Assembly: GCA_019055375.1 (NCBI GenBank)
Contig: JAHQIW010003685.1
Span: forward strand, 395,773 to 459,772
Reading direction: 5' to 3'
Length of the DNA stretch: 64,000 nucleotides
DNA from: Parelaphostrongylus tenuis
Taxonomy: Eukaryota; Nematoda; Chromadorea; Rhabditida; Metastrongylidae
The translations under genes were made by a program, and so were the position numbers. A model generated the notes under the pieces. It was not told the origin of the DNA. It saw only the letters and a program-made list of their open reading frames with translations, and made no database searches. Below, in pieces: positions 1 through 64,000 of the stretch. Numbering within the stretch: the stretch's first letter is position 1; every line of letters begins with the position of its first letter.

Positions 1-410
1 TTCCTGCTCACGATTTGAGAGATGATAAATAAATCTGTCCGATATTTCAAATAAGTAGTTGTAATTTATGGTCCATTTAGAAACAGCAAGCTGACCTACA
101 CCGTCACTCGCTGGTTATAGGGTATAGTGTTGAAGGGCTTTAGTTTTGATTTTTAAAGGAGTAAAAGAGAACCACGGCTGCTCCGTGTTAGCCCCAAAAT
201 TCGGCCATTTTGTGACATCCTTTCTTAACAAAATAGCAATTATGAAAATAAGCCAGAACTAGGAGTGTACAACCTTTTTTTCTAAATAATAACGGATGCA
301 TCTAAATCGACCATTCTTCAGAGAAGCGAGACGAAGGAGTGCCTAGAAAAAGCAAAAGGGAAAGGCGTATTGAGCTTTTCAGAGATTTTGAATAGCTTTA
401 TTTGAAGGAG
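1..410. other. Left edge, no gene seen
   Basis: AT-rich sequence with no open frame of convincing composition and no splice-site pair around coding-like text. Nothing recognised. Confidence 0.4.
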
Positions 411-495
411 AGTGTAGCACAGCGGCAGATGAGTGGTGCATTGATGACACGCGCCCCGATTTGGCTAAAGCGCGGGCTCAACTCCTTCCTGGAGT
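411..495 (+). mobile_element. SINE-A head fragment (tRNA-derived)
   Basis: Matches the tRNA-like head of a SINE family seen at least seven more times in the window: an A-box-like GTAGCAC..GGCAG stretch, the shared ACGCGCCCC block, and a B-box-like GCGGGCTCAACTCC. It is diverged and has no clear tail. The best-preserved relative is at 26143-26295. Confidence 0.5.
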
Positions 496-499
496 CGAA

Positions 500-1225
500 T
501 GCTTTGCATATCATTCAATATCCTTAAATGTATGAATATAACTTTTTTGAAGCAATCATCAATACTTCTACTTTGGAGAAAATATACGATGTGAACATAT
601 ACTTGTCGGATACTTTAAATTTTTTTTTACTTTCTTGACGGACAGTTGATTTTTTCAAACTCAAAAAATTACGTCCAATTTCTGCAATCTGTAGAGATCT
701 CGTTTTCAAAAGAATGTAATTAAAAATTTAAAAAAGTGGCTGATCAAGGAACTAGATCTATGGCGTAGATCTCATGTGGCGCGATTTCTGTGAGCTCCTA
801 TTGAGTTGGTGAACTTTCCAATGCGTTTTAAGTGTGCTCTAAGTAGGAAATGTATGTCATTCTTTGTTATTAGTGTATCAATGGCGAAAAGTAACGATTT
901 TTTATGATTTAAAGTCACATTCAGAAGAAAATATGAGATTATGATTAATGCATGTGTGGCTGCGGAGATGTTTCGACAGCATAACACTGACAAAAAGTGA
1001 AGAAGAAAAATGTCGCAGTGAAGATTGCACCGCTCTCCATGTGCGCTTCAACTAAAGGGAATTACATGTACAGTAGGAGGTGTTAAGTCTCAAATTGTAG
1101 CGGTAGCTGCTAACAGAAAATAGATTATAAAACCAGTTCTTGACACCGATTACACTCCATACTTTGTACTAGTATGCCACACAAAACTTTTCATTATTTT
1201 CACAGAACAGACACTCAATTTGATT
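500..1225. other. Non-coding AT-rich stretch
   Basis: Only short chance frames on either strand. No repeat family was recognised here. Confidence 0.35.
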
Positions 1226-1625
1226 TCAACCGTTCATCGCAGCGTAGTTTGCCATAATTTTTTGCACTGAGTGATAATCACCAAACTTATCAACCAGAAG
1301 CAATTGAAATTGCTCAGCAACACCTTTCAAGCTATTCACTAGCCTGAACACATTTCTATCATCTCTTAGGCGAAGCATCGCTACCGTGCTCATAGAACTC
1401 GCTATCCTTGGATTCAAAAAAATTATCAATCCTCGACGCAGTTGATTGATGGGTTGGAGTTCACTATTGCTTAGGAAGTACTCCATCGGCCAGAAGGGGT
1501 GATAGTCAGACGACAGCAGGTCAGGACCCTACGGCGCGTGACTCAACAACTCCTAGCCCAGTTCCTCCAATTTCCTCTTTGTCAATTTGCCGAAATGCAA
1601 CCATTCGTTGTCTTGAAGCAGGATG
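1226..1625 (-). mobile_element. Dead mariner transposase, C-terminal half
   Basis: Read on the minus strand in one frame from about 1620 to 1480, the translation follows the mariner/SETMAR transposase closely. KLTKRKLEELG is followed by a stop where the family has Trp, then ELLSHAP, a stop where the family has Tyr, then GPDLLSSDYHPFWPMEYFL. This corresponds to the conserved SPDLAPSDYHLF block that carries the third catalytic Asp. Further left, near 1370-1330 in a shifted frame, is a KCVQASE segment equivalent to the family's C-terminal PERWQKCV motif. Stops and frameshifts show that it is inactive. The reading frame through 1226-1486 is open for 86 codons but is not the transposase frame throughout. 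Confidence 0.75.
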
Positions 1626-1877
1626 AGGTTGCAGTAAGGTCTTTCAAGCTGATGTTGCCGGTGCAAAACTTAGCAAAGAATCGAAAAGCTTTTCGCCTGG
1701 ACACAAATCCTTGAATCGCCGCGCATATTCTCGAAGGCGTTCTGTACATCGCGACCCAAGTCGTGCTCGTAAAGCAGCATATGTATATAAAGGTTTGCGA
1801 TCGTGATGTAGTAAGCATGAACAAATTTGGTATCAGAAGAAGGCAGGAAAAATTGTGCATAGAGCTATATTGACTTA

Positions 1878-1960
1878 TTGCCTGAGAGATAGCAGAAATG
1901 TGTTTAAGCTGATGGCCTATACTTTGAATAGTATTATTATATGGTTGTTAAATCTGGTGT
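1878..1960 (+). mobile_element. Second mariner transposase C-terminus
   Basis: On the plus strand the translation LPER, stop, QKCV, stop, ADGLYFE matches the extreme C-terminus of mariner transposases (LPERWQKCV.ADGxYF). Trp has become a stop. It points away from the minus-strand copy at 1226-1625, so two mariner ends lie close together, as a nested or rearranged remnant. Confidence 0.65.
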
Positions 1961-2396
1961 TTATTGCTCCGTTGTCAAAACTTATAAGATGTAGTAATGA
2001 AATTACAGCAATAGGAACATTAAACAGCGTAAATACATGACAACACTTAAAGGAAAACCGTGAGTATTCAACGATGCTAAGTAAAAAGGAAATTGGTCAT
2101 AGGAATAAGTGCACATGGTACATGCGAAGGTGGGTAATTGCTTGTAGGGCAAGTTTGTGTGAAAGTGTTCAACTGGAGAATCTAAGGAGAGTATATGTGA
2201 AAAATTTGTTTCCACTTACTCAGAAAATTCGAACAAATTCAACGGAGTAAAGAAAGAAAATATCCGTTATTTTATGACCCGTAGCCTATGATTTTCCACT
2301 GCGAACTCCATGATCAAACTATATCAGATATTGCAAAGTCGACGAGTATTCTGTCATAATACTGAGCATCAAAAAATCTATACAAAGATTACTGGG

Positions 2397-2640
2397 TACT
2401 GTTCTATTATGTCGGCGCCATTTGAGGCCTTCGGTAGAAATGTATTTTCTCCCTTTGCAAAACGTTTCTGTGGTTTATCGATAGCACAAATCAAGTGAAA
2501 TCAATGGCATGTTAAATTTCTCAAGTAGCTTATTTTTGGCGCTGCACCAGTCAAATCAAGAATTTGCTCTTCATTCTTACTGGATATGAGTTTTATTTTG
2601 ATGAGCTTTTGATCGTTAGATAGAGAAATTATTTTACATT
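2397..2640 (-). repeat. TAGAACAGT repeat family, inverted copy
   Basis: Begins with TACTGTTCTATTATG and GGCGCCA, the reverse complement of the right end of the direct copies at 2860-3041 and 3055-3233. Internal blocks are also shared, including TATCGATAGC and AAATTTCTCAAGTAGCT. No protein-coding potential was seen. Confidence 0.6.
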
Positions 2641-2859
2641 ATAACAGTATATTTTGCTTTTGAAAAGAACTCCTTCGAGCTTTGTAACGACCTAGAGAAT
2701 ATTGGGTTTCACACTCAGTGAACATTTCTAGGTTGCTAGGGTGTGTGTACAGCTGTAATGCCGAAGACCAAACACCTTTTCTCAATCAGAAAGGTTAGTC
2801 AGAAAGGTATCTATCTAATGGTTAGAGTTTTGCTACAAAAAACTTTTATCAGGAGAGAA

Positions 2860-3041
2860 ATCTTCAAATGTGGAACATAATCTCATTTTGACAAGTACGG
2901 CCGTTAAAAACAGCAATATGAGAAATAAAATGTGCGTTTAAAAATCACTTGATTTAGGCTATCAGATAGTCATACATTCGTCAAATAACAGAAACGCTTT
3001 TACCAAATCCCTCAAGTGGCGCCCCCATAATAGAACAGTAT
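2860..3041 (+). repeat. TAGAACAGT repeat family, copy 1
   Basis: Starts near GAGAAATCTTC and runs through GACAAGTACGG, GAGAAATAAAATGTGC and a TCAAGTGGCGCC block to ATAATAGAACAGTA. It is followed almost directly by a second copy in the same orientation. Confidence 0.6.
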
Positions 3042-3054
3042 ACCACTTTTGTCC

Positions 3055-3233
3055 ATTGAGAAATCTTCGAATGAGAAACACAATCAAAAATTAGTTATTT
3101 GAGAAACTAAACATACCATTGATATTCACTTGATCTGAGCTATCGATACTAGCCACAGAAGTTTTGCAAAAGCAAAAAATACGTTTTTATTTTTACCTAA
3201 GGGCCTAGGTGGCGCCGTCATAATAGAACAGTA
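3055..3233 (+). repeat. TAGAACAGT repeat family, copy 2
   Basis: Direct neighbour of the copy at 2860-3041 with the same start and end (GGCGCC..ATAATAGAACAGTA) and a diverged interior. Further copies lie in each unit of the tandem duplication, at about 6829-7015 and 12307-12495, with an inverted copy near 11849-12070. Confidence 0.6.
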
Positions 3234-3239
3234 CAGACT

Positions 3240-4159
3240 ATTGTTATGAAAGAAAAAAAATTTTGGAGGGAAACTCGGAAAAAAGTGGAATTTTGCTATG
3301 CGAAGTAGTAGTGGTCGAAAATGAGGGAAAAAGTAGCAGCTTCCTTAATGGTTGTACAGTGAAGGAAGCTCACCATTGGTTTCCCTTCCACAAAACGCCA
3401 TTAGATTTTGTAAATCTGACGAAAAAGTTAAACTATAAAATTCCACAGAAAACAAGTTCAAAGAAGTAAGTTGATATTGACATCATGTGATAACCAAAAT
3501 AAATGTTGAATAATAGGAGAGAAAAAATCATTCGTACTTTATAAGGATAAGGCCATAAACAAGACTTTTTTAAATGCTCCACTATACAAGCACTAATATG
3601 CGGAATCAACAAAGGACTAATTCCAAGAATGCGATTTTCATTTGACTCTGTCATGATTGTTCAAAACCTCATACGAACTTTCCAATCAACTATTTTGAAG
3701 CCCCACTTGAGAATTTATTGTAGTTTAATAGAACGTTTTCAATTTTTCAAATGTTTGATATGGCATTTCCAGTGGTACGTTTCAACGTTCTCGTGCTAAA
3801 CTGACTATACTTTACGAGATTTAAGGAATTATCGATTGGAAGGTATTGTATATAACTTGCAGCAACTGTAAGCCATCAACTGAAAAATCGGCTAGTGCGC
3901 AACAAAGGGCGACATTTTACGTTGTTTGAACTAATTCATCTGCAACGTCGCTGCTATGAGTAGTAATGGTGGCCGTAAGGGTATTTGGCACTGATAAAGC
4001 GTGCAAGAACGTCGGAAAATACGTATACCATTGTAAATTCCACATCAGACCTCTGAATGGCTCATATTCTATCAGAATATATCATACGGACTATCCTTGT
4101 GGTAGACTGTTCGCGTTTGGTATACTTTCCTTAAAGACAATGGCTGAAAATCTCATAAT
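3240..4159. other. Non-coding stretch
   Basis: No gene, known repeat or convincing exon recognised. Short frames around 3263-3469 and 3433-3654 overlap on opposite strands and look like chance. Confidence 0.35.
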
Positions 4160-4208
4160 TGTTATCTGAGCCAACATATCATGTGTTCTCTTAATGGGCT
4201 GCTGTACA

Positions 4209-4251
4209 GCCCAATACACGTGTATCGACTCTGAAGTCTCGTCAGTCGGGC
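4209..4251 (-). ncRNA. Degenerate type I hammerhead, CACGTG family
   Basis: Minus-strand order: GCCCGA (stem I), CTGACGAG, stem II region, CGATA, CACGTG, TA, TTGGGC (stem I). The GAAA box reads GATA, so cleavage is unlikely. It is the left partner of the motif at 4506-4549. Confidence 0.5.
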
Positions 4252-4505
4252 AGAACCTTTCGTCTTTTTAGCCAATCCTCTCGGGGTGCTCCAGTCCTCA
4301 CGCTGATCAGTAGGCGACAACGAACGATTTACACTACACTGCCGTCGAGTGAAAATTACCAAAAACGGTAGTGTTGTACACTCGATTGCTCTTGGCTGGT
4401 GTTTTAAAATGTATTTTACCGTTCGTTTCGAGTGCTCGTCGTCGCCTACTCTTCGTGTGGGGACTGGAACACTCACAAAGGCTAGCTAAAAAGACGAAGG
4501 GTTTT

Positions 4506-4549
4506 GTCCGACTGATGAGGCTGTCAAGATCGAAGCACGTGTATAGGGC
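4506..4549 (+). ncRNA. Degenerate type I hammerhead, CACGTG family
   Basis: GTCCGA, CTGATGAG, stem II region, CGAAG, CACGTG, TA, TAGGGC. The CUGAUGA box is intact, but GAAA has become GAAG and stem I has a mismatch. Probably inactive. Confidence 0.55.
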
Positions 4550-4609
4550 TGAATGAGAGCCCATTAATAGACCAGGTGACATGTAGGCTGTGATAACAAA
4601 CACGAGATA

Positions 4610-5966
4610 AATTGAAATTTGAGAGCGGTCTCAAGAAAACGAAACGAACGGCACAATGGTTGATATTTCGGCAGTCTTCTCTTCTTGGAGCCGAGGCGTA
4701 ATTCAGCACACATTATCTACTTTATGTCTGTCTAATATCTACAATATAAAAAATTAGTGATAACAGGTACTATCACCAGAACTTTCCCCATCCTTGCTAT
4801 AAAGTAGGGTTCAGTGTGCGACATGTGCCTCTGATGAAGCGTGCAACAGCTAAAACGTATGTAAGCCACTGACGTATCAACCTCAAATGGCTCGAATTCT
4901 CACATACTCTTCTTATTCAGGTGATCTTTCCTATATCTTGACACACTATGACTAATTAATCTTACACAAATTAGCAGACAAATCTATTATTGGTTTCACG
5001 TCATTTGCGATATTCAGGCACTTAACCCTACCTTTGAATTTCGAATATGCAGAAGCTTTTATAAAAAAAAGTATCTTTCCGTTTTAAGCTCACTATACAT
5101 TGCTTTGCTGTAGACTGTTTGCTTACTTTTCAAACTGATCTCAGTTGCCTTTTCTCATAGCCATGTGAACATAGACCATTAGCTGGCTAAAAATGAGTAT
5201 ACGGCTTTTCGTGTTCATTAAAACATCCAAATGGAAAGCCGAAAAGTCGAATAGAATTACTCGCTAAGTGTACATAAGATACATAGGCACGACAGGTGAC
5301 GACTCGAAGTGTTGATGAAAATACTCGGCACCAGTCAAAATGTTAGCTTAACAAATTGAGGCCTTTCAAAATGATTTGACCCTTTCAAGACCACCAGTTG
5401 TAATCGTCACGTGCAGTGCAAATCGCAGCAGGTGCGCAAATTTGATATTTGATCAGGGTTTTTTCACCGTTTTCGAAGTGAATCTAAGGTTTTTTATAGT
5501 ATTCCAATACTTCACCATTTTCTCCAAACACCCATATGCTTTTGGTTTGGACTTACCGCTAACGTTTGAATAGAAAGCTATCTTTTGCTATGTGATAGTA
5601 GTGATTGTGACAATCTGCCAATTGTAGTAACTTTTGTAAAGAATATACATCATAAACCTATCAACCTTGATGTATATCTTTTATATGCATTACTTAAAGG
5701 TTATAACAGTGACTGAAAAATGGAGAACAATATACAATATGTTGCAAGGTTTTCCCCTACCCGCAGCCATATTCGAAAGAAAGTATTATTTATTATTTTT
5801 TGACGTTTTAGTAGTCATTCAGTAGAGTGTACCTCGTAAATTTGACCGGTATATTATAATGTTTTTTCTTCTTTTTGTTGGATAATAAAAATAAATTTTA
5901 TTTTACACCCAACCATTTCTCGATAAATAAAGCTTTTCTTTCAGACCTTATAACCATTCGATAGGA
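4610..5966. other. Non-coding stretch before the tandem duplication
   Basis: Only short chance frames. No splice-supported exon or recognised repeat. Confidence 0.35.
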
Positions 5967-8900
5967 CAAATTTTAACAATTTCAATCAACACTTAGTTAA
6001 AAAAAACTTCTTAGTGAGTCGTTATATTCAAAAGAATATTGAATTGGCGCTGTGTCGATCGCGCAGCGCAAATCACATGTGACATGTGATGCGCCACCGA
6101 ATGCGAAAGCTAATATTTTCTTCAAAATAACAACGCGCAAGAAAGTTTTTCCGATAGACCCAACATATCGCCGAAATTGCTGAGATTTATCCTATCGAAA
6201 GCTCATTGAAAGCCTGAATGAACAATGTGCCCACAGGAAGGTACTTAACTGTACAACGCAATTTTATTCTTGGTGCTACAGCGCGCTAAAAGATTTCTTT
6301 TCAAGAAGCAAGAGCGCTTTTGAAATTTTCGAGATTTCAGTTATCGTATTTACTGAAAGCTGACGGCTCGGTACCAAAGTTGCGAAATCCATCCACATAC
6401 CGGTGCAAGATATGCGTGTCGCATGTGAATTGCAATCTTGATTTTGTCGCTGCAACACAAAAAAATTTCCTTGGAAAACTAAAAACACTACTCAATCCGT
6501 CGAAATTCGCGCTATCGAAAAATTGCAGAATTTTCTAAGGAAAGGCCTTGCTCAGCGAAAAATGCTAAGTGTGTAATAAAATCTTTTTTTACTGTTACAG
6601 CGTAATTTGAAGGCCATTCAAAAAAATGAAATATAGCGTGAGATTTTCGAGATTCAATGTACACACACTAGCCGACTAGAAGTACTCGCTGAGTGTGAAA
6701 AACAATATTCTTTCGATCGTTACAAAGTTCGAAGAAGTCCTTTCTGAAAGCCAATCATACCGTTATACTTGGAGAGATTTTCTCTACTTAAATCGAAAAT
6801 TCACTGCAACAAAACTTAAATTCAGTAAGAAATCTTCGAATGAGAAATAAAATCTTATTTTGACTGATACGGCACCAAAATAAGCTATCTGAGAAATTAA
6901 ATGTGCCATGAAATTGACATGATTTGAGCTATCGACAAACAACAAAAACGTTCTGCAAAAGCAAAAAATACGTTTTTACCAAAGACCTCAACTGGCGCCG
7001 CCACAATAGAACAGTGCCATAGTAAGTAATGGAGTTGTTGTGTTTACTCATTGATGTGGCGTTCGTATTGAGGAGTGGGAATTGCTAGGACACGTGGTCA
7101 ACAAAGGATTAAGAGTGGAAAGACGAATGGGAGGTATAACGTTCGAATATCACAAATGATATGGCCCCTTATAGACTCATAATGTAATTTGAGTAAATTT
7201 ACTCTAAAGTTACTCAATGATGGTGTATGGCACTGTACACTGTTGAAGCTTGTATCAGAAAAATTTCGATGGGTTTTTTTTCAAAGAAAGAAAGTCAAAT
7301 TGATTTCTGTGATAATTTCGAATAGAAAATTTCGACCGAATAATTGGAAATGATTTGATTCAGCACGTCCTAGACACTACGAAAGAAGAGATTGACCAGA
7401 AGTCAATAATCGCTTCAGAAGGAGATATGCTCTAGAGACATCATCTCTGATATAATTTTTGTTAACCATTCGAAGATTGAGTGAAAGCTAGCTTTTCGAT
7501 CTATTCTCCTATGAATTTCGCTGATTGGTGCTGCAGATGAAAAATATTGTATGCATATAAAGAAGTCTTGTTTTTACTTTGCCCCGTCGATTACAGAATA
7601 TTCATTAGACTCTTAATAGTGATTCAATATTCTAAAAATTTCACGGCTCTAATATTGTATGCATATAAAGAAGCTTGTTTTTCGCTTTGCTTCGTCGAGC
7701 ACAGAACACTCATTAGACTTTTAATAGTGATTCAATAATTAAAAAATATAACGGCTCTAATATTATGCTTGATTTTGATAAGGCTTTCATAGTGAGCTCT
7801 AGCAACGAAGAGAAAATTACGTTTCTTTGGAATGTGTAATATATTTTGCATTGGTGTTTTCTTGAATTTATCACCAGACGAAATTTTCTCCAAGATTAAG
7901 CAATCATTCGATAGCTTAAAAAACGACATTTCCAACAATAGACGTATTGTTAAATTACGCTTTTTATCGTGTTGTAGTAACGACGTAGAAAATTCAACTT
8001 TCATATCTCTCTTTCGAGATCGAATGTACAAAAAATTTTACGACAGCCCTCTGTGATTGTCTCGTCAATAACAGATTTTACTGGAATTTTAAATAGCCAT
8101 TCGGTAATTGAGAGAATGCAATTTTAACAGTGTCTCTGATTTTGTTCTTTGTTATCAATGAACGACAATGGTGACACTTATGATTTTCCTTGCCGTTGTT
8201 ACAGCGCAAAACAACGGGCATTTTTAGACAAGCCTATAACCAAAATCGTCGTTTTTAAGCAATCGAATGATTGTTAAAACTTCAAAAAAATTGTCATCTG
8301 AAGAAAAAACCAAAAAAAATGCACGAATACAAAGCGCACAATACACTCGGGAAGCTGATCGTTGATTTTTCTTCGTTGCTACAGTGCACTAAGAAAGCTT
8401 TTCAGAAACCATTTGGTTTCTGTGATTGCCTCGTCGGGAAGAGATTTCAAATGGATTGCAAGTATTCAAAGCGTGCTTAATTGCAAGGTAAAATTGAAAC
8501 TGAGAAGATAATATCTGTAAAATGATAGAATAGTTTCAATGAATACGTTGAACTCAAAATTTGTGCGAAGCAGATAAACAAATTCTAAATAGGTAACAGA
8601 AATCGAGAGGTGGTAGTTGTAATTGCTGCGAACAGTGTCATAGGGGAGAACGCGAATTCTGTTATATAAAGCTGTTTATGACAAGAATTTAGTTCTAGAT
8701 TTATCATGACATTTGCTATTGAGTGGCTACTAAATCTTGAATAAAAAGCTATCCACAGACTGTAACCGAGCAAATAAAGCCAAATGTGAAGCATAATTTA
8801 ATTTTCATTGTTACAGCGTACGATAAAACTTTTTTGAAAGTTCATAAGCTTGATAAAGTGATACGAATACCATTTTAGTTCATGTTCAAGACTGGGGCAT

Positions 8901-10706
8901 AATGTTCGATTTCGATTGCAATAAATATCTCGAGCATTTTGTAAGAAAATAGACAAAAAATGAGTCCAGTTTTGCTAGTAGGAAGCTTGTGCTTTGAGGA
9001 AGGCCAGAAAAAAGGTTAGGTGGTAATTGTGTGCCAGTCCATCACTTAACCCTTTTAGTATAACCTTATAACGCTGTGATTCTGAAGTTTCTGTATACTG
9101 CTCACGGTTGATGTAGAAGTGAATCGACTGTAGAAAATCAGCTTTTTGGAATGCTTTCTTCATTATAAGAGTGAGCTGAGCTGCTTAGAATTCAAATGAG
9201 AAAATCAAACTACCGCAAAATGATCATTTCTAAAACTAAAGCACTCCAAAAAGGGTTAAACGTTGATGGGAACCTTACCAGCATGGTAATGGCGATAAAC
9301 GATGGAATAGGAAATGAACTGATACGGGTTTTGTAATATGATAATTTCCACATGCTGGCAGAAGTTAACGAAAAAAAAAGCGACAAACTGCTACTCGTTT
9401 CACAGAGAGTATGTCAGAGCAGAGAATAATTGTCTTCAAAGAGTTTAAACTTGAAACAGAAGTTCAGATTTCTTTGCAAGACTCTTTGATAAGTTTCAAT
9501 AAGCACAGAATTCCACACTTGCGGCTTTGTGTTGAGATAAATCAGTCAGACCACACTTTGCTGGAAGGTTTCTTTTGAGAATCATTGATTTTCTAACTGC
9601 TTATCACAACCTTCCCTCACTCATCATATGGCACAACTTATCTTTCCACTGTTGCAACTGAATAATATTAGGTAGTTCCATAATTTGATTCAATCAAAGT
9701 AGCTTTTCGATAGCGTAAGTTTCAGCCATTCCAACGTTGTGCTTATTCTCTGAAAAGACCGTTTCACTACAGCGTAACAGAAAGAATAACATTGAGTTTC
9801 ACATATACGGAACATTTGTTTGTCTGCTATTATGTGTGCTTGGGTGGGGACCAGGCCGTGGTTTCCATACAGCGATCGATCGATCGCGTTGGGGCGACTC
9901 ATGAGTGGAATGAGATTTTTGTCATTTATTCTAGTTTTTTGTTTCGCCTTTGTAAGAAAAGCTAGATTAAACGTATGACTCTGATGCTACAAGATTTCCT
10001 CTGCGCATTCATATACTTTTTGTGCTTTCAGTATAGTAATGAAAGCGAGCGACGATGTAGAACATTTTTTTATTTTGATTGTTACAGCCTTAATATTGCC
10101 TTTCAAACCGCCTACGTAATATAGTAGCCAAGATTCAATTCTTCGGATGTTTACTAATATTCTTACAAAAAATTATTGCTCAGCGAAAGGAGTCGTTTTT
10201 TTGCCCTCTGCCGATTAACAAAGCGACCTTTTTTTAAACATTAATGTGTCAGTTCCTATCTGTGTGCTCTCATTGCGAGACGACCTTCCTCAGTTCAGTT
10301 CTGGCCTTTCGATATTTACATTTTTTTTCAAATACACACCCACCCTCAATTATTTGTATCCTTAATGTATCACACTCGATACACACAGATTATCCACCCC
10401 GCATTAGGTAGTTTGTATTGGTGCGCGCCGCGATGGAAGCAAAGATGTGCCTGGTATAATGAGGTTCTGAGTTGGTTCTAGATCATGGAACATTGCGAAA
10501 AGACTTTCGTACATTTTCTTTTAGTAAAAAGAACATCTATGTTGACCTATGTTCCAATGCAAAGATCTAATCATTCCAAGGTGGAACATATTAACAACTG
10601 TTAGTAAACATCTTCTATGAAGATGAGATAGTTTTTGAAGATTCGAGCTGCATGGACCAGCCAGACGTTGTGAGTGACGATTGACTTACAGAAGACTTCG
10701 TCCAAG
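5967..10706. repeat. Tandem duplication, unit A
   Basis: Matches unit B (10707-16547) from CAAATT..AACAATTTCAAT at the left to GACTTCGTCCAAG at the right, and the two units abut exactly at 10706/10707. By eye the copies differ by scattered substitutions and single-base indels, many in A or T runs. Compared with B, unit A lacks about 0.75 kb (B 11391-12134) and about 0.5 kb (B 13850-14330). It has an extra direct repeat of roughly 115 bp at about 7547-7760. No gene was recognised inside apart from a broken frame at 9196-9579. Confidence 0.85.
9196..9579 (+). pseudogene. Broken coding-like frame, copy in unit A
   Basis: Counterpart of 15051-15436. The same text, starting at the Met of a MRKSNYRKMI segment and ending at the Phe-Phe-stop, is interrupted by extra single-base changes. 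Origin unknown. Confidence 0.35.
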
Positions 10707-13700
10707 CAAATTCCAACAATTTCAATCTACAGTTAGTTAAAAAAAACTTCTTAGTGAGTCGTTACATTTAAAAGAATTTGAATTGGCGCTGTGTCGATCG
10801 CGCAGCGCAATTCACATGTGACATGTGATGCGCACCGAATGCGTAAGCTAATATTTTTTTATGATAACAACGCACAAGGAAGTTTCTTTTGGTAGACGCA
10901 ACATATCGCCGAAATTGCTGAGATTTATCCTATCGAAAGCTCTTGAAATTCTGAATGAACAATGTGCCCACCGAAAGGTACTTAAGTGTACACGCAATTT
11001 CATTCTTGTGCTACAGCGCGCTAAAAGATTTCTTTTAAAAGCAAGAGCGCTTTTGAAATTTTCGAGATTTCAGTTATCGTATTTGCTGAAAGTTGACGGC
11101 TCGGTGCCAAAGTTGCAAGTCCATCCACATACCGGTGCAAGATATGCGTGTCGCATGTGAATTGCAATCTTGATTTTGCCGCTGCAACACAAAAAAAATT
11201 TTCTTGGAAAACTGAAAACACTACTCAATCTGTCGAAATTCGCGCTATCGAAAAATTGCAGAATCTTCTAAGGAAAGGCCTTGCTCAGCGAAAAATGCTA
11301 CGTGTGTAATAAAATCTTTTTTTTACTGTTACAAACGTAATTTGAAGGCCATTTAAAAAAATAAATATAACATGAGATTTTCGAGATTCAAGCTATCGAA
11401 AGGTTATTGAAATGCTTAAGAAGAACGAAAACTACGTTTTTTTTTCAATATGGGTGCATATGGAAGAAAAGTACCAGTTTGTCAGAAATGATTATACGTA
11501 GTGTGAAATTCTATTCCAGCGCGGGTAAATGTTGACCGGCACTGATATTAAGGTTTGAGCTGCTGAGGAACAATGCTCATTGCATAAATTGTGTTGATTT
11601 CTGAAAAATATTCTAATCAAAAGATTAACAACTACATTGGTGAGGGTTTGAAAAATTAGATTAAGAATATGCAGTTTCTTGAAAGGAAGGCTCTACGAAT
11701 TGATTATTGCAGGCTCTATCATGGATCATTCCAACTACGTACTAAAAGTTCACACCGCATAAGTTTTTTGAAAAAGTCATACATTGAAGATAGATGTGTT
11801 TTTGGAATACACTTTTACATATCATTAAAAAATAAGAAGTAAGGGAATCTGTTCTATTATGAACGATGTCACCTGAGGCCTTCGGTAAAAGTGTATTCTT
11901 TGCTATTATCTGACAAATGTATGATTAAGTGATAGCTTAAATCAGTGAATTTTTGAAAAATATATTCTGTTTTTCATATTGCTTGTTTTCAACGCGTACT
12001 AGTCAAAATCAGATCTTATCTTACCTTTGAAGATTTTTCTTCTGATAAAGGTTTTTTTCCTGTAACAAGATTTTGACCATTAGACAGAGCAAATCTTACT
12101 GATTACGAAAACATGTTTGCTCTTTGGTATCACAGGTGTACACACACTAGCCGACTAGAAGTACTCGCTGAGTTGTGAAAAACAATATTCTTTCGATCGT
12201 TACAAAGTTCGAAGAAGTCCTTTCTGAAAGCCAATCATACCGTTATACTTGGAGAGATTTTCTCTACTTAAATCGAAAATTCACTGCAACAAAACTTAAA
12301 TTCAGTGAGAAATCTTCGAATGAGAAATAAATCTTATTTTGACTGATACGGCACCAAAAATAAGCTATCTGAGAAATTAAATGTGCCATGAAATTGACAT
12401 GATTTAAGCTATCGACAAACTACAAAAACGTTCTGCAAAAGCAAAAAATACGTTTTTTACCAAAGACCTCAACTGGCGCCGCCACAATAGAACAGTGCCA
12501 TAGTAAGTAATGGAGTTGTTGTGTTTACTCATTGATGTGGCGTTCGTATTGAGGAGTGGGAATTGCTAGGACACGTGGTCAACAAAGGATTAAGAGTGGA
12601 GAGACGAATGGGGAGGTATAACGTTCGAATATCACAAATGATATGGCCCCTTATAGACTCATAATGTAATTTGAGTAAATTTACTCTAAAGTTACTCAAT
12701 GATGGTGTATGGCACTGTACACTGTTGAAGCTTGTATCAGAAAAATTTCGATGGGTTTTTTTCAAAGAAAGAAAGTCAAATTGATTTTTGTGATAATTTC
12801 GAATAGAAAATTACGACCGAATAATTGGAAATGATTTGATTCAGCACGTCTAGACACTACGAAAGAAGAGATTGACCAGAAGTCAATAATCGCTTCAGAA
12901 GGAGATATGCTCTAGAGAACATCATTCTCTAATATAATTTTTGTTAACCATTCGAAGATTGAGTGAAAGCTAGCTTTTCGATCTATTTTCCTATGAATTT
13001 CGCTGATTGGTGCTGCAGATGATGCAAAAATATTGTATACATATAAAGCAAGGTCTTTTTGTTTTTGCTTTTGCCGCCGTCGAGCACAGAACACTCATTA
13101 GACTTTTAATAGTGATTCAATAATTAAAAAATATAACGGCTCTAATATTATGCTTGATTTTGATAAGGCTTTCATAGTGAGCTCTAGCAACGAAGAGAAA
13201 ATTACGTTTCTTTGGAATGTGTAATATATTTTGCATTGGTGTTTTCTTGAATTTATCACCAGACGAAATTTTCTCCAAGATTAAGCAATCATTCGATAGC
13301 TTAAAAAACGACATTTCCAACAATAGACGTAATTGTTAAATTACGCTTTTTATCGTGTTGTAGTAACGACGTAGAAAATTCAACTTTCATATCTCTCTTT
13401 CGAGATCGAATGTACAAAAAATTTTACGATAGCCCTCTGTGATTGTCTCGTCAATAACAGATTTTACTGGAATTTTAAATAGCCATTCGGTAATTAGAGA
13501 GAATGCAATTTTAAACAGTGTCTCTGATTTTGTTCTTTGTTATCAATGAACGACAATGGTGAAACTTATGATTTTCCTTGCCGTTGTTACATCGCAAAAC
13601 AACGGGCATTTTAGACAAGCCTATAACCAAAATCGTCGTTTTTAAGTAATCGAATAGTTGTTAAAACTTCAACAAAAATTTCCATCTGAAGAAAAAACCA

Positions 13701-16547
13701 AAAAAATGCACGAATGCAAAGCGCACAGTACACTCGGGAAGCTGATCGTTGATTTTTCTTCGTTGCTACAGTGCACTAAGAAAGCTTTTCAAAAACCATT
13801 TGGTTTCTGTGATTGCCTCGTCGGGAAGAGATTTCACATGGATTGCAAGTAATTATTCGGTATTTGGAAAGGTTGCAATTTTAATAATGTCTATGGTTTT
13901 CGAGAAGCTTTCTTTAGTGCACTGTAGCAAGGAAGAGAAATCTACGATTTGCTTCCGGATTGTATTGTGCGCCATGCATTTGTGTCTTTTTGCTTTTTCT
14001 TCAGATAATAGTTTGCACTGAAGTTTCGACAATCAATCGCTAGCTTAAATAACGGCGATTTAGGTTATGGGCTCGTCCAAGAGGCCCTTTCTTTTGAGCT
14101 TTAGCAACGGCAAAGAAGATCTCACGGTTTTTTCGACGTTCAACATCTAAAAGGTTGGCGTGTGTGCTTGGCTTTTTACCAGATTTTGATGATAGTTTGA
14201 TAACCATTCACCAGAACTAATTTTGACTGAAATCCTGATTTTGATTTGTAAAAGGTTATCTAGAACGCTGGGAGAGCAAGAAAGAAGATTATGGTTGGAC
14301 CTCGAGGTAGTTGGCAATTGGCTGAAATTCAAAGCGCGCTTAATTGCAAGGTAAATTGAAACTGAGAAGATAATATCTGTAAAATGATAGAATAGTTTCA
14401 ATGAATACGTTGAACTCAAAAATTTGTGCGAAGCAGATAAACAAATTCTAAATAGGTAAGGGAAATCGAGAGGTGGTAGTTGTAATTGCTGCGAACAGTG
14501 TCATAGGGGAGAACGCGAAATCTGTTATATAAAGCTGTTTATGACAAGAATTTAGTTCTAGATTTACCATGACATTTGCTATTGAGTGGCTACTAAATCT
14601 TGAATAAAAAGCTATCCACAGACTGTAACCGAGCAAATAAAGCCAAATGTGAAGCATAATTTAATTTTCATTGTTACAGCGTACGATAAAACTTTTTTGA
14701 AAGTTCATAAGCTGATAAAGTGATACGAATACCATTTTAGTTCATGTTCAAGACTGGGGCATAATGTTCGATTTCGATTGCAATAAATATCTCGAGCATT
14801 TTGTAAGAAAATAGACAAAAAATGAGTCCAGTTTTGCTAGTAGGAAGCTTGTGCTTTGAGGAAGGCCAGAAAAAAGGTTAGGTGGTAATTGTGTGCCGTC
14901 CATCACTTAACCCTTTTAGTATAACCTTATAACGCTGTTGATTTTGAAGTTCGTGTATACTGCGCACGGTTGATGTTGAAGTGAATACTGTAGAAAATCA
15001 GCTATTTGAAATGCTTTCTTCATTATAAGAGTGAGCTGCTTAGAATTCAAATGAGAAAATCAAACTACCGCAAAATGATCATTTCTAAAAGTAAAGCACT
15101 CCAAAAAGGGTTAGACATTGATGGGAACCTTACCAGCATGGTAATGGCGATAAACGATGGAATAGGAAATGAACTGATGCGGGTTTGTAATATGATAATT
15201 TCCACATGCTGGCAGAAGTTAACAAGAAAAAAAAGCGACAAACTGCTGCTCGTTTCACAGAGAATATGTCAGAACAGAGAATACCTGTCTTCAAAGAGTT
15301 TAAACTTGAAACAGAAGTTCAGATTTCTTTGCAAGACTCTTTTGATAAGTTTCAAGAAGCACAAAAAGTTCCACACTTGCGGCTTTGTGTTGAGATAAAT
15401 CAGTCAAACCACACTTTGCTGGAAGGTTTCTTTTGAAAACCATTTACTTCTTAACTGCTTATCATAACATTCCCTCAGCCATCATATGACACAACTTATT
15501 TTCTCACTGTTGCAATTGAATAATATTGGGTAGTTCCATAATTTGATTCAATCATAGTAGCCTTTCGATAGCGCAAGTTTCAGCCATTCCAATGTTATCC
15601 TTATTCTCTGAAAAGACCGTTTCACTACAGTGTAACAGAAAGAATAACAATGAGTTTCACATATACTGAACATTTGTTTGTCTGCTATTATGTGTGCTTG
15701 GGTGGGGACCAGCCGTGGTTTCCATACAGCGATCGATCGATCGCGTTGGGGCGACTCATGAGTGGAGTGAGATTTTCGTCATTTATTTAAGTTTTTTGTT
15801 CCGCTTTGTAAGAAAAGCTAGATTCAACGTATGACTCTGATGCTACAAGGTTTCCTCTACGCATTCATATACTTTTTCGCTTTCAGTATAGTAATGAAAG
15901 CGAGCGACGGTGTAGAACATTTTTTTATTTTGATTGTTACACCTTTATAATATTGCCTTTCAAAACCGCCTACGTAATATAGTAGCCAAAGATTCAATTC
16001 TTCGGATGTTTACTAATATTCTTACAAAAAATTATTGCTCAGCGAAAGGAGTCGTTTCTTTGCCCTTTGCCGTTTAACAAAGTGTCAATTCCTATCTGTA
16101 TGCTCTCATTGCGAGACGACCTTCCTCAGTTCAATTCTGGTCTTTCGATATTTACATTTTTTCCAAATACACACCCACCCTCAACTATTTGCATCCTTAA
16201 TGTATCACATTCGATACACACAGATTATCCACCCCGCATTAGGTAGTTTGTATTGGTGCACGCCACAATGGAAGCAAAAGATGTGCTTGGTACAATGAAG
16301 TTCTGAGTTGGTCTAGATCATGGAACATTGCGAAAAGGCTTTCGTACATCTCCTTTTAGTAAAGAGAACATCTATGTGTCGAAAATCGCTATGTTCCAAT
16401 GCAAAGATCTAATCTTTCTAAAGTGGAACATATTAACAACTCTTAGTGACATCTTCTACGAAGATGGGATAGTTTTTGAAGATCCGAGCTGCATGGACCA
16501 GCCAGAAGTTGTGAGTGCCGATTGACTTACAGAAGACTTCGTCCAAG
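10707..16547. repeat. Tandem duplication, unit B
   Basis: Second unit of the direct tandem duplication. It contains a TAGAACAGT repeat (about 12307-12495) plus, in the part missing from unit A, an inverted one (about 11849-12070). Both units also carry many copies of a short motif, TTGTTACAGCG or GCTACAGCGC, in both orientations (for example 11003, 11328, 13764, 14680). The palindrome CGATCGATCGATCG occurs in both units (about 9873 and 15732). Confidence 0.85.
15051..15436 (+). pseudogene. Coding-like frame with one frameshift, unit B
   Basis: A lysine-rich frame beginning MRKSNYRKMIISK continues to about 15205. The text then looks coding in the next frame: MLAEVNKKKKRQTAARF, then VFKEFKLETEVQISLQD, ending LLEGFF and a stop at 15434-15436. 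Joined by a single shift this would be roughly 125 residues, charged, with no membrane segment. No family was recognised. It could be a fragment of a mobile-element protein or of a host gene. Because both tandem units carry it, it predates the duplication. Confidence 0.4.
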
Positions 16548-16799
16548 TGTTGTGTGAGTACTGCGAAAATTCCTTGACGTGGTTATAGCTCCAGGCTACC
16601 CTCTGCACCATAACAGAGCTCTGGCAGGACTGCTCAAACAAAAATTCAATCATGAAGCTCGAGATCCGCAATCGGGTTGTCGGCTTCCTTGAAAGGGTCA
16701 ATTACAACTTATGCTGCTCACCTTCTTTACTCCCTTCTTCACATTCATTAACCTTTGCGGTGCATTTACAAGGTGATCACCGCACCAAGAGAATAACTT

Positions 16800-18060
16800 A
16801 GTTTAATTGGTAACCTTCTTTTCATGGATTCTTCTAGAGCTGTGCTTTCGCCCTCTTCATGCGAAGGCAAAAATTTTCCCGTTACGCTGGCTTTACTGGA
16901 CGCCGTTTCTGCTTCACTAATACTCTCAAGTGATAACGATATTATCAGCAAAACGAAGATCTGATATGAAGTTTCTATCAACGCGTATGTCCATTTCGTT
17001 GCAATAGAGCGACTTCCACTGTAATGCAGCAGTAAACAACTGTGACAAAACAGTATCTTCCTTTCGAACCCTTTTCTTGTGGGTATAGTGAGAGATCGAT
17101 GGAAAAGACGTTTTTGTGCTGCAGTTGTTATAGCGTTCTGCTAATGTACGCATATAGGGCGGCTCACACCTAGGTTGACGAGCGCTAAAAGAGCAGCATT
17201 CGTTTTGACGCTCTAAAACGCTTTTTCAAAGTTGATAAAGGTTAGAATGAGAGGCATGCGGCATTCCCGTGATGACACCCTCCAGTGAAAGGTCTAAATA
17301 TGATCCATGCGGCAGAGTCCCTTACCAAAATTTGCTTGTTCACCTAGATGTGCCTCATCCGAAGATCTTTGTAAAGAGCTTGTAAAGTACACTCAAAAAG
17401 CATATTGAGATGCAGGAGTAGGTTGACGGGCGAAGTCGTCCACTGGTCTAGGATTTTTCTTCCTGAAATCATGATGGCATATTTCTTACAAGAAGTACAC
17501 GCAGATTGTGAACATCAGCTTTAATGAAATCGGCAGTGATATTATCGCGTTGTGGAGCTGTTCCTTTCTTCATTTTTCAATTGCCACTTGAACCTCAGAG
17601 GCTAGATTCCCAAGTGGTCTCTCACTGATAGGGATTTCGAAGTACGGGGTTACGGATTGGATTGAATGATATAAAAATTTCTTTATCAGCGTCATATCAT
17701 AGAGGATAACGAAATTTGATAGCTGCAGTGATTTTAAAGGCAATTTTTAAAATTATATCGTTTTTGTTAACGAAATATAATAGCTGAAGTAATCTTGACG
17801 GCAATTTCTGGAATTATAGCGTTTTTGTGCTGCCTCTAATGAACTTTTGCCTATATCGATGCAAACTTACCTGTAAAGACCTGCAGTTTGCATTTATCAT
17901 CAGCCTAGTTAAGGGTATTGCAGTAGAATTAGGTTTCAGTTCTCCTCTCTTTTCAAGCAACTATTTACTGGTAAAGAAAAGGCGACATGCGCTTTTTGCT
18001 TGGCGAGCTAATGCTAGGTTAGCGCGGGTCTCAAGCTCATCAACAAACGGCTCGTAGTTT
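16800..18060 (-). mobile_element. RTE-type LINE remnant
   Basis: Minus-strand translations match the RTE endonuclease-reverse transcriptase. Going 5' to 3' on that strand: a linker-like YEPFVDELETRANLALA (near 18050), ADFIKADVHNLRVLL (near 17500), then KKRVRKEDTVLSQLFTAAL and LRFADNIVIT, where the family has FADDI (17100-16940). The block after that (SEAE.ASSKA) fits the family's segment following the FADD motif. Frameshifts and stops occur throughout, and no 3' end is recognisable, so this is a dead fragment. Confidence 0.7.
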
Positions 18061-18597
18061 TTGCTCGAATCTTACTTTATCTGCTGGTCATAAAAGGCCA
18101 GGAATTATTGAGAGCCTCTTTGTCGTAGGCGGCTTGTTTTGCCAAGAATGCCACTCCACACGTCACGCTATCGAAAATAAGGTGAGTCAGATGACAGAAG
18201 TAGCTACCGAAGATTTGTCAAGATGTCTATCGCAAAGCAAGAAAACCTCCGATTTGATTATCAGAATATTTTATCAAAAAGTTGGAAGAAAGGTCTGCCA
18301 AGCCTCTTTAGAGAGGACAACTTTCTGAACTAAAGCGTAGGTCTTTATATTGGAACGAATGTTGTGATCAACTTCATAAGTCAATATATAATGCAACATA
18401 TCTTTTGATTACTCATGTTAACCATAAGTTTCTGTAACACATTGTATTCCTAAACCTCGTCAGTCAATCATTTCTCTACAACTGCCATCCTTTACAGGTG
18501 TATGGGATGAGCACAAAATAGATAGCATCCTCATTTCTTGTAATTTTTCGAATAGTTTGGTGAAGATGTCTTAAACAAAGCTGTCCGCTCTATCGTG

Positions 18598-20868
18598 ATG
18601 AAGTTTCATGAGTTATCAAAGCTTATCAAATTAATAGAGGAGATTGTTGAAAATTGCATTTTGTCGCCATCAGTTATGGTTGCCGGCGGCTACTTTACGG
18701 ACGCGCGTCGAACGAGGATTCGTCAGAAAACTGGAGTCGGTTTCATTGAGGATTACTTTCTGAGAAGGTGATTTTTTTGTGGACACTGCTGCAGTCAGCT
18801 AGAACTTGAAGTTTGTCTTATTAATCACATCACAGAAATTATATCTTCTGGTAATGTTTCATAATTCACGAGTAATTATTTGTGTCATAAACAGTGATAT
18901 CTGAGGCCAATAACATCAAAAGAACTTTAGCCATCATGGAAGCTTTCTCATATCAATTAAAATAAGGTCTGTACACGTAGTTTGATTGATTTCAACACGT
19001 AAAGGTGGTGAACAGTACAGAAGTTCACTAGCGAAATTTGAACACAGCTGTAGCGTATCCAAGTATTTTCAGTGAGATAAGTGACTATCGGCGGCTGCGA
19101 ATCCTGGTGAACCTCATCATTGGTATTCTTTTATGCGCCTGTCTCTACTACCTCGGTTGGAAGAAGTTAAACTTCGCGGATTTCATTTTTCCTATGGAAT
19201 CGCTTTCAAATGGTTTATGATAATTTCAACAGCGTTTGCCTTTGCATTCAGTCCGGTTCGTTTGATTACATTTTTGCTAATCTATGGATTTTTTAGAATC
19301 AAAGACCTTATGAAATTTTCACGCTTCTCGAAATTTCAAAGTTTCACGTTTTTTTCGTCAGTAGGCTAGATTGTAAGCAACTAGAACATTATACGTGAAA
19401 AATCATCCAGCAAAGTTGAAAATAATCCTTCATTGTTCACAAACACGTACTACGGACGTTATGTATTTTCGTTAGAAAGAACCTACGGCAAAGTCGATGT
19501 GTCTAGATCGTGTTCTTCGAAAAAACCAAATTCAAGAGATGCTTTCGTAGCATCTGTACCTTTATGGGTTTCTTAGACGGCGACAAATGAATTTTCGACC
19601 CCAATCACTGGACAGGAAATTTTCGTGAAAAGGGTTAGTAGTCAATCGGAAACTTACATCCCTGACTGTCGCGAAACGTGGGCGTTTTTCGAGAAAACTC
19701 TCTTATAACGCTGTAATTTACAAAATAAAATTATGTCTTACATCGTCCGCGCAATTTTTATTATTGTTACTTCATTTGGAGCACGAGAACCACATGAACG
19801 TGTATTTTTTTAGTATCAAAGTCAACGCTCTATCTGGAGTTTCTTTTAAAGTGCAAAAACAACTCCAAATTAAATAGCAGAAATTGCACTTCGCACGTGA
19901 CCCGCCGAAGAGCTATCAATCGATAACGGCGTTGAAATAGCAATATCCCCTGCACCTCGCCTCTCACCCTTAGAATAGTCAAAAGCACATGCTCGCATAT
20001 CTGAATCAATAGTATTTTCCCTGATGCATTGCAGAGAAACGGTCTTTCCAAGGAAATAGGGCATAGCGTTGGAATCTTCAAATCATACGTTATCGAACGG
20101 TAGCTAATAATCTGGAAAAAGAGCTCTTTTGCGAGAAAAAGCACGTGCGTGAAAACACAAAAGTTTGCCTTTCGCTGAGACATTTATGAAAGGGTCCTTT
20201 CAAAACACAGGTCACGTACCGCCTAACCAAAGATTTAAGCTTTTGAATAATTACTAACATTCTTATGAAAAGTTTATGTCCAGCGAAGAGGGGTCGAATG
20301 ATTATTTGCCACCATCCAACATACAATTACCCCTTTATGCTTTTATTCTGGATTCTGCTACATCGTCATAGTTTGCTGGTAGCTCACATTTTATCTCCTA
20401 CGCTCACCCATTGATTTATAGTTGAGTTCTAGATGTTCCGGTGCGCTATGCTTTGCGTTCTTCTTGGAGCAATGGGGAAGAACGGTCAAGGTAAAATATG
20501 CTCATTACTAAGGGCATACAACTGGCTCATTTATTCACTCTGTAGTATTTTCGTCTATAGATCTTCTGTAGAACTTCGATATTTCCAGCACCATTGTCGC
20601 TTCTTATCTTGCAGAATCTACAGGACGGATCCATTACCAACATTGTCACCATATTATCAAGTTATTTTTTTTTCCTTTTTTAAAATGTTAAATTGACGGA
20701 GCTACAAAGCAAAGTAGATTGCATGACCCACATCTATTGGACACTGGCAAAATTTTAGAGAACGGCGGAGATCCTGCTGTGCCATCTTGAACTCCAGTCA
20801 AAAATCGCCTCAAATCGCGTATCAATGTTGACCGGACCCGTCGAAGCTGTTTCTAGAGAGACAGATAG
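18598..20868 (+). CDS. DC-STAMP gene, exons 1-5 (N-terminus, first membrane segments)
   Basis: Exon 1 starts at an ATG (18598) and reads through VMVAGGYFTDARRTRIRQK to a GTGATT donor. An upstream exon cannot be excluded. Exon 2 opens with SEISDYRRLRILVNLIIGIL, the first membrane span. The second span (GIAFKWFMIISTAFAFAFSP) is in a different frame, so about one base is lost or gained near 19150-19180. Exon 3 gives MFRCAMLCVLLGAMGKNGQ, exon 4 LLILQNLQDGSITNIV, and exon 5 RTAEILLCHLELQSK through TGPVEAVSRE. These are the most conserved blocks of the family's N-terminal half. The exon 4/5 junction does not keep phase with canonical GT..AG. Confidence 0.8.
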
Positions 20869-23800
20869 GTAGACGATTTCGCAAAAAAAAAGCCTTATGC
20901 AAACAGAGATATTTGCTGTATATTCTGTAGCAACAAGATTCATTCATTACACTACTAGGTAGACTAGAAAAATGTAATTATGTCCCAAGCGCGTATCAAA
21001 GTCGTTTTAAGCGCATCTACGTTAGCGTGGCGAGTGCTTGCGAGTTTATTCTCCAGTATGGACTACACGGAGTAATCCATTGGGTTGAGAATCGGAGAAT
21101 CTAGCAGTCAAATGTCCTTGCCTCAAAGCCTGAAACAGGCCTTAACAGACCGCAATTTGAGCGGGCTGAACGCGCAAGAGCACAGTCCTGCTGGAACTAT
21201 ATCCGTCGCCGTCAAAATGTTGAGTAGTCCAAGGCTCCACTACGTCCCGTTGCTTATAGCTCACAGTGTTAATTTTGACGTTTTTGTTGATGAAAACGAA
21301 CGGCGTCCTTTCGTTGGCGTTAATGCGCCTCAGCATTCATTCAATGATGGGGAACATTTTTGGGTGATAATGTGAATTGAAGTTGAACTCATACAAGAAG
21401 TTCTAGAAATGATTTGCACCGAGTGCACACAACACACGGCAAAGTACATGCGGTGATATCCAGAAATCGAAAGTGCGTCGATCATGCGAACGAGTTTTGA
21501 AACTTAGGATACATATGGGAAACGTTGAACTTAATTAGGGAGTACACATGGCAAAATGTCGGAGATATTGAGTGAATTTTATAGGATATAGGATAGATAG
21601 TATTCGTCATTTCATGGCTATGCTTCTGAATCTTAGAAATTCAATGTTTGATTACTTAGAGCAGAAGCTGATAGGGGTCCAATGCCAACATTTCCTACGT
21701 GTTGCAATTTACAATTTCTAATACCTTATCTCACATACACTTTCGCCTCTTGCTAATTTGACTGTAACTTAATTGCAATATTATTGGAAAAGTAGGTCTG
21801 AAGTATTGCTTGGCAAACGCTTCTAAAACGTGTTTGATTTGCGCTTTCAAAACAATTCTGGTTTTTTTTTAGTTCTGTTTAGATGTGGGTCTTCAAATGT
21901 TGAAGGAGCTAGTTAGTACTGTCCGAAGCATCCTTGTACCGTTCTTGGCAGAAATCAAAGCTACTAAAACTAATGAAGATGAGAAGCTAGATGATCGTGA
22001 TGAACAGATAATGTGGTGTCACCATATATCTCGAGGATTTGCGAACATACTTTCTTTAGAAGAGGCAAATAAAAACAGCAGGCGTCCTTGATAGGGTGAA
22101 ATGTAGGTTTGAGTCCCATCTGACGCTTGTGCATCACTCCACATCAATGAGTATATTTATTAAATCGTACCACCGCTAGAAAGGGTTGATTAGAAATGAA
22201 TCCTGCGTAATCATCTAACACCCAATATCTGTTAGCGTAAGTCGGTTCAATGTCGATAGCGGAGTACACGTGCCATACCGCATGACGGTTGGTTGCTGAT
22301 ATATAGATGCGTTGTAGCGTAGAAAGAGTGGTGTCAAAACAGACATCGGAAGTGCAGGGGTCAAACACTCACCCCAGATAGGGTGAACTGTGGGTTCGAG
22401 TCTCAGCTGATGCAAAAGTTTTGCGCATCAATCTACATCATTGGACATATTGAATAACATCGTACCACCGCTAAAAACCAGTTAAATAAAAGAATTCTGT
22501 CTGAAAAAACGAATTGTCTACAATAATGACTCTATGTTTGCTGCACACTGCAATTTATTTGATTCAAAAGTGCTAACTTAAATAGAAAGTCTCGACGATT
22601 TTAAGGGCTCATTTATCAGTGATGGAATACATTTTTCTATTACATCCGTGCAATTTTTAGGTCCAAATAGAGTCTATTAAATCAATCCTATCTGCGTATC
22701 AAAATGGGCAATATTGTGGAATATCTGATCCATTGGCACAGATGTTAGATGAGTGAGGAAACACCTTATAGATTTCAGGCGCGACACAGCTACATGAGAT
22801 TTTATGCAGAAACTTCGAAAAAAATCAACGAGAGTGAAATAAAATGAGCAAATTATTAAAAGTTTCATTGCTCAGTGCCGAAAACTTTTTGAAAAAACTC
22901 ATGAGCTATCACTGATTTTTGAAAACCTATTATACCTTTCTTTGGGAGGCGCGACAGAGCGGATGTGGTGCTCATCGCGAAACGCACAGAGTCGATCACC
23001 GTTCCCAACATTCTGTTGTAATCAGCATCGAAAGCCAGCCCTATATAACACCCCAACCACACAACCAGTTTATCTTCGAGATTGCAAGAAAATTGCTCAA
23101 TCAGTAATCTCCGCCTTTCCTGAAGGAGGCGAAAAAAATGGATGGCCTGCGTAGAGTGCTTAGACTCGCATAATGAAAAAAAGATGAAGACGGATCAAAA
23201 TGACATAAAAAACTAGACGAAATTATACCATTTTGCACTTGTGCATGATGCTATACTTGGTGAACAACAAAAATGTTATTTCCATCATAAGGATGTGTTT
23301 AATGCTTTGCAGGAGGTCGGGTTAGTCATGACATCCTATTCAGAACTTCGCTAGGCGAAAAGCTCTGATTCAATGATGAAGAACGAAAATAAATCGAAAT
23401 AGAAATTGACAACGATGACAAGAAGAAGTCACCGGCGATTCCCAAAGAAAATGACACAAAACCAACATGGGCGGATTTCAAAACTAGCGTGAGTTGGAGA
23501 ATACCTGCTGTAGCTAAACGTATAAAATTTATCATAGGATTCAAATCCCCTAAGGACGCTTTTCAGCATGGTCGCCAAATCGCTAGACGTACTGAGAAAC
23601 GATGCCATGACGATTTTCAAAGGAGTGGAGAAGTGCCGAGATTTTATGTCATCTGTAAAAGTACGTTTCTTCGAGTCCAGACTTTCGCGATCAACTTCTT
23701 TCTCTCAGTTAGAACTTGTTTACTGATAGTCTTTGTGATGTGCCCCCACATGACGTCAGTAACAAGTCACTGACAGAAATTCTGTGACAGTTATCCAGAA

Positions 23801-26800
23801 GTGAATAAGAAACATCGCCCACTTTCGTTCCTTCGCCAATACGGTTTGTATTTGTATGAGAGCAATAAAACTTGATGTTATCTCAAAAATTAGTCGAGAA
23901 CCATTTTTATTCTATCGAGCTGTATGTCTTACTGACAAACCGAATAAAACTAAGGGTTGTAGAGCATTTATCGTTGCGTCATGATGTAAAATATACTCTA
24001 GAACTGCAAGATAGATTCAAAAGTGATCTAAATGGATTTTTAGGACAAAATGCTATGAAAGCACTTCCCCTCTATCTGGAGTATTTCATATGCCCAAAGT
24101 TGAACACCGAGGAATCGTGCAATGTAGTTTTTTTTTTACGTCTGGGCCACATATGAGGGCAGAGAACATTAAAGCAATGCGAAAAGGAATTCAAAAAGTT
24201 TTATTTCACATTATAGTTCTGCTATCGACTGCTTTTTTACAGACCCGCTCAAAATGATTTAATCTGATAAGGATATGACATATTTTGAGCCATAGGTCTA
24301 GTGCTATATAGGCGCCTATTTCGTCCTATTGGGACTCATCAGTAGCACCTCCCTCGGTTCCGCGATCCCTGAGGTGAATATCCTAGATAACTAATATCCT
24401 CAGATAAATCATTTGATTTTTATTATTCAAATATTATCCTCGATTAAATCATTTTGAGCGGGTCTGTAAAAAAGCAGTCGATAGCAGAAGTATAGATCAT
24501 TTTAAAAGCCGTAAGCTCGACTGCGCCGGTCACCACAAAGTCAGGTAATACCATCATCCTACTTTGGGTGATTAATTTTACTCGGCGTCGGTTCCTTTAG
24601 AGGATTATTTCACCTCAAGGGATCGACGGAACCGAGGGAGGGTGCTACTGATGAGTCCCAATAGGACAAAATAGGCGCCTATATAGCACTAGACCTATGG
24701 CTCAAAATATGTCATATCCTTATCACATTATAGTAGCAATTTTTTCCTGAAATCTGGTGAAGTAGGGGGCAAAAATTTTTTCGGAGATGGATGCGTTGAG
24801 GAAAACATCGACTCTTATTTCTTGGATGATGACGCCTCAAAATTATCTTAATCTCGCGTTTACAATGAACGTCATAGAGGAGTATTGTAATCCATAAACG
24901 CTGTAGTCCCTGAATTCATTTGCTAGTTCCGGGCAATATGACTATGGAAATGCCTTTATATGTGGAAATAGCTAATGCAGTGATCAAAGATATATAGAAA
25001 AAAACGGCAATGAGCGCTATCAAAAGCAACCTAGTCATTGATGTTTGAACAGTTCAAAGAGACTGGATGGCACAGCATAAGCAAGTGAACGCTCCCACAT
25101 GTATCATTAACATCGTGTGAACTTCTCGACGTCACTACTAGTTCTAGCCTAAAAATTTTCATGCGGAAACTAGAGTAGTGTGGCCACAGGTGTTCTTACG
25201 AAACTGTCGCAGTAATCGGTTCACAAAAGGAGTACTCTGAGGTTTCGATTCAGAAAGCCGAGACTGTTACAATTATTCGAAAATTATCATAAATGGCTGT
25301 CTCATGAACGTAATGATTCAAAGTGAGATATTCTCAACTCACCCTTTGTTTCCTGTTAACTTCACTGATAAGAACCATCATACTACGTTGTACGATTTTT
25401 TTGATGTTTGTAATCAGATAAATTACTGTTGATAATCGCATCAGGCGGTTGAATAATGTTAAAGTCCGTCTCACTGGATAAAGGGAGCAAAATGTTTTGC
25501 TGATATTATCATTATCACGTCCCTACACGACTCATTGCGATAATTTACTTTAAAAACAACCTTTTCTTATGTTTGCGAAAAAATGCGATGCATTCTCGAC
25601 CTCCGATTAGATTTAGACATTGATAACTTGTAGAAATTGCTCTATACGCTTCAAAGTATTCTTAAACGTTACTTGTACCTATGGGATGATCTAAAACTCA
25701 TAGAGCATGAGATTTTATCAATCGCCGTTATCAAGCAGCCTACATCTTAGATGGACAACCACTTCCTTGAAGCACTTGATTTACACACCTATTAAATCTT
25801 TGTTGTAGATGCTAGTGCCTACGCCGAAATACTGCGCTCAAACTAGATATATAGTAGAACAAAAACACTTATGAGAATACTAGTACAGTAAGGTTTACTT
25901 ACGTTACTCGATTAAACGTTATGTATTGTTCCTAGCATTTATCTCATTAGTTTATCACCATCCGTTTATCCGTTTGAATAAACACATTTGCAGGGAAGAT
26001 TATTCAAGTCTATAACACCTAGGAGAATTGAGTGGTGCACAAACATATCACATATCACGAAAAATATCACAGTAGCTGTCAGTTTAACTGGGTGTTCAAG
26101 GTGAAATAGCATACCCGACCAAATCTGTTAAAGAGAGCAAATGTGCGTCGGTGGTGTAGTGGCAGGACGCGCCCCCGGTATGGATAAAACGCGGGCTCGA
26201 CTTCCGTCTGAGATCGTACTTTGCTCAACACTCAATCCTCTTAGGTGTATTGGAAACATTGTACCACTGCGAAAAATTCAGTTAAAGATTAGAAATCATA
26301 TTATATATAAAAATTATATATTATATATTAGAACATTACATATCAAGTCTAAATTTTTCTGCCAATATGCTATGCTATATCAATGGTTTACTTGCCGCTA
26401 AATCATACTATTTACCAAACTCAATCTCTTGCTTTTCGTGACTCCACACACATCAGATTATGAAGCGCCGTCTGGAGTCCCTCGGAACTTGCAAACAGTA
26501 TATGAAAGAAGCACAGATGAGTAACACAATGGAAGTGGACCTTAATGACGTCGTAAATCTCACAAACATCTTGGACACTGAGTTGCAAGCTAACGTGAGG
26601 CTACGGTTATTCATTTACTTATGTCATTTCTTACTTTGAAATACTTTGTTATAATGAATCGCTCTGTTTTGTTCCATATTTGACTTGTTTTCTCTAGAAA
26701 TGCAATTATTGTTTCGCACTACTCATGCCGACCTCATTATGTAGCGTTTTCTATATGCACCTCGAAATGTGATCTCATTTGTAGTCCTGTGAACCATTGG

Positions 26801-29800
26801 GGTACTAAGAAATGAAATCGACATCACCATTCGCCTCAACAGGAAGCGTTTTATTAGCTGAACAAAAATCTCAAATAGTCAAGGCAAAATAAAAATAAAA
26901 GGCATTCAAATCATACCTGGTTTCGAAAATTTTTCTGAAAGACATAACAATTATATTTACAACTGCTCATAGTTCTTGTGGAGGTCAAACTTAATCTACT
27001 GTACTTTTCTACGATTGCTGTTGAACAATGGACATCGATTTTCGCTCACCCAATAGTTTTCTTTTCTCTTTCAGCAACTATTTCAACTTAAAATCGTCAG
27101 CTTAAATCAAAACTATAACCATTTGGTCCGTGCTTATGAAATGATTAACACTAATCAGTGTTATAGGAGTGTTAAGCCACATTTTAACGTTATTGCTATC
27201 GCAGTGTACATTCTGATGTCATTTCTCTAAGAAGGCTTCAGAGTTTGTGTGATGGTACATTTACAATAATAACAATAAGTACAATAAGTATAACAATTTT
27301 CTGAGCCGAGTACTATCCAAAAACTTTCCTTGTGTTAGATCCCATAGGGCGATAATGGATCGCAATTAGAAGCTGTACATTACTAAAGTGTTGTTCTACG
27401 TAAGATGAATATAGAAGTCAAAACTGAATTCATTGGAAGGTTGCAAATCTAGTCCTACAGGAACCCCAGCCCTCTCTCATTTCGAAACACTTCGGTAATC
27501 TATATTACAACCTAGTGGATGCTAATATAAGTTAATCAGCCTATTGTCAGGACTGACTATCGATTGAGCTTAGCATTAGTTGAGGAACTCGTAGTTTTTG
27601 AATAGACACTAGACTGTATAGACGATTTACTATACAAATTTATCGGTTTACGATTCCGCACTTTCGCCTTTAGAGGCTGGAATTGTCAAACTGAAGTGCA
27701 ATCTACTTAACCAATAATCATTGTGTCGGTCCACTAGCTTATATGCAGCTGTATCGATGCTTATTTGCAATTCACCGTTGGAAACGAATCAGCTTCTTTG
27801 ATTTAAAGGCGTTCAGTCTGATTTCTCAGTGCCTGGATATCAAAAACCTTTTTTATCATCAGTGTGCTTCATTGTCACTTGGTACATCAGAATCTCTTTT
27901 TTTATGAGATCGAATTTTTGAGTTGACAGAGTCCGTCATTTGATGTTTTTCATAAGGTTGGCAATTCCATCCAATGCTCATGATCGACAATCTCAAATTT
28001 TCGCTTCTCCATCATCACTAAATTAGATGTTCGTAAAGTCCATACCTAAAGATGTCCTCTGGAAGATCTATTATCAAAAGTCAATTCTGACTTGGACCCA
28101 CACCCGTTATAATTTTTCTGGACTATACGGTAAGCAACCCACAAGCTACATATAGATGATGCATAACGCTATTAGATAAACGATTCCAATTTTTTTATGA
28201 GAGGCTCGTAGCCCTCCTTCCTCTTTCTCTCTCTCTAGCCCACAGTCTGAGAAGTTTAATTGTAAAGTATAACCGCTGATAGATGTTTCCTTAACTAAAT
28301 TCGTAGTAAACCAGTGACCAAAGAGCCGTGAACTCTTAGAAAATGGTTATTGATTATCTTCATCAATTCTCTGTACTTAAATGATGTGCGTGGTACATTG
28401 TTTGGATGCTTGATTATGGATGTCTATCCTGAATCACAATTTTGCGGATTGATACATTTTCATAATTTTCAGCTACATATGATGCTTGTTGAAATGCCTC
28501 GCCTGGAAAATGTCTTTCGCGTTTCTGAGCTGAAAATGTTCGTCAGCATTGGAGCGAATTATGTTAAGGTCGTAGTCAATATTGCCACTTCTTCATACAT
28601 AATCTCTGCATTTGTCGACTTTTCCGAGTCGTTTAATTATAAATGCGCTGAAATAAATGTACATTAGAAAGTAGTCATCTTCAGACTCTTGTCGGAGAGA
28701 TGAATATTTCTTAGAGAACTCCTAATGTACAATTGAAACAATGAATGAGCACTTCAGCACGCTGTTTTAATAAAGCTTCTGTTTTCACACAATTACGAAT
28801 AGATTTAAGGTAGTACTGAGGACAGCTAAGCAGATGGTTGAAGCTCTCTTCGTCTTCTATGTCTACGTAATTTTTCGTGATTCTGTGAATCTGATCGAGA
28901 ATTATCGCACAGATGTCGATTTCAACAACTGCTTCATAACCAGGTGATTTTTATCGACTACTTTTGCTACAGAGATGAGGTTGTAATGGTTTAAGACGCA
29001 ATGTATACGGTGATAAGCAAGACGCTGGTTCGATCCCCTCTATCATTACCCTCTTGCAATGCAAGCGTCTCAGTATGACTACTTTCAAGATCGCAGAGAG
29101 AATTGGCTCGACCAGCATTCTGCGACTCCCTGAGAATACAAATTTCTCGAGCAACCAGCCAAAGCAACATGTGAGATGTTCGACGATCTCCATGGAGGAT
29201 GATTGTGAGGAAACGAATTTGATGCAAGAATTGCTCATATTCACGCAGTAAATTGTGACGGCGGATCGAGTGAAATAAAAGAACTTCTAACAAAAAGAGA
29301 GGAATCTATATGATATCAGCCAAAACGATGCACAGTAGACCGCTGACATCAATCAAGATGTTTACACAACATATTTCATCATACTGAATCCAGGTCCACG
29401 CAGTTTGATTGCTCACGAAGTATTTAAATTCTACAGGTTAGCTAATGTAATGGACTAATGCAAAAATAGTATTATTCATATTAAAAAATCGGGCTGTACA
29501 ACAGCCCTCCAACATAATTATGAGATATATTGAAATTTGAGCGTGGTCTTAATAAAATACTCGAAATAGAAGGTATAAAATGCAAAATATTAACCATGAG
29601 CAATCGAGTGTGTCGAAAATTGCCGATCTTGTGATTTTTCTTTGACGGCGATTGTGTAAATCTTTCGTCGTCGTCTATCGCTTTATAGGGGGATGTAAGA
29701 GCCTCCGAGAGGATTGGTTAAAGACGAAGGGCCTACCCGACTGACAAGGCTGCAAGACCGAAACACGTGTATTGGGCTGTACAAGAGCCCTTTAACAGAT

Positions 29801-32800
29801 CACATAATATCTTGGCTTTGAAAATAATTATGTGATATATTGATACAAAAAGGCTATTTCTGTATCATTGACTACTTTTATAGCCACTTAACTTAGAAAG
29901 AAGCCGCATCTAAGCAAAAGCCACGATAGTCGAGATAAATCTTCAATTAATAACTAACTATAATCATAATAGGGAGTACATAACTTGATTTATATCATGT
30001 TAAGTTAAAGACCATCGTTAATTCATGCAATTCAAATATGCATTGCATGATTTCTATCGTGCCGTGCAATTGTTGCAAACTTCCAGTCTCGACCTGTCGG
30101 GTTCCAAATACATAGTTTTTGATGCAGCGATTTCTGCTTTAAATCTCAGTTCATCGAAACTTACTGGAATGGCTTCGCATCACAATACAAATTTGGTATA
30201 TATGTGACAAACCTATCTGCCCACTTATCCACTCAGTTTACTGATTTGATCATTCTTACATTATCTGCAGTCACCAGCTCTACATATACCTCTACTAATA
30301 TGTTCATTTATCAACAGCATAAGTTCAAAGCGATTCCTCAAAACAACGTGCAAAAACACTTGAGAAAAGGATTCACGATACACAGTTGCATCGCAGAGCA
30401 TAAATTCTATTGTCAACAATAACCACTTTTACAAACAATTGTTTATATTGCTCATTAGAAAACATTGGCGTTGCTCCCACTACCAGTAGGCTTCGCTTCG
30501 TCTCTTCTCAAAACCTATATCTCAGTGACTACAGAATCCTCTCTAGTGACATTAAAAGTTTGAGTTTTGGTACGAAACCGCAACAATATCACGTAGCGCG
30601 TTTTGACTGTCGATCGACTAAGCCATGTTCCAGGCTAAAAGTTAACGTGGTACCCCTATTGTTGGTTATCTCGGATTTGATAAAGTTAGGTATTTCACAT
30701 CGTCAATCATCACTAGAGATGAATGAATGTACATATAACCTATGGAATAAGCTGCCAATGTATCAAATCAGAGCTGCTATCCTCCCATTTAAATTTGTTA
30801 CTAATTTAAAGACTCTCCAAAAAATCGAAGGTCTGCTGAATCTGGGGAGTGGGGTCAAATCAAAAGCCACACGCGATCACTCTATTTCTAATACGCTAGG
30901 GGAAATCGGACCTCAATTTTTATGTAATTATTCGCTCACGATAATGATATTTTTTTAGTATGTTCTGGCAGATTGATCACCACAGAGAAATGCTTGGACA
31001 GCAAGCTATCCGTTTCATTTCTCATGAAGAGATGAAAAACTGGAGGCTTATGAATGTTTTCAGGTTTTTTTTTTGCCAGTATCATTTATCATAACTTAGC
31101 AGCAAATATATTTGCCTTGTGTTTTGCACTGCGAAACAGGAAAATGCCGGAAGGTTTTTTCTGAATCGTCGAAAAGTGCTATTAGCATGGCTAGCAATAC
31201 CTCGTCTTCGGAACTAAATCAATTCCAGTCAATCGTCACTTAGTGACCTCTACAGAACTGCTAACTGTTTTGTTCTCGGATTTCAGCAAACCGACTACTG
31301 CCGAAATGATTCGCGCGAAAACCTCCCTGATAACATGGTTCATCACAGCATGTTCTGCAGCGTTGCTGATTTTCCTCGATTATTACTTCTATTCCTTTCT
31401 CAATGCGGTATGATAACCTCTATAATTTTGCTTTGTTTTAATTCTTTTCCCTTAGACTGAGAGAGTTTATTTTCTGAAGATTTAAATCTGTTGTCTTTAC
31501 ATAACGAGAATTTTAATGTTTTTCCGCTTGTTCTGTTCTCCTTCAAACGTCAATGATAAATGGGGCTGAGTTCATGTGAAATGTCAACTAGAATTTAGAG
31601 ATCTATTGCACTTACTATTCAATGGCAAATAGACTGCTTGCTGAGCATGAATTTCTATGGGAACTTCAGATAGCCAGGCGCTTCCTGGTCTTCACTGTAA
31701 GAAGCCGTCAGTCCTCGATGCATGGAGTGAGGAAATGATCTCGTGATTCAAATTTCCTTTGACGATTGGGATCTTCGCATTTGGACAGTTGCTCAATTAG
31801 TGCATCAGCATCCATTGCTTACTATGAAAGGGAACTATTTGAAACTTTGACACATATAATCAATGCCTTCAAGAATCATCAAGTTAACACAAGATTGATT
31901 CTAAACATTTACTCGGCTGAACGTTCTCAATTCGCCCCCACTTCCGAGCCGCGTTCATCTGAGTTGATGGACCATAACTAATTGATATTGTGACGTAGGT
32001 GTTGTGGCACATGGATTGGAATTCAGTAAAGGAATCCTTGTTCATACAAATCTTCAGTGAAAGTCGCTTTATAAAATATCACCGCTTCACGTAGTTACCG
32101 CTCCACATATCAGCGTTGTATGAAGCACCGAGTCCCATAGTATATATGGCCAATAGAAAAGCAGATAATATTGTATTACTGGCCATGGATCACTATCCTT
32201 CTTCTATAAAAGGACATAGTCACGTGTAAAAGCTTTATTCGAATGGTGCTTTTCATTGGAATCGGCTTGATGTAATACCGAAGACCCACACGTGACGATG
32301 ATCAGCTGGGTACCACCTACTTCAATCAACGCTATTTCGAGGAAAGAGAAGACTCTAAACATCAACCGAAATAAGCTTTAAGCAATCTCGAGTTTAATCT
32401 ATAGTCCAGAAAGTAAAACAATGTTATTATACGTCTCATATTACCGTATCTCAAGACTTCAAACAGTCAGTGATAACGAAAACTTTTTTGTTAGTTTATT
32501 TCTCCACAGAGAAGGAGTTTCTCTCAGTCCTTCACTTGAGGACCGCTGGTTCTAAGTAGAACTGAGAAGGTTTTTTAGGTAACAAACAATGATTTCATGC
32601 GCATCATCAAGAGAAGAACGCTTTAAAGATCAAAACAATCTAGTCTTCATCCTTCTAAATTGATCGCCTTTCTTAAATAAGAATATCAAATAAGTTGACA
32701 GATATTGGGTATCAATAATCAATCGGATTCCATTCATTTGAGCGCCTTTTTGCGGTGGTATGCTCTCTTAATATACCCGATAATGTAGAGCGCTGTGCAA

Positions 32801-35800
32801 ATCTGCGTCAGCCGGGATTCGAACCCAGATCTCACTCTTTCCGGGAGCGTATGCTAACAGTTGCACAACCGACGCTCGTTACTCATAGCACTCGTTCTAC
32901 GATGCAACGTGTTACCTGTTTACAGCCAACCGTCGACGGTTTGGCGGACCAGCCGCTAACGGTAGTATTGAACCCACTTTTGTTGACAGATATTGGCTAT
33001 CAATAATCAATCGGACTTCATTTATTTGACCACCTCTTGCGGTGGTATGGTCTTATAATATACCCAATAATGTAGAGTGCTGTGCAAAAACATTTGCGTC
33101 AGCCGGGGTTCGGACCCTGTTAACAGATGACTCGTTGTAGCGTAGAGCGAGTGCTGTGCAAAACGAGCGTCGGTAGTGCAACGGTTAGCATACGCTCCCG
33201 GAAAGAGTGGACCAGGGTTCAAATCCCGGCTGACGCAGATGCTTTTGCACAGCACTGTACATTATTGGGCATATAATAAGACCATACCACCGCAAGAGGC
33301 GGTCAAATAAATAAAATCCGATTGATTATCAAATAAAATCATAAGATCAACTGCTTTTTAAAACCTCGTGATAAACATTCAAAATAATTCCGAAAAAAGA
33401 GATGTTTTAAGCCTAAACGAGGTTGGTACGCCAGGGCCATACACCGGTGTTTCGGAGGTTTCGGCCTCCTTGTCAGTGACCCTCGTCCCACATTATATCC
33501 TGCATTGTAGAAAGAAGGGAGGCGTATGTGGTGATGGCATAGTGTACAATGACACTGGTCCATCACCACAGTTTAGTCGATGGATTTCGGCTGGTAGACC
33601 AAAATCGATCCATAAGATCGACTGTTTTTTGAAACCTCGTGATAAGCATTTAAAATAGTTAAAAAAAAGAATTTTGGTCTACCAGCCGAAATCCATCGAC
33701 TCAACAGTGGTGATGGACCAATGTTATTGCACACTATGCCATCACCACATACGCCTACCTCCTTGCTACAGTGCAGGGCTTAATGTGGGGCAGGGGTCAC
33801 TGACGAGGAGGCCGAAACCTCCGAAACACCGGTGCATGGCTCTGGCGTACCAACCTCGTTTAGGCTTGAAACATTCTTTTTTTCTGGAATTTTCAAATAA
33901 GTGTTTGAAACAAGGAGACTGCGCGAAGGAAAGTGTTAGGTGAATTACAAGAGAACGCGCTTTAGATAAGTGCTCACTTATGATCAATGAGATTATTTGA
34001 AGTGACTTTAAAACCATGCACATTGTACCTAAAATGGTGGCGTAGATGCTAAGAAAGAAAGAGACCGTAATATATGTACTGTCGCAAAACAAATTAAAAC
34101 AGAAAATGAGCTTTTCTCATGAAAAGATGAAATATTGGCCGCTAGAGTGGTCTACGCAATGATCTCCATTGAATGAGAATTTCTTCCAAGTGGAGAAAAT
34201 GAATGGTAGTGGTTGTTGTGAGATTATCTTTCTTCAGGTTGTATCAGCTTCCCATACAACCATTGAACAACTGAGTTCTTCTAGTGCAGCTATCGACGTA
34301 GGTCTTATTTGTGCTCACTGTTGTTCTCTCACGTATTTTGAATCGCTAATTCAACATAGATGCTCGCTTCTCTTAATGAGCAGATAGGTTGTCAAAAGTA
34401 ACATTTTTGTTTGTGTCACAAAAAAAGTGTGACATAATAAGCGAAGTAATAGACTAATGTCTGACATTTCGACGGTCTCGCCTCCTTTGGAATTTGAATA
34501 GGTCAAATTTACAAGCAATCACTCAAACAATCTGGTAATCTCAGCAAAAACCACTCTGATATATTTTCACATCGCAAAGTGACAGCTTCTTTGAACACTC
34601 ATCGTTTTGCTTTTTCCAAATCTTTCAAATGTAACCATAATTAGAATATTTGAATGCTCTTACAATCAAAAATTTTTCCTTGTAAGCCAGATGCGAAGCT
34701 GCTATAATACGATTAATTCATAAGCTGACATTTCAACAGTTTCGCGTTCTCCAGAACCGAGAAGCATCAGGATGCCCAGAACCCACTCAGCCAAACATCG
34801 CCATTACTCAACAGAAGAAATTACCCAACCTCGATTTTGATCGCATCAAGCACAAAGCAACTTTTCAACATACCATCCTTTACGAATATTCCCTCAAGTT
34901 ATGCAAGTGGCAGAATACCGTCCAGATGCCACATGGACTGAGAATGCACCTCCATATCAAGAAGCGGTCTCATATATAATAATGCGTCATATCATGTGTG
35001 ATAACGAAGTAATGCTTTTGAGGTTCACGTTTGAATTTATGGCGTTTTCCCCAAAATATTCCTAAAATCTAACGCATTGGGACTCTATGTTCCTGTGCGG
35101 AGATAGTTTACCTCTTCTTCAAAATTCTTCCCGTTATATGTCTGTGTCCTCCCAGTGGAATGTTGATTTAGCTTTGAGCCCGCAGACTGATATTTTTCTC
35201 CACGGACACAGAGCGACCTAGTCATTTTCTCGATGTATCTGTCGCCGCGCACTTTACAAGAGACTGGGCAAACTATGCATGTCCTTATGCAATCACCGTC
35301 TTTATCGTGAGGGCATAGTATGCATTCTTGCTTCGTACATAGACGGCCTTGTAGCGGCTGTGAATTGGCTGGACCCTTACAACAATCGATGAAAATCTAG
35401 TCATTGTTACCTATTTCTCTAGACCTACCCTAAAACAGCGTTTGATGCGTGTTTCGTTTTGAGAAACGCGGGATAAACGGGACTCTGCCTTTGCTGAAAT
35501 TATCATTTCGCGACTTATAAAATTCACTGAACCTCTCTCGAGAGGATACGTGTTCGTATCCATTGGAAAAGGCTGTTTACCTAGCCAGTGCTAGACATTA
35601 TACCTCCGCTGTTCTCGTACACATTCTGGATGCTGTTTACAATATGTTTACTAGAAGAGCCTTCTTTGTATTTGAGAGATGAGAAGAGAGATAATGAACA
35701 GTATATTTTGTTAATTGGGTCACGGTACCATTTGGTACTGTAACCGTTTTCGGGCAGTTCAGTTTATACACTTGACAAATGAGAGCCAATTTTTGGCATC

Positions 35801-38800
35801 TTATAGCTAAATTCTGTATATTCTATCTGTTTGTGAATTTGCAGGCTCTAAAAGAGGTGAAAGCGGCGAAATATCAGCTTATCGAATAAATCATATAATA
35901 ATAACCTTGCGTTTTGCCTTTAAAGAGAAATATGCGATCTACTAAAGAATGCTGGGATTAATGAGAGTTGGTCTCGGTATGTTTGTACTGAAAAAATTGA
36001 AGTAGATGAAGGTGAGTATATCGAATAAGGTGGTCTTCTGCGATCTAAAGAGACGTCACAGATTTTCTTCTGCTGAGAAAATGAAACTGTTTTATTAAGT
36101 AAATGACATGTCAATTTGACCTTTCATTGCACTGAGAAGATGCATTCTACTATTAGCAACCTTACATCTGCTTATCAAGAGAAGCGCTGAATTCTCCAAT
36201 CATTGCCGGCGTTGTTGGATAGTCGCCAACGAAAGCTGTTATCTTATCTAAGTTCATTGCTGATAAGCGCTTACCATGCCAAACCTGCTGAAGCTTGGTT
36301 GCTGGTAGCCACGATGGTTTGCATTAAAGAAAAGTGGTAGCAAAGCGGTTTCATCGATAGCGTAGTGATAGCCACGTTACCGGTATGAGTGACACGCGAA
36401 TTCAACTCGCCCCTGATGTCAAAGAATTTGCGTTCCACCGAACATTATTGAATGAATTGATTCTGGCCGCTTGAGCACATACCACGCAAATCATTTGCTT
36501 TAAGAAACTCAGAAAAAGTGAACTTTGTATTTTTTTGAAGCTTTAGAAAAAGGCGGCTCACACCAACAAATCGCATTGCTATAAATTTTTTCTTTTAAAA
36601 AAGTTTTTAAAGAGCCTATACACGGTGGGATTTTGTACCCATCAAGATGTGATCAATCGTTATACAGTCAGTCAAAAAAGTTCATATATATTTAAGGCAT
36701 ATGCATATATATAGATATATACATATATGTATAAATATAAAGTTTCCTTACAGGTAGAAGGTGACGGAGTTGTTGCAAACCTCATACGCTCAATGGTTGC
36801 CGAAAATCGCACGCTAGAGGTGGATAGCGTAAGTTCATCTGAATTGTTCCATTATTCGAAATACATCTATAATCCATAAAAGGCGTCTGAAATTTCAGAG
36901 CATGAGCAACGCTCATTGCCTACTGCCGCCACAGCAACCAGACTTCCGTCATATCCTTACTTGGATAGCGATGCCTCTATTTCTTTCGCTTCTTTCTGCA
37001 AGTAAGAACTCTGCGATAATTTAGTCTGGCTGTACAGTTAGACCACGAGACTATTTAGGTGATTTTTTCCTTCATTGTAAAACGAATTGTTCTCAATCAC
37101 TTCTTACCATTTATGTTTCCCCTAAGAGATCGTGTTCGCATTATTCATCTCTATAACAAGGTTAGTTATGATCTATGTTTAGTGCAGTTAATATCTCAAA
37201 ACTGTTTATGTGCAAAATATCTAGATCTCGAAACGTTCTTTTTAATCTGATCACAACAACTCTTCAAAATGCATGCCAAAGCAATCCTAAAAAGTTGTGC
37301 TTCAACAAAAATTTTGAGGTTCTATTTCTAAGAATCAAACATCGTACGGAAGCAAGAGCTCGAATCCGCTTTTGTGTTGAGAGATGGAAGATCAACGAAG
37401 ATAATGATGAAGGGTTTGGACGCATTCCTTTTTGACCTCATAAGAGTCATTGAGTAACTTGAGCGAATACTAGTATGTTTTTCCTTGCCCAGGTATAAGC
37501 TCACTTAATCTTACCTGAACCTCGCTACTGGAAATGCCAGACTCATTTTATTATGGAAGACCCTACTGGTTATACTTTAGAGAACTGAGTGATGAGCAAA
37601 AATACGACTTCAGCTGGGAGTCAAACCCGAGTTTCATCCATAAGCGAGACGCGTGCTATCACTGCACCACCAAGCTACATTTGCCCCACCACTCATTTTT
37701 CAATATCTTCGTAAGGGCTGTCAGTCACCAACATTATACAGGTTCGGTCGAGTATGCGATTTCTCTTCAATAAACCCAGCTGAGCTGATAGCCATTGTGA
37801 TATGTAGTACTCGAAATTTCTAGTAGTTTTAATGCCTTTTTTCGCAGTGGTATCATGTTTAATATATACCCTAGATACTTGAGTGGTAAGCAAAAATAGT
37901 AAAAAAAAGGCAGTAAAACTACTAGTAGTCTCGAGTATTACCTATCACAGTAACTGCCAATTCAACTGGGTTTATAAGGCGAAATAGCATATGCCTTGGA
38001 ACCATTTTTGAGCCATGCATGTCAGTGGTCTGTCAATGAGGGCTGACTTATAGAGCCCGATACACGTGCTTCGATCTTGCGATCTCGTCAGTCGGGCAGT
38101 TACCCTTTCTCGTCTCTTGCTATTCCCTGTGGGTGCTCCAGTCCCCACACTAAGAGTCAGCGACGACGAGCGCTTTGCACTGTATGTCCAGTGAAAAACT
38201 CACCAAACACAGAGTGTTGTACACTCGTTTGCATATTCAATATATCAAAACGTTTGTTTCGAGTGTTTTCTTAAGACCACGCAAAGCATATTGAATTTTG
38301 AGCCGTGGTCCTGAGAAAACACTCGAAACGAATGTTACAAAATAGCATACTCGACCAAAGCTTTGAAAGGTTTGTGGCTGACAGCTATCATAGAGGAATG
38401 AGTGGGGAGGGCCAATGTACCTCAGTGCTGTAGTGGTAGCACGAGTCTCCGGCATAGAAGAAACGCGGGTTCGACTCCCGTCAAAGGTCGGGTTTTTGCT
38501 CACCACTCAGTTCTCCAAGTCATATATGGAACATCATAACACTGTGAAAAAAGGCAGTGAAACCACTTAAAAATTTCACGTATTACTTCTGGTTATATAA
38601 TCCCTCTGTCCTATACTGCAGTTATCTAGAAGCACCCTTAACGATATTAAGGCGCTCACTGTTAGGGAGAAGATTGAGAGTTTGAGATCAGAGGAGTATT
38701 TTTTATGCAGAACACAGGCATAATTTCTCGAAATGATGGTCAGCTTCATCTTAACTGCTACGTTCGCATCTTGGTCAAGGCGTACCATTTCCTATAATGA

Positions 38801-40497
38801 AAACTGCCATCCAATAGACTGAGCGCGAAGGAAAATTGGTCACTGCAGATCTATGCACTTTTAGAGGATGGTTGTCCTATCGGTCGTGGTTCAAACTCAA
38901 TGTTCTCGATAGGCTCTTCAAAACTGGACAGTGCTTATTGTGTCAGGTAAAAATGAAACAAAGCTCTCCTTCTTCTTACAATTTTTTTCACAGTAATCCA
39001 TGATAAGTTTTCTAAAATATTTGATAATTATCGCATCAGGAGCTCCTAAGGTTCTCATAACGCTTTAGATCTATATGAACTTCGGTAGGAACTTTGGTTT
39101 GGGATCAAAACAATTTCTTCCCACCACCTCAATAAGCTCTTCTAGAGTCCGATCACCCTCGATTACCTGTGCTCTTAGAATTCCACCTGGATGTTAAGTG
39201 CTTTGATAAACTTATAAGTGATGCATGTTTAAAAAGTTTAACATATGTCACCTTAGAACTGATCAATTTCACAGGTCCAACTTTGCTTATCGGTGTGCCA
39301 AAACTGAAAGCTACCGTTTCAGCAAAACATGAAACCCGCACAGCTGTACTTCTGTTTAGAATGTCCAGCCACGTACTGCAGGTACTGCTTGGCAGAAACC
39401 GGCAACGAGTGTTATGCTTGTCAGGTGTCTAGTTTAAATTGATTGCATCAAACTCACTGTAAAAATTTAAACATACACCAGAAAGAATTGAGTGGTAAGC
39501 AAAAACTCTATCTCAGACGCGAGTTAAACAATTGTATAACACAGATCGACGACGCGTGCTACCACTAAAGCACCGAGGTCACCGCTGTGCCATCACTCTT
39601 CTTCGATATATCTCTGCTTTTTCTTTGAATTCTTAGCTCTCTTTGGTACATATTGGGAACATCACAACACTGCAGAAAACCAGTAAAAAGCAAAGGAAAT
39701 ATTCTAACACTAGACTGTTACAATTGAAATAGCAAATATTATCTTTGTTTGAGAGCGCATGTGGCGCAGTGGCCAGAGATGCACTGCGTCGCACACGAGT
39801 TAAATGATTCGACCTCCGCTCGTGGCTCATCAAGCCACCCATCCCTCCGGGGTTGGTAAATTGGTACCAAGCTAGTATCAGACTTGCCTGGAAAGACAAG
39901 CAGAACTGAGTCGGTTTAGCGGGAGGCCAACCTGAGTCATTGTAAAGGCCAGATATGCATTCAATCGCCTCAAACGAAGTTGGAAATTGAAAATGAATGT
40001 AGGCGCATTACTCAAGGACTGGTCAACGCCGAGAGCTTTATCTTTTATCCTTTTTTATCTTTACTATTAAAATCTGAACTATCAATTCATAGCACTATGT
40101 AATGCAACAGCAAATCAATCCGAAATAGCATTCTTTAAAAAATTGAAACTATTGAAATACAGTTTTTATTTCGAAACAGTAGTTTTTGGTAAAATATCGA
40201 GCTTGCCGCTAAAGTAACTTGTTTACCTATTAAATTTCGTCCACATTTTTAGGCAGAGGAAGGTCTAGTTAATACCGAAAAAAGTCTGATCACTTATGGA
40301 GTGAGTACTTTTTTGCAATATTGTCGTGCCTTTCATAACCAAGAAAAGAAAAACGAAAAATTGTAGGAGAAACCGAGTGAGCGATTTGTACTTGGTGGTC
40401 AGAAAAAAGCGATAGGTCTGATAATACAGCATTTATATTTTTTTTGCTTACTACCTTTAAAAAATATTATTGTATTTCAGGAAAACCGAATCGATAA
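18598..40497 (+). CDS. DC-STAMP-domain sperm membrane protein, SPE-42/SPE-49/DCST-like
   Basis: A long multi-exon gene for a DC-STAMP-like transmembrane protein. In animals this family (C. elegans SPE-42 and SPE-49, Drosophila Sneaky, vertebrate DCST1/DCST2) sits in sperm membranes and is needed for sperm-egg fusion or sperm entry. Proposed exons: 18598-18767, 19073-19255, 20433-20490, 20589-20660, 20759-20868, 21883-22015, 22661-22752, 23403-23488, 23567-23654, 23709-23758, 26457-26594, 28810-28943, 30959-31063, 31287-31407, 36754-36828, 36899-37001, 37059-37160, 37319-37413, 38849-38946, 39360-39424, 40253-40300, 40367-40415, 40481-40497. Family hallmarks are FAFAFSP then RCAMLCVLLGAMGKNGQ, TAEILLCHLELQSKIA with TGPVEAV, FNNCFIT then MFWQIDHHRE, SLITWFI..LLIFLDYYFYSFL, AHCLLPPQQPDF..LTWIAM and RDRVRIIHLYNK, with a cysteine-rich RING-like end. 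The sum is about 730 residues, a normal family length. Phase agrees from 23567 through 36899, but several other junctions miss by one base. SPE-42 and SPE-49 cannot be told apart here, so no symbol is given. Confidence 0.85.
20960..21375 (-). mobile_element. Tc1/mariner-superfamily transposase remnant
   Basis: Minus-strand translation VKINTVSYKQRDVVEPW and then TTQHFDGDG fits the segment before the catalytic FQQD.APAH block. That block appears in the next frame as FQQDCALARSARSNCGLLR. Further on are pieces like the SPDLNPLDYSVW.ILE region. Stops and frameshifts make it dead. It lies in an intron of the DC-STAMP gene, opposite to the gene. Confidence 0.6.
21883..23758 (+). CDS. DC-STAMP gene, middle exons (provisional)
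   Basis: The exon from 21883 reads DVGLQMLKELVSTVRSILV and PFLAEIKATKTNEDEKL, fitting the helical region after the TGPVEA block. The text at 22661-22752 (ESIKSILSAYQNGQYCG), a possible YLRDCKKIAQSVISAF near 23070-23120, and 23403-23488 (PENDT-like acidic linker, then TKPTWADFKTS) are weaker. Then 23567-23654 (HGRQIARRTEKRCHDDF) and 23709-23758 (RTCLLIVFVMCPHMTS) share phase with each other and with the next exon, and fit the family's cysteine-spaced extracellular region. Exon choice between 22015 and 23403 is not settled. Confidence 0.5.
22092..22190 (+). mobile_element. SINE-B 3' part
   Basis: Starts within the tRNA-like head at GGTTTGAGTCCC, then TGACGCTTGTGCATCA and the family tail ATCGTACCACCGCTAGAAA. 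Truncated at the 5' end. Lies in a DC-STAMP intron. Confidence 0.55.
22377..22485 (+). mobile_element. SINE-B 3' part, second copy
   Basis: Same start (GATAGGGTGAA, GGGTTCGAGTCTC), GCATCAATCTACATCATTGG and CATCGTACCACCGCTAAAAA tail as the copy at 22092-22190. Confidence 0.55.
24301..24348 (-). ncRNA. Intact type I hammerhead ribozyme, TAGGCGCCTA family
   Basis: Minus-strand order: GTGCTA, CTGATGAG, TCC-CAATA-GGA (stem II, 3 bp), CGAAA, TAGGCGCCTA, TA, TAGCAC. Stem I is 6 of 6 pairs. The A15.1-U16.1 pair is present, and stem III can form 3 more pairs with a GCGC loop. All catalytic core bases match the consensus, and predicted cleavage follows the A before TAGCAC. This is the most self-sufficient motif in the window because stem III is long enough to act as a monomer. 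Confidence 0.85.
24642..24689 (+). ncRNA. Hammerhead with mutated G12, TAGGCGCCTA family
   Basis: Inverted partner of 24301-24348: GTGCTA, CTGATGAG, TCC-CAATA-GGA, CAAAA (should be CGAAA), TAGGCGCCTA, TA, TAGCAC. All stems are intact, but the catalytic G is A, so it is predicted inactive. Confidence 0.75.
24770..26140. other. Intron sequence without recognised content
   Basis: Part of the DC-STAMP intron between 23758 and 26457. No repeats or exons recognised. Confidence 0.35.
26143..26295 (+). mobile_element. SINE-A, well-preserved copy
   Basis: tRNA-like head with A box GGTGGTGTAGTGGCAGGA and B box GCGGGCTCGACTTCC, then the family body TTGCTCAACACTCAATCCT, TGGAAACATTGTACCACTGC and an A-rich end. 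Lies in a DC-STAMP intron, same strand as the gene. Confidence 0.7.
26457..26594 (+). CDS. DC-STAMP gene, extracellular exon before third membrane segment
   Basis: Acceptor ACATCAG, then 46 codons in phase 0 to a GTGAGG donor. Reads MKRRLESLGTCKQYMKEAQ and then NTMEVDLNDVVNLTNILD, resembling the extracellular segment that precedes a membrane span in DC-STAMP proteins. Phase fits both neighbours (23758 and 28810). Confidence 0.7.
26600..28800. other. Large DC-STAMP intron, nothing clear
   Basis: A frame of about 100 codons at 28350-28667 looks partly coding-like but has no support from phase or family similarity. The rest is featureless. Confidence 0.35.
28810..31407 (+). CDS. DC-STAMP gene, three consecutive core exons
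   Basis: 28810-28943 encodes a membrane span (QMVEALFVFYVYVIF) and DVDFNNCFIT. 30959-31063 follows in phase with MFWQIDHHREMLGQQAIRF and EEMKNWRLMNVF. 31287-31407 then gives AEMIRAKTSLITW and the next span ACSAALLIFLDYYFYSFL. Each junction (GTGATT/TTTTTTAG, GTTTTT/TTTCAG, GTATGA) keeps phase. This is the DC-STAMP domain core and the strongest evidence for the family assignment. Confidence 0.88.
29489..29850 (+). mobile_element. Hammerhead-bounded repeat unit (CACGTG family)
   Basis: Starts after an A run with TCGGGCTGTACA, exactly the sequence that follows the predicted hammerhead cleavage position in relatives (for example 41426). It continues through TTGAAATTTGAGCGTGG, CACTCGAT-like and GACGAAGGGC blocks to a hammerhead motif at 29735-29777. 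It then restarts with TTGGGCTGTACAAGAGCCC and stops near 29850. The unit from start to next cleavage position is 283 bp (29489-29771), so the copy is one full monomer plus part of the next. In a DC-STAMP intron. Confidence 0.7.
29735..29777 (+). ncRNA. Hammerhead with mutated G8, CACGTG family
   Basis: ACCCGA, CTGACAAG, stem II region, CGAAA, CACGTG, TA, TTGGGC. Stem I mostly pairs and the GAAA box is intact, but G8 reads A, so it is predicted inactive. Confidence 0.65.
30410..30958 (+). other. 182-codon open frame inside DC-STAMP intron, unrecognised
   Basis: The longest uninterrupted frame in the window. It begins MSTITTFTNNCLYCS, is Ser/Leu rich, and ends just before the acceptor of the exon at 30959. 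No motif or family was recognised, and no signal peptide or splice support was seen. Preceding short frames (30025-30422) might belong to the same unit. It could be a chance frame or a decayed mobile-element protein. Confidence 0.25.
31420..32700. other. DC-STAMP intron, nothing clear
   Basis: AT-rich intron sequence with one short open frame (31766-31981) that was not recognised. Confidence 0.35.
32716..32879 (-). mobile_element. SINE-B full copy
   Basis: Minus-strand tRNA-like head (GAGCGTCGGTTGTGCAAC.. to GGGTTCGAATCCCGG), then the body ending with TACCACCGCAAAAAGG and an ATTGATTATTGATA-type tail. Forms a cluster with the copies at 33001-33119 and 33165-33345. Confidence 0.7.
33001..33119 (-). 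mobile_element. SINE-B 3' part
   Basis: Minus strand. The head is cut within CAGGGTCCGAACCCCGG; body and tail match the neighbouring copies. Confidence 0.65.
33165..33345 (+). mobile_element. SINE-B full copy with tRNA-like cloverleaf head
   Basis: The head (about 33167-33236) can fold as a tRNA. It has a 7-bp acceptor-like stem GCGTCGG/CTGACGC with one wobble, a 4-bp D stem GTGC/GCAT, and an anticodon stem CGCTC/GAGTG around the loop CCGGAAA, followed by a T loop TTCAAAT. The loop would read GGA (Ser), but position 33 is C, the T stem has a mismatch and there is no long variable arm. It is therefore a SINE head rather than a working tRNA-Ser. The tail ends CCACCGCAAGAGG..TTGATTATC. Confidence 0.75.
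33434..33482 (-). ncRNA. Hammerhead with mutated G8, CACCGGTG family
   Basis: Minus strand: GGGTCA, CTGACAAG, GAGG-type stem II around CCGAAA, CGAAA, CACCGGTG, TA, TGGCCC. Stem I is 6 pairs with one wobble. G8 reads A, so it is predicted inactive. Confidence 0.7.
33794..33842 (+). ncRNA. Hammerhead with mutated U16.1, CACCGGTG family
   Basis: GGGTCA, CTGACGAG, GAGG-type stem II, CGAAA, CACCGGTG, CA, TGGCTC. The core boxes are intact, but the U before the cleavage position is C, so activity should be poor. Inverted partner of 33434-33482. Confidence 0.7.
33950..36340. other. DC-STAMP intron, nothing firmly recognised
   Basis: The stretch near 34750-35400 is less AT-rich and may be an old transposon, but no motif could be named. 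Confidence 0.35.
36345..36430 (+). mobile_element. SINE-A head, diverged
   Basis: GCGTAGTGATAGCCACG and GCGAATTCAACTCGCC correspond to the A and B box blocks of SINE-A. The tail is not clear. In a DC-STAMP intron, upstream of a TA-rich tract (about 36685-36740). Confidence 0.45.
36754..37413 (+). CDS. DC-STAMP gene, extracellular loop, last span and cytoplasmic arginine-rich exon
   Basis: 36754-36828 reads VEGDGVVANLIRSMVAENRT. 36899-37001 reads SMSNAHCLLPPQQPDF and then ILTWIAMPLFLSLL. 37059-37160 reads FSFIVKRIVLNHFLPFMFP and RDRVRIIHLYNK. 37319-37413 reads IKHRTEARARIRFCVERW. Order and spacing match the family (loop with Cys-x-Pro, span, then a basic segment ending in LYNK). The 37001/37059 junction is off by one base. 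Removing one A from GCAAGTAAG would restore phase. Confidence 0.85.
37535..37690 (-). mobile_element. SINE-A, minus strand
   Basis: Minus-strand B box GGGTTTGACTCCC and A box GGTGCAGTGATAGCACGC, with the family body toward 37535. It sits between DC-STAMP exons at 37413 and 38849. A short related tail is at about 37838-37905. Confidence 0.6.
38010..38345. mobile_element. CACGTG-family hammerhead element
   Basis: Shares the GACTTATAGAGCCC, CTTTCTCGTC, TGGGTGCTCCAGTCC, GTGAAAA..CAC and ACTCGAAACGAA blocks with the elements at 4.2 and 41.6-42.0 kb, in the order expected for a minus-strand hammerhead followed by an inverted AAACACTCGAAAC segment. In the DC-STAMP intron before the RING exons. Confidence 0.6.
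38055..38097 (-). ncRNA. Near-intact hammerhead, CACGTG family
   Basis: Minus strand: GCCCGA, CTGACGAG, ATC-GCAA-GAT, CGAAG, CACGTG, TA, TCGGGC. Stem I is 6 of 6 and stem II 3 of 3. The only defect is A15.1 to G, leaving a G-U pair at the base of stem III. Confidence 0.7.
38418..38562 (+). mobile_element. SINE-A copy
   Basis: A box GTGCTGTAGTGGTAGCACG, B box GCGGGTTCGACTCCCG, then TTTGCTCACCACTCAGTTCT, TGGAACATCATAACACTG and an A-rich end. Plus strand, in the DC-STAMP intron before 38849. Confidence 0.7.
38849..40497 (+). CDS. DC-STAMP gene, C-terminal RING-like cysteine cluster and tail
   Basis: 38849-38946 ends in KTGQCLLCQ, the first Cys pair. 39360-39424 reads ECPATYCRYCLAETGNECYA and Cys, giving five more. 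SPE-42-type proteins end in a C4C4 RING, so one Cys is missing and a small exon between 38947 and 39359 is likely but was not identified. The tail follows in phase: 40253-40300 (AEEGLVNTEKSLITYG), 40367-40415 (EKPSERFVLGGQKKAI) and 40481-40497, ending GKPNR and TAA at 40495-40497. The introns hold two SINEs (39475-39590 and 39752-40055). Confidence 0.78.
39475..39590 (-). mobile_element. SINE-A, minus strand
   Basis: GAGTGGTAAGCAAAAACT, GACGCGTGCTACCACTA and AGCACCGAGG are the reverse complement of the SINE-A head and body. Immediately downstream of the RING exon 39360-39424. Confidence 0.6.
39752..40055 (+). mobile_element. SINE-C (tRNA-derived) full copy
   Basis: tRNA-like head GAGCGCATGTGGCGCAGTGG with a B-box-like ATGATTCGACCTCCGCTC, a conserved body (ATCCCTCCGGGGTTGG, AGCGGGAGGCCAACC, CAAACGAAGTTGGAAATTG) and a tail of TTTATCC-type repeats. 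A second copy lies at 61809-62118 on the minus strand. In a DC-STAMP intron. Confidence 0.75.
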
Positions 40498-40707
40498 AAT
40501 CTGTGGTTCTCGGAAACATCTCGTTGCTTATACGTCATTGCTTCAAAGACAATTGTTGATTTTTTTTACAGCACTCAATTCGAAAGCGAGAGCTAATGTA
40601 TTTCAAGTGCATATAAATTCATTTCCCATTAAATCGTTGAACACTGTTGTTACTTTCATTATTATTTGAGCCAACATGTCATGTGGTCTGGTAAAGGCTC
40701 TTGTACA

Positions 40708-40750
40708 GCCCGAGACAAGTGTTTCGTCCTTACAGACTCATCAGCCGGGC
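40708..40750 (-). ncRNA. Intact type I hammerhead ribozyme, CACGTG family
   Basis: Minus strand: GCCCGG, CTGATGAG, TCT-GTAA-GGA, CGAAA, CACTTG, TC, TCGGGC. Stem I pairs 6 of 6 (one G-U), stem II 3 of 3 (one U-G), and the cleavage triplet is GUC. Stem III is only about 2 bp, so activity may need dimer formation. Confidence 0.83.
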
Positions 40751-40874
40751 AGAACCTGTCGTCTGTCGATCTTTTCATAGTCAGTTCTCTTGGGAGCGTC
40801 ACACTCCTCATATATAGTTATCGACGACCTACGCTTTACACTCTATGTCAGGTGTCTATGTCATTCACCTAACA

Positions 40875-40911
40875 CTGATGAGTCTGTAAGGACGAAACAC
40901 GTGTCTCGGGC
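40875..40911 (+). ncRNA. Hammerhead core lacking 5' stem I
   Basis: CTGATGAG, TCT-GTAA-GGA, CGAAA, CACGTG, TC, TCGGGC are perfect, but the six bases upstream (CTAACA) do not pair with TCGGGC. The 5' side of stem I was replaced at the foldback junction, so it is predicted inactive in isolation. Confidence 0.75.
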
Positions 40912-41221
40912 TGTACAAGAGCCTTTACCAGACCACATGACATGTTGGCTCAAGTAATAATGAAAGGATCTATTGAAATTTGAGCGTGGTCTTAATAAAG
41001 CACTCGAAGGAAAGGTATAATATGATAAAATACCAGCCAGCTAGCAATCGAGTGCGAAAACACTTTGTGTTAGGTGAATGACATAGACACCTGACATAGA
41101 GTGTAAAGCGTAGGTCGTCGATAACTATATATGAGGAGTGTGACGCTCCCAAGAGAACTAACTATGAAAATCCAAAAAAAAAAGAAGAATGGTTTTAGCC
41201 TAAAACGAGGTTGGTACGCCA

Positions 41222-41269
41222 GGGCCATACACCGGTGTTTCGGAGGCTCGTCCTCCTCGTCAGTGACCC
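41222..41269 (-). ncRNA. Intact type I hammerhead ribozyme, CACCGGTG family
   Basis: Minus strand: GGGTCA, CTGACGA, GGAGG-ACGAG-CCTCC (5-bp stem II), GAAA, CACCGGTG, TA, TGGCCC. Stem I is 6 pairs with one wobble, the A15.1-U16.1 pair is present, and all core bases are consensus. Stem III is a palindrome: 2 bp with a CCGG loop as monomer, longer as dimer. Confidence 0.85.
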
Positions 41270-41388
41270 CCGCCCCACATTAAGCCCTGCATTATAGCAA
41301 GGAGGGAGGCGTATGTGGTAAGTGGTGATGGCATAGTGTACTATGAGATGGCATAGGACTATGAAAAGATCGACAGACGACGGGTTCT

Positions 41389-41431
41389 GCCCGGCTGATG
41401 AGTCTGTAAGGACGAAACACGTGTCTCGGGC
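41389..41431 (+). ncRNA. Intact type I hammerhead ribozyme, CACGTG family
   Basis: GCCCGG, CTGATGAG, TCT-GTAA-GGA, CGAAA, CACGTG, TC, TCGGGC. Stem I 6 of 6 with one G-U; stem II 3 of 3 with one U-G; triplet GUC. Predicted cleavage follows 41425. Stem III is the palindrome CACGTG, which suits a dimer. Confidence 0.87.
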
Positions 41432-41609
41432 TGTACAAGAGCCTTTACCAGACCAGTCAAGAAAGAGGGTTTGCTCTGGAAATATCCAGCTTACCGAATA
41501 CTTCAATATCCTTTCTTGTCCTTTTCCAAAATCATCTCATATTACAAATTATTTCATAATTATTATTTGGGCTAGCATGTCATGTGGTTTGTTAATGTGC
41601 TATTGTACA

Positions 41610-41653
41610 GACCAATGCACGTGTTTCGACCTTGACAGTCTTGTCAGTCAGGC
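41610..41653 (-). ncRNA. Degenerate hammerhead, CACGTG family
   Basis: Minus strand: GCCTGA, CTGACAAG, stem II region, CGAAA, CACGTG, CA, TTGGTC. G8 is A and the U before the cleavage site is C. Inactive remnant. Confidence 0.6.
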
Positions 41654-41875
41654 TGTACCCCTTCGTCTTTGGACAATTCTCTTAGGAGTTCCTACTCTCC
41701 CTTCAGAAAGGTAGGCGACGGCGACGAACGATTTACGTAATTGCCCTCAAGTGAAAATCACAAGATCGGCAATTTTCAACACTCGATTGCGAATGTGTAA
41801 ATTGTTTGTAATCGCCTACATCTTCATAGGTAGAGTAGAGACTTCCAAGAGGATTGGCTAAAGACAAGGGGTTCT

Positions 41876-41918
41876 GCCCGACTGAGAAGATTGTAAGGTC
41901 GAAACACGTGTATCGGGC
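41876..41918 (+). ncRNA. Hammerhead with mutated G8, CACGTG family
   Basis: GCCCGA, CTGAGAAG, stem II region, CGAAA, CACGTG, TA, TCGGGC. Stem I is perfect over 6 bp, but G8 reads A. Confidence 0.65.
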
Positions 41919-42229
41919 TGTACAAGATCCCATTACCAGATCACATAACATGCTGGCTCAAATAGTAATTATGAGATGTATTGAAATTTGAGAGTGGTTT
42001 CAATAAAATATTCGAACTAAAGGCCTAATATTTCAAGTTTATTAAAAGTGTAAAAAAATGCGCACTAGAAATGTAAAACAAGCAAATTTCCTGTTGTTTT
42101 ATAAGCGTTTCATAAAAGAGAGTGCTTACAACTACTAACTATTACTATACTATTGAAGAAACTTGACGAGTTTATACACTTACAGCTCATGTTTGTAAGC
42201 AAACTGTTGAGCATTCGCATAAATTTAGG

Positions 42230-42530
42230 CGCCAGAGCATTCAACACGGAATTTCTTAACGAGAAGTAATTAAAATTGCTCAATAACACTATTTAAAGTT
42301 TGCGTCATCAGCCCGAACACATTTCTGCTATCTCTCAGTTAACAAGTCAATACCGCTTTGCGCGAGTCAGTTTCACGAAGATGTTATAGAAGCAGCTTAT
42401 TTAGCTAGCGTTCCGACGCGTTTCGTCTTCTACAGACCCAATTGATTCGAGCCGACGCTTCATAGTCATTCGTCCACGCAGTGCAAATGACTGTAGAGTT
42501 CCGGCTTGGATATGATTGATTAGTAAGTGC
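42230..42530 (-). mobile_element. Mariner transposase C-terminal remnant
   Basis: Minus-strand translation LTER, stop, QKCVRADDANFK matches the mariner C-terminus (LPERWQKCV..). The nucleotide text GAGATAGCAGAAATGTGTT is shared with the copy at 1878-1960. Upstream on this strand is an open stretch with MTMKRRLESIGSVEDETRR of unclear origin. Confidence 0.55.
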
Positions 42531-42599
42531 GAAGTTGAAGGAAAGTCGGTTATTGCACTCCTAGAGCATAGATTTTCAAATATAAAAATAAAGATGAAT

Positions 42600-44886
42600 T
42601 TTTCGAAGGAGAACATTCAAAGACTCTTCAGACGTCTTCCGTTTTTGCATTGTCTGCTATTTCTGGGTATTGACTGTTTGGAAAGTAATCAATACATTCA
42701 CTTCTGTTAGTTTTCAGAAACTAAAGGTTTCAATGTGCTCCATTTCTTCTGCATAGTTACTGACAGGGCTTTATATGCTAGGGATGGCTTTATCACTTCA
42801 AAAAAGTTCCTATTTGTGACTTTTGAAATCAGCGGTGAGATGTTCTCTGTTTTAGTCCACTAAAACAAGAAAACACTCAAAATTACGCCGATAAGCGCTT
42901 GTGGGTGTCAACTTACCGTCGTTCCAAGTGAACATTAGGTTACAATCTTTTGAATCCGGGACGCTTTATGTGCGATATCATGCAATTTGCACATACCTCA
43001 TCTATTCGATTTATTGTCGTTGTTCGTTATTCTTTTGCATGAGCTTTGCACATCTTTGAGAATATCTCTGTCGCATGAACTTTTCCAGTAATCTGGAGGA
43101 ATAATCAGAGCTTCAGTCAAATCAAGAAAGCAAGGCTCACAAATCAATGTGCACAGCTTTCAATACCGGCGCACAGCTTCCTAAGCACTGAAAGTGAGGG
43201 CGGCTTACCCCCTCCGAACCTACTTCCTAGCACGCGACAGCAGATCACTACTCTCTTTGATTCTTTGAAAATAAAGACGATATGTGGCCAAATTAGTGCA
43301 GCAAAATCAGAAATTTATCTCATGAATTTCTCCGCATCAGAGAGGGGTACAGGGTCACTTTTGGGACGTGTTCAAACCTCTATCCTCCACCAAGTAGGGC
43401 GCAGATGGCCTTGAAAGTAAACGCTATGGGAGTTCTCTGTGAATTAGATCATTAAGACTCGAACACCTGGTGCGGACAAGATAAAACCTAATCACTTAAG
43501 GCACTTTTCGCTAAAAATCTCTTCATTACCCTGTGAGGCTATTCGCACGAGAACCACACCTTTTATCGCGTGTCATTTTCAACGCGGAGAAAAAATCCCA
43601 AATCAAATAACAAAAATTGCACTCCGAGTCGAGTGAACGTGATCGATTGATCGACTGCGAAACGCTGTATCGAATCCGCGGCCAAAGGACACCTAGCCCA
43701 CACAGCGGCCAACAAACAAATGCTCAGCGTATGTGAAACTCAATCTTATTTTTCCTGCTACATTGCAGTGAAGCAATCTTTCCACAAAATAAACATAGCT
43801 TTAAAATTGTGGAAACTTATGCTATCGAAAAATCAGTTATAATCTGAAGGAAGAGTTCTGTGCTCCGAAAAAACACGTATGTATAAAACACAAATGTTTT
43901 CTTTCCGCTACATCGTTGAAGAAAGGTATTTTTGAAAAGTGGCTAAGCAGCACAGTAGCCAGAGATTTCAAATGACTACTAACACAAATGGACAGATATT
44001 TTAGGTTGCAGAATGAACAGGCAGAGTATAGAAAATTTACACCTGGGATATCAAAAAATAACTGGCTTCCATACCTAAACGTAGAAATCAATTCATCCGA
44101 TAACGACTGCATTATGAAGTAATACCGAAACCCAAGTAGCTAACAAAAATATCTCAGTTCGTTACCTCTCCTTTCACCTACTTCCCCCCCCCCCCCCCCC
44201 TCCCCCCCATCCCCCTCCGTCACCTCTCCCACATACAAAGAAGGCGCTTGTCAAAAACATGCTCCGTACAGCAGCCGGTGTGTGTACTGAAAGGAAGTAG
44301 AGGGTAGAATCCTTAGAACTGGCTCGGGATATAGATGAAACTGTAGCTCTACGGTATAGATTTAAAGGACGACGCGCCTTCAAACAATGATTCCAACGAA
44401 AGCAAGGTCCTGTTCATTCTTCTGTAAATGAAAGAAATGGCTCGATGCCCTGACTTACGTCAACGACTGAGGGTCAAGATGCTGATCTACACTCCAGACT
44501 ATCGAAGATAAGGTGAGTCGCACACGTAATGAATTTTGGTGACAACCGATGGAGAAGAGCTGTCATCGATCCTGGAGATGTAGAACGCATAATGGGAGAC
44601 AACCAATCTGACGGTTTGCACTGTTCAGAACATCCTTCAAAAAGATAAGCTGTCCACAATTTCTCACAAAGGGAGAATCCATTGGGCTACTTTTCCACAC
44701 TATGAGAAGGGCAAAATAATAACTGACGCTTTATCAAGTCATTTGATAGTAAACGGGCGCAGGTGGACGCAAATCAAAATAAATTCAAACACAGCGTATT
44801 TAGTACATATAAGTTTAATAGCAACTTTTAAAAAAAGGACTTTCTATTCAATTCTCAAGATTTCTTATGCTTTCAATTTTTTATTC
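42600..44886. other. Non-coding stretch with a poly-C tract
   Basis: 43.5-44.1 kb contains diverged copies of the CTACA..G/GCTATCGA repeat text seen in the 6-20 kb region (for example 43758 and 43909). 44184-44220 is an almost pure C run, able to form a G-quadruplex on the minus strand. No gene recognised. Confidence 0.4.
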
Positions 44887-45020
44887 GTAGTGTTGTGATG
44901 TTCCAAATACATCCAAGAGAATTGATTGGTAAGCAAAAACTTGGCGTCAGACAGCAGATGAACTCGCATTCAACCCATACCTGGGTGCGTACCATTATAC
45001 TACAGAGTCCATCGCTTTAC
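44887..45020 (-). mobile_element. SINE-A, minus strand
   Basis: GTGTTGTGATGTTCCAA, GAGAATTGATTGGTAAGCAA and CAGAGTCCATCGC are the reverse complement of SINE-A tail, body and head. About 370 bp upstream of the chemoreceptor start. Confidence 0.6.
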
Positions 45021-45388
45021 CAGCACTCTTCTTCGATATATCTCCATTACAGCTATCAGTAACCAACTTCCAACAGGTTTGGTCAGCTGAACACATATCA
45101 CAATAAACCCACTTAAGCTACTAGCCATTCTGCATATAACACCTTCTCTGTAATTGTATATCCTGTTTTTCTAAATTCATTTTACTTAAGACATTATTGA
45201 CGTTATTTAGACGAATTTGATTTTTTTCTTCAATGACGTTTGTAACTTAGTTATCGCACACTTTTTGCTCATAGCCCAAGTGGCTGCACTCTTTGATTAT
45301 ATAACTCTAAAAACTATGACCGTTGGAAGGTGTGTCATTTGCCGATTTCGATGCATTAATAGTACATTTTATAACGGACGTTAGATGA

Positions 45389-48300
45389 ATGGCCGATCCC
45401 GATTGGTACAACAGACCTTTGAACTGGGAGGATGTGTTGGCTGGCGGATCACTCATTGGTATTTCTGCTGGCACTATCATCATTTACTCGATTCTGATAA
45501 AGGCTATGAAAAAGCGAGACAAGGTCAGCTTTAATATGCATTTTGTTTTGTTGTGTAATCTTTGTTGGACATTTCACAAAGTTCGTTGCAAATAAAAATG
45601 AGCACAAACTTAAAAATCGCTGAAAGTTTTTGGTGTGAGTTTAGAGGTCTTAACTGATTGAACGCCAATTTTCATGAGAGATAAGAAAGACTGCTATGAA
45701 AACATATGCCTACGACGTAGATCTTGAAGAGTATCATTTGAGGCCAATGATTTAGGTGATTTATGGCTTTTGCTTAATTAATTTCTTAGTTCTTAAACAC
45801 TTAGAAAAGGATAAGTATTGAAAGTTCACTGTTGAATGTTGTTCGTAACCGCTTTGGGCCAAGAGTACTAGAAATGGTACATTGGCCTTATTATGATTCT
45901 CTCGTCGGAGAAAAAGTTACCACTAGACTTCTAGCAGCCATTGAATAATTAGATAATGTGATTCGAACGCTGGGCTTAGTCCGAGAAGGCTTTCTTGGTG
46001 AACTGCATCAACAAGGAGAAAACTACGTTGGGCCTCTGGAGTGTACTAGGTTGAAAAGAAAGTTCTGAGGCACTTTGGTAAGCCTGAGCTAACTCAAATG
46101 AATATCATAAGGATATCGCAGCTTTCCTACGTGAAATTTTCCCGCTGAAGGCTAGATATCATTCGTCTTTATGTTCACTTTGTTACAAGCCTCCGTCATG
46201 TCCAACGATACAAACTAAGTTTGTGATTATTGCATCATTATTGGAGGAATGGTTTTTCATAGCGAGCTGCTCTCGATGAAATCAACGAACTTGAAGGGGA
46301 AGGCACAATAAGCGAATTTACTACTGGACACTGGTTTCATCGCTTCAACGCCAGAGGTCCTCACCTTGAGGGCAAACCTTGTCCATTATTTCCAACAAAG
46401 TTGAACAATGAAGATTTGATTGCTGCTTTGGAAGATGGGCCGTCGTCAAGTGCTCATGAATCAGATTCACCAGATCCGAAACTTGGCGGACCCATGGCAT
46501 GAAGTCGCATTTTAAAATGGCTTTTATTTTGAAGAATAATTATTATTGCTCTATTTGGAGTTCATACATAAATTTCCAATTTTTTGCATGTTCCCCAGAA
46601 CTTTCTTTCCGATCTAATATAGTGTGTTGTTGTACGCTCGTGTTTGCTTGCCTTCTCGTTAATATAGCTTCTTCGATGGCATAACCTTCTGACGGAAACA
46701 GCATTTTATCCAGATAACTAAACTGTGTTGTTGACCACTAGTAAAAAAGTCCGTAAATAACATCTACACTTTTCTGACAAACAAGTGCAATTGATTCCAG
46801 AACATCATCGGCTATCGATTCTTAATATCGGCAGGATTCATTGATATTCTAATGCTGTTTAACTATGGTATTTGGCCAGGGCTTACTATTGTTCTAAAAT
46901 CGGAGATAATTCCAAAAACATGGCGACACTGGTTACAGGTACCATATTTTTCAATATTGTTACCAAATGTTTTCCTAGATCGTACGCCTGCTGGAAAATA
47001 ACTTCGAGTGTCTTTTACAAATAAAATAAATTCCATCAGATTTTGGAGTTTTTACAGCCAACACAACTTTGAATGGTTTTCAGTTGTATTTGGATTGGGT
47101 GTGGTTCTCGATGGTATGGCACATCACCCTCATCGCTTGGTCTCGATGGTCAGCGATTCGAACACCACTTTCATATAAAAATCAACTTAGACCACGATCT
47201 TATGCAAGATGTAAATGCTTCTACATCGTATCGTTAATAGAGGTACGCCCGTTGTTACATGAATATGAGTAGATAGGACCATCATTTTCATGAAGTTCCA
47301 CTCCATCCGCTAAATTCTAGATTTGAATGCATAAATTAACATAAAATAGGAAAGAAAGGTATCAACAAAAGCTACTTCGGATATGAGGGCACACTAATGC
47401 TCGATCACTGCAGTGGTAGATCATTTCAAAAACGTTTGATGTTCAGCCTTGCTCGAAATAAAGATGCTTAGGTGTCGATGTAATTCAGAGAGACGCGCCT
47501 TTGAGTTATCCGTCCAGAATATAAGAAAGTAGCTTGAATAACATATTTTTGCCAGTTTTGTCTCCATACGCTCAGCGCATTGTATTTGCTTTGTTGTTAA
47601 GCGATCGTTACTTATGATGGGTTCATTCCAACATGAGAATGTCGATTGGAATCATCACATGAACCACTACGCTATCGCAATATGTCGGTGATAATTACAC
47701 ACGTATATGTCCACCACAGAGGTGGCTAGCTTACACGGCGCTTCTGTACGCTTCGATTTGAAGTATAGCTTTTCTTATTACCATCCAGTCCTTACAAATT
47801 TGTGTGTGTATGTGTGAATGTGTGTGTGTGTTGTGTGTTGAGCTAGATATTCGACCAATTTCAGCTATTAAACCGTTAATCTGATAACATTTTTATTGAG
47901 CCTTTTATAAGTTTTCATATGAATACAATACTAGAAACGTTTTTCGTCATTACTTGCCATTACATTACAGGCTTATCAATAGCACGGTGCCTTCCGGTTC
48001 AGCCAATTCCTTGCAGAGGTTTATATCCCCACTTATGGAAGAATTGAGTCCGAATAATTTTTGCATCGCATGTCGAGTGATTAATTCACTCGACATTTCA
48101 GTGTCCAACAGTGGAGCTCTCACGGTACAATACTGCAAGTGCCATATCAGACCTCACAAAATTCTCATAAAATTTTTATCAGATTTTCAGATTGTTATCA
48201 ATTGAACGAGTTCTAATATGAACGGTGGAAAATAAAGTTATGACTCATTCCATCAGCCATCAATTTATTAATCACTCGAATTGCGGTGATTCGAATAATC

Positions 48301-49032
48301 GAGCGCTGTTTTGTATTAGTGGGAGTATGAACCGCTGAAAGTAATTGACTGAAGCGTAAGACACTGTGCCACTGATGCGCCTGTAATGGTGGAACACGTG
48401 TATATCACCGTAAATGTTATCTAAGAGATTGTTATTGTTTCGAAAAATGTCTGTATAAACAGTCGAAAGTAGAGATATTATTAAACTGTTTACTGTGCTT
48501 GTAATATGGAGCTAAGAGAACCACTGAAACAGGACACCCCTCAAGAGGGGCAAGAGACTCTTAGCGTCTGCACTTCAACGTTCTCTCTCGTGCGTAACTC
48601 TGGAGTTAGGTCGTCTATCATGTTGACCTTGCGAGCTAAATAGGCGTTGTTCAAAACTTCGTAAAACTTATTTCGTTGAAGATGAATAGGTCATGCGAAA
48701 CAACTTCGTTTCTCGCAGACATCACTACTTGAGTTATAATCGGGAGGGGATCGCTTCATAAACGCTGCCGACGACAGCTAACATCCATCCCTTCTGATGG
48801 GAACCTTTACTTTACTACTGTTTAATGCATTACGCTATTGTACTTATAAGTTTGTAATCACGCTTTAGGTTCTGGCAACACATTTTCAATCGTGGTACGT
48901 AACATTTTACTACGAGCCATCAACGTATGGAATGTTAGCTGAGGATTTCGCACTTTACTGGTTCAGTGGACAGTGGGCGATGTTCATCATAAACAACGTC
49001 GCTGCCATCGTTCCTACCATAATATTTTACAC
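45389..49032 (+). CDS. Nematode 7TM serpentine chemoreceptor, 5' four exons
   Basis: Exons 45389-45523, 46801-46938, 47084-47242 and 48869-49032 are joined by GT..AG introns that all keep phase 0, giving about 198 residues with five membrane segments. Order: MADPDWYNRPLNWEDV and a first span ending KAMKKRDK; NIIGYRFLISAGFIDILML (second span); LYLDWVWFSMVWHITLIAW, then SRWSAIRTPLSYKN, which takes the place of the DRY-type motif after the third span; a fourth span across the exon 3/4 junction; then GQWAMFIINNVAAIVPTIIF (fifth). Exon 3 could start earlier with a different acceptor. This looks like a worm chemosensory receptor of the Srx/Srt type; the class cannot be fixed by eye. The sixth and seventh spans were not found, and the inverted repeat at 49319-51105 begins 290 bp after exon 4. 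The gene may be truncated or have a long intron. Confidence 0.75.
46270..46500 (+). mobile_element. Mariner transposase N-terminal remnant
   Basis: Plus-strand translation EGEGTISEFTTGHWFHRFNA, then a G/P-rich linker and LNNEDLIAALEDGPSSSA, corresponds to the DNA-binding part of mariner transposases (G.GTVSERTVQRWFRKF, then D.LL.AL..DP). In the first intron of the chemoreceptor. No DDD catalytic part seen. Confidence 0.55.
48570..48660 (-). mobile_element. Short RTE fragment
   Basis: GGAGTTAGGTCGTC and ATCATGTTGA match the RTE text near 57002-57025 (GGAGCTAGGTCGTTCATC..). The minus-strand reading gives VNMIDDLTPEL, like INMMNDLAPEL in the larger copies. In the third chemoreceptor intron. Confidence 0.55.
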
Positions 49033-49117
49033 GTTAGTTACAAGCACTTGATTCCTTTTTCTATAATCTGATAACATATTTTAAGTCTTTCATGAGGCCT
49101 GTTATGGCACTTATATA

Positions 49118-49160
49118 GTGCAAAACACGGGTTTCGGCCTTTCAGCCTCATCAGTTGCAC
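49118..49160 (-). ncRNA. Intact hammerhead core, GTGCAA stem I variant
   Basis: Minus strand: GTGCAA, CTGATGAG, GCT-GAAA-GGC, CGAAA, CCCGTG, TT, TTGCAC. Stem I is 6 of 6 Watson-Crick pairs and stem II 3 pairs. All core bases are consensus, with a GUU triplet. Stem III is minimal (1-2 bp). No partner copy of equal quality was found; a decayed one may exist near 48366. Confidence 0.8.
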
Positions 49161-49318
49161 AGTGCTTTTCGTTTAATCCAATTCCTTGTAGGATGGACTC
49201 TTTAGATAGGAAGAAAATCGACGACGAACCACTTACACTGCCCTAAGGTAAAAAGTGCATCCGTCGTGTCTTAAAGTCGATTACTTGTGGCTGGTAAAAC
49301 TTATCATGTAATACCTTT

Positions 49319-49711
49319 CTTTTCGACTGTCCACTGCTTCGTCTCTACCTACCATTCCTCCCGCATCAGTTCAGGCATTGGGGACTTAAATATTACATAA
49401 GAATATACGTTATTAGATGCAACACTGAAAAGTTAACGATAATCATTCAAAAAAGAGAAATTACGATGTTTTGACCCAAGTCAATAAAAAGTGCCATAGG
49501 CGCTCCTGATGCCAAGAATTGTTTAGACGTTGAGAATCAGATGACCGAGAGTGTTGAACATAAAACAGTAATAGTAGCTGGTTTTCATGAAAGTCGTATA
49601 TATGGCTAAAAGATCCCCGAAACACAGTGGCCCAAAATTACATTCTTTAAGCTATCGGCACGACGTGCCTTTCCTTACTCTTAAGCGACCCTTTGAAGAC
49701 GCTTTGTTAAA
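49319..49711 (+). repeat. Left arm of 393-bp inverted repeat
   Basis: Reads as the exact reverse complement of 50713-51105 wherever checked, with equal arm length. The arm contains CCACTGCTTCGTCTC, GCTATCGGCACGACG and a frame starting MKVVYMAKRSPKHSGPK that is present in both arms; no family was recognised. Confidence 0.85.
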
Positions 49712-49734
49712 GTCGCCTGCCAGGGTCGCCTATA

Positions 49735-49773
<39 letters not shown>

Positions 49774-50712
49774 TATTATATATATATATATATATCTTAC
49801 GTGGTTTGCCGTATGGTTTGACATCCAGACCAAGCCAATAGATTGTTTTGTAAAAGTATTTGGTAAGATTATGCGAACGCCTTAAAAGGGCATCAATTTG
49901 TAGTCATCTTCTGTTGTCAAGATAACACTTGACCATTGTACCTAATCCTCGCCCAAGAAGGTACATAACAAAAGTCGTATTGCTGAGTCCTTCATAATAG
50001 AGAACAAGCTAACCTCTTCTCGGCATTGTTTTTATGTGTCGTGTACATGCTTGAACTCGAAGCTACAGATCTCAGCTTAACGAGAAGAATAATTGACCAC
50101 CTGAAAAGCATCGCATTTGATGATATTGCTAATTCATCTCTTTGATTTGCTCCATTGAACTGTTTAAATACAACGAAAAGATGCCAATCATCACTTGTTT
50201 CAAAAATCTCGACTTTTATAAAGTCTAGAGAAATTTGATGGAAGCTAGAAAATGCTTAGATGATCGTGGAATCGTAGTTTGTATCAGACTCTGCTACCAG
50301 TTCTTTCCACCACCGTTCAGGCAGCTATGCAGAATGGATTTTGAAATTTGAACTGTTAAATGCTAATAGACTTTGTGTGCAGGCTATTGTAGTATTTTGC
50401 TATAAATGCTCAAAATCCCCAATGTAGTCAAGATTTCGAACTACGTCGCAACTGATGCATAATATAGGGTAGGAAGATTCTCGTTTAAAAGAAGTGGGAA
50501 GTGCTATATTAGTTCCATTACATATCTTAGCTTGCTATAAAAATAGAATAAGCAGTCATTGAAAATAACTGTTGCACTGCAATTAGTACTGATAAATCAA
50601 TCATTTATAACTTGTATTCAAGGATATGGTTCCTTAAAATCGTCTCTCTATTCCTTTTTGAAAATGATAAAAAGACTGCATGGAAAGCGCTTGAGAAGTT
50701 CTGAGCATCTGT
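49712..50712. other. 1-kb spacer between inverted repeat arms
   Basis: Starts with a (TA)n tract (about 49733-49797), then non-coding AT-rich sequence. No transposase recognised. Confidence 0.5.
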
Positions 50713-51105
50713 TTTAACAAAGCGTCTTCAAAGGGTCGCTTAAGAGTAAGGAAAGGCACGTCGTGCCGATAGCTTAAAGAATGTAATTTTGGGCCACTGT
50801 GTTTCGGGGATCTTTTAGCCATATATACGACTTTCATGAAAACCAGCTACTATTACTGTTTTATGTTCAACACTCTCGGTCATCTGATTCTCAACGTCTA
50901 AACAATTCTTGGCATCAGGAGCGCCTATGGCACTTTTTATTGACTTGGGTCAAAACATCGTAATTTCTCTTTTTTGAATGATTATCGTTAACTTTTCAGT
51001 GTTGCATCTAATAACGTATATTCTTATGTAATATTTAAGTCCCCAATGCCTGAACTGATGCGGGAGGAATGGTAGGTAGAGACGAAGCAGTGGACAGTCG
51101 AAAAG
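50713..51105 (-). repeat. Right arm of 393-bp inverted repeat
   Basis: Mirror of 49319-49711. Lies about 440 bp from the SCYL2-like exons at 51543-51784. Confidence 0.85.
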
Positions 51106-51109
51106 CACA

Positions 51110-51540
51110 AGTAACGAATTATCCCACACACTCTCATACAATCCACACCAAGGTTCCTGGAGTGAGACGAAGTAATTGCCGGTTCATTCCGATCAAAAAA
51201 GAACAAATAAAAAATCGATCGCATTCGCTGGACAGAAACTTTCAACAGGGTTTTTTCCGGCGAAATATAAGCGTGATTAGGAAGAAACATGCGGTCGTGT
51301 GAAGCATAATATTGTTTTGGATTTTACAACGACATAAAAGGATGCTTTGATAGACCAAGCATGTGAAGCTCTCGATTGAGATCGAAGCTTTCGAATGATC
51401 ACTAACACTCCTATGAAAAGTTCTTCTCCAGCGAATGAGACTGGATTTTTCATTCAATCCCTTCTGAAAAAGAAGAAACGAAATGTTCCCGTGGGTGGAT
51501 CGCTTCCGTTAGTGTTTACAAACGCCATGAAGAGGAACAT
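51110..51540. other. Gap between inverted repeat and SCYL2-like exon 2
   Basis: Contains TATGAAAAGTTCTTCTCCAGCGAA-type text resembling the repeat near 20265-20290. No further SCYL2 exon recognised. Confidence 0.35.
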
Positions 51541-51542
51541 AC

Positions 51543-51784
51543 CTTCTTCGTCGATTTCTTCACACCTCTGAAGACTTTCCAATAGAATCCAGGACCAGCT
51601 GCACAAGTTTGATCGCCGATTTCATATTCTCGTAACAATGGATTTCCTGGAAGGGCGTTAGTAACCTGTAAGAGGACGATAACATTTGTAGAGAGTTTCG
51701 GGTGAGTGCCTCGTAGAGAACTCTATGACATACCTGTGCCGCAACTTGTGTAACCGTAGCACGAAACTTATTAAAATATTCCAT
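51543..51784 (-). CDS. SCY1-like protein 2 (SCYL2) homologue, first two exons
   Basis: Minus-strand exon 1 (51784-51734) is MEYFNKFRATVTQVAAQ. A 68-bp intron (GTATGT..TTACAG) leads to exon 2 (51665-51543), VTNALPGNPLLREYEIGDQ then TCAAGPGFYWKVFRGVKKS, ending before a GTATGT donor. This matches the start of SCYL2: a short amphipathic leader, a VT.A..GNP..RE block, then the glycine-rich region and W K-F of the kinase fold. In SCYL2 the glycine loop is atypical, fitting a pseudokinase. SCYL2 proteins act in clathrin-coated vesicle and endosome-Golgi traffic. Only about 58 residues are present; the family usually exceeds 800. The next exons should lie to the left, but that side holds the inverted repeat and a plus-strand chemoreceptor, and none were recognised. 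Confidence 0.8.
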
Positions 51785-51789
51785 AATCT

Positions 51790-52710
51790 AGGAAAAAACC
51801 CAAAGAATCTGAAAGCAAAAAAATAGGAGGAATTGTTCCGTGAGCACGAGGAGAAGACGTCGGCGCGGTAGGTTACGACTTTCTCAGACCAAAGTTCAAT
51901 TCTCTCAGTACAGTAACCTTAAAATTCTCGGTAATTGTTGGGCGGTATTCACATTTTCTGAATATAATGTATAGAAAAATAATGGTTGCAACAGCTATGA
52001 ACGTCCTAGATTTCTTTTGAGGAGAGATTCCAGCAATCCCTCAAGAGATCCATAGTACTCTTCTATAGATGAAGAACGAGGCGATGATGATTCGCTCCAT
52101 CGGTGGACGAACTTGATTGGAATCCTATCAAAGGATATCGATTGATCGATAGGATATCCCATCGCTCTTTGGAACGTCGAATCCCGAAGAGGACTTCTGC
52201 TATTGATTGATATCCGATACTCGCCTATCCATTGAGGAAATCACTAGAATCCATTAGTTCAAATGTAAAAATCATCCAGAAAGTGACAGGTGTGACATCA
52301 ATCGATAACGAAGATCCTCTAACTTCTCTGGAAGAGTTTTTCCTCACGCAACACCCGTTGGTTGGCTGAGAGAATAGCGGAAATTTCGATGCTTTCTCAT
52401 CATTTTCGTTCAATTCGGTGAGAGCTGAAACAGAATATTTAATACAAACAAAGCATATAGTAAGTCTCATCGCCTTACAAACCCTCCCTCTATCGATTGA
52501 TCCGTAGATCAAAGCCGGAGGTTAACGAGCGGATAGCAATACAAACCGGAACGAATCGAGCTAACACGACGATTAGTTACTGGTAAAATATGATTTGTTG
52601 ACGTCAAATCAGATGTGGTCTGACATAGTGGTGCAATTGCGACCAATACCGCAAATAGGCGAATTCCTCCAAGAATTCCCTCTGCATTTTTCAGCCGTAC
52701 TGAAACCTTC
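51790..52710. other. Upstream of SCYL2-like start; possible promoter region
   Basis: Less AT-rich than the surroundings. A minus-strand frame within 52225-52512 (for example ALTELNENDEKASKFPLF after a TTTCAG) is coding-like but unrecognised and not connected to other exons. Contains clustered ATCGATTGATCGAT-type text. Confidence 0.3.
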
Positions 52711-52714
52711 CGAA

Positions 52715-53027
52715 TCCTAGAAAGAAAGAGAGGAAGGGGAGAGAAGGAGAGAGAGAGAAAGAAAGAGAGGAAGGGGAGAGATGGAGATAAAGGGAGAGAG
52801 AGAGAAGAGAGGGGGAGAGAGAAAGAGAGGAAGGGGAGGGACAGAGAGAGGCGTAGAGAGGATCGGAGAAAGAGGGGGAAGAGAGAGAGTGGTAGAGAGG
52901 GTCGGAGAAAGAGGGGGGAAGGGGGTAGAGGGAAAGAAGGGGAGAGGTGGAAGGGGATAGAGGAAGGAACAGAAAGAGAGAGGGAGAGAGAGGGGGAGGG
53001 GGAGAGAGAGGTGGAGAGGAGGGAGGG
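52715..53027 (+). repeat. Polypurine GA/GGA tract
   Basis: About 310 bp of nearly pure purine on the plus strand (GAGAGA, GGAAGGGG). The long Pro/Ser/Leu-rich frames on the opposite strand are a by-product of this composition and not a gene. Confidence 0.9.
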
Positions 53028-53225
53028 TTTGAGTCAATTTCGTGAGGTGGCTTTCTACTTAGTCCTAACCAAAAAAAGCTCGACTCGAATGAAACCAAGA
53101 CGAAGATCCACACGAGGAGAAACCACAATGGCGATCAGCTGGAATGAGCAGCGCTGATTAAGACGAAACACGTCGAAGCGTTAGGTAGATAGAATTTTTT
53201 TCCCAGTGATGAAGAGTGACTTGCA

Positions 53226-53300
53226 AAACTTCTGCTCCAAGCGGGACTCGAACCCGCATCTTACTCTATCCGGGAGCGCGTACTCTAACCCTAATAGCAT
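53226..53300 (-). mobile_element. SINE-B head fragment
   Basis: Minus-strand B box GCGGGTTCGAGTCCCGC, then the A-box-distal text CGCTCCCGGATAGAG, as in the SINE-B heads at 33 kb. No tail, so it does not qualify as a complete tRNA. Confidence 0.5.
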
Positions 53301-53386
53301 CTTTTTCATCAAAAACCTTGTTGCTAATCCATAATTGAGATATGACTGATTGTAAGAACATTACTATTTCGCCTTTCGCTCAATAG

Positions 53387-53471
53387 GCACCACCTCTGAA
53401 TCAGGAACTAGAGCTGAAAGAAATTAAAGAGACTGTAAATCTTATGTGGCCCTACCGAGGAAAAGAAGAAG
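53387..53471 (+). other. Possible isolated exon, unknown protein
   Basis: Between an AATAG acceptor and a GTTTGT donor the plus strand reads APPLNQELELKEIKETVNLM then WPYRGKEEG. The minus strand has an alternative coding-like reading after TTTCAG. Strand and gene are undecided. Confidence 0.25.
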
Positions 53472-53612
53472 GTTTGTAGTGAAACACAGAGTTAAGAGAT
53501 GGGATTAATAATGACCGTTTGATCAGTAACTATCTAGTAACAGATTACGACTGCCGGCTAGAATTATACTGGTACCGCATATCGAAGAAAGAGTGGTGAA
53601 AGAGAGGGAACT

Positions 53613-53690
53613 TCAGTGGTTTGATGGTAGCACGTCCCTACAACTCTGATTTGAGTGAAACGTGGATTGTATCCCTTCTGGGACCGAAAG
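53613..53690 (+). mobile_element. SINE-A head, diverged
   Basis: GGTTTGATGGTAGCACG (A box) and CGTGGATTGTATCCC (B-box-like) fit SINE-A. Confidence 0.45.
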
Positions 53691-53994
53691 CCTTCCCTAT
53701 AGCTCAGTATTCTCGGAAACAAAAGCACACTTCTTGAACACTGGATGATGAACTAGAAGAATTTCAGTGCAAAACGATTTGATCCACTGTGAGAGCGCGA
53801 TCGAAGCGGCGGACACGTGAGCGTTACATAACATAAATAAAGTCATCATTATGTCTACAGCAACTTTCATTATGAGAAAAGGAAGAAAAATTGAGACCCT
53901 AGGAGTCTTTCCGGAATAAAGCGAATAATGAAGCACCCATTCCTTGCCATGAATGATTTCAAGTCGTTACAACATAAGTAACTTCCAGGCTTAC

Positions 53995-54147
53995 GTAGCG
54001 TTGTTCCAGTTTTTGCTGAAAAGGTCGATCAGCGATCTGATCTTGTACAACCTGCTCAATTTGTCGACACGTTTCATTGTCGTCAAAGCTCAGGCTTGTT
54101 AGCAAATTTCTCTGATCTCTTGGACAAGAAATTACAGAGGGCATCAT
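53995..54147 (-). other. Possible exon, unknown protein
   Basis: Minus strand reads LTSLSFDDNETCRQIEQVV and QDQIADRPFQQKLEQRY up to a GTAAGC donor. Its acidic and glutamine-rich composition looks coding, but no family was recognised. Two other minus-strand stretches (about 54940-55040, VYAAIPSTIAHCRSTGD; and 55296-55390, MWPKLDLRVLPCHLVVQY) might belong to the same gene. Confidence 0.3.
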
Positions 54148-55559
54148 AATATCGACTCATCTCCAGTTTCATCATTGCCTCTCAATGCTTACGAACTCTA
54201 GCTGAAAATGAAGGTGTGAGAAGAAAAGAGGAGACAGACAAAGAATTCATGAGACGACGACAGCCTTGAAGAAAAGCGAGCAACTTTGTTACGGTTCTGG
54301 AGCATCTTGCACATTTAGCCAAAGAATCACAAAATTTACTATGATTTCTCGGCTGGAAAATGAACGAGATCTCGTTCACTTAGTAGGTTTGCTCATTTTT
54401 GCACCTACTGAGAACTTTCCTTTATTTCTACGGCAACACGTAGGGCAGCCACCTATTTAGACTATCATATCTCAGCTCATAAAGAATTTCATCTATTGTA
54501 ATAAGAGCGAACGCAATGTCGAGATTTTCGCTATTGTACTCAAAGCTTTTATTTTCTGATAGAAAGCTTACTGTTTCATAAAAATTGTTAAAGAAGAATA
54601 CCTACCACAATAGTGTTGGAAAATCAATGTCGCAAAGCTTTCACATACCAACATGTACTGGATGATGTGAAAAATTGACTAAATCCCTCTCGCATATTAT
54701 CAGTGTTCAGTAGTCACCCTTCGGCCACATGCACCATTAATCCAACGATAATGCATACCTATCTGACACTGCAAAATCAAATGCCTCTATATTTTTTAGT
54801 TATAGATCAGCCTTGTGGTCTATCAGCTCTCATCGAATTTCACTTTAGCTTTCGCATGACGAGCAAAGCTGCTGACCTATTTGTACACTAAACTCACTGA
54901 GATCTTCATAAATCGCATTCTTTTCCGCAGTTTGTTACACAGAGGCATCATCTGGAAATGGCTTACGCCCTTTGTTAAAAGTATCACCAGTTGAACGGCA
55001 ATGTGCGATTGTAGATGGAATAGCTGCGTACACCTGTAAGTCACAAACGATTTGGTGAACTAACAATGAATTTTTTCCTGGAGCGTTTGCCTCCACTTTC
55101 TGAAGCACGGCATTAGCTAGTCGTCCACAGTTGTCTCAATGGTATTGGTTCATTAGCATATAACGATGTAGCAGTCTCACTGCAATGCTTCTCCTTCAGT
55201 TATTGAATCTTTCGGTGTAACACAAATGAACGGTTATAAGGAAGGAATGATTCCTCAAAGAGTTCATTCTACCTAGGCCTCACATTGGCTAACCTTCAAG
55301 GGAAGAATTCAGTAACGGATCCAATTTCATTGGTGTACTGAACAACGAGATGACAAGGTAGAACTCGCAAATCTAATTTGGGCCACATTTTGAATATTCC
55401 GTTCAGATCAAGGGCTGCTAAAGCGATGCTGCATGAATACGATATTAATCGGAGGATTCCAATAATCTCATTAATTCTTATGCGAAAGTGGACGACTGGG
55501 AAAAATTTGCAATACACATAGCTCAGTATTTGTCCTGTTCGTTTCAATGTAATGATTTC

Positions 55560-56650
55560 TTATTCGGGAAGGGATTTGTATTTTTGTAAAAGTGTGCAGA
55601 CTCTGCAAAGCAATTTATGAACCGATTGGCGTTAATCCGTATGATAAGGGCGCATTTGTGAATCGAGGCTCAAAGAAATTTGGCTCGTTAGCTAGTTTTG
55701 CTCAAAAAATTCAATTTAGCTTGATGATAGGCTCCGCCTCTGGAAGATGAATTTCGCGCGTTCAAAAGTTCACACAGATAAACTGGTGTGATATGGGGCT
55801 TTGGCCCAAAAAATAAAGTGTGTTTCTTTCCAACTGTTTAGTACTCAGCCCTAACACAGCCACGTCGAGCAGACTCTCTGGTAAGTGGCTCTTACTCTCC
55901 TATTCTTATTTGTAATACAATTTATCTCTCTAAAGGATAGTTATTCATTCACATTATTGGCAGGTGGGTTTAGTGCGTGTTGGATGCCCATACACAATCT
56001 GTCGCTTTTCAGAACAAGTAGAGAAATAAGGACGTACTGCCTACTGAACTCAATTATCCTGTGTTCCAGTTATGTGAGCGAACACGTCCGCTTCGCACTG
56101 GAATGCTGCCGCAGGAGCGACGGAGAGAGCAGGTGATTTATAGAAAATTCATTCTCAATTGCTTTTTTATTCTATTCATTATTCATTCATCAATTTGTTC
56201 ATTTCTTCTAACAATTGGGTTCGCAGTAGATATATCTATTTATATCTATATCTCTAAATATATGTACATATAATACGTTTGTATTTATCACCTTTCGTCT
56301 CAATGATCGTCGAGTGACTCGAGTGGCCACCAGCAACACTTCAATTTTTCCCTATCGGATGCAAGAGTAGCCCAGTGGTTCTACTCTAGGAATTCGTTGT
56401 GCTTCATATCTCCCTTCCATGCCTTTTGTTAAGAAATCGGACCATCAGGTCGGTGGTCTTCCTGTGGAACGCTTGATATCCCGAGGAATCTAGTCGGTAA
56501 CTCCTCTCTTATATCGGTTGTAGCTGAAGCACATTGCGTGTTCAACCAGCCTTATTTTCAATGAACAGCCTGTAGAACGGCACTCTCAACCTTCGATCAA
56601 AGGCGTAGGTCAAAATGGAACTTTTCTCTCATTCACGAGATAGGGGATAC
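55560..56650. other. Unresolved stretch
   Basis: Contains short splice-like intervals on the plus strand (for example 55845-55879 and 56081-56132) that were not joined to a gene, and a TATATC-rich tract near 56225-56275. Confidence 0.3.
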
Positions 56651-56659
56651 TCCTAGCTT

Positions 56660-56765
56660 CTCTGCTATCGACTACTCTTTTACAGATCCGCTTAAAACGA
56701 AGTAATCTGACAAGGATATGACTTGTTTTGAGACGATAAGTCTAGTGCTAGCACTGCGGCTCAAA
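56660..56765. mobile_element. Shortened TAGGCGCCTA-family element without its hammerhead
   Basis: GCTATCGACTACTC..CAGATCCGCTTAAAA and AAGGATATGACTTGTTTTGAG match 24219-24300. Where the ribozyme should be, only AGTGCTAGCACTGC remains, that is, the two stem I strands nearly fused. It abuts the 3' end of the RTE copy. Confidence 0.6.
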
Positions 56766-59150
56766 ACAGAACAGCCCCTAGCATAGTTGCTTCGACTGCT
56801 CGTTCAGTAACGCCAAGTGATCTTTTATCCTTCTTACGTAGCGACCAGGTTTCTGCTGCATATGTTAGGGCAGGGATTATTGCCGAGTCGAAAAGGTGGC
56901 CAGGGTGTCGGATGTTATTTCTTTCTCTTCTTGTTCTCTTCACTGCATTTTCAATGCTCTTCAACGTTCACCAAGCCGCTTGTTTCCTCTTACTCAACTT
57001 TGGAGCTAGGTCGTTCATCATGTTGATTTCACGACATAGATAGATGTAACTGGAGCGTTCGGACATGTTCGTTTTGCTAAGCGTGAGCGGAGCATTCCAA
57101 ACCCATCCGTTCTTCGTGAACATCGTTTTCGTTAAATTTAGTCGGAGGCCAGTCTTTGCAAAAGCGTTGTCGACATCGGTCAATATTCGTTCTGTTTGTT
57201 TAAGGTTTGGTATTATGAGGACGATATCGTCAGCGAAGCGAAGATGATGTAATTGTCGACAGTTGATTTTCACTCCCATATCGTCCCGTTCTAACGTTCG
57301 CATAACATTTCGGAAGGTGGCCAGTGAAAAATTTTGGCGAATTTGTATCGCCTTGTGAAGACCTTTATCTTACGTCGTTAGTAGTATTGTTGTAGAATGG
57401 CGATAATTTAGTCGTGAAATCTTGATATAGCTTACAAAGGATCGTTATGTGTCTGGTAGGGACGCCCTGTTTATCCAGAGAGTCTATAACCGCTTCTGTT
57501 TCCTCTGAATCAAAGTTAGCGGTATCTTGCACTCTTGTCAATTTGAATGAGTCTTGTGAATGTACCGATGTGGTCTTTGGTACTAAATCATTTTCGCAGC
57601 CTTACTTGTTCGCATGGCTGTCCTTCATCCAGTGTTCTGTCAATCCTGTTTTGGATGACTCGAGTAAAGAGTTTATAGACAACGGACAGCAAGCAGATTA
57701 GGCGTTAAGTGCCGATTTCGTGAAAGCCACCCTTCTTGAACGACAACACAGGTTTGCTAGCTTTTCCTTTGAATGGGAAACTTACATTCTGACAGGCAGC
57801 GGGTGAAGAGCCGAGTCAGGGTGTTGATGAGAATTGGAGGTGACTTCTTCAGGTGTTCCGGTCTAATTATGTCTGGAACAGGTGTTGTTTTGTTCTTCAC
57901 CGACGATATAGCTTGTCGGATTTCGGCTGGGGGAAACGTTGAGACGACAGATTCGTCCTCTTTCGATTTATATGACTATAACAGGACATGGCTAGCGAAG
58001 AGATCCAAGTAGTAGTGGTGGATGATCTTCTCTATTGCCTTTCTGGAAGCTGTAAGTGTCACCTCAGGGCGTCGGAGTGCAATTATCTTGGTCTTGTAAC
58101 TGGCGAAGCTTAGCTAGGCTTTGCGAGTGCTCTTCCTAGGTTCTTGCCATAACTGCTGCTCAGCTCACTTTGAGGTCTTCTTTTATCGCTTTTCCGCAAA
58201 GTTTCGCAAGCTCGCACGCATCCTTTCGATTGCCTGTAGCTCCTGTGATTCCACGTTGTCGTAGACATATCAACTCGAGAGTTTGCGGAGACAAGCGATT
58301 TCGTGACTATAGGACACTCGGCTCTCATAGAACTAACATGAAGATGTTTGACGAGCCGTTCGTATTCTTAGTCGATTTTGTCAACGACGGTTTCTTTCGA
58401 ACGACTAATGCCTCGATAGTTCTGGGACTTCGCTGTTTGAACTTAGCAGTTTTCTCTCCATTTCGCAAAAAATAGTTTAGCGAAGGAGACGTTCGTTTGA
58501 TTCAGTGTAGAACTTAGGAAGAACAAGGACATCGGTCAGGCAGAGCCTTCGATTTACTAAGATGTGGTCTATCTTGTTTCGGTACTCTTCATTCGGATAG
58601 TCCCACGTCCACCGTTGAGAGTGAGACTTTTGGAATTGTGAGTAATCATGGACGGCTTGGGTCGCCATGATAAACTCAAATAACCTCCTACCCTGTTCAT
58701 TCCATTCTAGTCCTTGGGTCCCTATGTGACGTTTTTCAGACGTTCTTCCGTCCGAGGTCCAATCTTCGCCTTAAAATCTCTGACAACGACCTTCAAGAGT
58801 GTATGATTTTCTCTGAAGAATTTTTCGTGATCCATATATAACGCTTCGACTTCGTCTTCGTCATAGCTTGATGTTCCTGCGTAAGCAACGAAGACGGTCA
58901 AAGCCGGCATAGAACCAAATCGTTTCAACAGTAATCGTCCGATAGGCGTTGTTAGTTGTTCAACTGAGTCGATGTTCACGACCAAATTCGGTTTGACGAG
59001 GACGCCAGCGCCGCCGACATCCTGCTATCGCACGTTCCAAGGAGCAATTCTTCTCCGGTGTCACAAACATCGTGAAAAGTATGGCGTCTTCTCGTCTCAG
59101 CCATGCCAATGACGTCGAACTTTATCGCTCTTTCTTGAATCAATAGATCA
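56765..59150 (-). mobile_element. RTE-type LINE, nearly complete but dead copy
   Basis: Minus strand from about 59150: a endonuclease domain (VIGMAETRRRHTFHD.. near 59100; YDEDEVEALYMDHEKF and LLKVVVRDFKAKIG near 58850; [20 protein letters not shown] near 58600, with the catalytic D-H pair), then reverse transcriptase. The RT shows LSINSLLESSKTGLTEH (57700-57640) and RQLHHLRFADDIVLIIPNLK (57270-57210) with the FADD catalytic Asp pair, LRLNLTKT, INMMNDLAPKLSKRKQAAW, and finally ALTYAAETWSLRKKDKRSLG, ending at about 56770 where another element begins. Several frameshifts. Such endonuclease-RT proteins are abundant in parasitic worm genomes. Confidence 0.85.
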
Positions 59151-59389
59151 ATAGATCTACATATACATATACTATATACAAGCACATCGTGCATATATAT
59201 GCACATATGTACATACTTATAGCATATATATATACATATACTGCTAACTCTTCCTCTACAGACAGAACAAAAAAGTTGCCTAAAAATTTTGAATAGACCA
59301 TCGGTCCTCCATTCCGAAATCTGACAAGCTATATCGTTGGTGAAGAATAGAACAACACGTGATCCAGACAGGATTACTGGCTCGGCTCT

Positions 59390-60330
59390 TCACTCGCCAT
59401 TTGTCACGTCCCCATTCAATGGGAAACCAGCAAGACCGTTTTGTTGTTCAAAAAAGGAGACCTTCACGACATAGGCAATTATCGCCCAATCTGCTTGCTC
59501 TCCGTTGTCTATAAACTCTTCACTAGAGTCATCCAGAACAGGATTGACAGAACACCGGGTGAAGGGCAGCCACGCGAACAAGCAGGGTTTTGAAAAGGAT
59601 TAATACCCCACACAATCACAAGACTCACTGATGTTTCACGAGAACAAAACTACCGCTCCGTTTCACTTTCATGGATTTGAAGAAACTTTTAATTCAGTGG
59701 AAACTGAAGTGGTTATAGAGACTCTGGACAACCAGGGCGTCCCTGCTCAATACATAACAATCTTTCGTGATCTATAGAAGAGGGTTAGACAAGGCGATAC
59801 AGTCTCGCCAAAATATTCACTGCCAGCCTCCAAAATGTCATACGAACATTAGAATGAGACGAATGGGAGTGAAAATTGACGGTCGATAATCACATCATCT
59901 TCGCTTTGCTGACAATATCGTCTTCATAACACCAAGCCTTAGCCAAGCGGAACGAATATTGACCAATTTTGACAACGCCTGTGGAGAGATTGGTTTTCAA
60001 CTCAATCTAACGGAAACGATGTTTATACGGGACGGATGGGATTTTGAATGCCCCATTGACGCTCAACGAACGGGCATCTCCGAATGCTCCAGTTACGTCT
60101 GTGTAGGCCGTGAAATCAACATAATGAACGACCTAGCTCCAGAGTTGAGCAGTTGGAAACGAGCGTTTTGGTGAACCTTTAGGAGCAACGGAGATTTAGT
60201 GAAGAGAACAAGGAACATCCGACTCCTTGACCACCTTTTCGATTGAACGGTTATAGCTGCCCTAACGTATGCAGCAGAAACCTGGTCGCTACGTAAGCAG
60301 GATGAAAGATCACTTGGCGTTGAGGGAAGC
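59390..60330 (+). mobile_element. RTE-type LINE fragment, reverse transcriptase only
   Basis: Plus-strand translations: FCCSKKETFTT and NYRPICLLSVVYKLFT-type text (59440-59520), EQAGF (59580), VRQGDTVSP (59793-59815), a FADNIVF-like motif near 59905, then NACGEIGFQLNLTETMFIRD, INIMNDLAPELSSWKRAFW and LTYAAETWSLRKQDERSLG. Ends near 60325, almost the same codon as the minus-strand copy. Degenerate, inverted relative to 56765-59150. Confidence 0.8.
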
Positions 60331-60339
60331 GCTATTTAT

Positions 60340-61808
60340 TATTGTCTCGTTCTTTCTTCGTTGAGGTTTACATAGTTTTCAATATAATGTGACTAAACAT
60401 GGTAATAAAAAATCGATGTCTAATGGGGCTGTTGCGATGTTGGAATGCACCAAGAGAAATTTGGCATGATATAGATGTGCTCTGTATAGGCTTATTAGTG
60501 GAGAGTACTTAGATTGGTTTAGTTCTATTGGTGATTGTGCTAAAGCAGCTGGGCTTTGGTGCCGATTGCTTGTGGATGTCAGTTGTGTGCCGAAAGTGTC
60601 ACTCGACTGTCTAAATTATTCCTGCCACTTGGGTCCTTTACTAGTTATTTGGGTGAAGGACAGTGTTGATCCTGAGAACAATGAACCATATTCGTCGCCG
60701 TAACGAACATTCTATAACAAATAACAATTAGAACATAGCTGCAATTGAGGAAACAACGATCACGGCATGCAACACAATGTTAACAGTTTATGATGATGCA
60801 TTAGATGTGAGCTTAAGTGTAAGATGCCCCGGACCCCACATTTCCAATAGAAACACGATCCGGCTCATATAACTCACTGCGCAACGAACAACCATAGGGA
60901 CTATCTGTAAGTGGATACATTGATAGTCAACAGCGCAAAAGATAAGAAAAAATAGCAGTTATTCCGCTCAATTACTGCTATATGCTCTATTGTAATTGTC
61001 ATTATCAAGCTCGACATTGTTGCTGGCATCGCTGAAAACCGTATCTCGGATAAGGCTTGAGGTTCTTCCATCTATTAAAAAATTCTAAGCACTACTATAG
61101 TCATGCTATCATCATTTTCATTTTCTGAAGTCTGAGGTGTTGATTTTTAGAACCGAGTCTGGAAACCGCAGCAAGAGTTGCTTCCAAGAGCCATTCGGTG
61201 GTTTAGTAAGAAAGGGCATGGCGTCATCACTGGGCCCCTGTGTATCATTGGTATGCCAACAGTACGTTTCGTTGATTACCTTATTGTAAAAAGTCAACGT
61301 GCACTTATTTGAAAAAGACAATTTTCACCAAATCACGGAATATTATACAATTGTATTTGGTGTCGAGAAAGGCTCTTCACTGTCCTTCAAACGTAGTTGG
61401 AAATTTTCGAAGATGGGTAACTAAACCGGGAGAAGAGTTGCAATGAAACTTCCACGTAAACAGTAAGAAATTTTAGCATGAACAAAGAAAGGTATCTGAC
61501 CCATTAATGGAGCTGTTCTGAAAGGGAGAGTGCAGTCGATTTGATCAGCGTGCTATGTTACGTGGGTTTGATCAGAGTGCTGTGTTACTTAGCGTTGATA
61601 AGGCTGAGTGACTATTTCCATGACGATATTTCATGGAAGATAAGATATATGATTTAGTGATAATTTCAAGTATCTGCGAATCGGCTATGTGAGTAGATTT
61701 CAGTACTCTAAGTATCTTTAGGGTCTTCAGGAGAAAACATGAGATTTTGGTTCTAGAACTGCTCTAACCACGTTCGGTGTCTACTTCAAAATCCTGACGT
61801 ACAACAGT
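60340..61808. other. Non-coding stretch
   Basis: No gene recognised. A 67-codon minus-strand frame (61118-61321) is weakly reminiscent of a DNA transposon protein but has no diagnostic motif. Confidence 0.35.
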
Positions 61809-62118
61809 CTAAAGGATAAAAAATAAAGGATAGAGCTCTAGGCGTTGATCAATCCCTTAGGGATGCGCCATGCACTCGTCTTCAATTTCTAACTTCGTTT
61901 GAGGTGATTGAATGCATATCTGGCGTTTACAATGACTCGCGGTGGCCTCCCGCTTAACCGAGTCAGTGCTGCTTATCCGAGACAGGTCTAAGACCAGTCT
62001 GGTACCAATTTACCAACCCCGGAGGGATGGATGGCTTGGTGAACCATAGGCGCGAGATCGAACCATTGACCTCATGTACGACGCAGGGGACCTCTAACCA
62101 CTGCGCCACATTCGCTCT
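61809..62118 (-). mobile_element. SINE-C full copy, minus strand
   Basis: Minus-strand head GAGCGAATGTGGCGCAGTGG, B-box region GGTTCGATCTCGCGCC, body (CCGGGGTTGG, AGCGGGAGGCCACC, CAAACGAAGTTAGAAATTG) and a TTTATCC-type tail next to 61809. Pairs with the copy at 39752-40055. Confidence 0.75.
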
Positions 62119-62243
62119 AACAATTTCGAGGCACTATCATTATCGCACCTGCCTACATGTCTATGGGCCATCGTTGCGTAAATTTATGCATTGTGTGCTG
62201 CAGCTCCGCGAAGCCCAGAGCGCATATTAGCTTTTGTATTTAG

Positions 62244-62432
62244 GCAGTGTTAGCCAAAGAATACGGCTCATTAGAAAATGAGTTAGCTACCTGTCATGCA
62301 GATGCTTTACTTGAAGGAAGCAGGTTAATATGTATAATTATTGTTCTGCCATTCAGTACTAAATTTCATTACTCTGCTCATATTCTTAGTGAAAAATCTA
62401 TTGAAGAAGCTATTCAAAAACTCATTCATTAG
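62244..62432 (+). other. Possible terminal exon, unknown protein
   Basis: After a TTGTATTTAG acceptor the frame reads AVLAKEYGSLENELATCHAD, ALLEGSR and, later, HILSEKSIEEAIQKLIH then TAG (62430-62432). Coding-like composition. A 33-base in-frame piece in the middle (GTTAAT..CATTCAG) has splice-like ends but is too short for a normal intron. No family recognised. Confidence 0.3.
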
Positions 62433-62934
62433 AGATTAGCACACTAATCAACTCCGTAGATAGCATAAGGTCACTCATGCGCTGTTCACGCTTTATGAGC
62501 AATGAATCGTTCTCATACGGAAAAATCAATCTGAGAAGATTCGCCATATCACGTGTAGTCTTCAGATACTCTTGTTTTCCAATTAGTCTTTGAATCTCAA
62601 ACTATGTTCTTTCCTGTTTCGTTGCATCGGGTCAAAAACCAATCCCTCTCGCTGAGTTAGAACTTTTCATAACAGTGTCAATAACCATTCGAATGCTTGG
62701 ATCTCTGGCTAATGCGATACCTTAAAACCTTTTTATAAGGTTGTAAAATTCGAAATGAAACTGCGTTTCGCAGCGGCAACGTAGTTTTACTATTGAATCG
62801 CTGGAAGCGAGAAAATTATATAAAGGTGAAAAGGTATTCTTCCAGTATCATACTCATGCGTTTTAACTTAGAGTTTTTTTTCAAAACGGACAAATGATCT
62901 CCAACAGAAACAAAAATCTAATTTCACATGTGAG

Positions 62935-63205
62935 TCAGCGACGCGCCGTTGCTCGACGACCATGTTTTAGCCGATGCCGTGTTAAGGCGTTCCCGAGTAT
63001 ATCAGAGGATGTCGCTTTATTTGAAACTGGCCTAACACTAATTCCCCATCCCGGATGATTGAAGGCCTTGTTGAACCACAAGCTGCGAAGAAGTAGCGCC
63101 TCAGTAGGTTTGGCTCTCCGCCTAGTGATCATTGAGCTTCTTGCTCCTAATAAAATGAACAAGTTGAGTCAAACCGACCACATTGAATCACCGACGGAGC
63201 GACGC
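62935..63205 (-). mobile_element. Diverged SINE-C-like element
   Basis: CCCCATCCCGGATGATTGAA and GGCCTTGTTGAACC resemble the conserved SINE-C body (CCCCGGAGGGATGGATGG, GGCTTGGTGAACC). Head and tail not clear. Confidence 0.4.
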
Positions 63206-64000
63206 TGTGTGAAAAGTGTTTTTCATAAATAATCCTGTTAAAATGGTACAGGAACTTAAGGGAAGAACTTATTCGAGGACATTTGTCGGCTCATGTAAAT
63301 TAGATGTCTTCTTATCTTAATAAACAAGAAATCATGTGCAATCGTATTTCAAGCAATGTTATGAGTAAGAATTATACATTTATCAGAATGTGTGTCGTTA
63401 ACAGTAGACATTATCAATGCAGGAAATGTTTGGTAAAATATATCATATGTTGTAAAACAGTTTAATTCACTCTGAAAGCACTCTATATAAGCAATCGCTT
63501 TTCTTTGTTTTCAGAGATAAAAGATTTTTTTTTCAGCAACTAAGCCCCAGTTTTAAGTTCTAAAAGTCCTATATTCCATAAAACTATCAAGAGATTCTAG
63601 AAAATAGTAATGTCATAAAAATTTGTGACATAAAATGCTCAATTTTCATCTTGAAAATCATGTTTCTTTATCCAGAACTATTACTCTGTGCTCTGGCTGT
63701 TGTCTAGGGCGGTGTAAATCCGAAAATACCGCAATGCATTCGACCTAATCGACGAAAAACCTTCCAAATACAGATAAAAGTGGTTGTGTCAAGTGAATTT
63801 TCGGATAATATAACATGTAATTGCAGTAACATGTGTTTGGATAATAATGCAAAGCCTTTTCTATAGCTCTGCATTGTTCTCAGTCCCACAAGTTGTCTAT
63901 TAAAGAAAGCTAGCTTTTCAGGAGCTATCTAAGCCATTTGATAAGATTTTGCTGCGCAGAAGATTTTTGTTAGACATTATATGAGGTTACGATAAGTGGG
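63206..64000. other. Right edge, no gene seen
   Basis: AT-rich sequence without recognised genes or repeats. Confidence 0.35.

Follow-up and report, generated by a model that had tools for sequence, protein, structure and literature searches.

What kind of element places six hammerhead ribozyme motifs on alternating strands within 1.2 kb of nematode DNA? The locus lies in a 64-kb window (the whole stretch of Parelaphostrongylus tenuis DNA analyzed here, 64,000 nucleotides), and a first-pass annotation, made from the letters alone, had read it as a protein-less foldback family with strictly alternating motifs. The hammerheads themselves are real, since a match to the Rfam type I model lies above the cut-off and a structure scan scores well above shuffled windows. 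Specifically, the type I covariance model (RF00163), the check that the annotation had proposed, gives 34.9 bits to 41389-41431(+), exceeding its cut-off of 34 bits, and 31.8 bits, slightly short of it, to 40708-40750(-). The structure scan, which counts five stem I, three stem II and two stem III pairs beside a near-consensus core, found eight motifs with 9 or 10 of the 10 stem pairs in the 64-kb window, compared with three motifs with 9 pairs and none with 10 in 30 block-shuffled windows. Five window motifs combine a perfect core with the full set of ten pairs: 24342(-), 40744(-), 41263(-), 41395(+) and 49154(-). Stem changes were tallied by script rather than taken from alignments. Stem I pairs covary between families (e.g., GCCCGG/UCGGGC, GUGCUA/UAGCAC, GGGUCA/UGGCCC), a list that serves as an illustration because its extraction demanded some pairing, the structure scan being the control. 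A 104-nt stretch around 41389 does not fold with a lower minimum free energy than its shuffles, which is uninformative either way.

The annotation was also right that three of the six motifs are intact. These are the type I hammerhead at 40708..40750(-), with 10/10 stem pairs; the family B hammerhead at 41222..41270(-), found by the structure scan, whose stem III is the palindrome ACACCGGTGT; and the type I hammerhead at 41389..41431(+), with 10/10 pairs and predicted cleavage after 41425. The motif at 40875..40905(+) is halved, as it misses the 5' strand of stem I and retains 2/5 stem I pairs; its type III Rfam score of 36.9 lies below that family's cut-off of 48.5. The other two have lost core bases: 41610..41647(-) is decayed (core CTGACAA, 0/5 stem I pairs), and 41876..41918(+) keeps its stems with one core base changed (CTGAGAA). 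The same core-base loss, CUGANGA to CUGANAA, is common to the old hammerheads at 29741(+), 33476(-), 41647(-) and 41882(+).

How these six motifs came to lie together became apparent when a natural unit of 323 nt, taken from contig C885 and numbered from its predicted cleavage site between GUC and U, was used as a BLAST query: it resolves the 1.2-kb region into three insertions. The first, the family A element A1 (40653..41455), is head-to-head: its minus arm (40653-40878) covers unit positions 1-61 and 159-323 and holds the intact 40708(-) hammerhead, and its plus arm (40875-41170 and 41357-41455) covers 293-323, 1-265, 255-323 and 1-30 and holds the intact 41389(+) one. The truncated 40875(+) motif sits at the head-to-head junction, where the plus arm begins at unit position 293. 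Both ends of A1 are of the proximal type defined below (61 and 30) and lack a TSD, making it an exception to the family rule, perhaps through later trimming. The second insertion is a one-arm family B element on the minus strand (41171..41356), nested in the A1 plus arm at unit position 265 and flanked on both sides by the 10-bp TSD ACTATGAAAA. The third, A2 (about 41550..42031), is an older head-to-head family A element carrying 41610(-) in its minus arm and 41876(+) in its plus arm; its left end lies near unit 56-61 (proximal, boundary not sharp) and its right end at unit 118 (distal), and the longest common word of its flanks is just 7 bp. Because three separate insertions are nested or adjoin in this way, the strand alternation is a coincidence and not the design of one unit. 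The order of a minus copy on the left and a plus copy on the right, also noted in the first pass, is real and general, but the pair listed at 41.2 kb is no pair, since 41222(-) belongs to the nested B element.

Further copies lie elsewhere in the window. A head-to-head element at 24212..24730, with a distal end at unit 95, a proximal one at unit 47, the TSD TCACATTATAGT and an intact minus hammerhead at 24301-24349 (structure scan), represents a family C with the palindrome AGGCGCCT, a third beside the two sequence families already recognized. A head-to-head family B element at 33338..33893 has an 8-bp TSD (TCAAATAA) and ends +102 and +57 after its cleavage sites; the core of its minus hammerhead is changed (CTGACAA). 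Old family A copies include a head-to-head one at 4150..4640 (67-84% identity to the unit, no TSD found), one of which only the plus arm is seen, ending at unit 71 (29489..29843), and, from BLAST with the unit, two minus-strand copies at 38007..38282 and 49086..49322, the latter with an intact hammerhead at about 49119-49160. Several other repeats were observed in passing. A single-strand family C fragment (56661-56750, 86% identical) adjoins an RT remnant at 56971-57369, and 34723-34873, 72% identical to the terminal repeat of a young Penelope-like element (PLE) on contig C416, is an old PLE remnant. Left of the 33.4-kb B element, tRNA-family matches at 32804-32875(-) and 33167-33237(+) have nearly the same sequence in opposite orientation and are possibly a tRNA-derived repeat pair.

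A search of the genome (481.5 Mb, 5105 contigs), in which copy numbers of A, B and C are lower bounds, places these copies in a wider context. The family A unit measures 323 nt, with many 97-99% matches among the best 40 of 2723 first-look candidates scored, and forms an array of about nine units on contig C4968. Family B has a spacing of about 270 nt and 89-92% identity in its best full-length matches (40 of 2518 candidates scored), and family C has a unit of 284-285 nt that is tandem in L024. The idea of a single foldback family therefore gives way to three unit families, whereas the view of the motifs as multicopy, retrozyme-like type I hammerheads holds. Tandem repeats of 323, 284-285 and about 270 nt fall within the range of retrozymes (~150-450 bp), which likewise carry a type I hammerhead with an intact core. 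In agreement with the first reading, which saw no protein of the elements' own, no known protein was recognized in the units; the C4968 array is crossed by an antisense frame open over 238 aa, whose Pfam matches are all below cut-off. At ~300 nt, the units are too short for the ORF with telomerase-like RT and GIY-YIG that marks a PLE. The nematode host was also correctly guessed, and the genome resembles that of a strongylid: one protein fragment matches Necator and Heligmosomoides, covering 13-16% of the query, and a PLE endonuclease gives a 79% match to Parelaphostrongylus. Taken as a whole, sequence comparison suggests that A, B and C are nematode retrozymes probably copied into the genome by PLEs.

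The neighborhoods of the elements were surveyed in 20 larger regions containing 40 ORFs of at least 130 aa (some being duplicates of one palindrome). A Pfam scan of 18 of these ORFs gave RVT_1 in L009 (below cut-off) and L022, Transposase_1 in L024 and L028, and no GIY-YIG. The Transposase_1 pieces, partial DDE domains, lie near hammerhead elements at L024:8417-8896 and L028:5709-6164. Separately, C821:10500-34000 (L009-L011) is a large inverted duplication of ~19 kb, each half of which contains RT pieces and one family C-like hammerhead. These two hammerheads, 19 kb from each other, were considered as the inverted ends of a large element, a reading rejected because the structure is a palindromic duplication with a single hammerhead copy per half.

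The arrangement of the copies bears most directly on how they were inserted. Both strands are present in 25/40 A loci and 23/40 B loci, the minus part lies on the left in all 48, and none is tail-to-tail; the remaining 15/40 A and 17/40 B loci show a single strand only. The 15 resolved family A insertions each have a proximal outer end, 17-76 nt past the cleavage site, and a distal one, 92-129 nt past it, a pattern that random re-pairing of the 30 ends reproduced in 14 of 100,000 trials and that holds for 15/16 insertions once the non-fitting window A1 is counted. Besides A1, this set leaves aside five one-arm insertions (L043, L050, L051, L055 and C4968) together with L035b, which reaches the end of its contig. 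All 30 A ends are more than 10 nt away from the cleavage site, and the template thus ran across it. An alternative map based on 33-nt matches, in which arrays stop at the cleavage site, was rejected, as the unit-based map puts the ends 17-129 nt beyond.

Similar paired ends are found in the other families. Family C shows one proximal and one distal end in 9/12 two-strand copies and in 6/6 young ones (L012, L018, L021, L022, L025 and the window copy), where one end lies at 18-51 and the other at 90-100. Among old C copies, whose ends are read less surely, L015 (58/85), L016 (42/94) and L028 (94/42) fit, and L009 (74/26), L014 (42/56) and L031 (73/42) do not. In family B, both insertions measured conform (+57/+102 and +60/+104). 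Measured from the GGCTCAAA motif, which is found in A and C, the proximal ends fall at 13 to 34 in 11/15 A insertions, the other four lying before the motif (-25 to -11), and at 15 to 35 in five C copies; distal ends fall at 50-87 in the 15 A insertions and 74-84 in the five C copies. As for TSDs, an exact one of 9-15 bp, often overlapping the element end, flanks 12/15 A insertions (the exceptions being L036, twice, and L044); by comparison, a word of 9 bp or longer is shared by 3.8% of 342 mismatched flank pairs. In a set of 19 insertions, 14 have a word of at least 9 bp; for two of these, both one-arm, it is not counted as a TSD, since it lies inside the element (L055) or is a TA-rich repeat (L051). 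Young C copies have TSDs of 12-14 bp in 5/6 cases and old C copies one of at least 9 bp in 0/6; B insertions have 8 and 13 bp, in addition to the 10 bp of the nested copy; and neither A1 nor the older A copies (A2, 4.2 kb, L027) have one of at least 8 bp.

Inverted arms with flanking TSDs are what a DNA transposon or foldback MITE would show if a hammerhead happened, by chance, to lie in its terminal inverted repeats. Such an element has the same terminal sequence at both ends and a TSD of fixed length, neither of which is found here: outer ends lie at different unit positions in 30/30 insertions (A 16, C 12, B 2), TSD length varies from 8 to 15 bp, arms are unequal in length and may contain tandem units, and the single-strand loci show no second arm. 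This origin is therefore barely credible, and the foldback as a transposon design of its own, as first proposed, does not stand, since unequal ends, variable TSDs and tandem multimers match the head-to-head product of PLEs instead. Head-to-head terminal parts, a TSD and an optional 3' tail at one end, the marks of PLE insertion, characterize the elements with the exception of A1, L036, L044 and three old C copies. A1, the A insertions that lack a 9-bp TSD (L036 twice, L044) and the misfit or TSD-less old C copies count against the involvement of PLEs.

A different mover would be the machinery of RTE-type LINEs, with ordinary twin priming. Twin priming likewise gives head-to-head inversions with TSDs of this size (8-15 bp), which counts in favor of LINEs, as do pieces of LINE-type RT (the LINE label being assigned by eye) in the window (RVT_1 at 56971-57369), L009 and L022. 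Nevertheless, the ends inspected have no poly(A) tail, the elements end in two internal zones and not at one fixed 3' end, and the same paired-end anatomy is found in a PLE of this genome. Retrozymes moved by LINEs are thus unlikely.

PLEs are indeed abundant candidates for the role of mover. PLEs, known here from their 3' parts and endonuclease domains, yielded 1723 candidates for a PLE-type GIY-YIG, of which 150 were scored; all 150 pass the cut-off, with open frames of up to 902 aa, and neighbors within 6 kb among them are arranged 20 times head-to-head, twice on the same strand and never tail-to-tail. PLEs are described as having head-to-head pLTRs, TSDs of 8-10 bp and an optional 3' tail in the sections drawn on from PMC3846280, the tail being about 30-40 bp long (PMC3846280, PMC11167929, in part). 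The very young C416 PLE carries a minimal hammerhead (CUGAAGA..GCCGAAACGUC) in its terminal repeat. Among the 40 of 2715 candidates that were scored, this repeat recurs with 99-100% identity. The element is head-to-head, its outer ends lie about +66-71 and +103 past the cleavage site, and it has a 12-bp TSD (ATACATGAATCT); five further PLE copies end at about +102 to +110. A second PLE has nothing but the minimal hammerhead in common with it over the 301 bp read. BLAST of units A and C against the C416 terminal repeat found no significant similarity, which counts against a link to PLEs; given the shared end positions, it follows that retrozymes and PLE share insertion anatomy but not unit sequence. 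Additionally, A and C have two predicted hairpins downstream of the hammerhead, the first spanning most proximal ends and the second holding the distal ones. Compared with mononucleotide shuffles, hairpin energies are better in A (z -3.9) and C (-2.3) and no better in the PLE (0.63) or B (-0.28), the latter again counting against PLEs, and a role of the predicted hairpin as a shared recognition feature is a suggestion only.

Since PLE terminal repeats likewise have type I hammerheads and sit head-to-head, the units might be mere detached pieces of PLEs (pLTRs) with no retrozyme life of their own. This appears very improbable, because the units have a stem III of at least 2 base pairs with a tetraloop, as opposed to the minimal hammerhead of the PLEs in L059 and L066, lack significant similarity to the C416 terminal repeat (which represents one of several PLE families here), form arrays of near-identical 323-nt units, and have no PLE GIY-YIG in the 18 neighboring ORFs scanned.

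Returning to retrozymes copied by PLEs, private variants provide information on the template. In the C885 insertion, 19C, 88C, 204T and 262C occur on the minus arm, and 19C and 262C recur where the plus arm covers them; elsewhere, 257T is present in every covering unit of C818, 261A in L044 and 203G in L041. In line with one template per insertion, the arms differ at 23/2866 aligned sites (0.80%) in 13 insertions, compared with 1.37% for permuted arms, and 0/2000 permutations gave a value as low; this all-site test was preferred to an informative-site version (4/63 mismatches), which is biased by the choice of sites. L045 arms differ at 1/7 informative sites and L032 arms at 3/6, implying that two templates were used in L032. 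In none of the 13 insertions do the two arms have their inner ends at the same unit position, and the junction is therefore not the tight palindrome that self-priming would give, although fold-back with a large loop at the junction may be envisaged from these ends. Tandem near-identical units running across an uncut cleavage site fit circular and multimeric RNA alike. A rare variant recurs exactly four units apart in two arrays (258C in L057/L058 on C885 and 108G in L047 on C4968), a spacing that may point to a template of four units or be due to chance or assembly error.

Accommodating these features, a tandem array of ~270-323-nt hammerhead units would be transcribed into RNA that stays continuous across the cleavage site, either as a multimer or as monomers cut and re-closed into circles. 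A PLE protein would bind the unit RNA and open the target DNA, and each target 3' DNA end would prime RT at one of two internal zones, the proximal one or the distal one about 40-50 nt further. The two cDNAs would run toward each other, often over several rounds of the unit, and be joined in head-to-head orientation between TSDs of 8-15 bp. The hammerheads, tandem units, head-to-head order, unequal paired ends, TSDs, alleles common to arms and units, and the abundant PLEs (one family being very young) of like anatomy are read from the sequence, whereas self-cleavage, RNA circularity and the PLE as the enzyme are what we infer in this scheme. A more specific version, in which a ribozyme-made circle is the template and PLE RT primed at both cut ends rolls round it, producing tandem head-to-head arrays in one reaction, is a serious possibility to which we give slightly less than an even chance. 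As reported in the sections used from PMC11167929, purified PLE protein cuts and extends both strands, and RT starts internally at two adjacent sites bounding the tail. There, insertion by an anole PLE in vitro had no need of hammerhead cleavage and unprocessed RNA was the main template, and circles may thus not be required. If the circular template is correct, the head-to-head shape of PLEs in general would result from priming twice on sense RNA and not from self-priming on antisense RNA. More generally, paired end zones, head-to-head order and TSDs common to a PLE and three protein-less families of different sequence would constitute the genomic footprint of the mover, and bear on how PLEs make head-to-head copies, in a nematode system whose recent copies are very similar (97-99% in best matches).

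Metazoan retrozymes and PLE hammerheads are already known; retrozymes in nematodes and PLE-type paired ends on retrozymes look new, as no report of either was found in the part of the open-access literature covered by our search. According to the portions of the papers compared here, metazoan non-LTR retrozymes (Cervera and de la Pena 2020, PMC7229834) resemble families A-C in their type I hammerhead, monomers of 170-400 nt, tandem copies, non-autonomy and co-existing PLEs, and share with family A a stem III of two base pairs with a palindromic tetraloop. By contrast, head-to-head arrays and paired end sites, found in families A-C, are not described for metazoan retrozymes in those portions of PMC7229834, the main text of which does not contain "nematod" or "inverted". 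The same study suggests LINEs or PLEs as retrozyme movers, favoring PLEs and leaving the enzyme open. Penelope/Poseidon-type PLEs (PMC3846280, PMC11167929, portions compared) are alike in head-to-head order, TSDs, tandem copies, type I hammerhead and, owing to two RT start sites, an optional 3' tail; the units of families A-C, on the other hand, lack an RT/GIY-YIG ORF, contain a fuller hammerhead and do not resemble in sequence the PLE terminal repeat with which they were compared. A hammerhead and non-autonomy are also combined in plant LTR retrozymes (PMC4918200), for which circular RNA has been proposed as the template; according to the relevant section of PMC7229834, however, their hammerheads are of type III and lie in LTRs, and Gypsy machinery is their likely mover.
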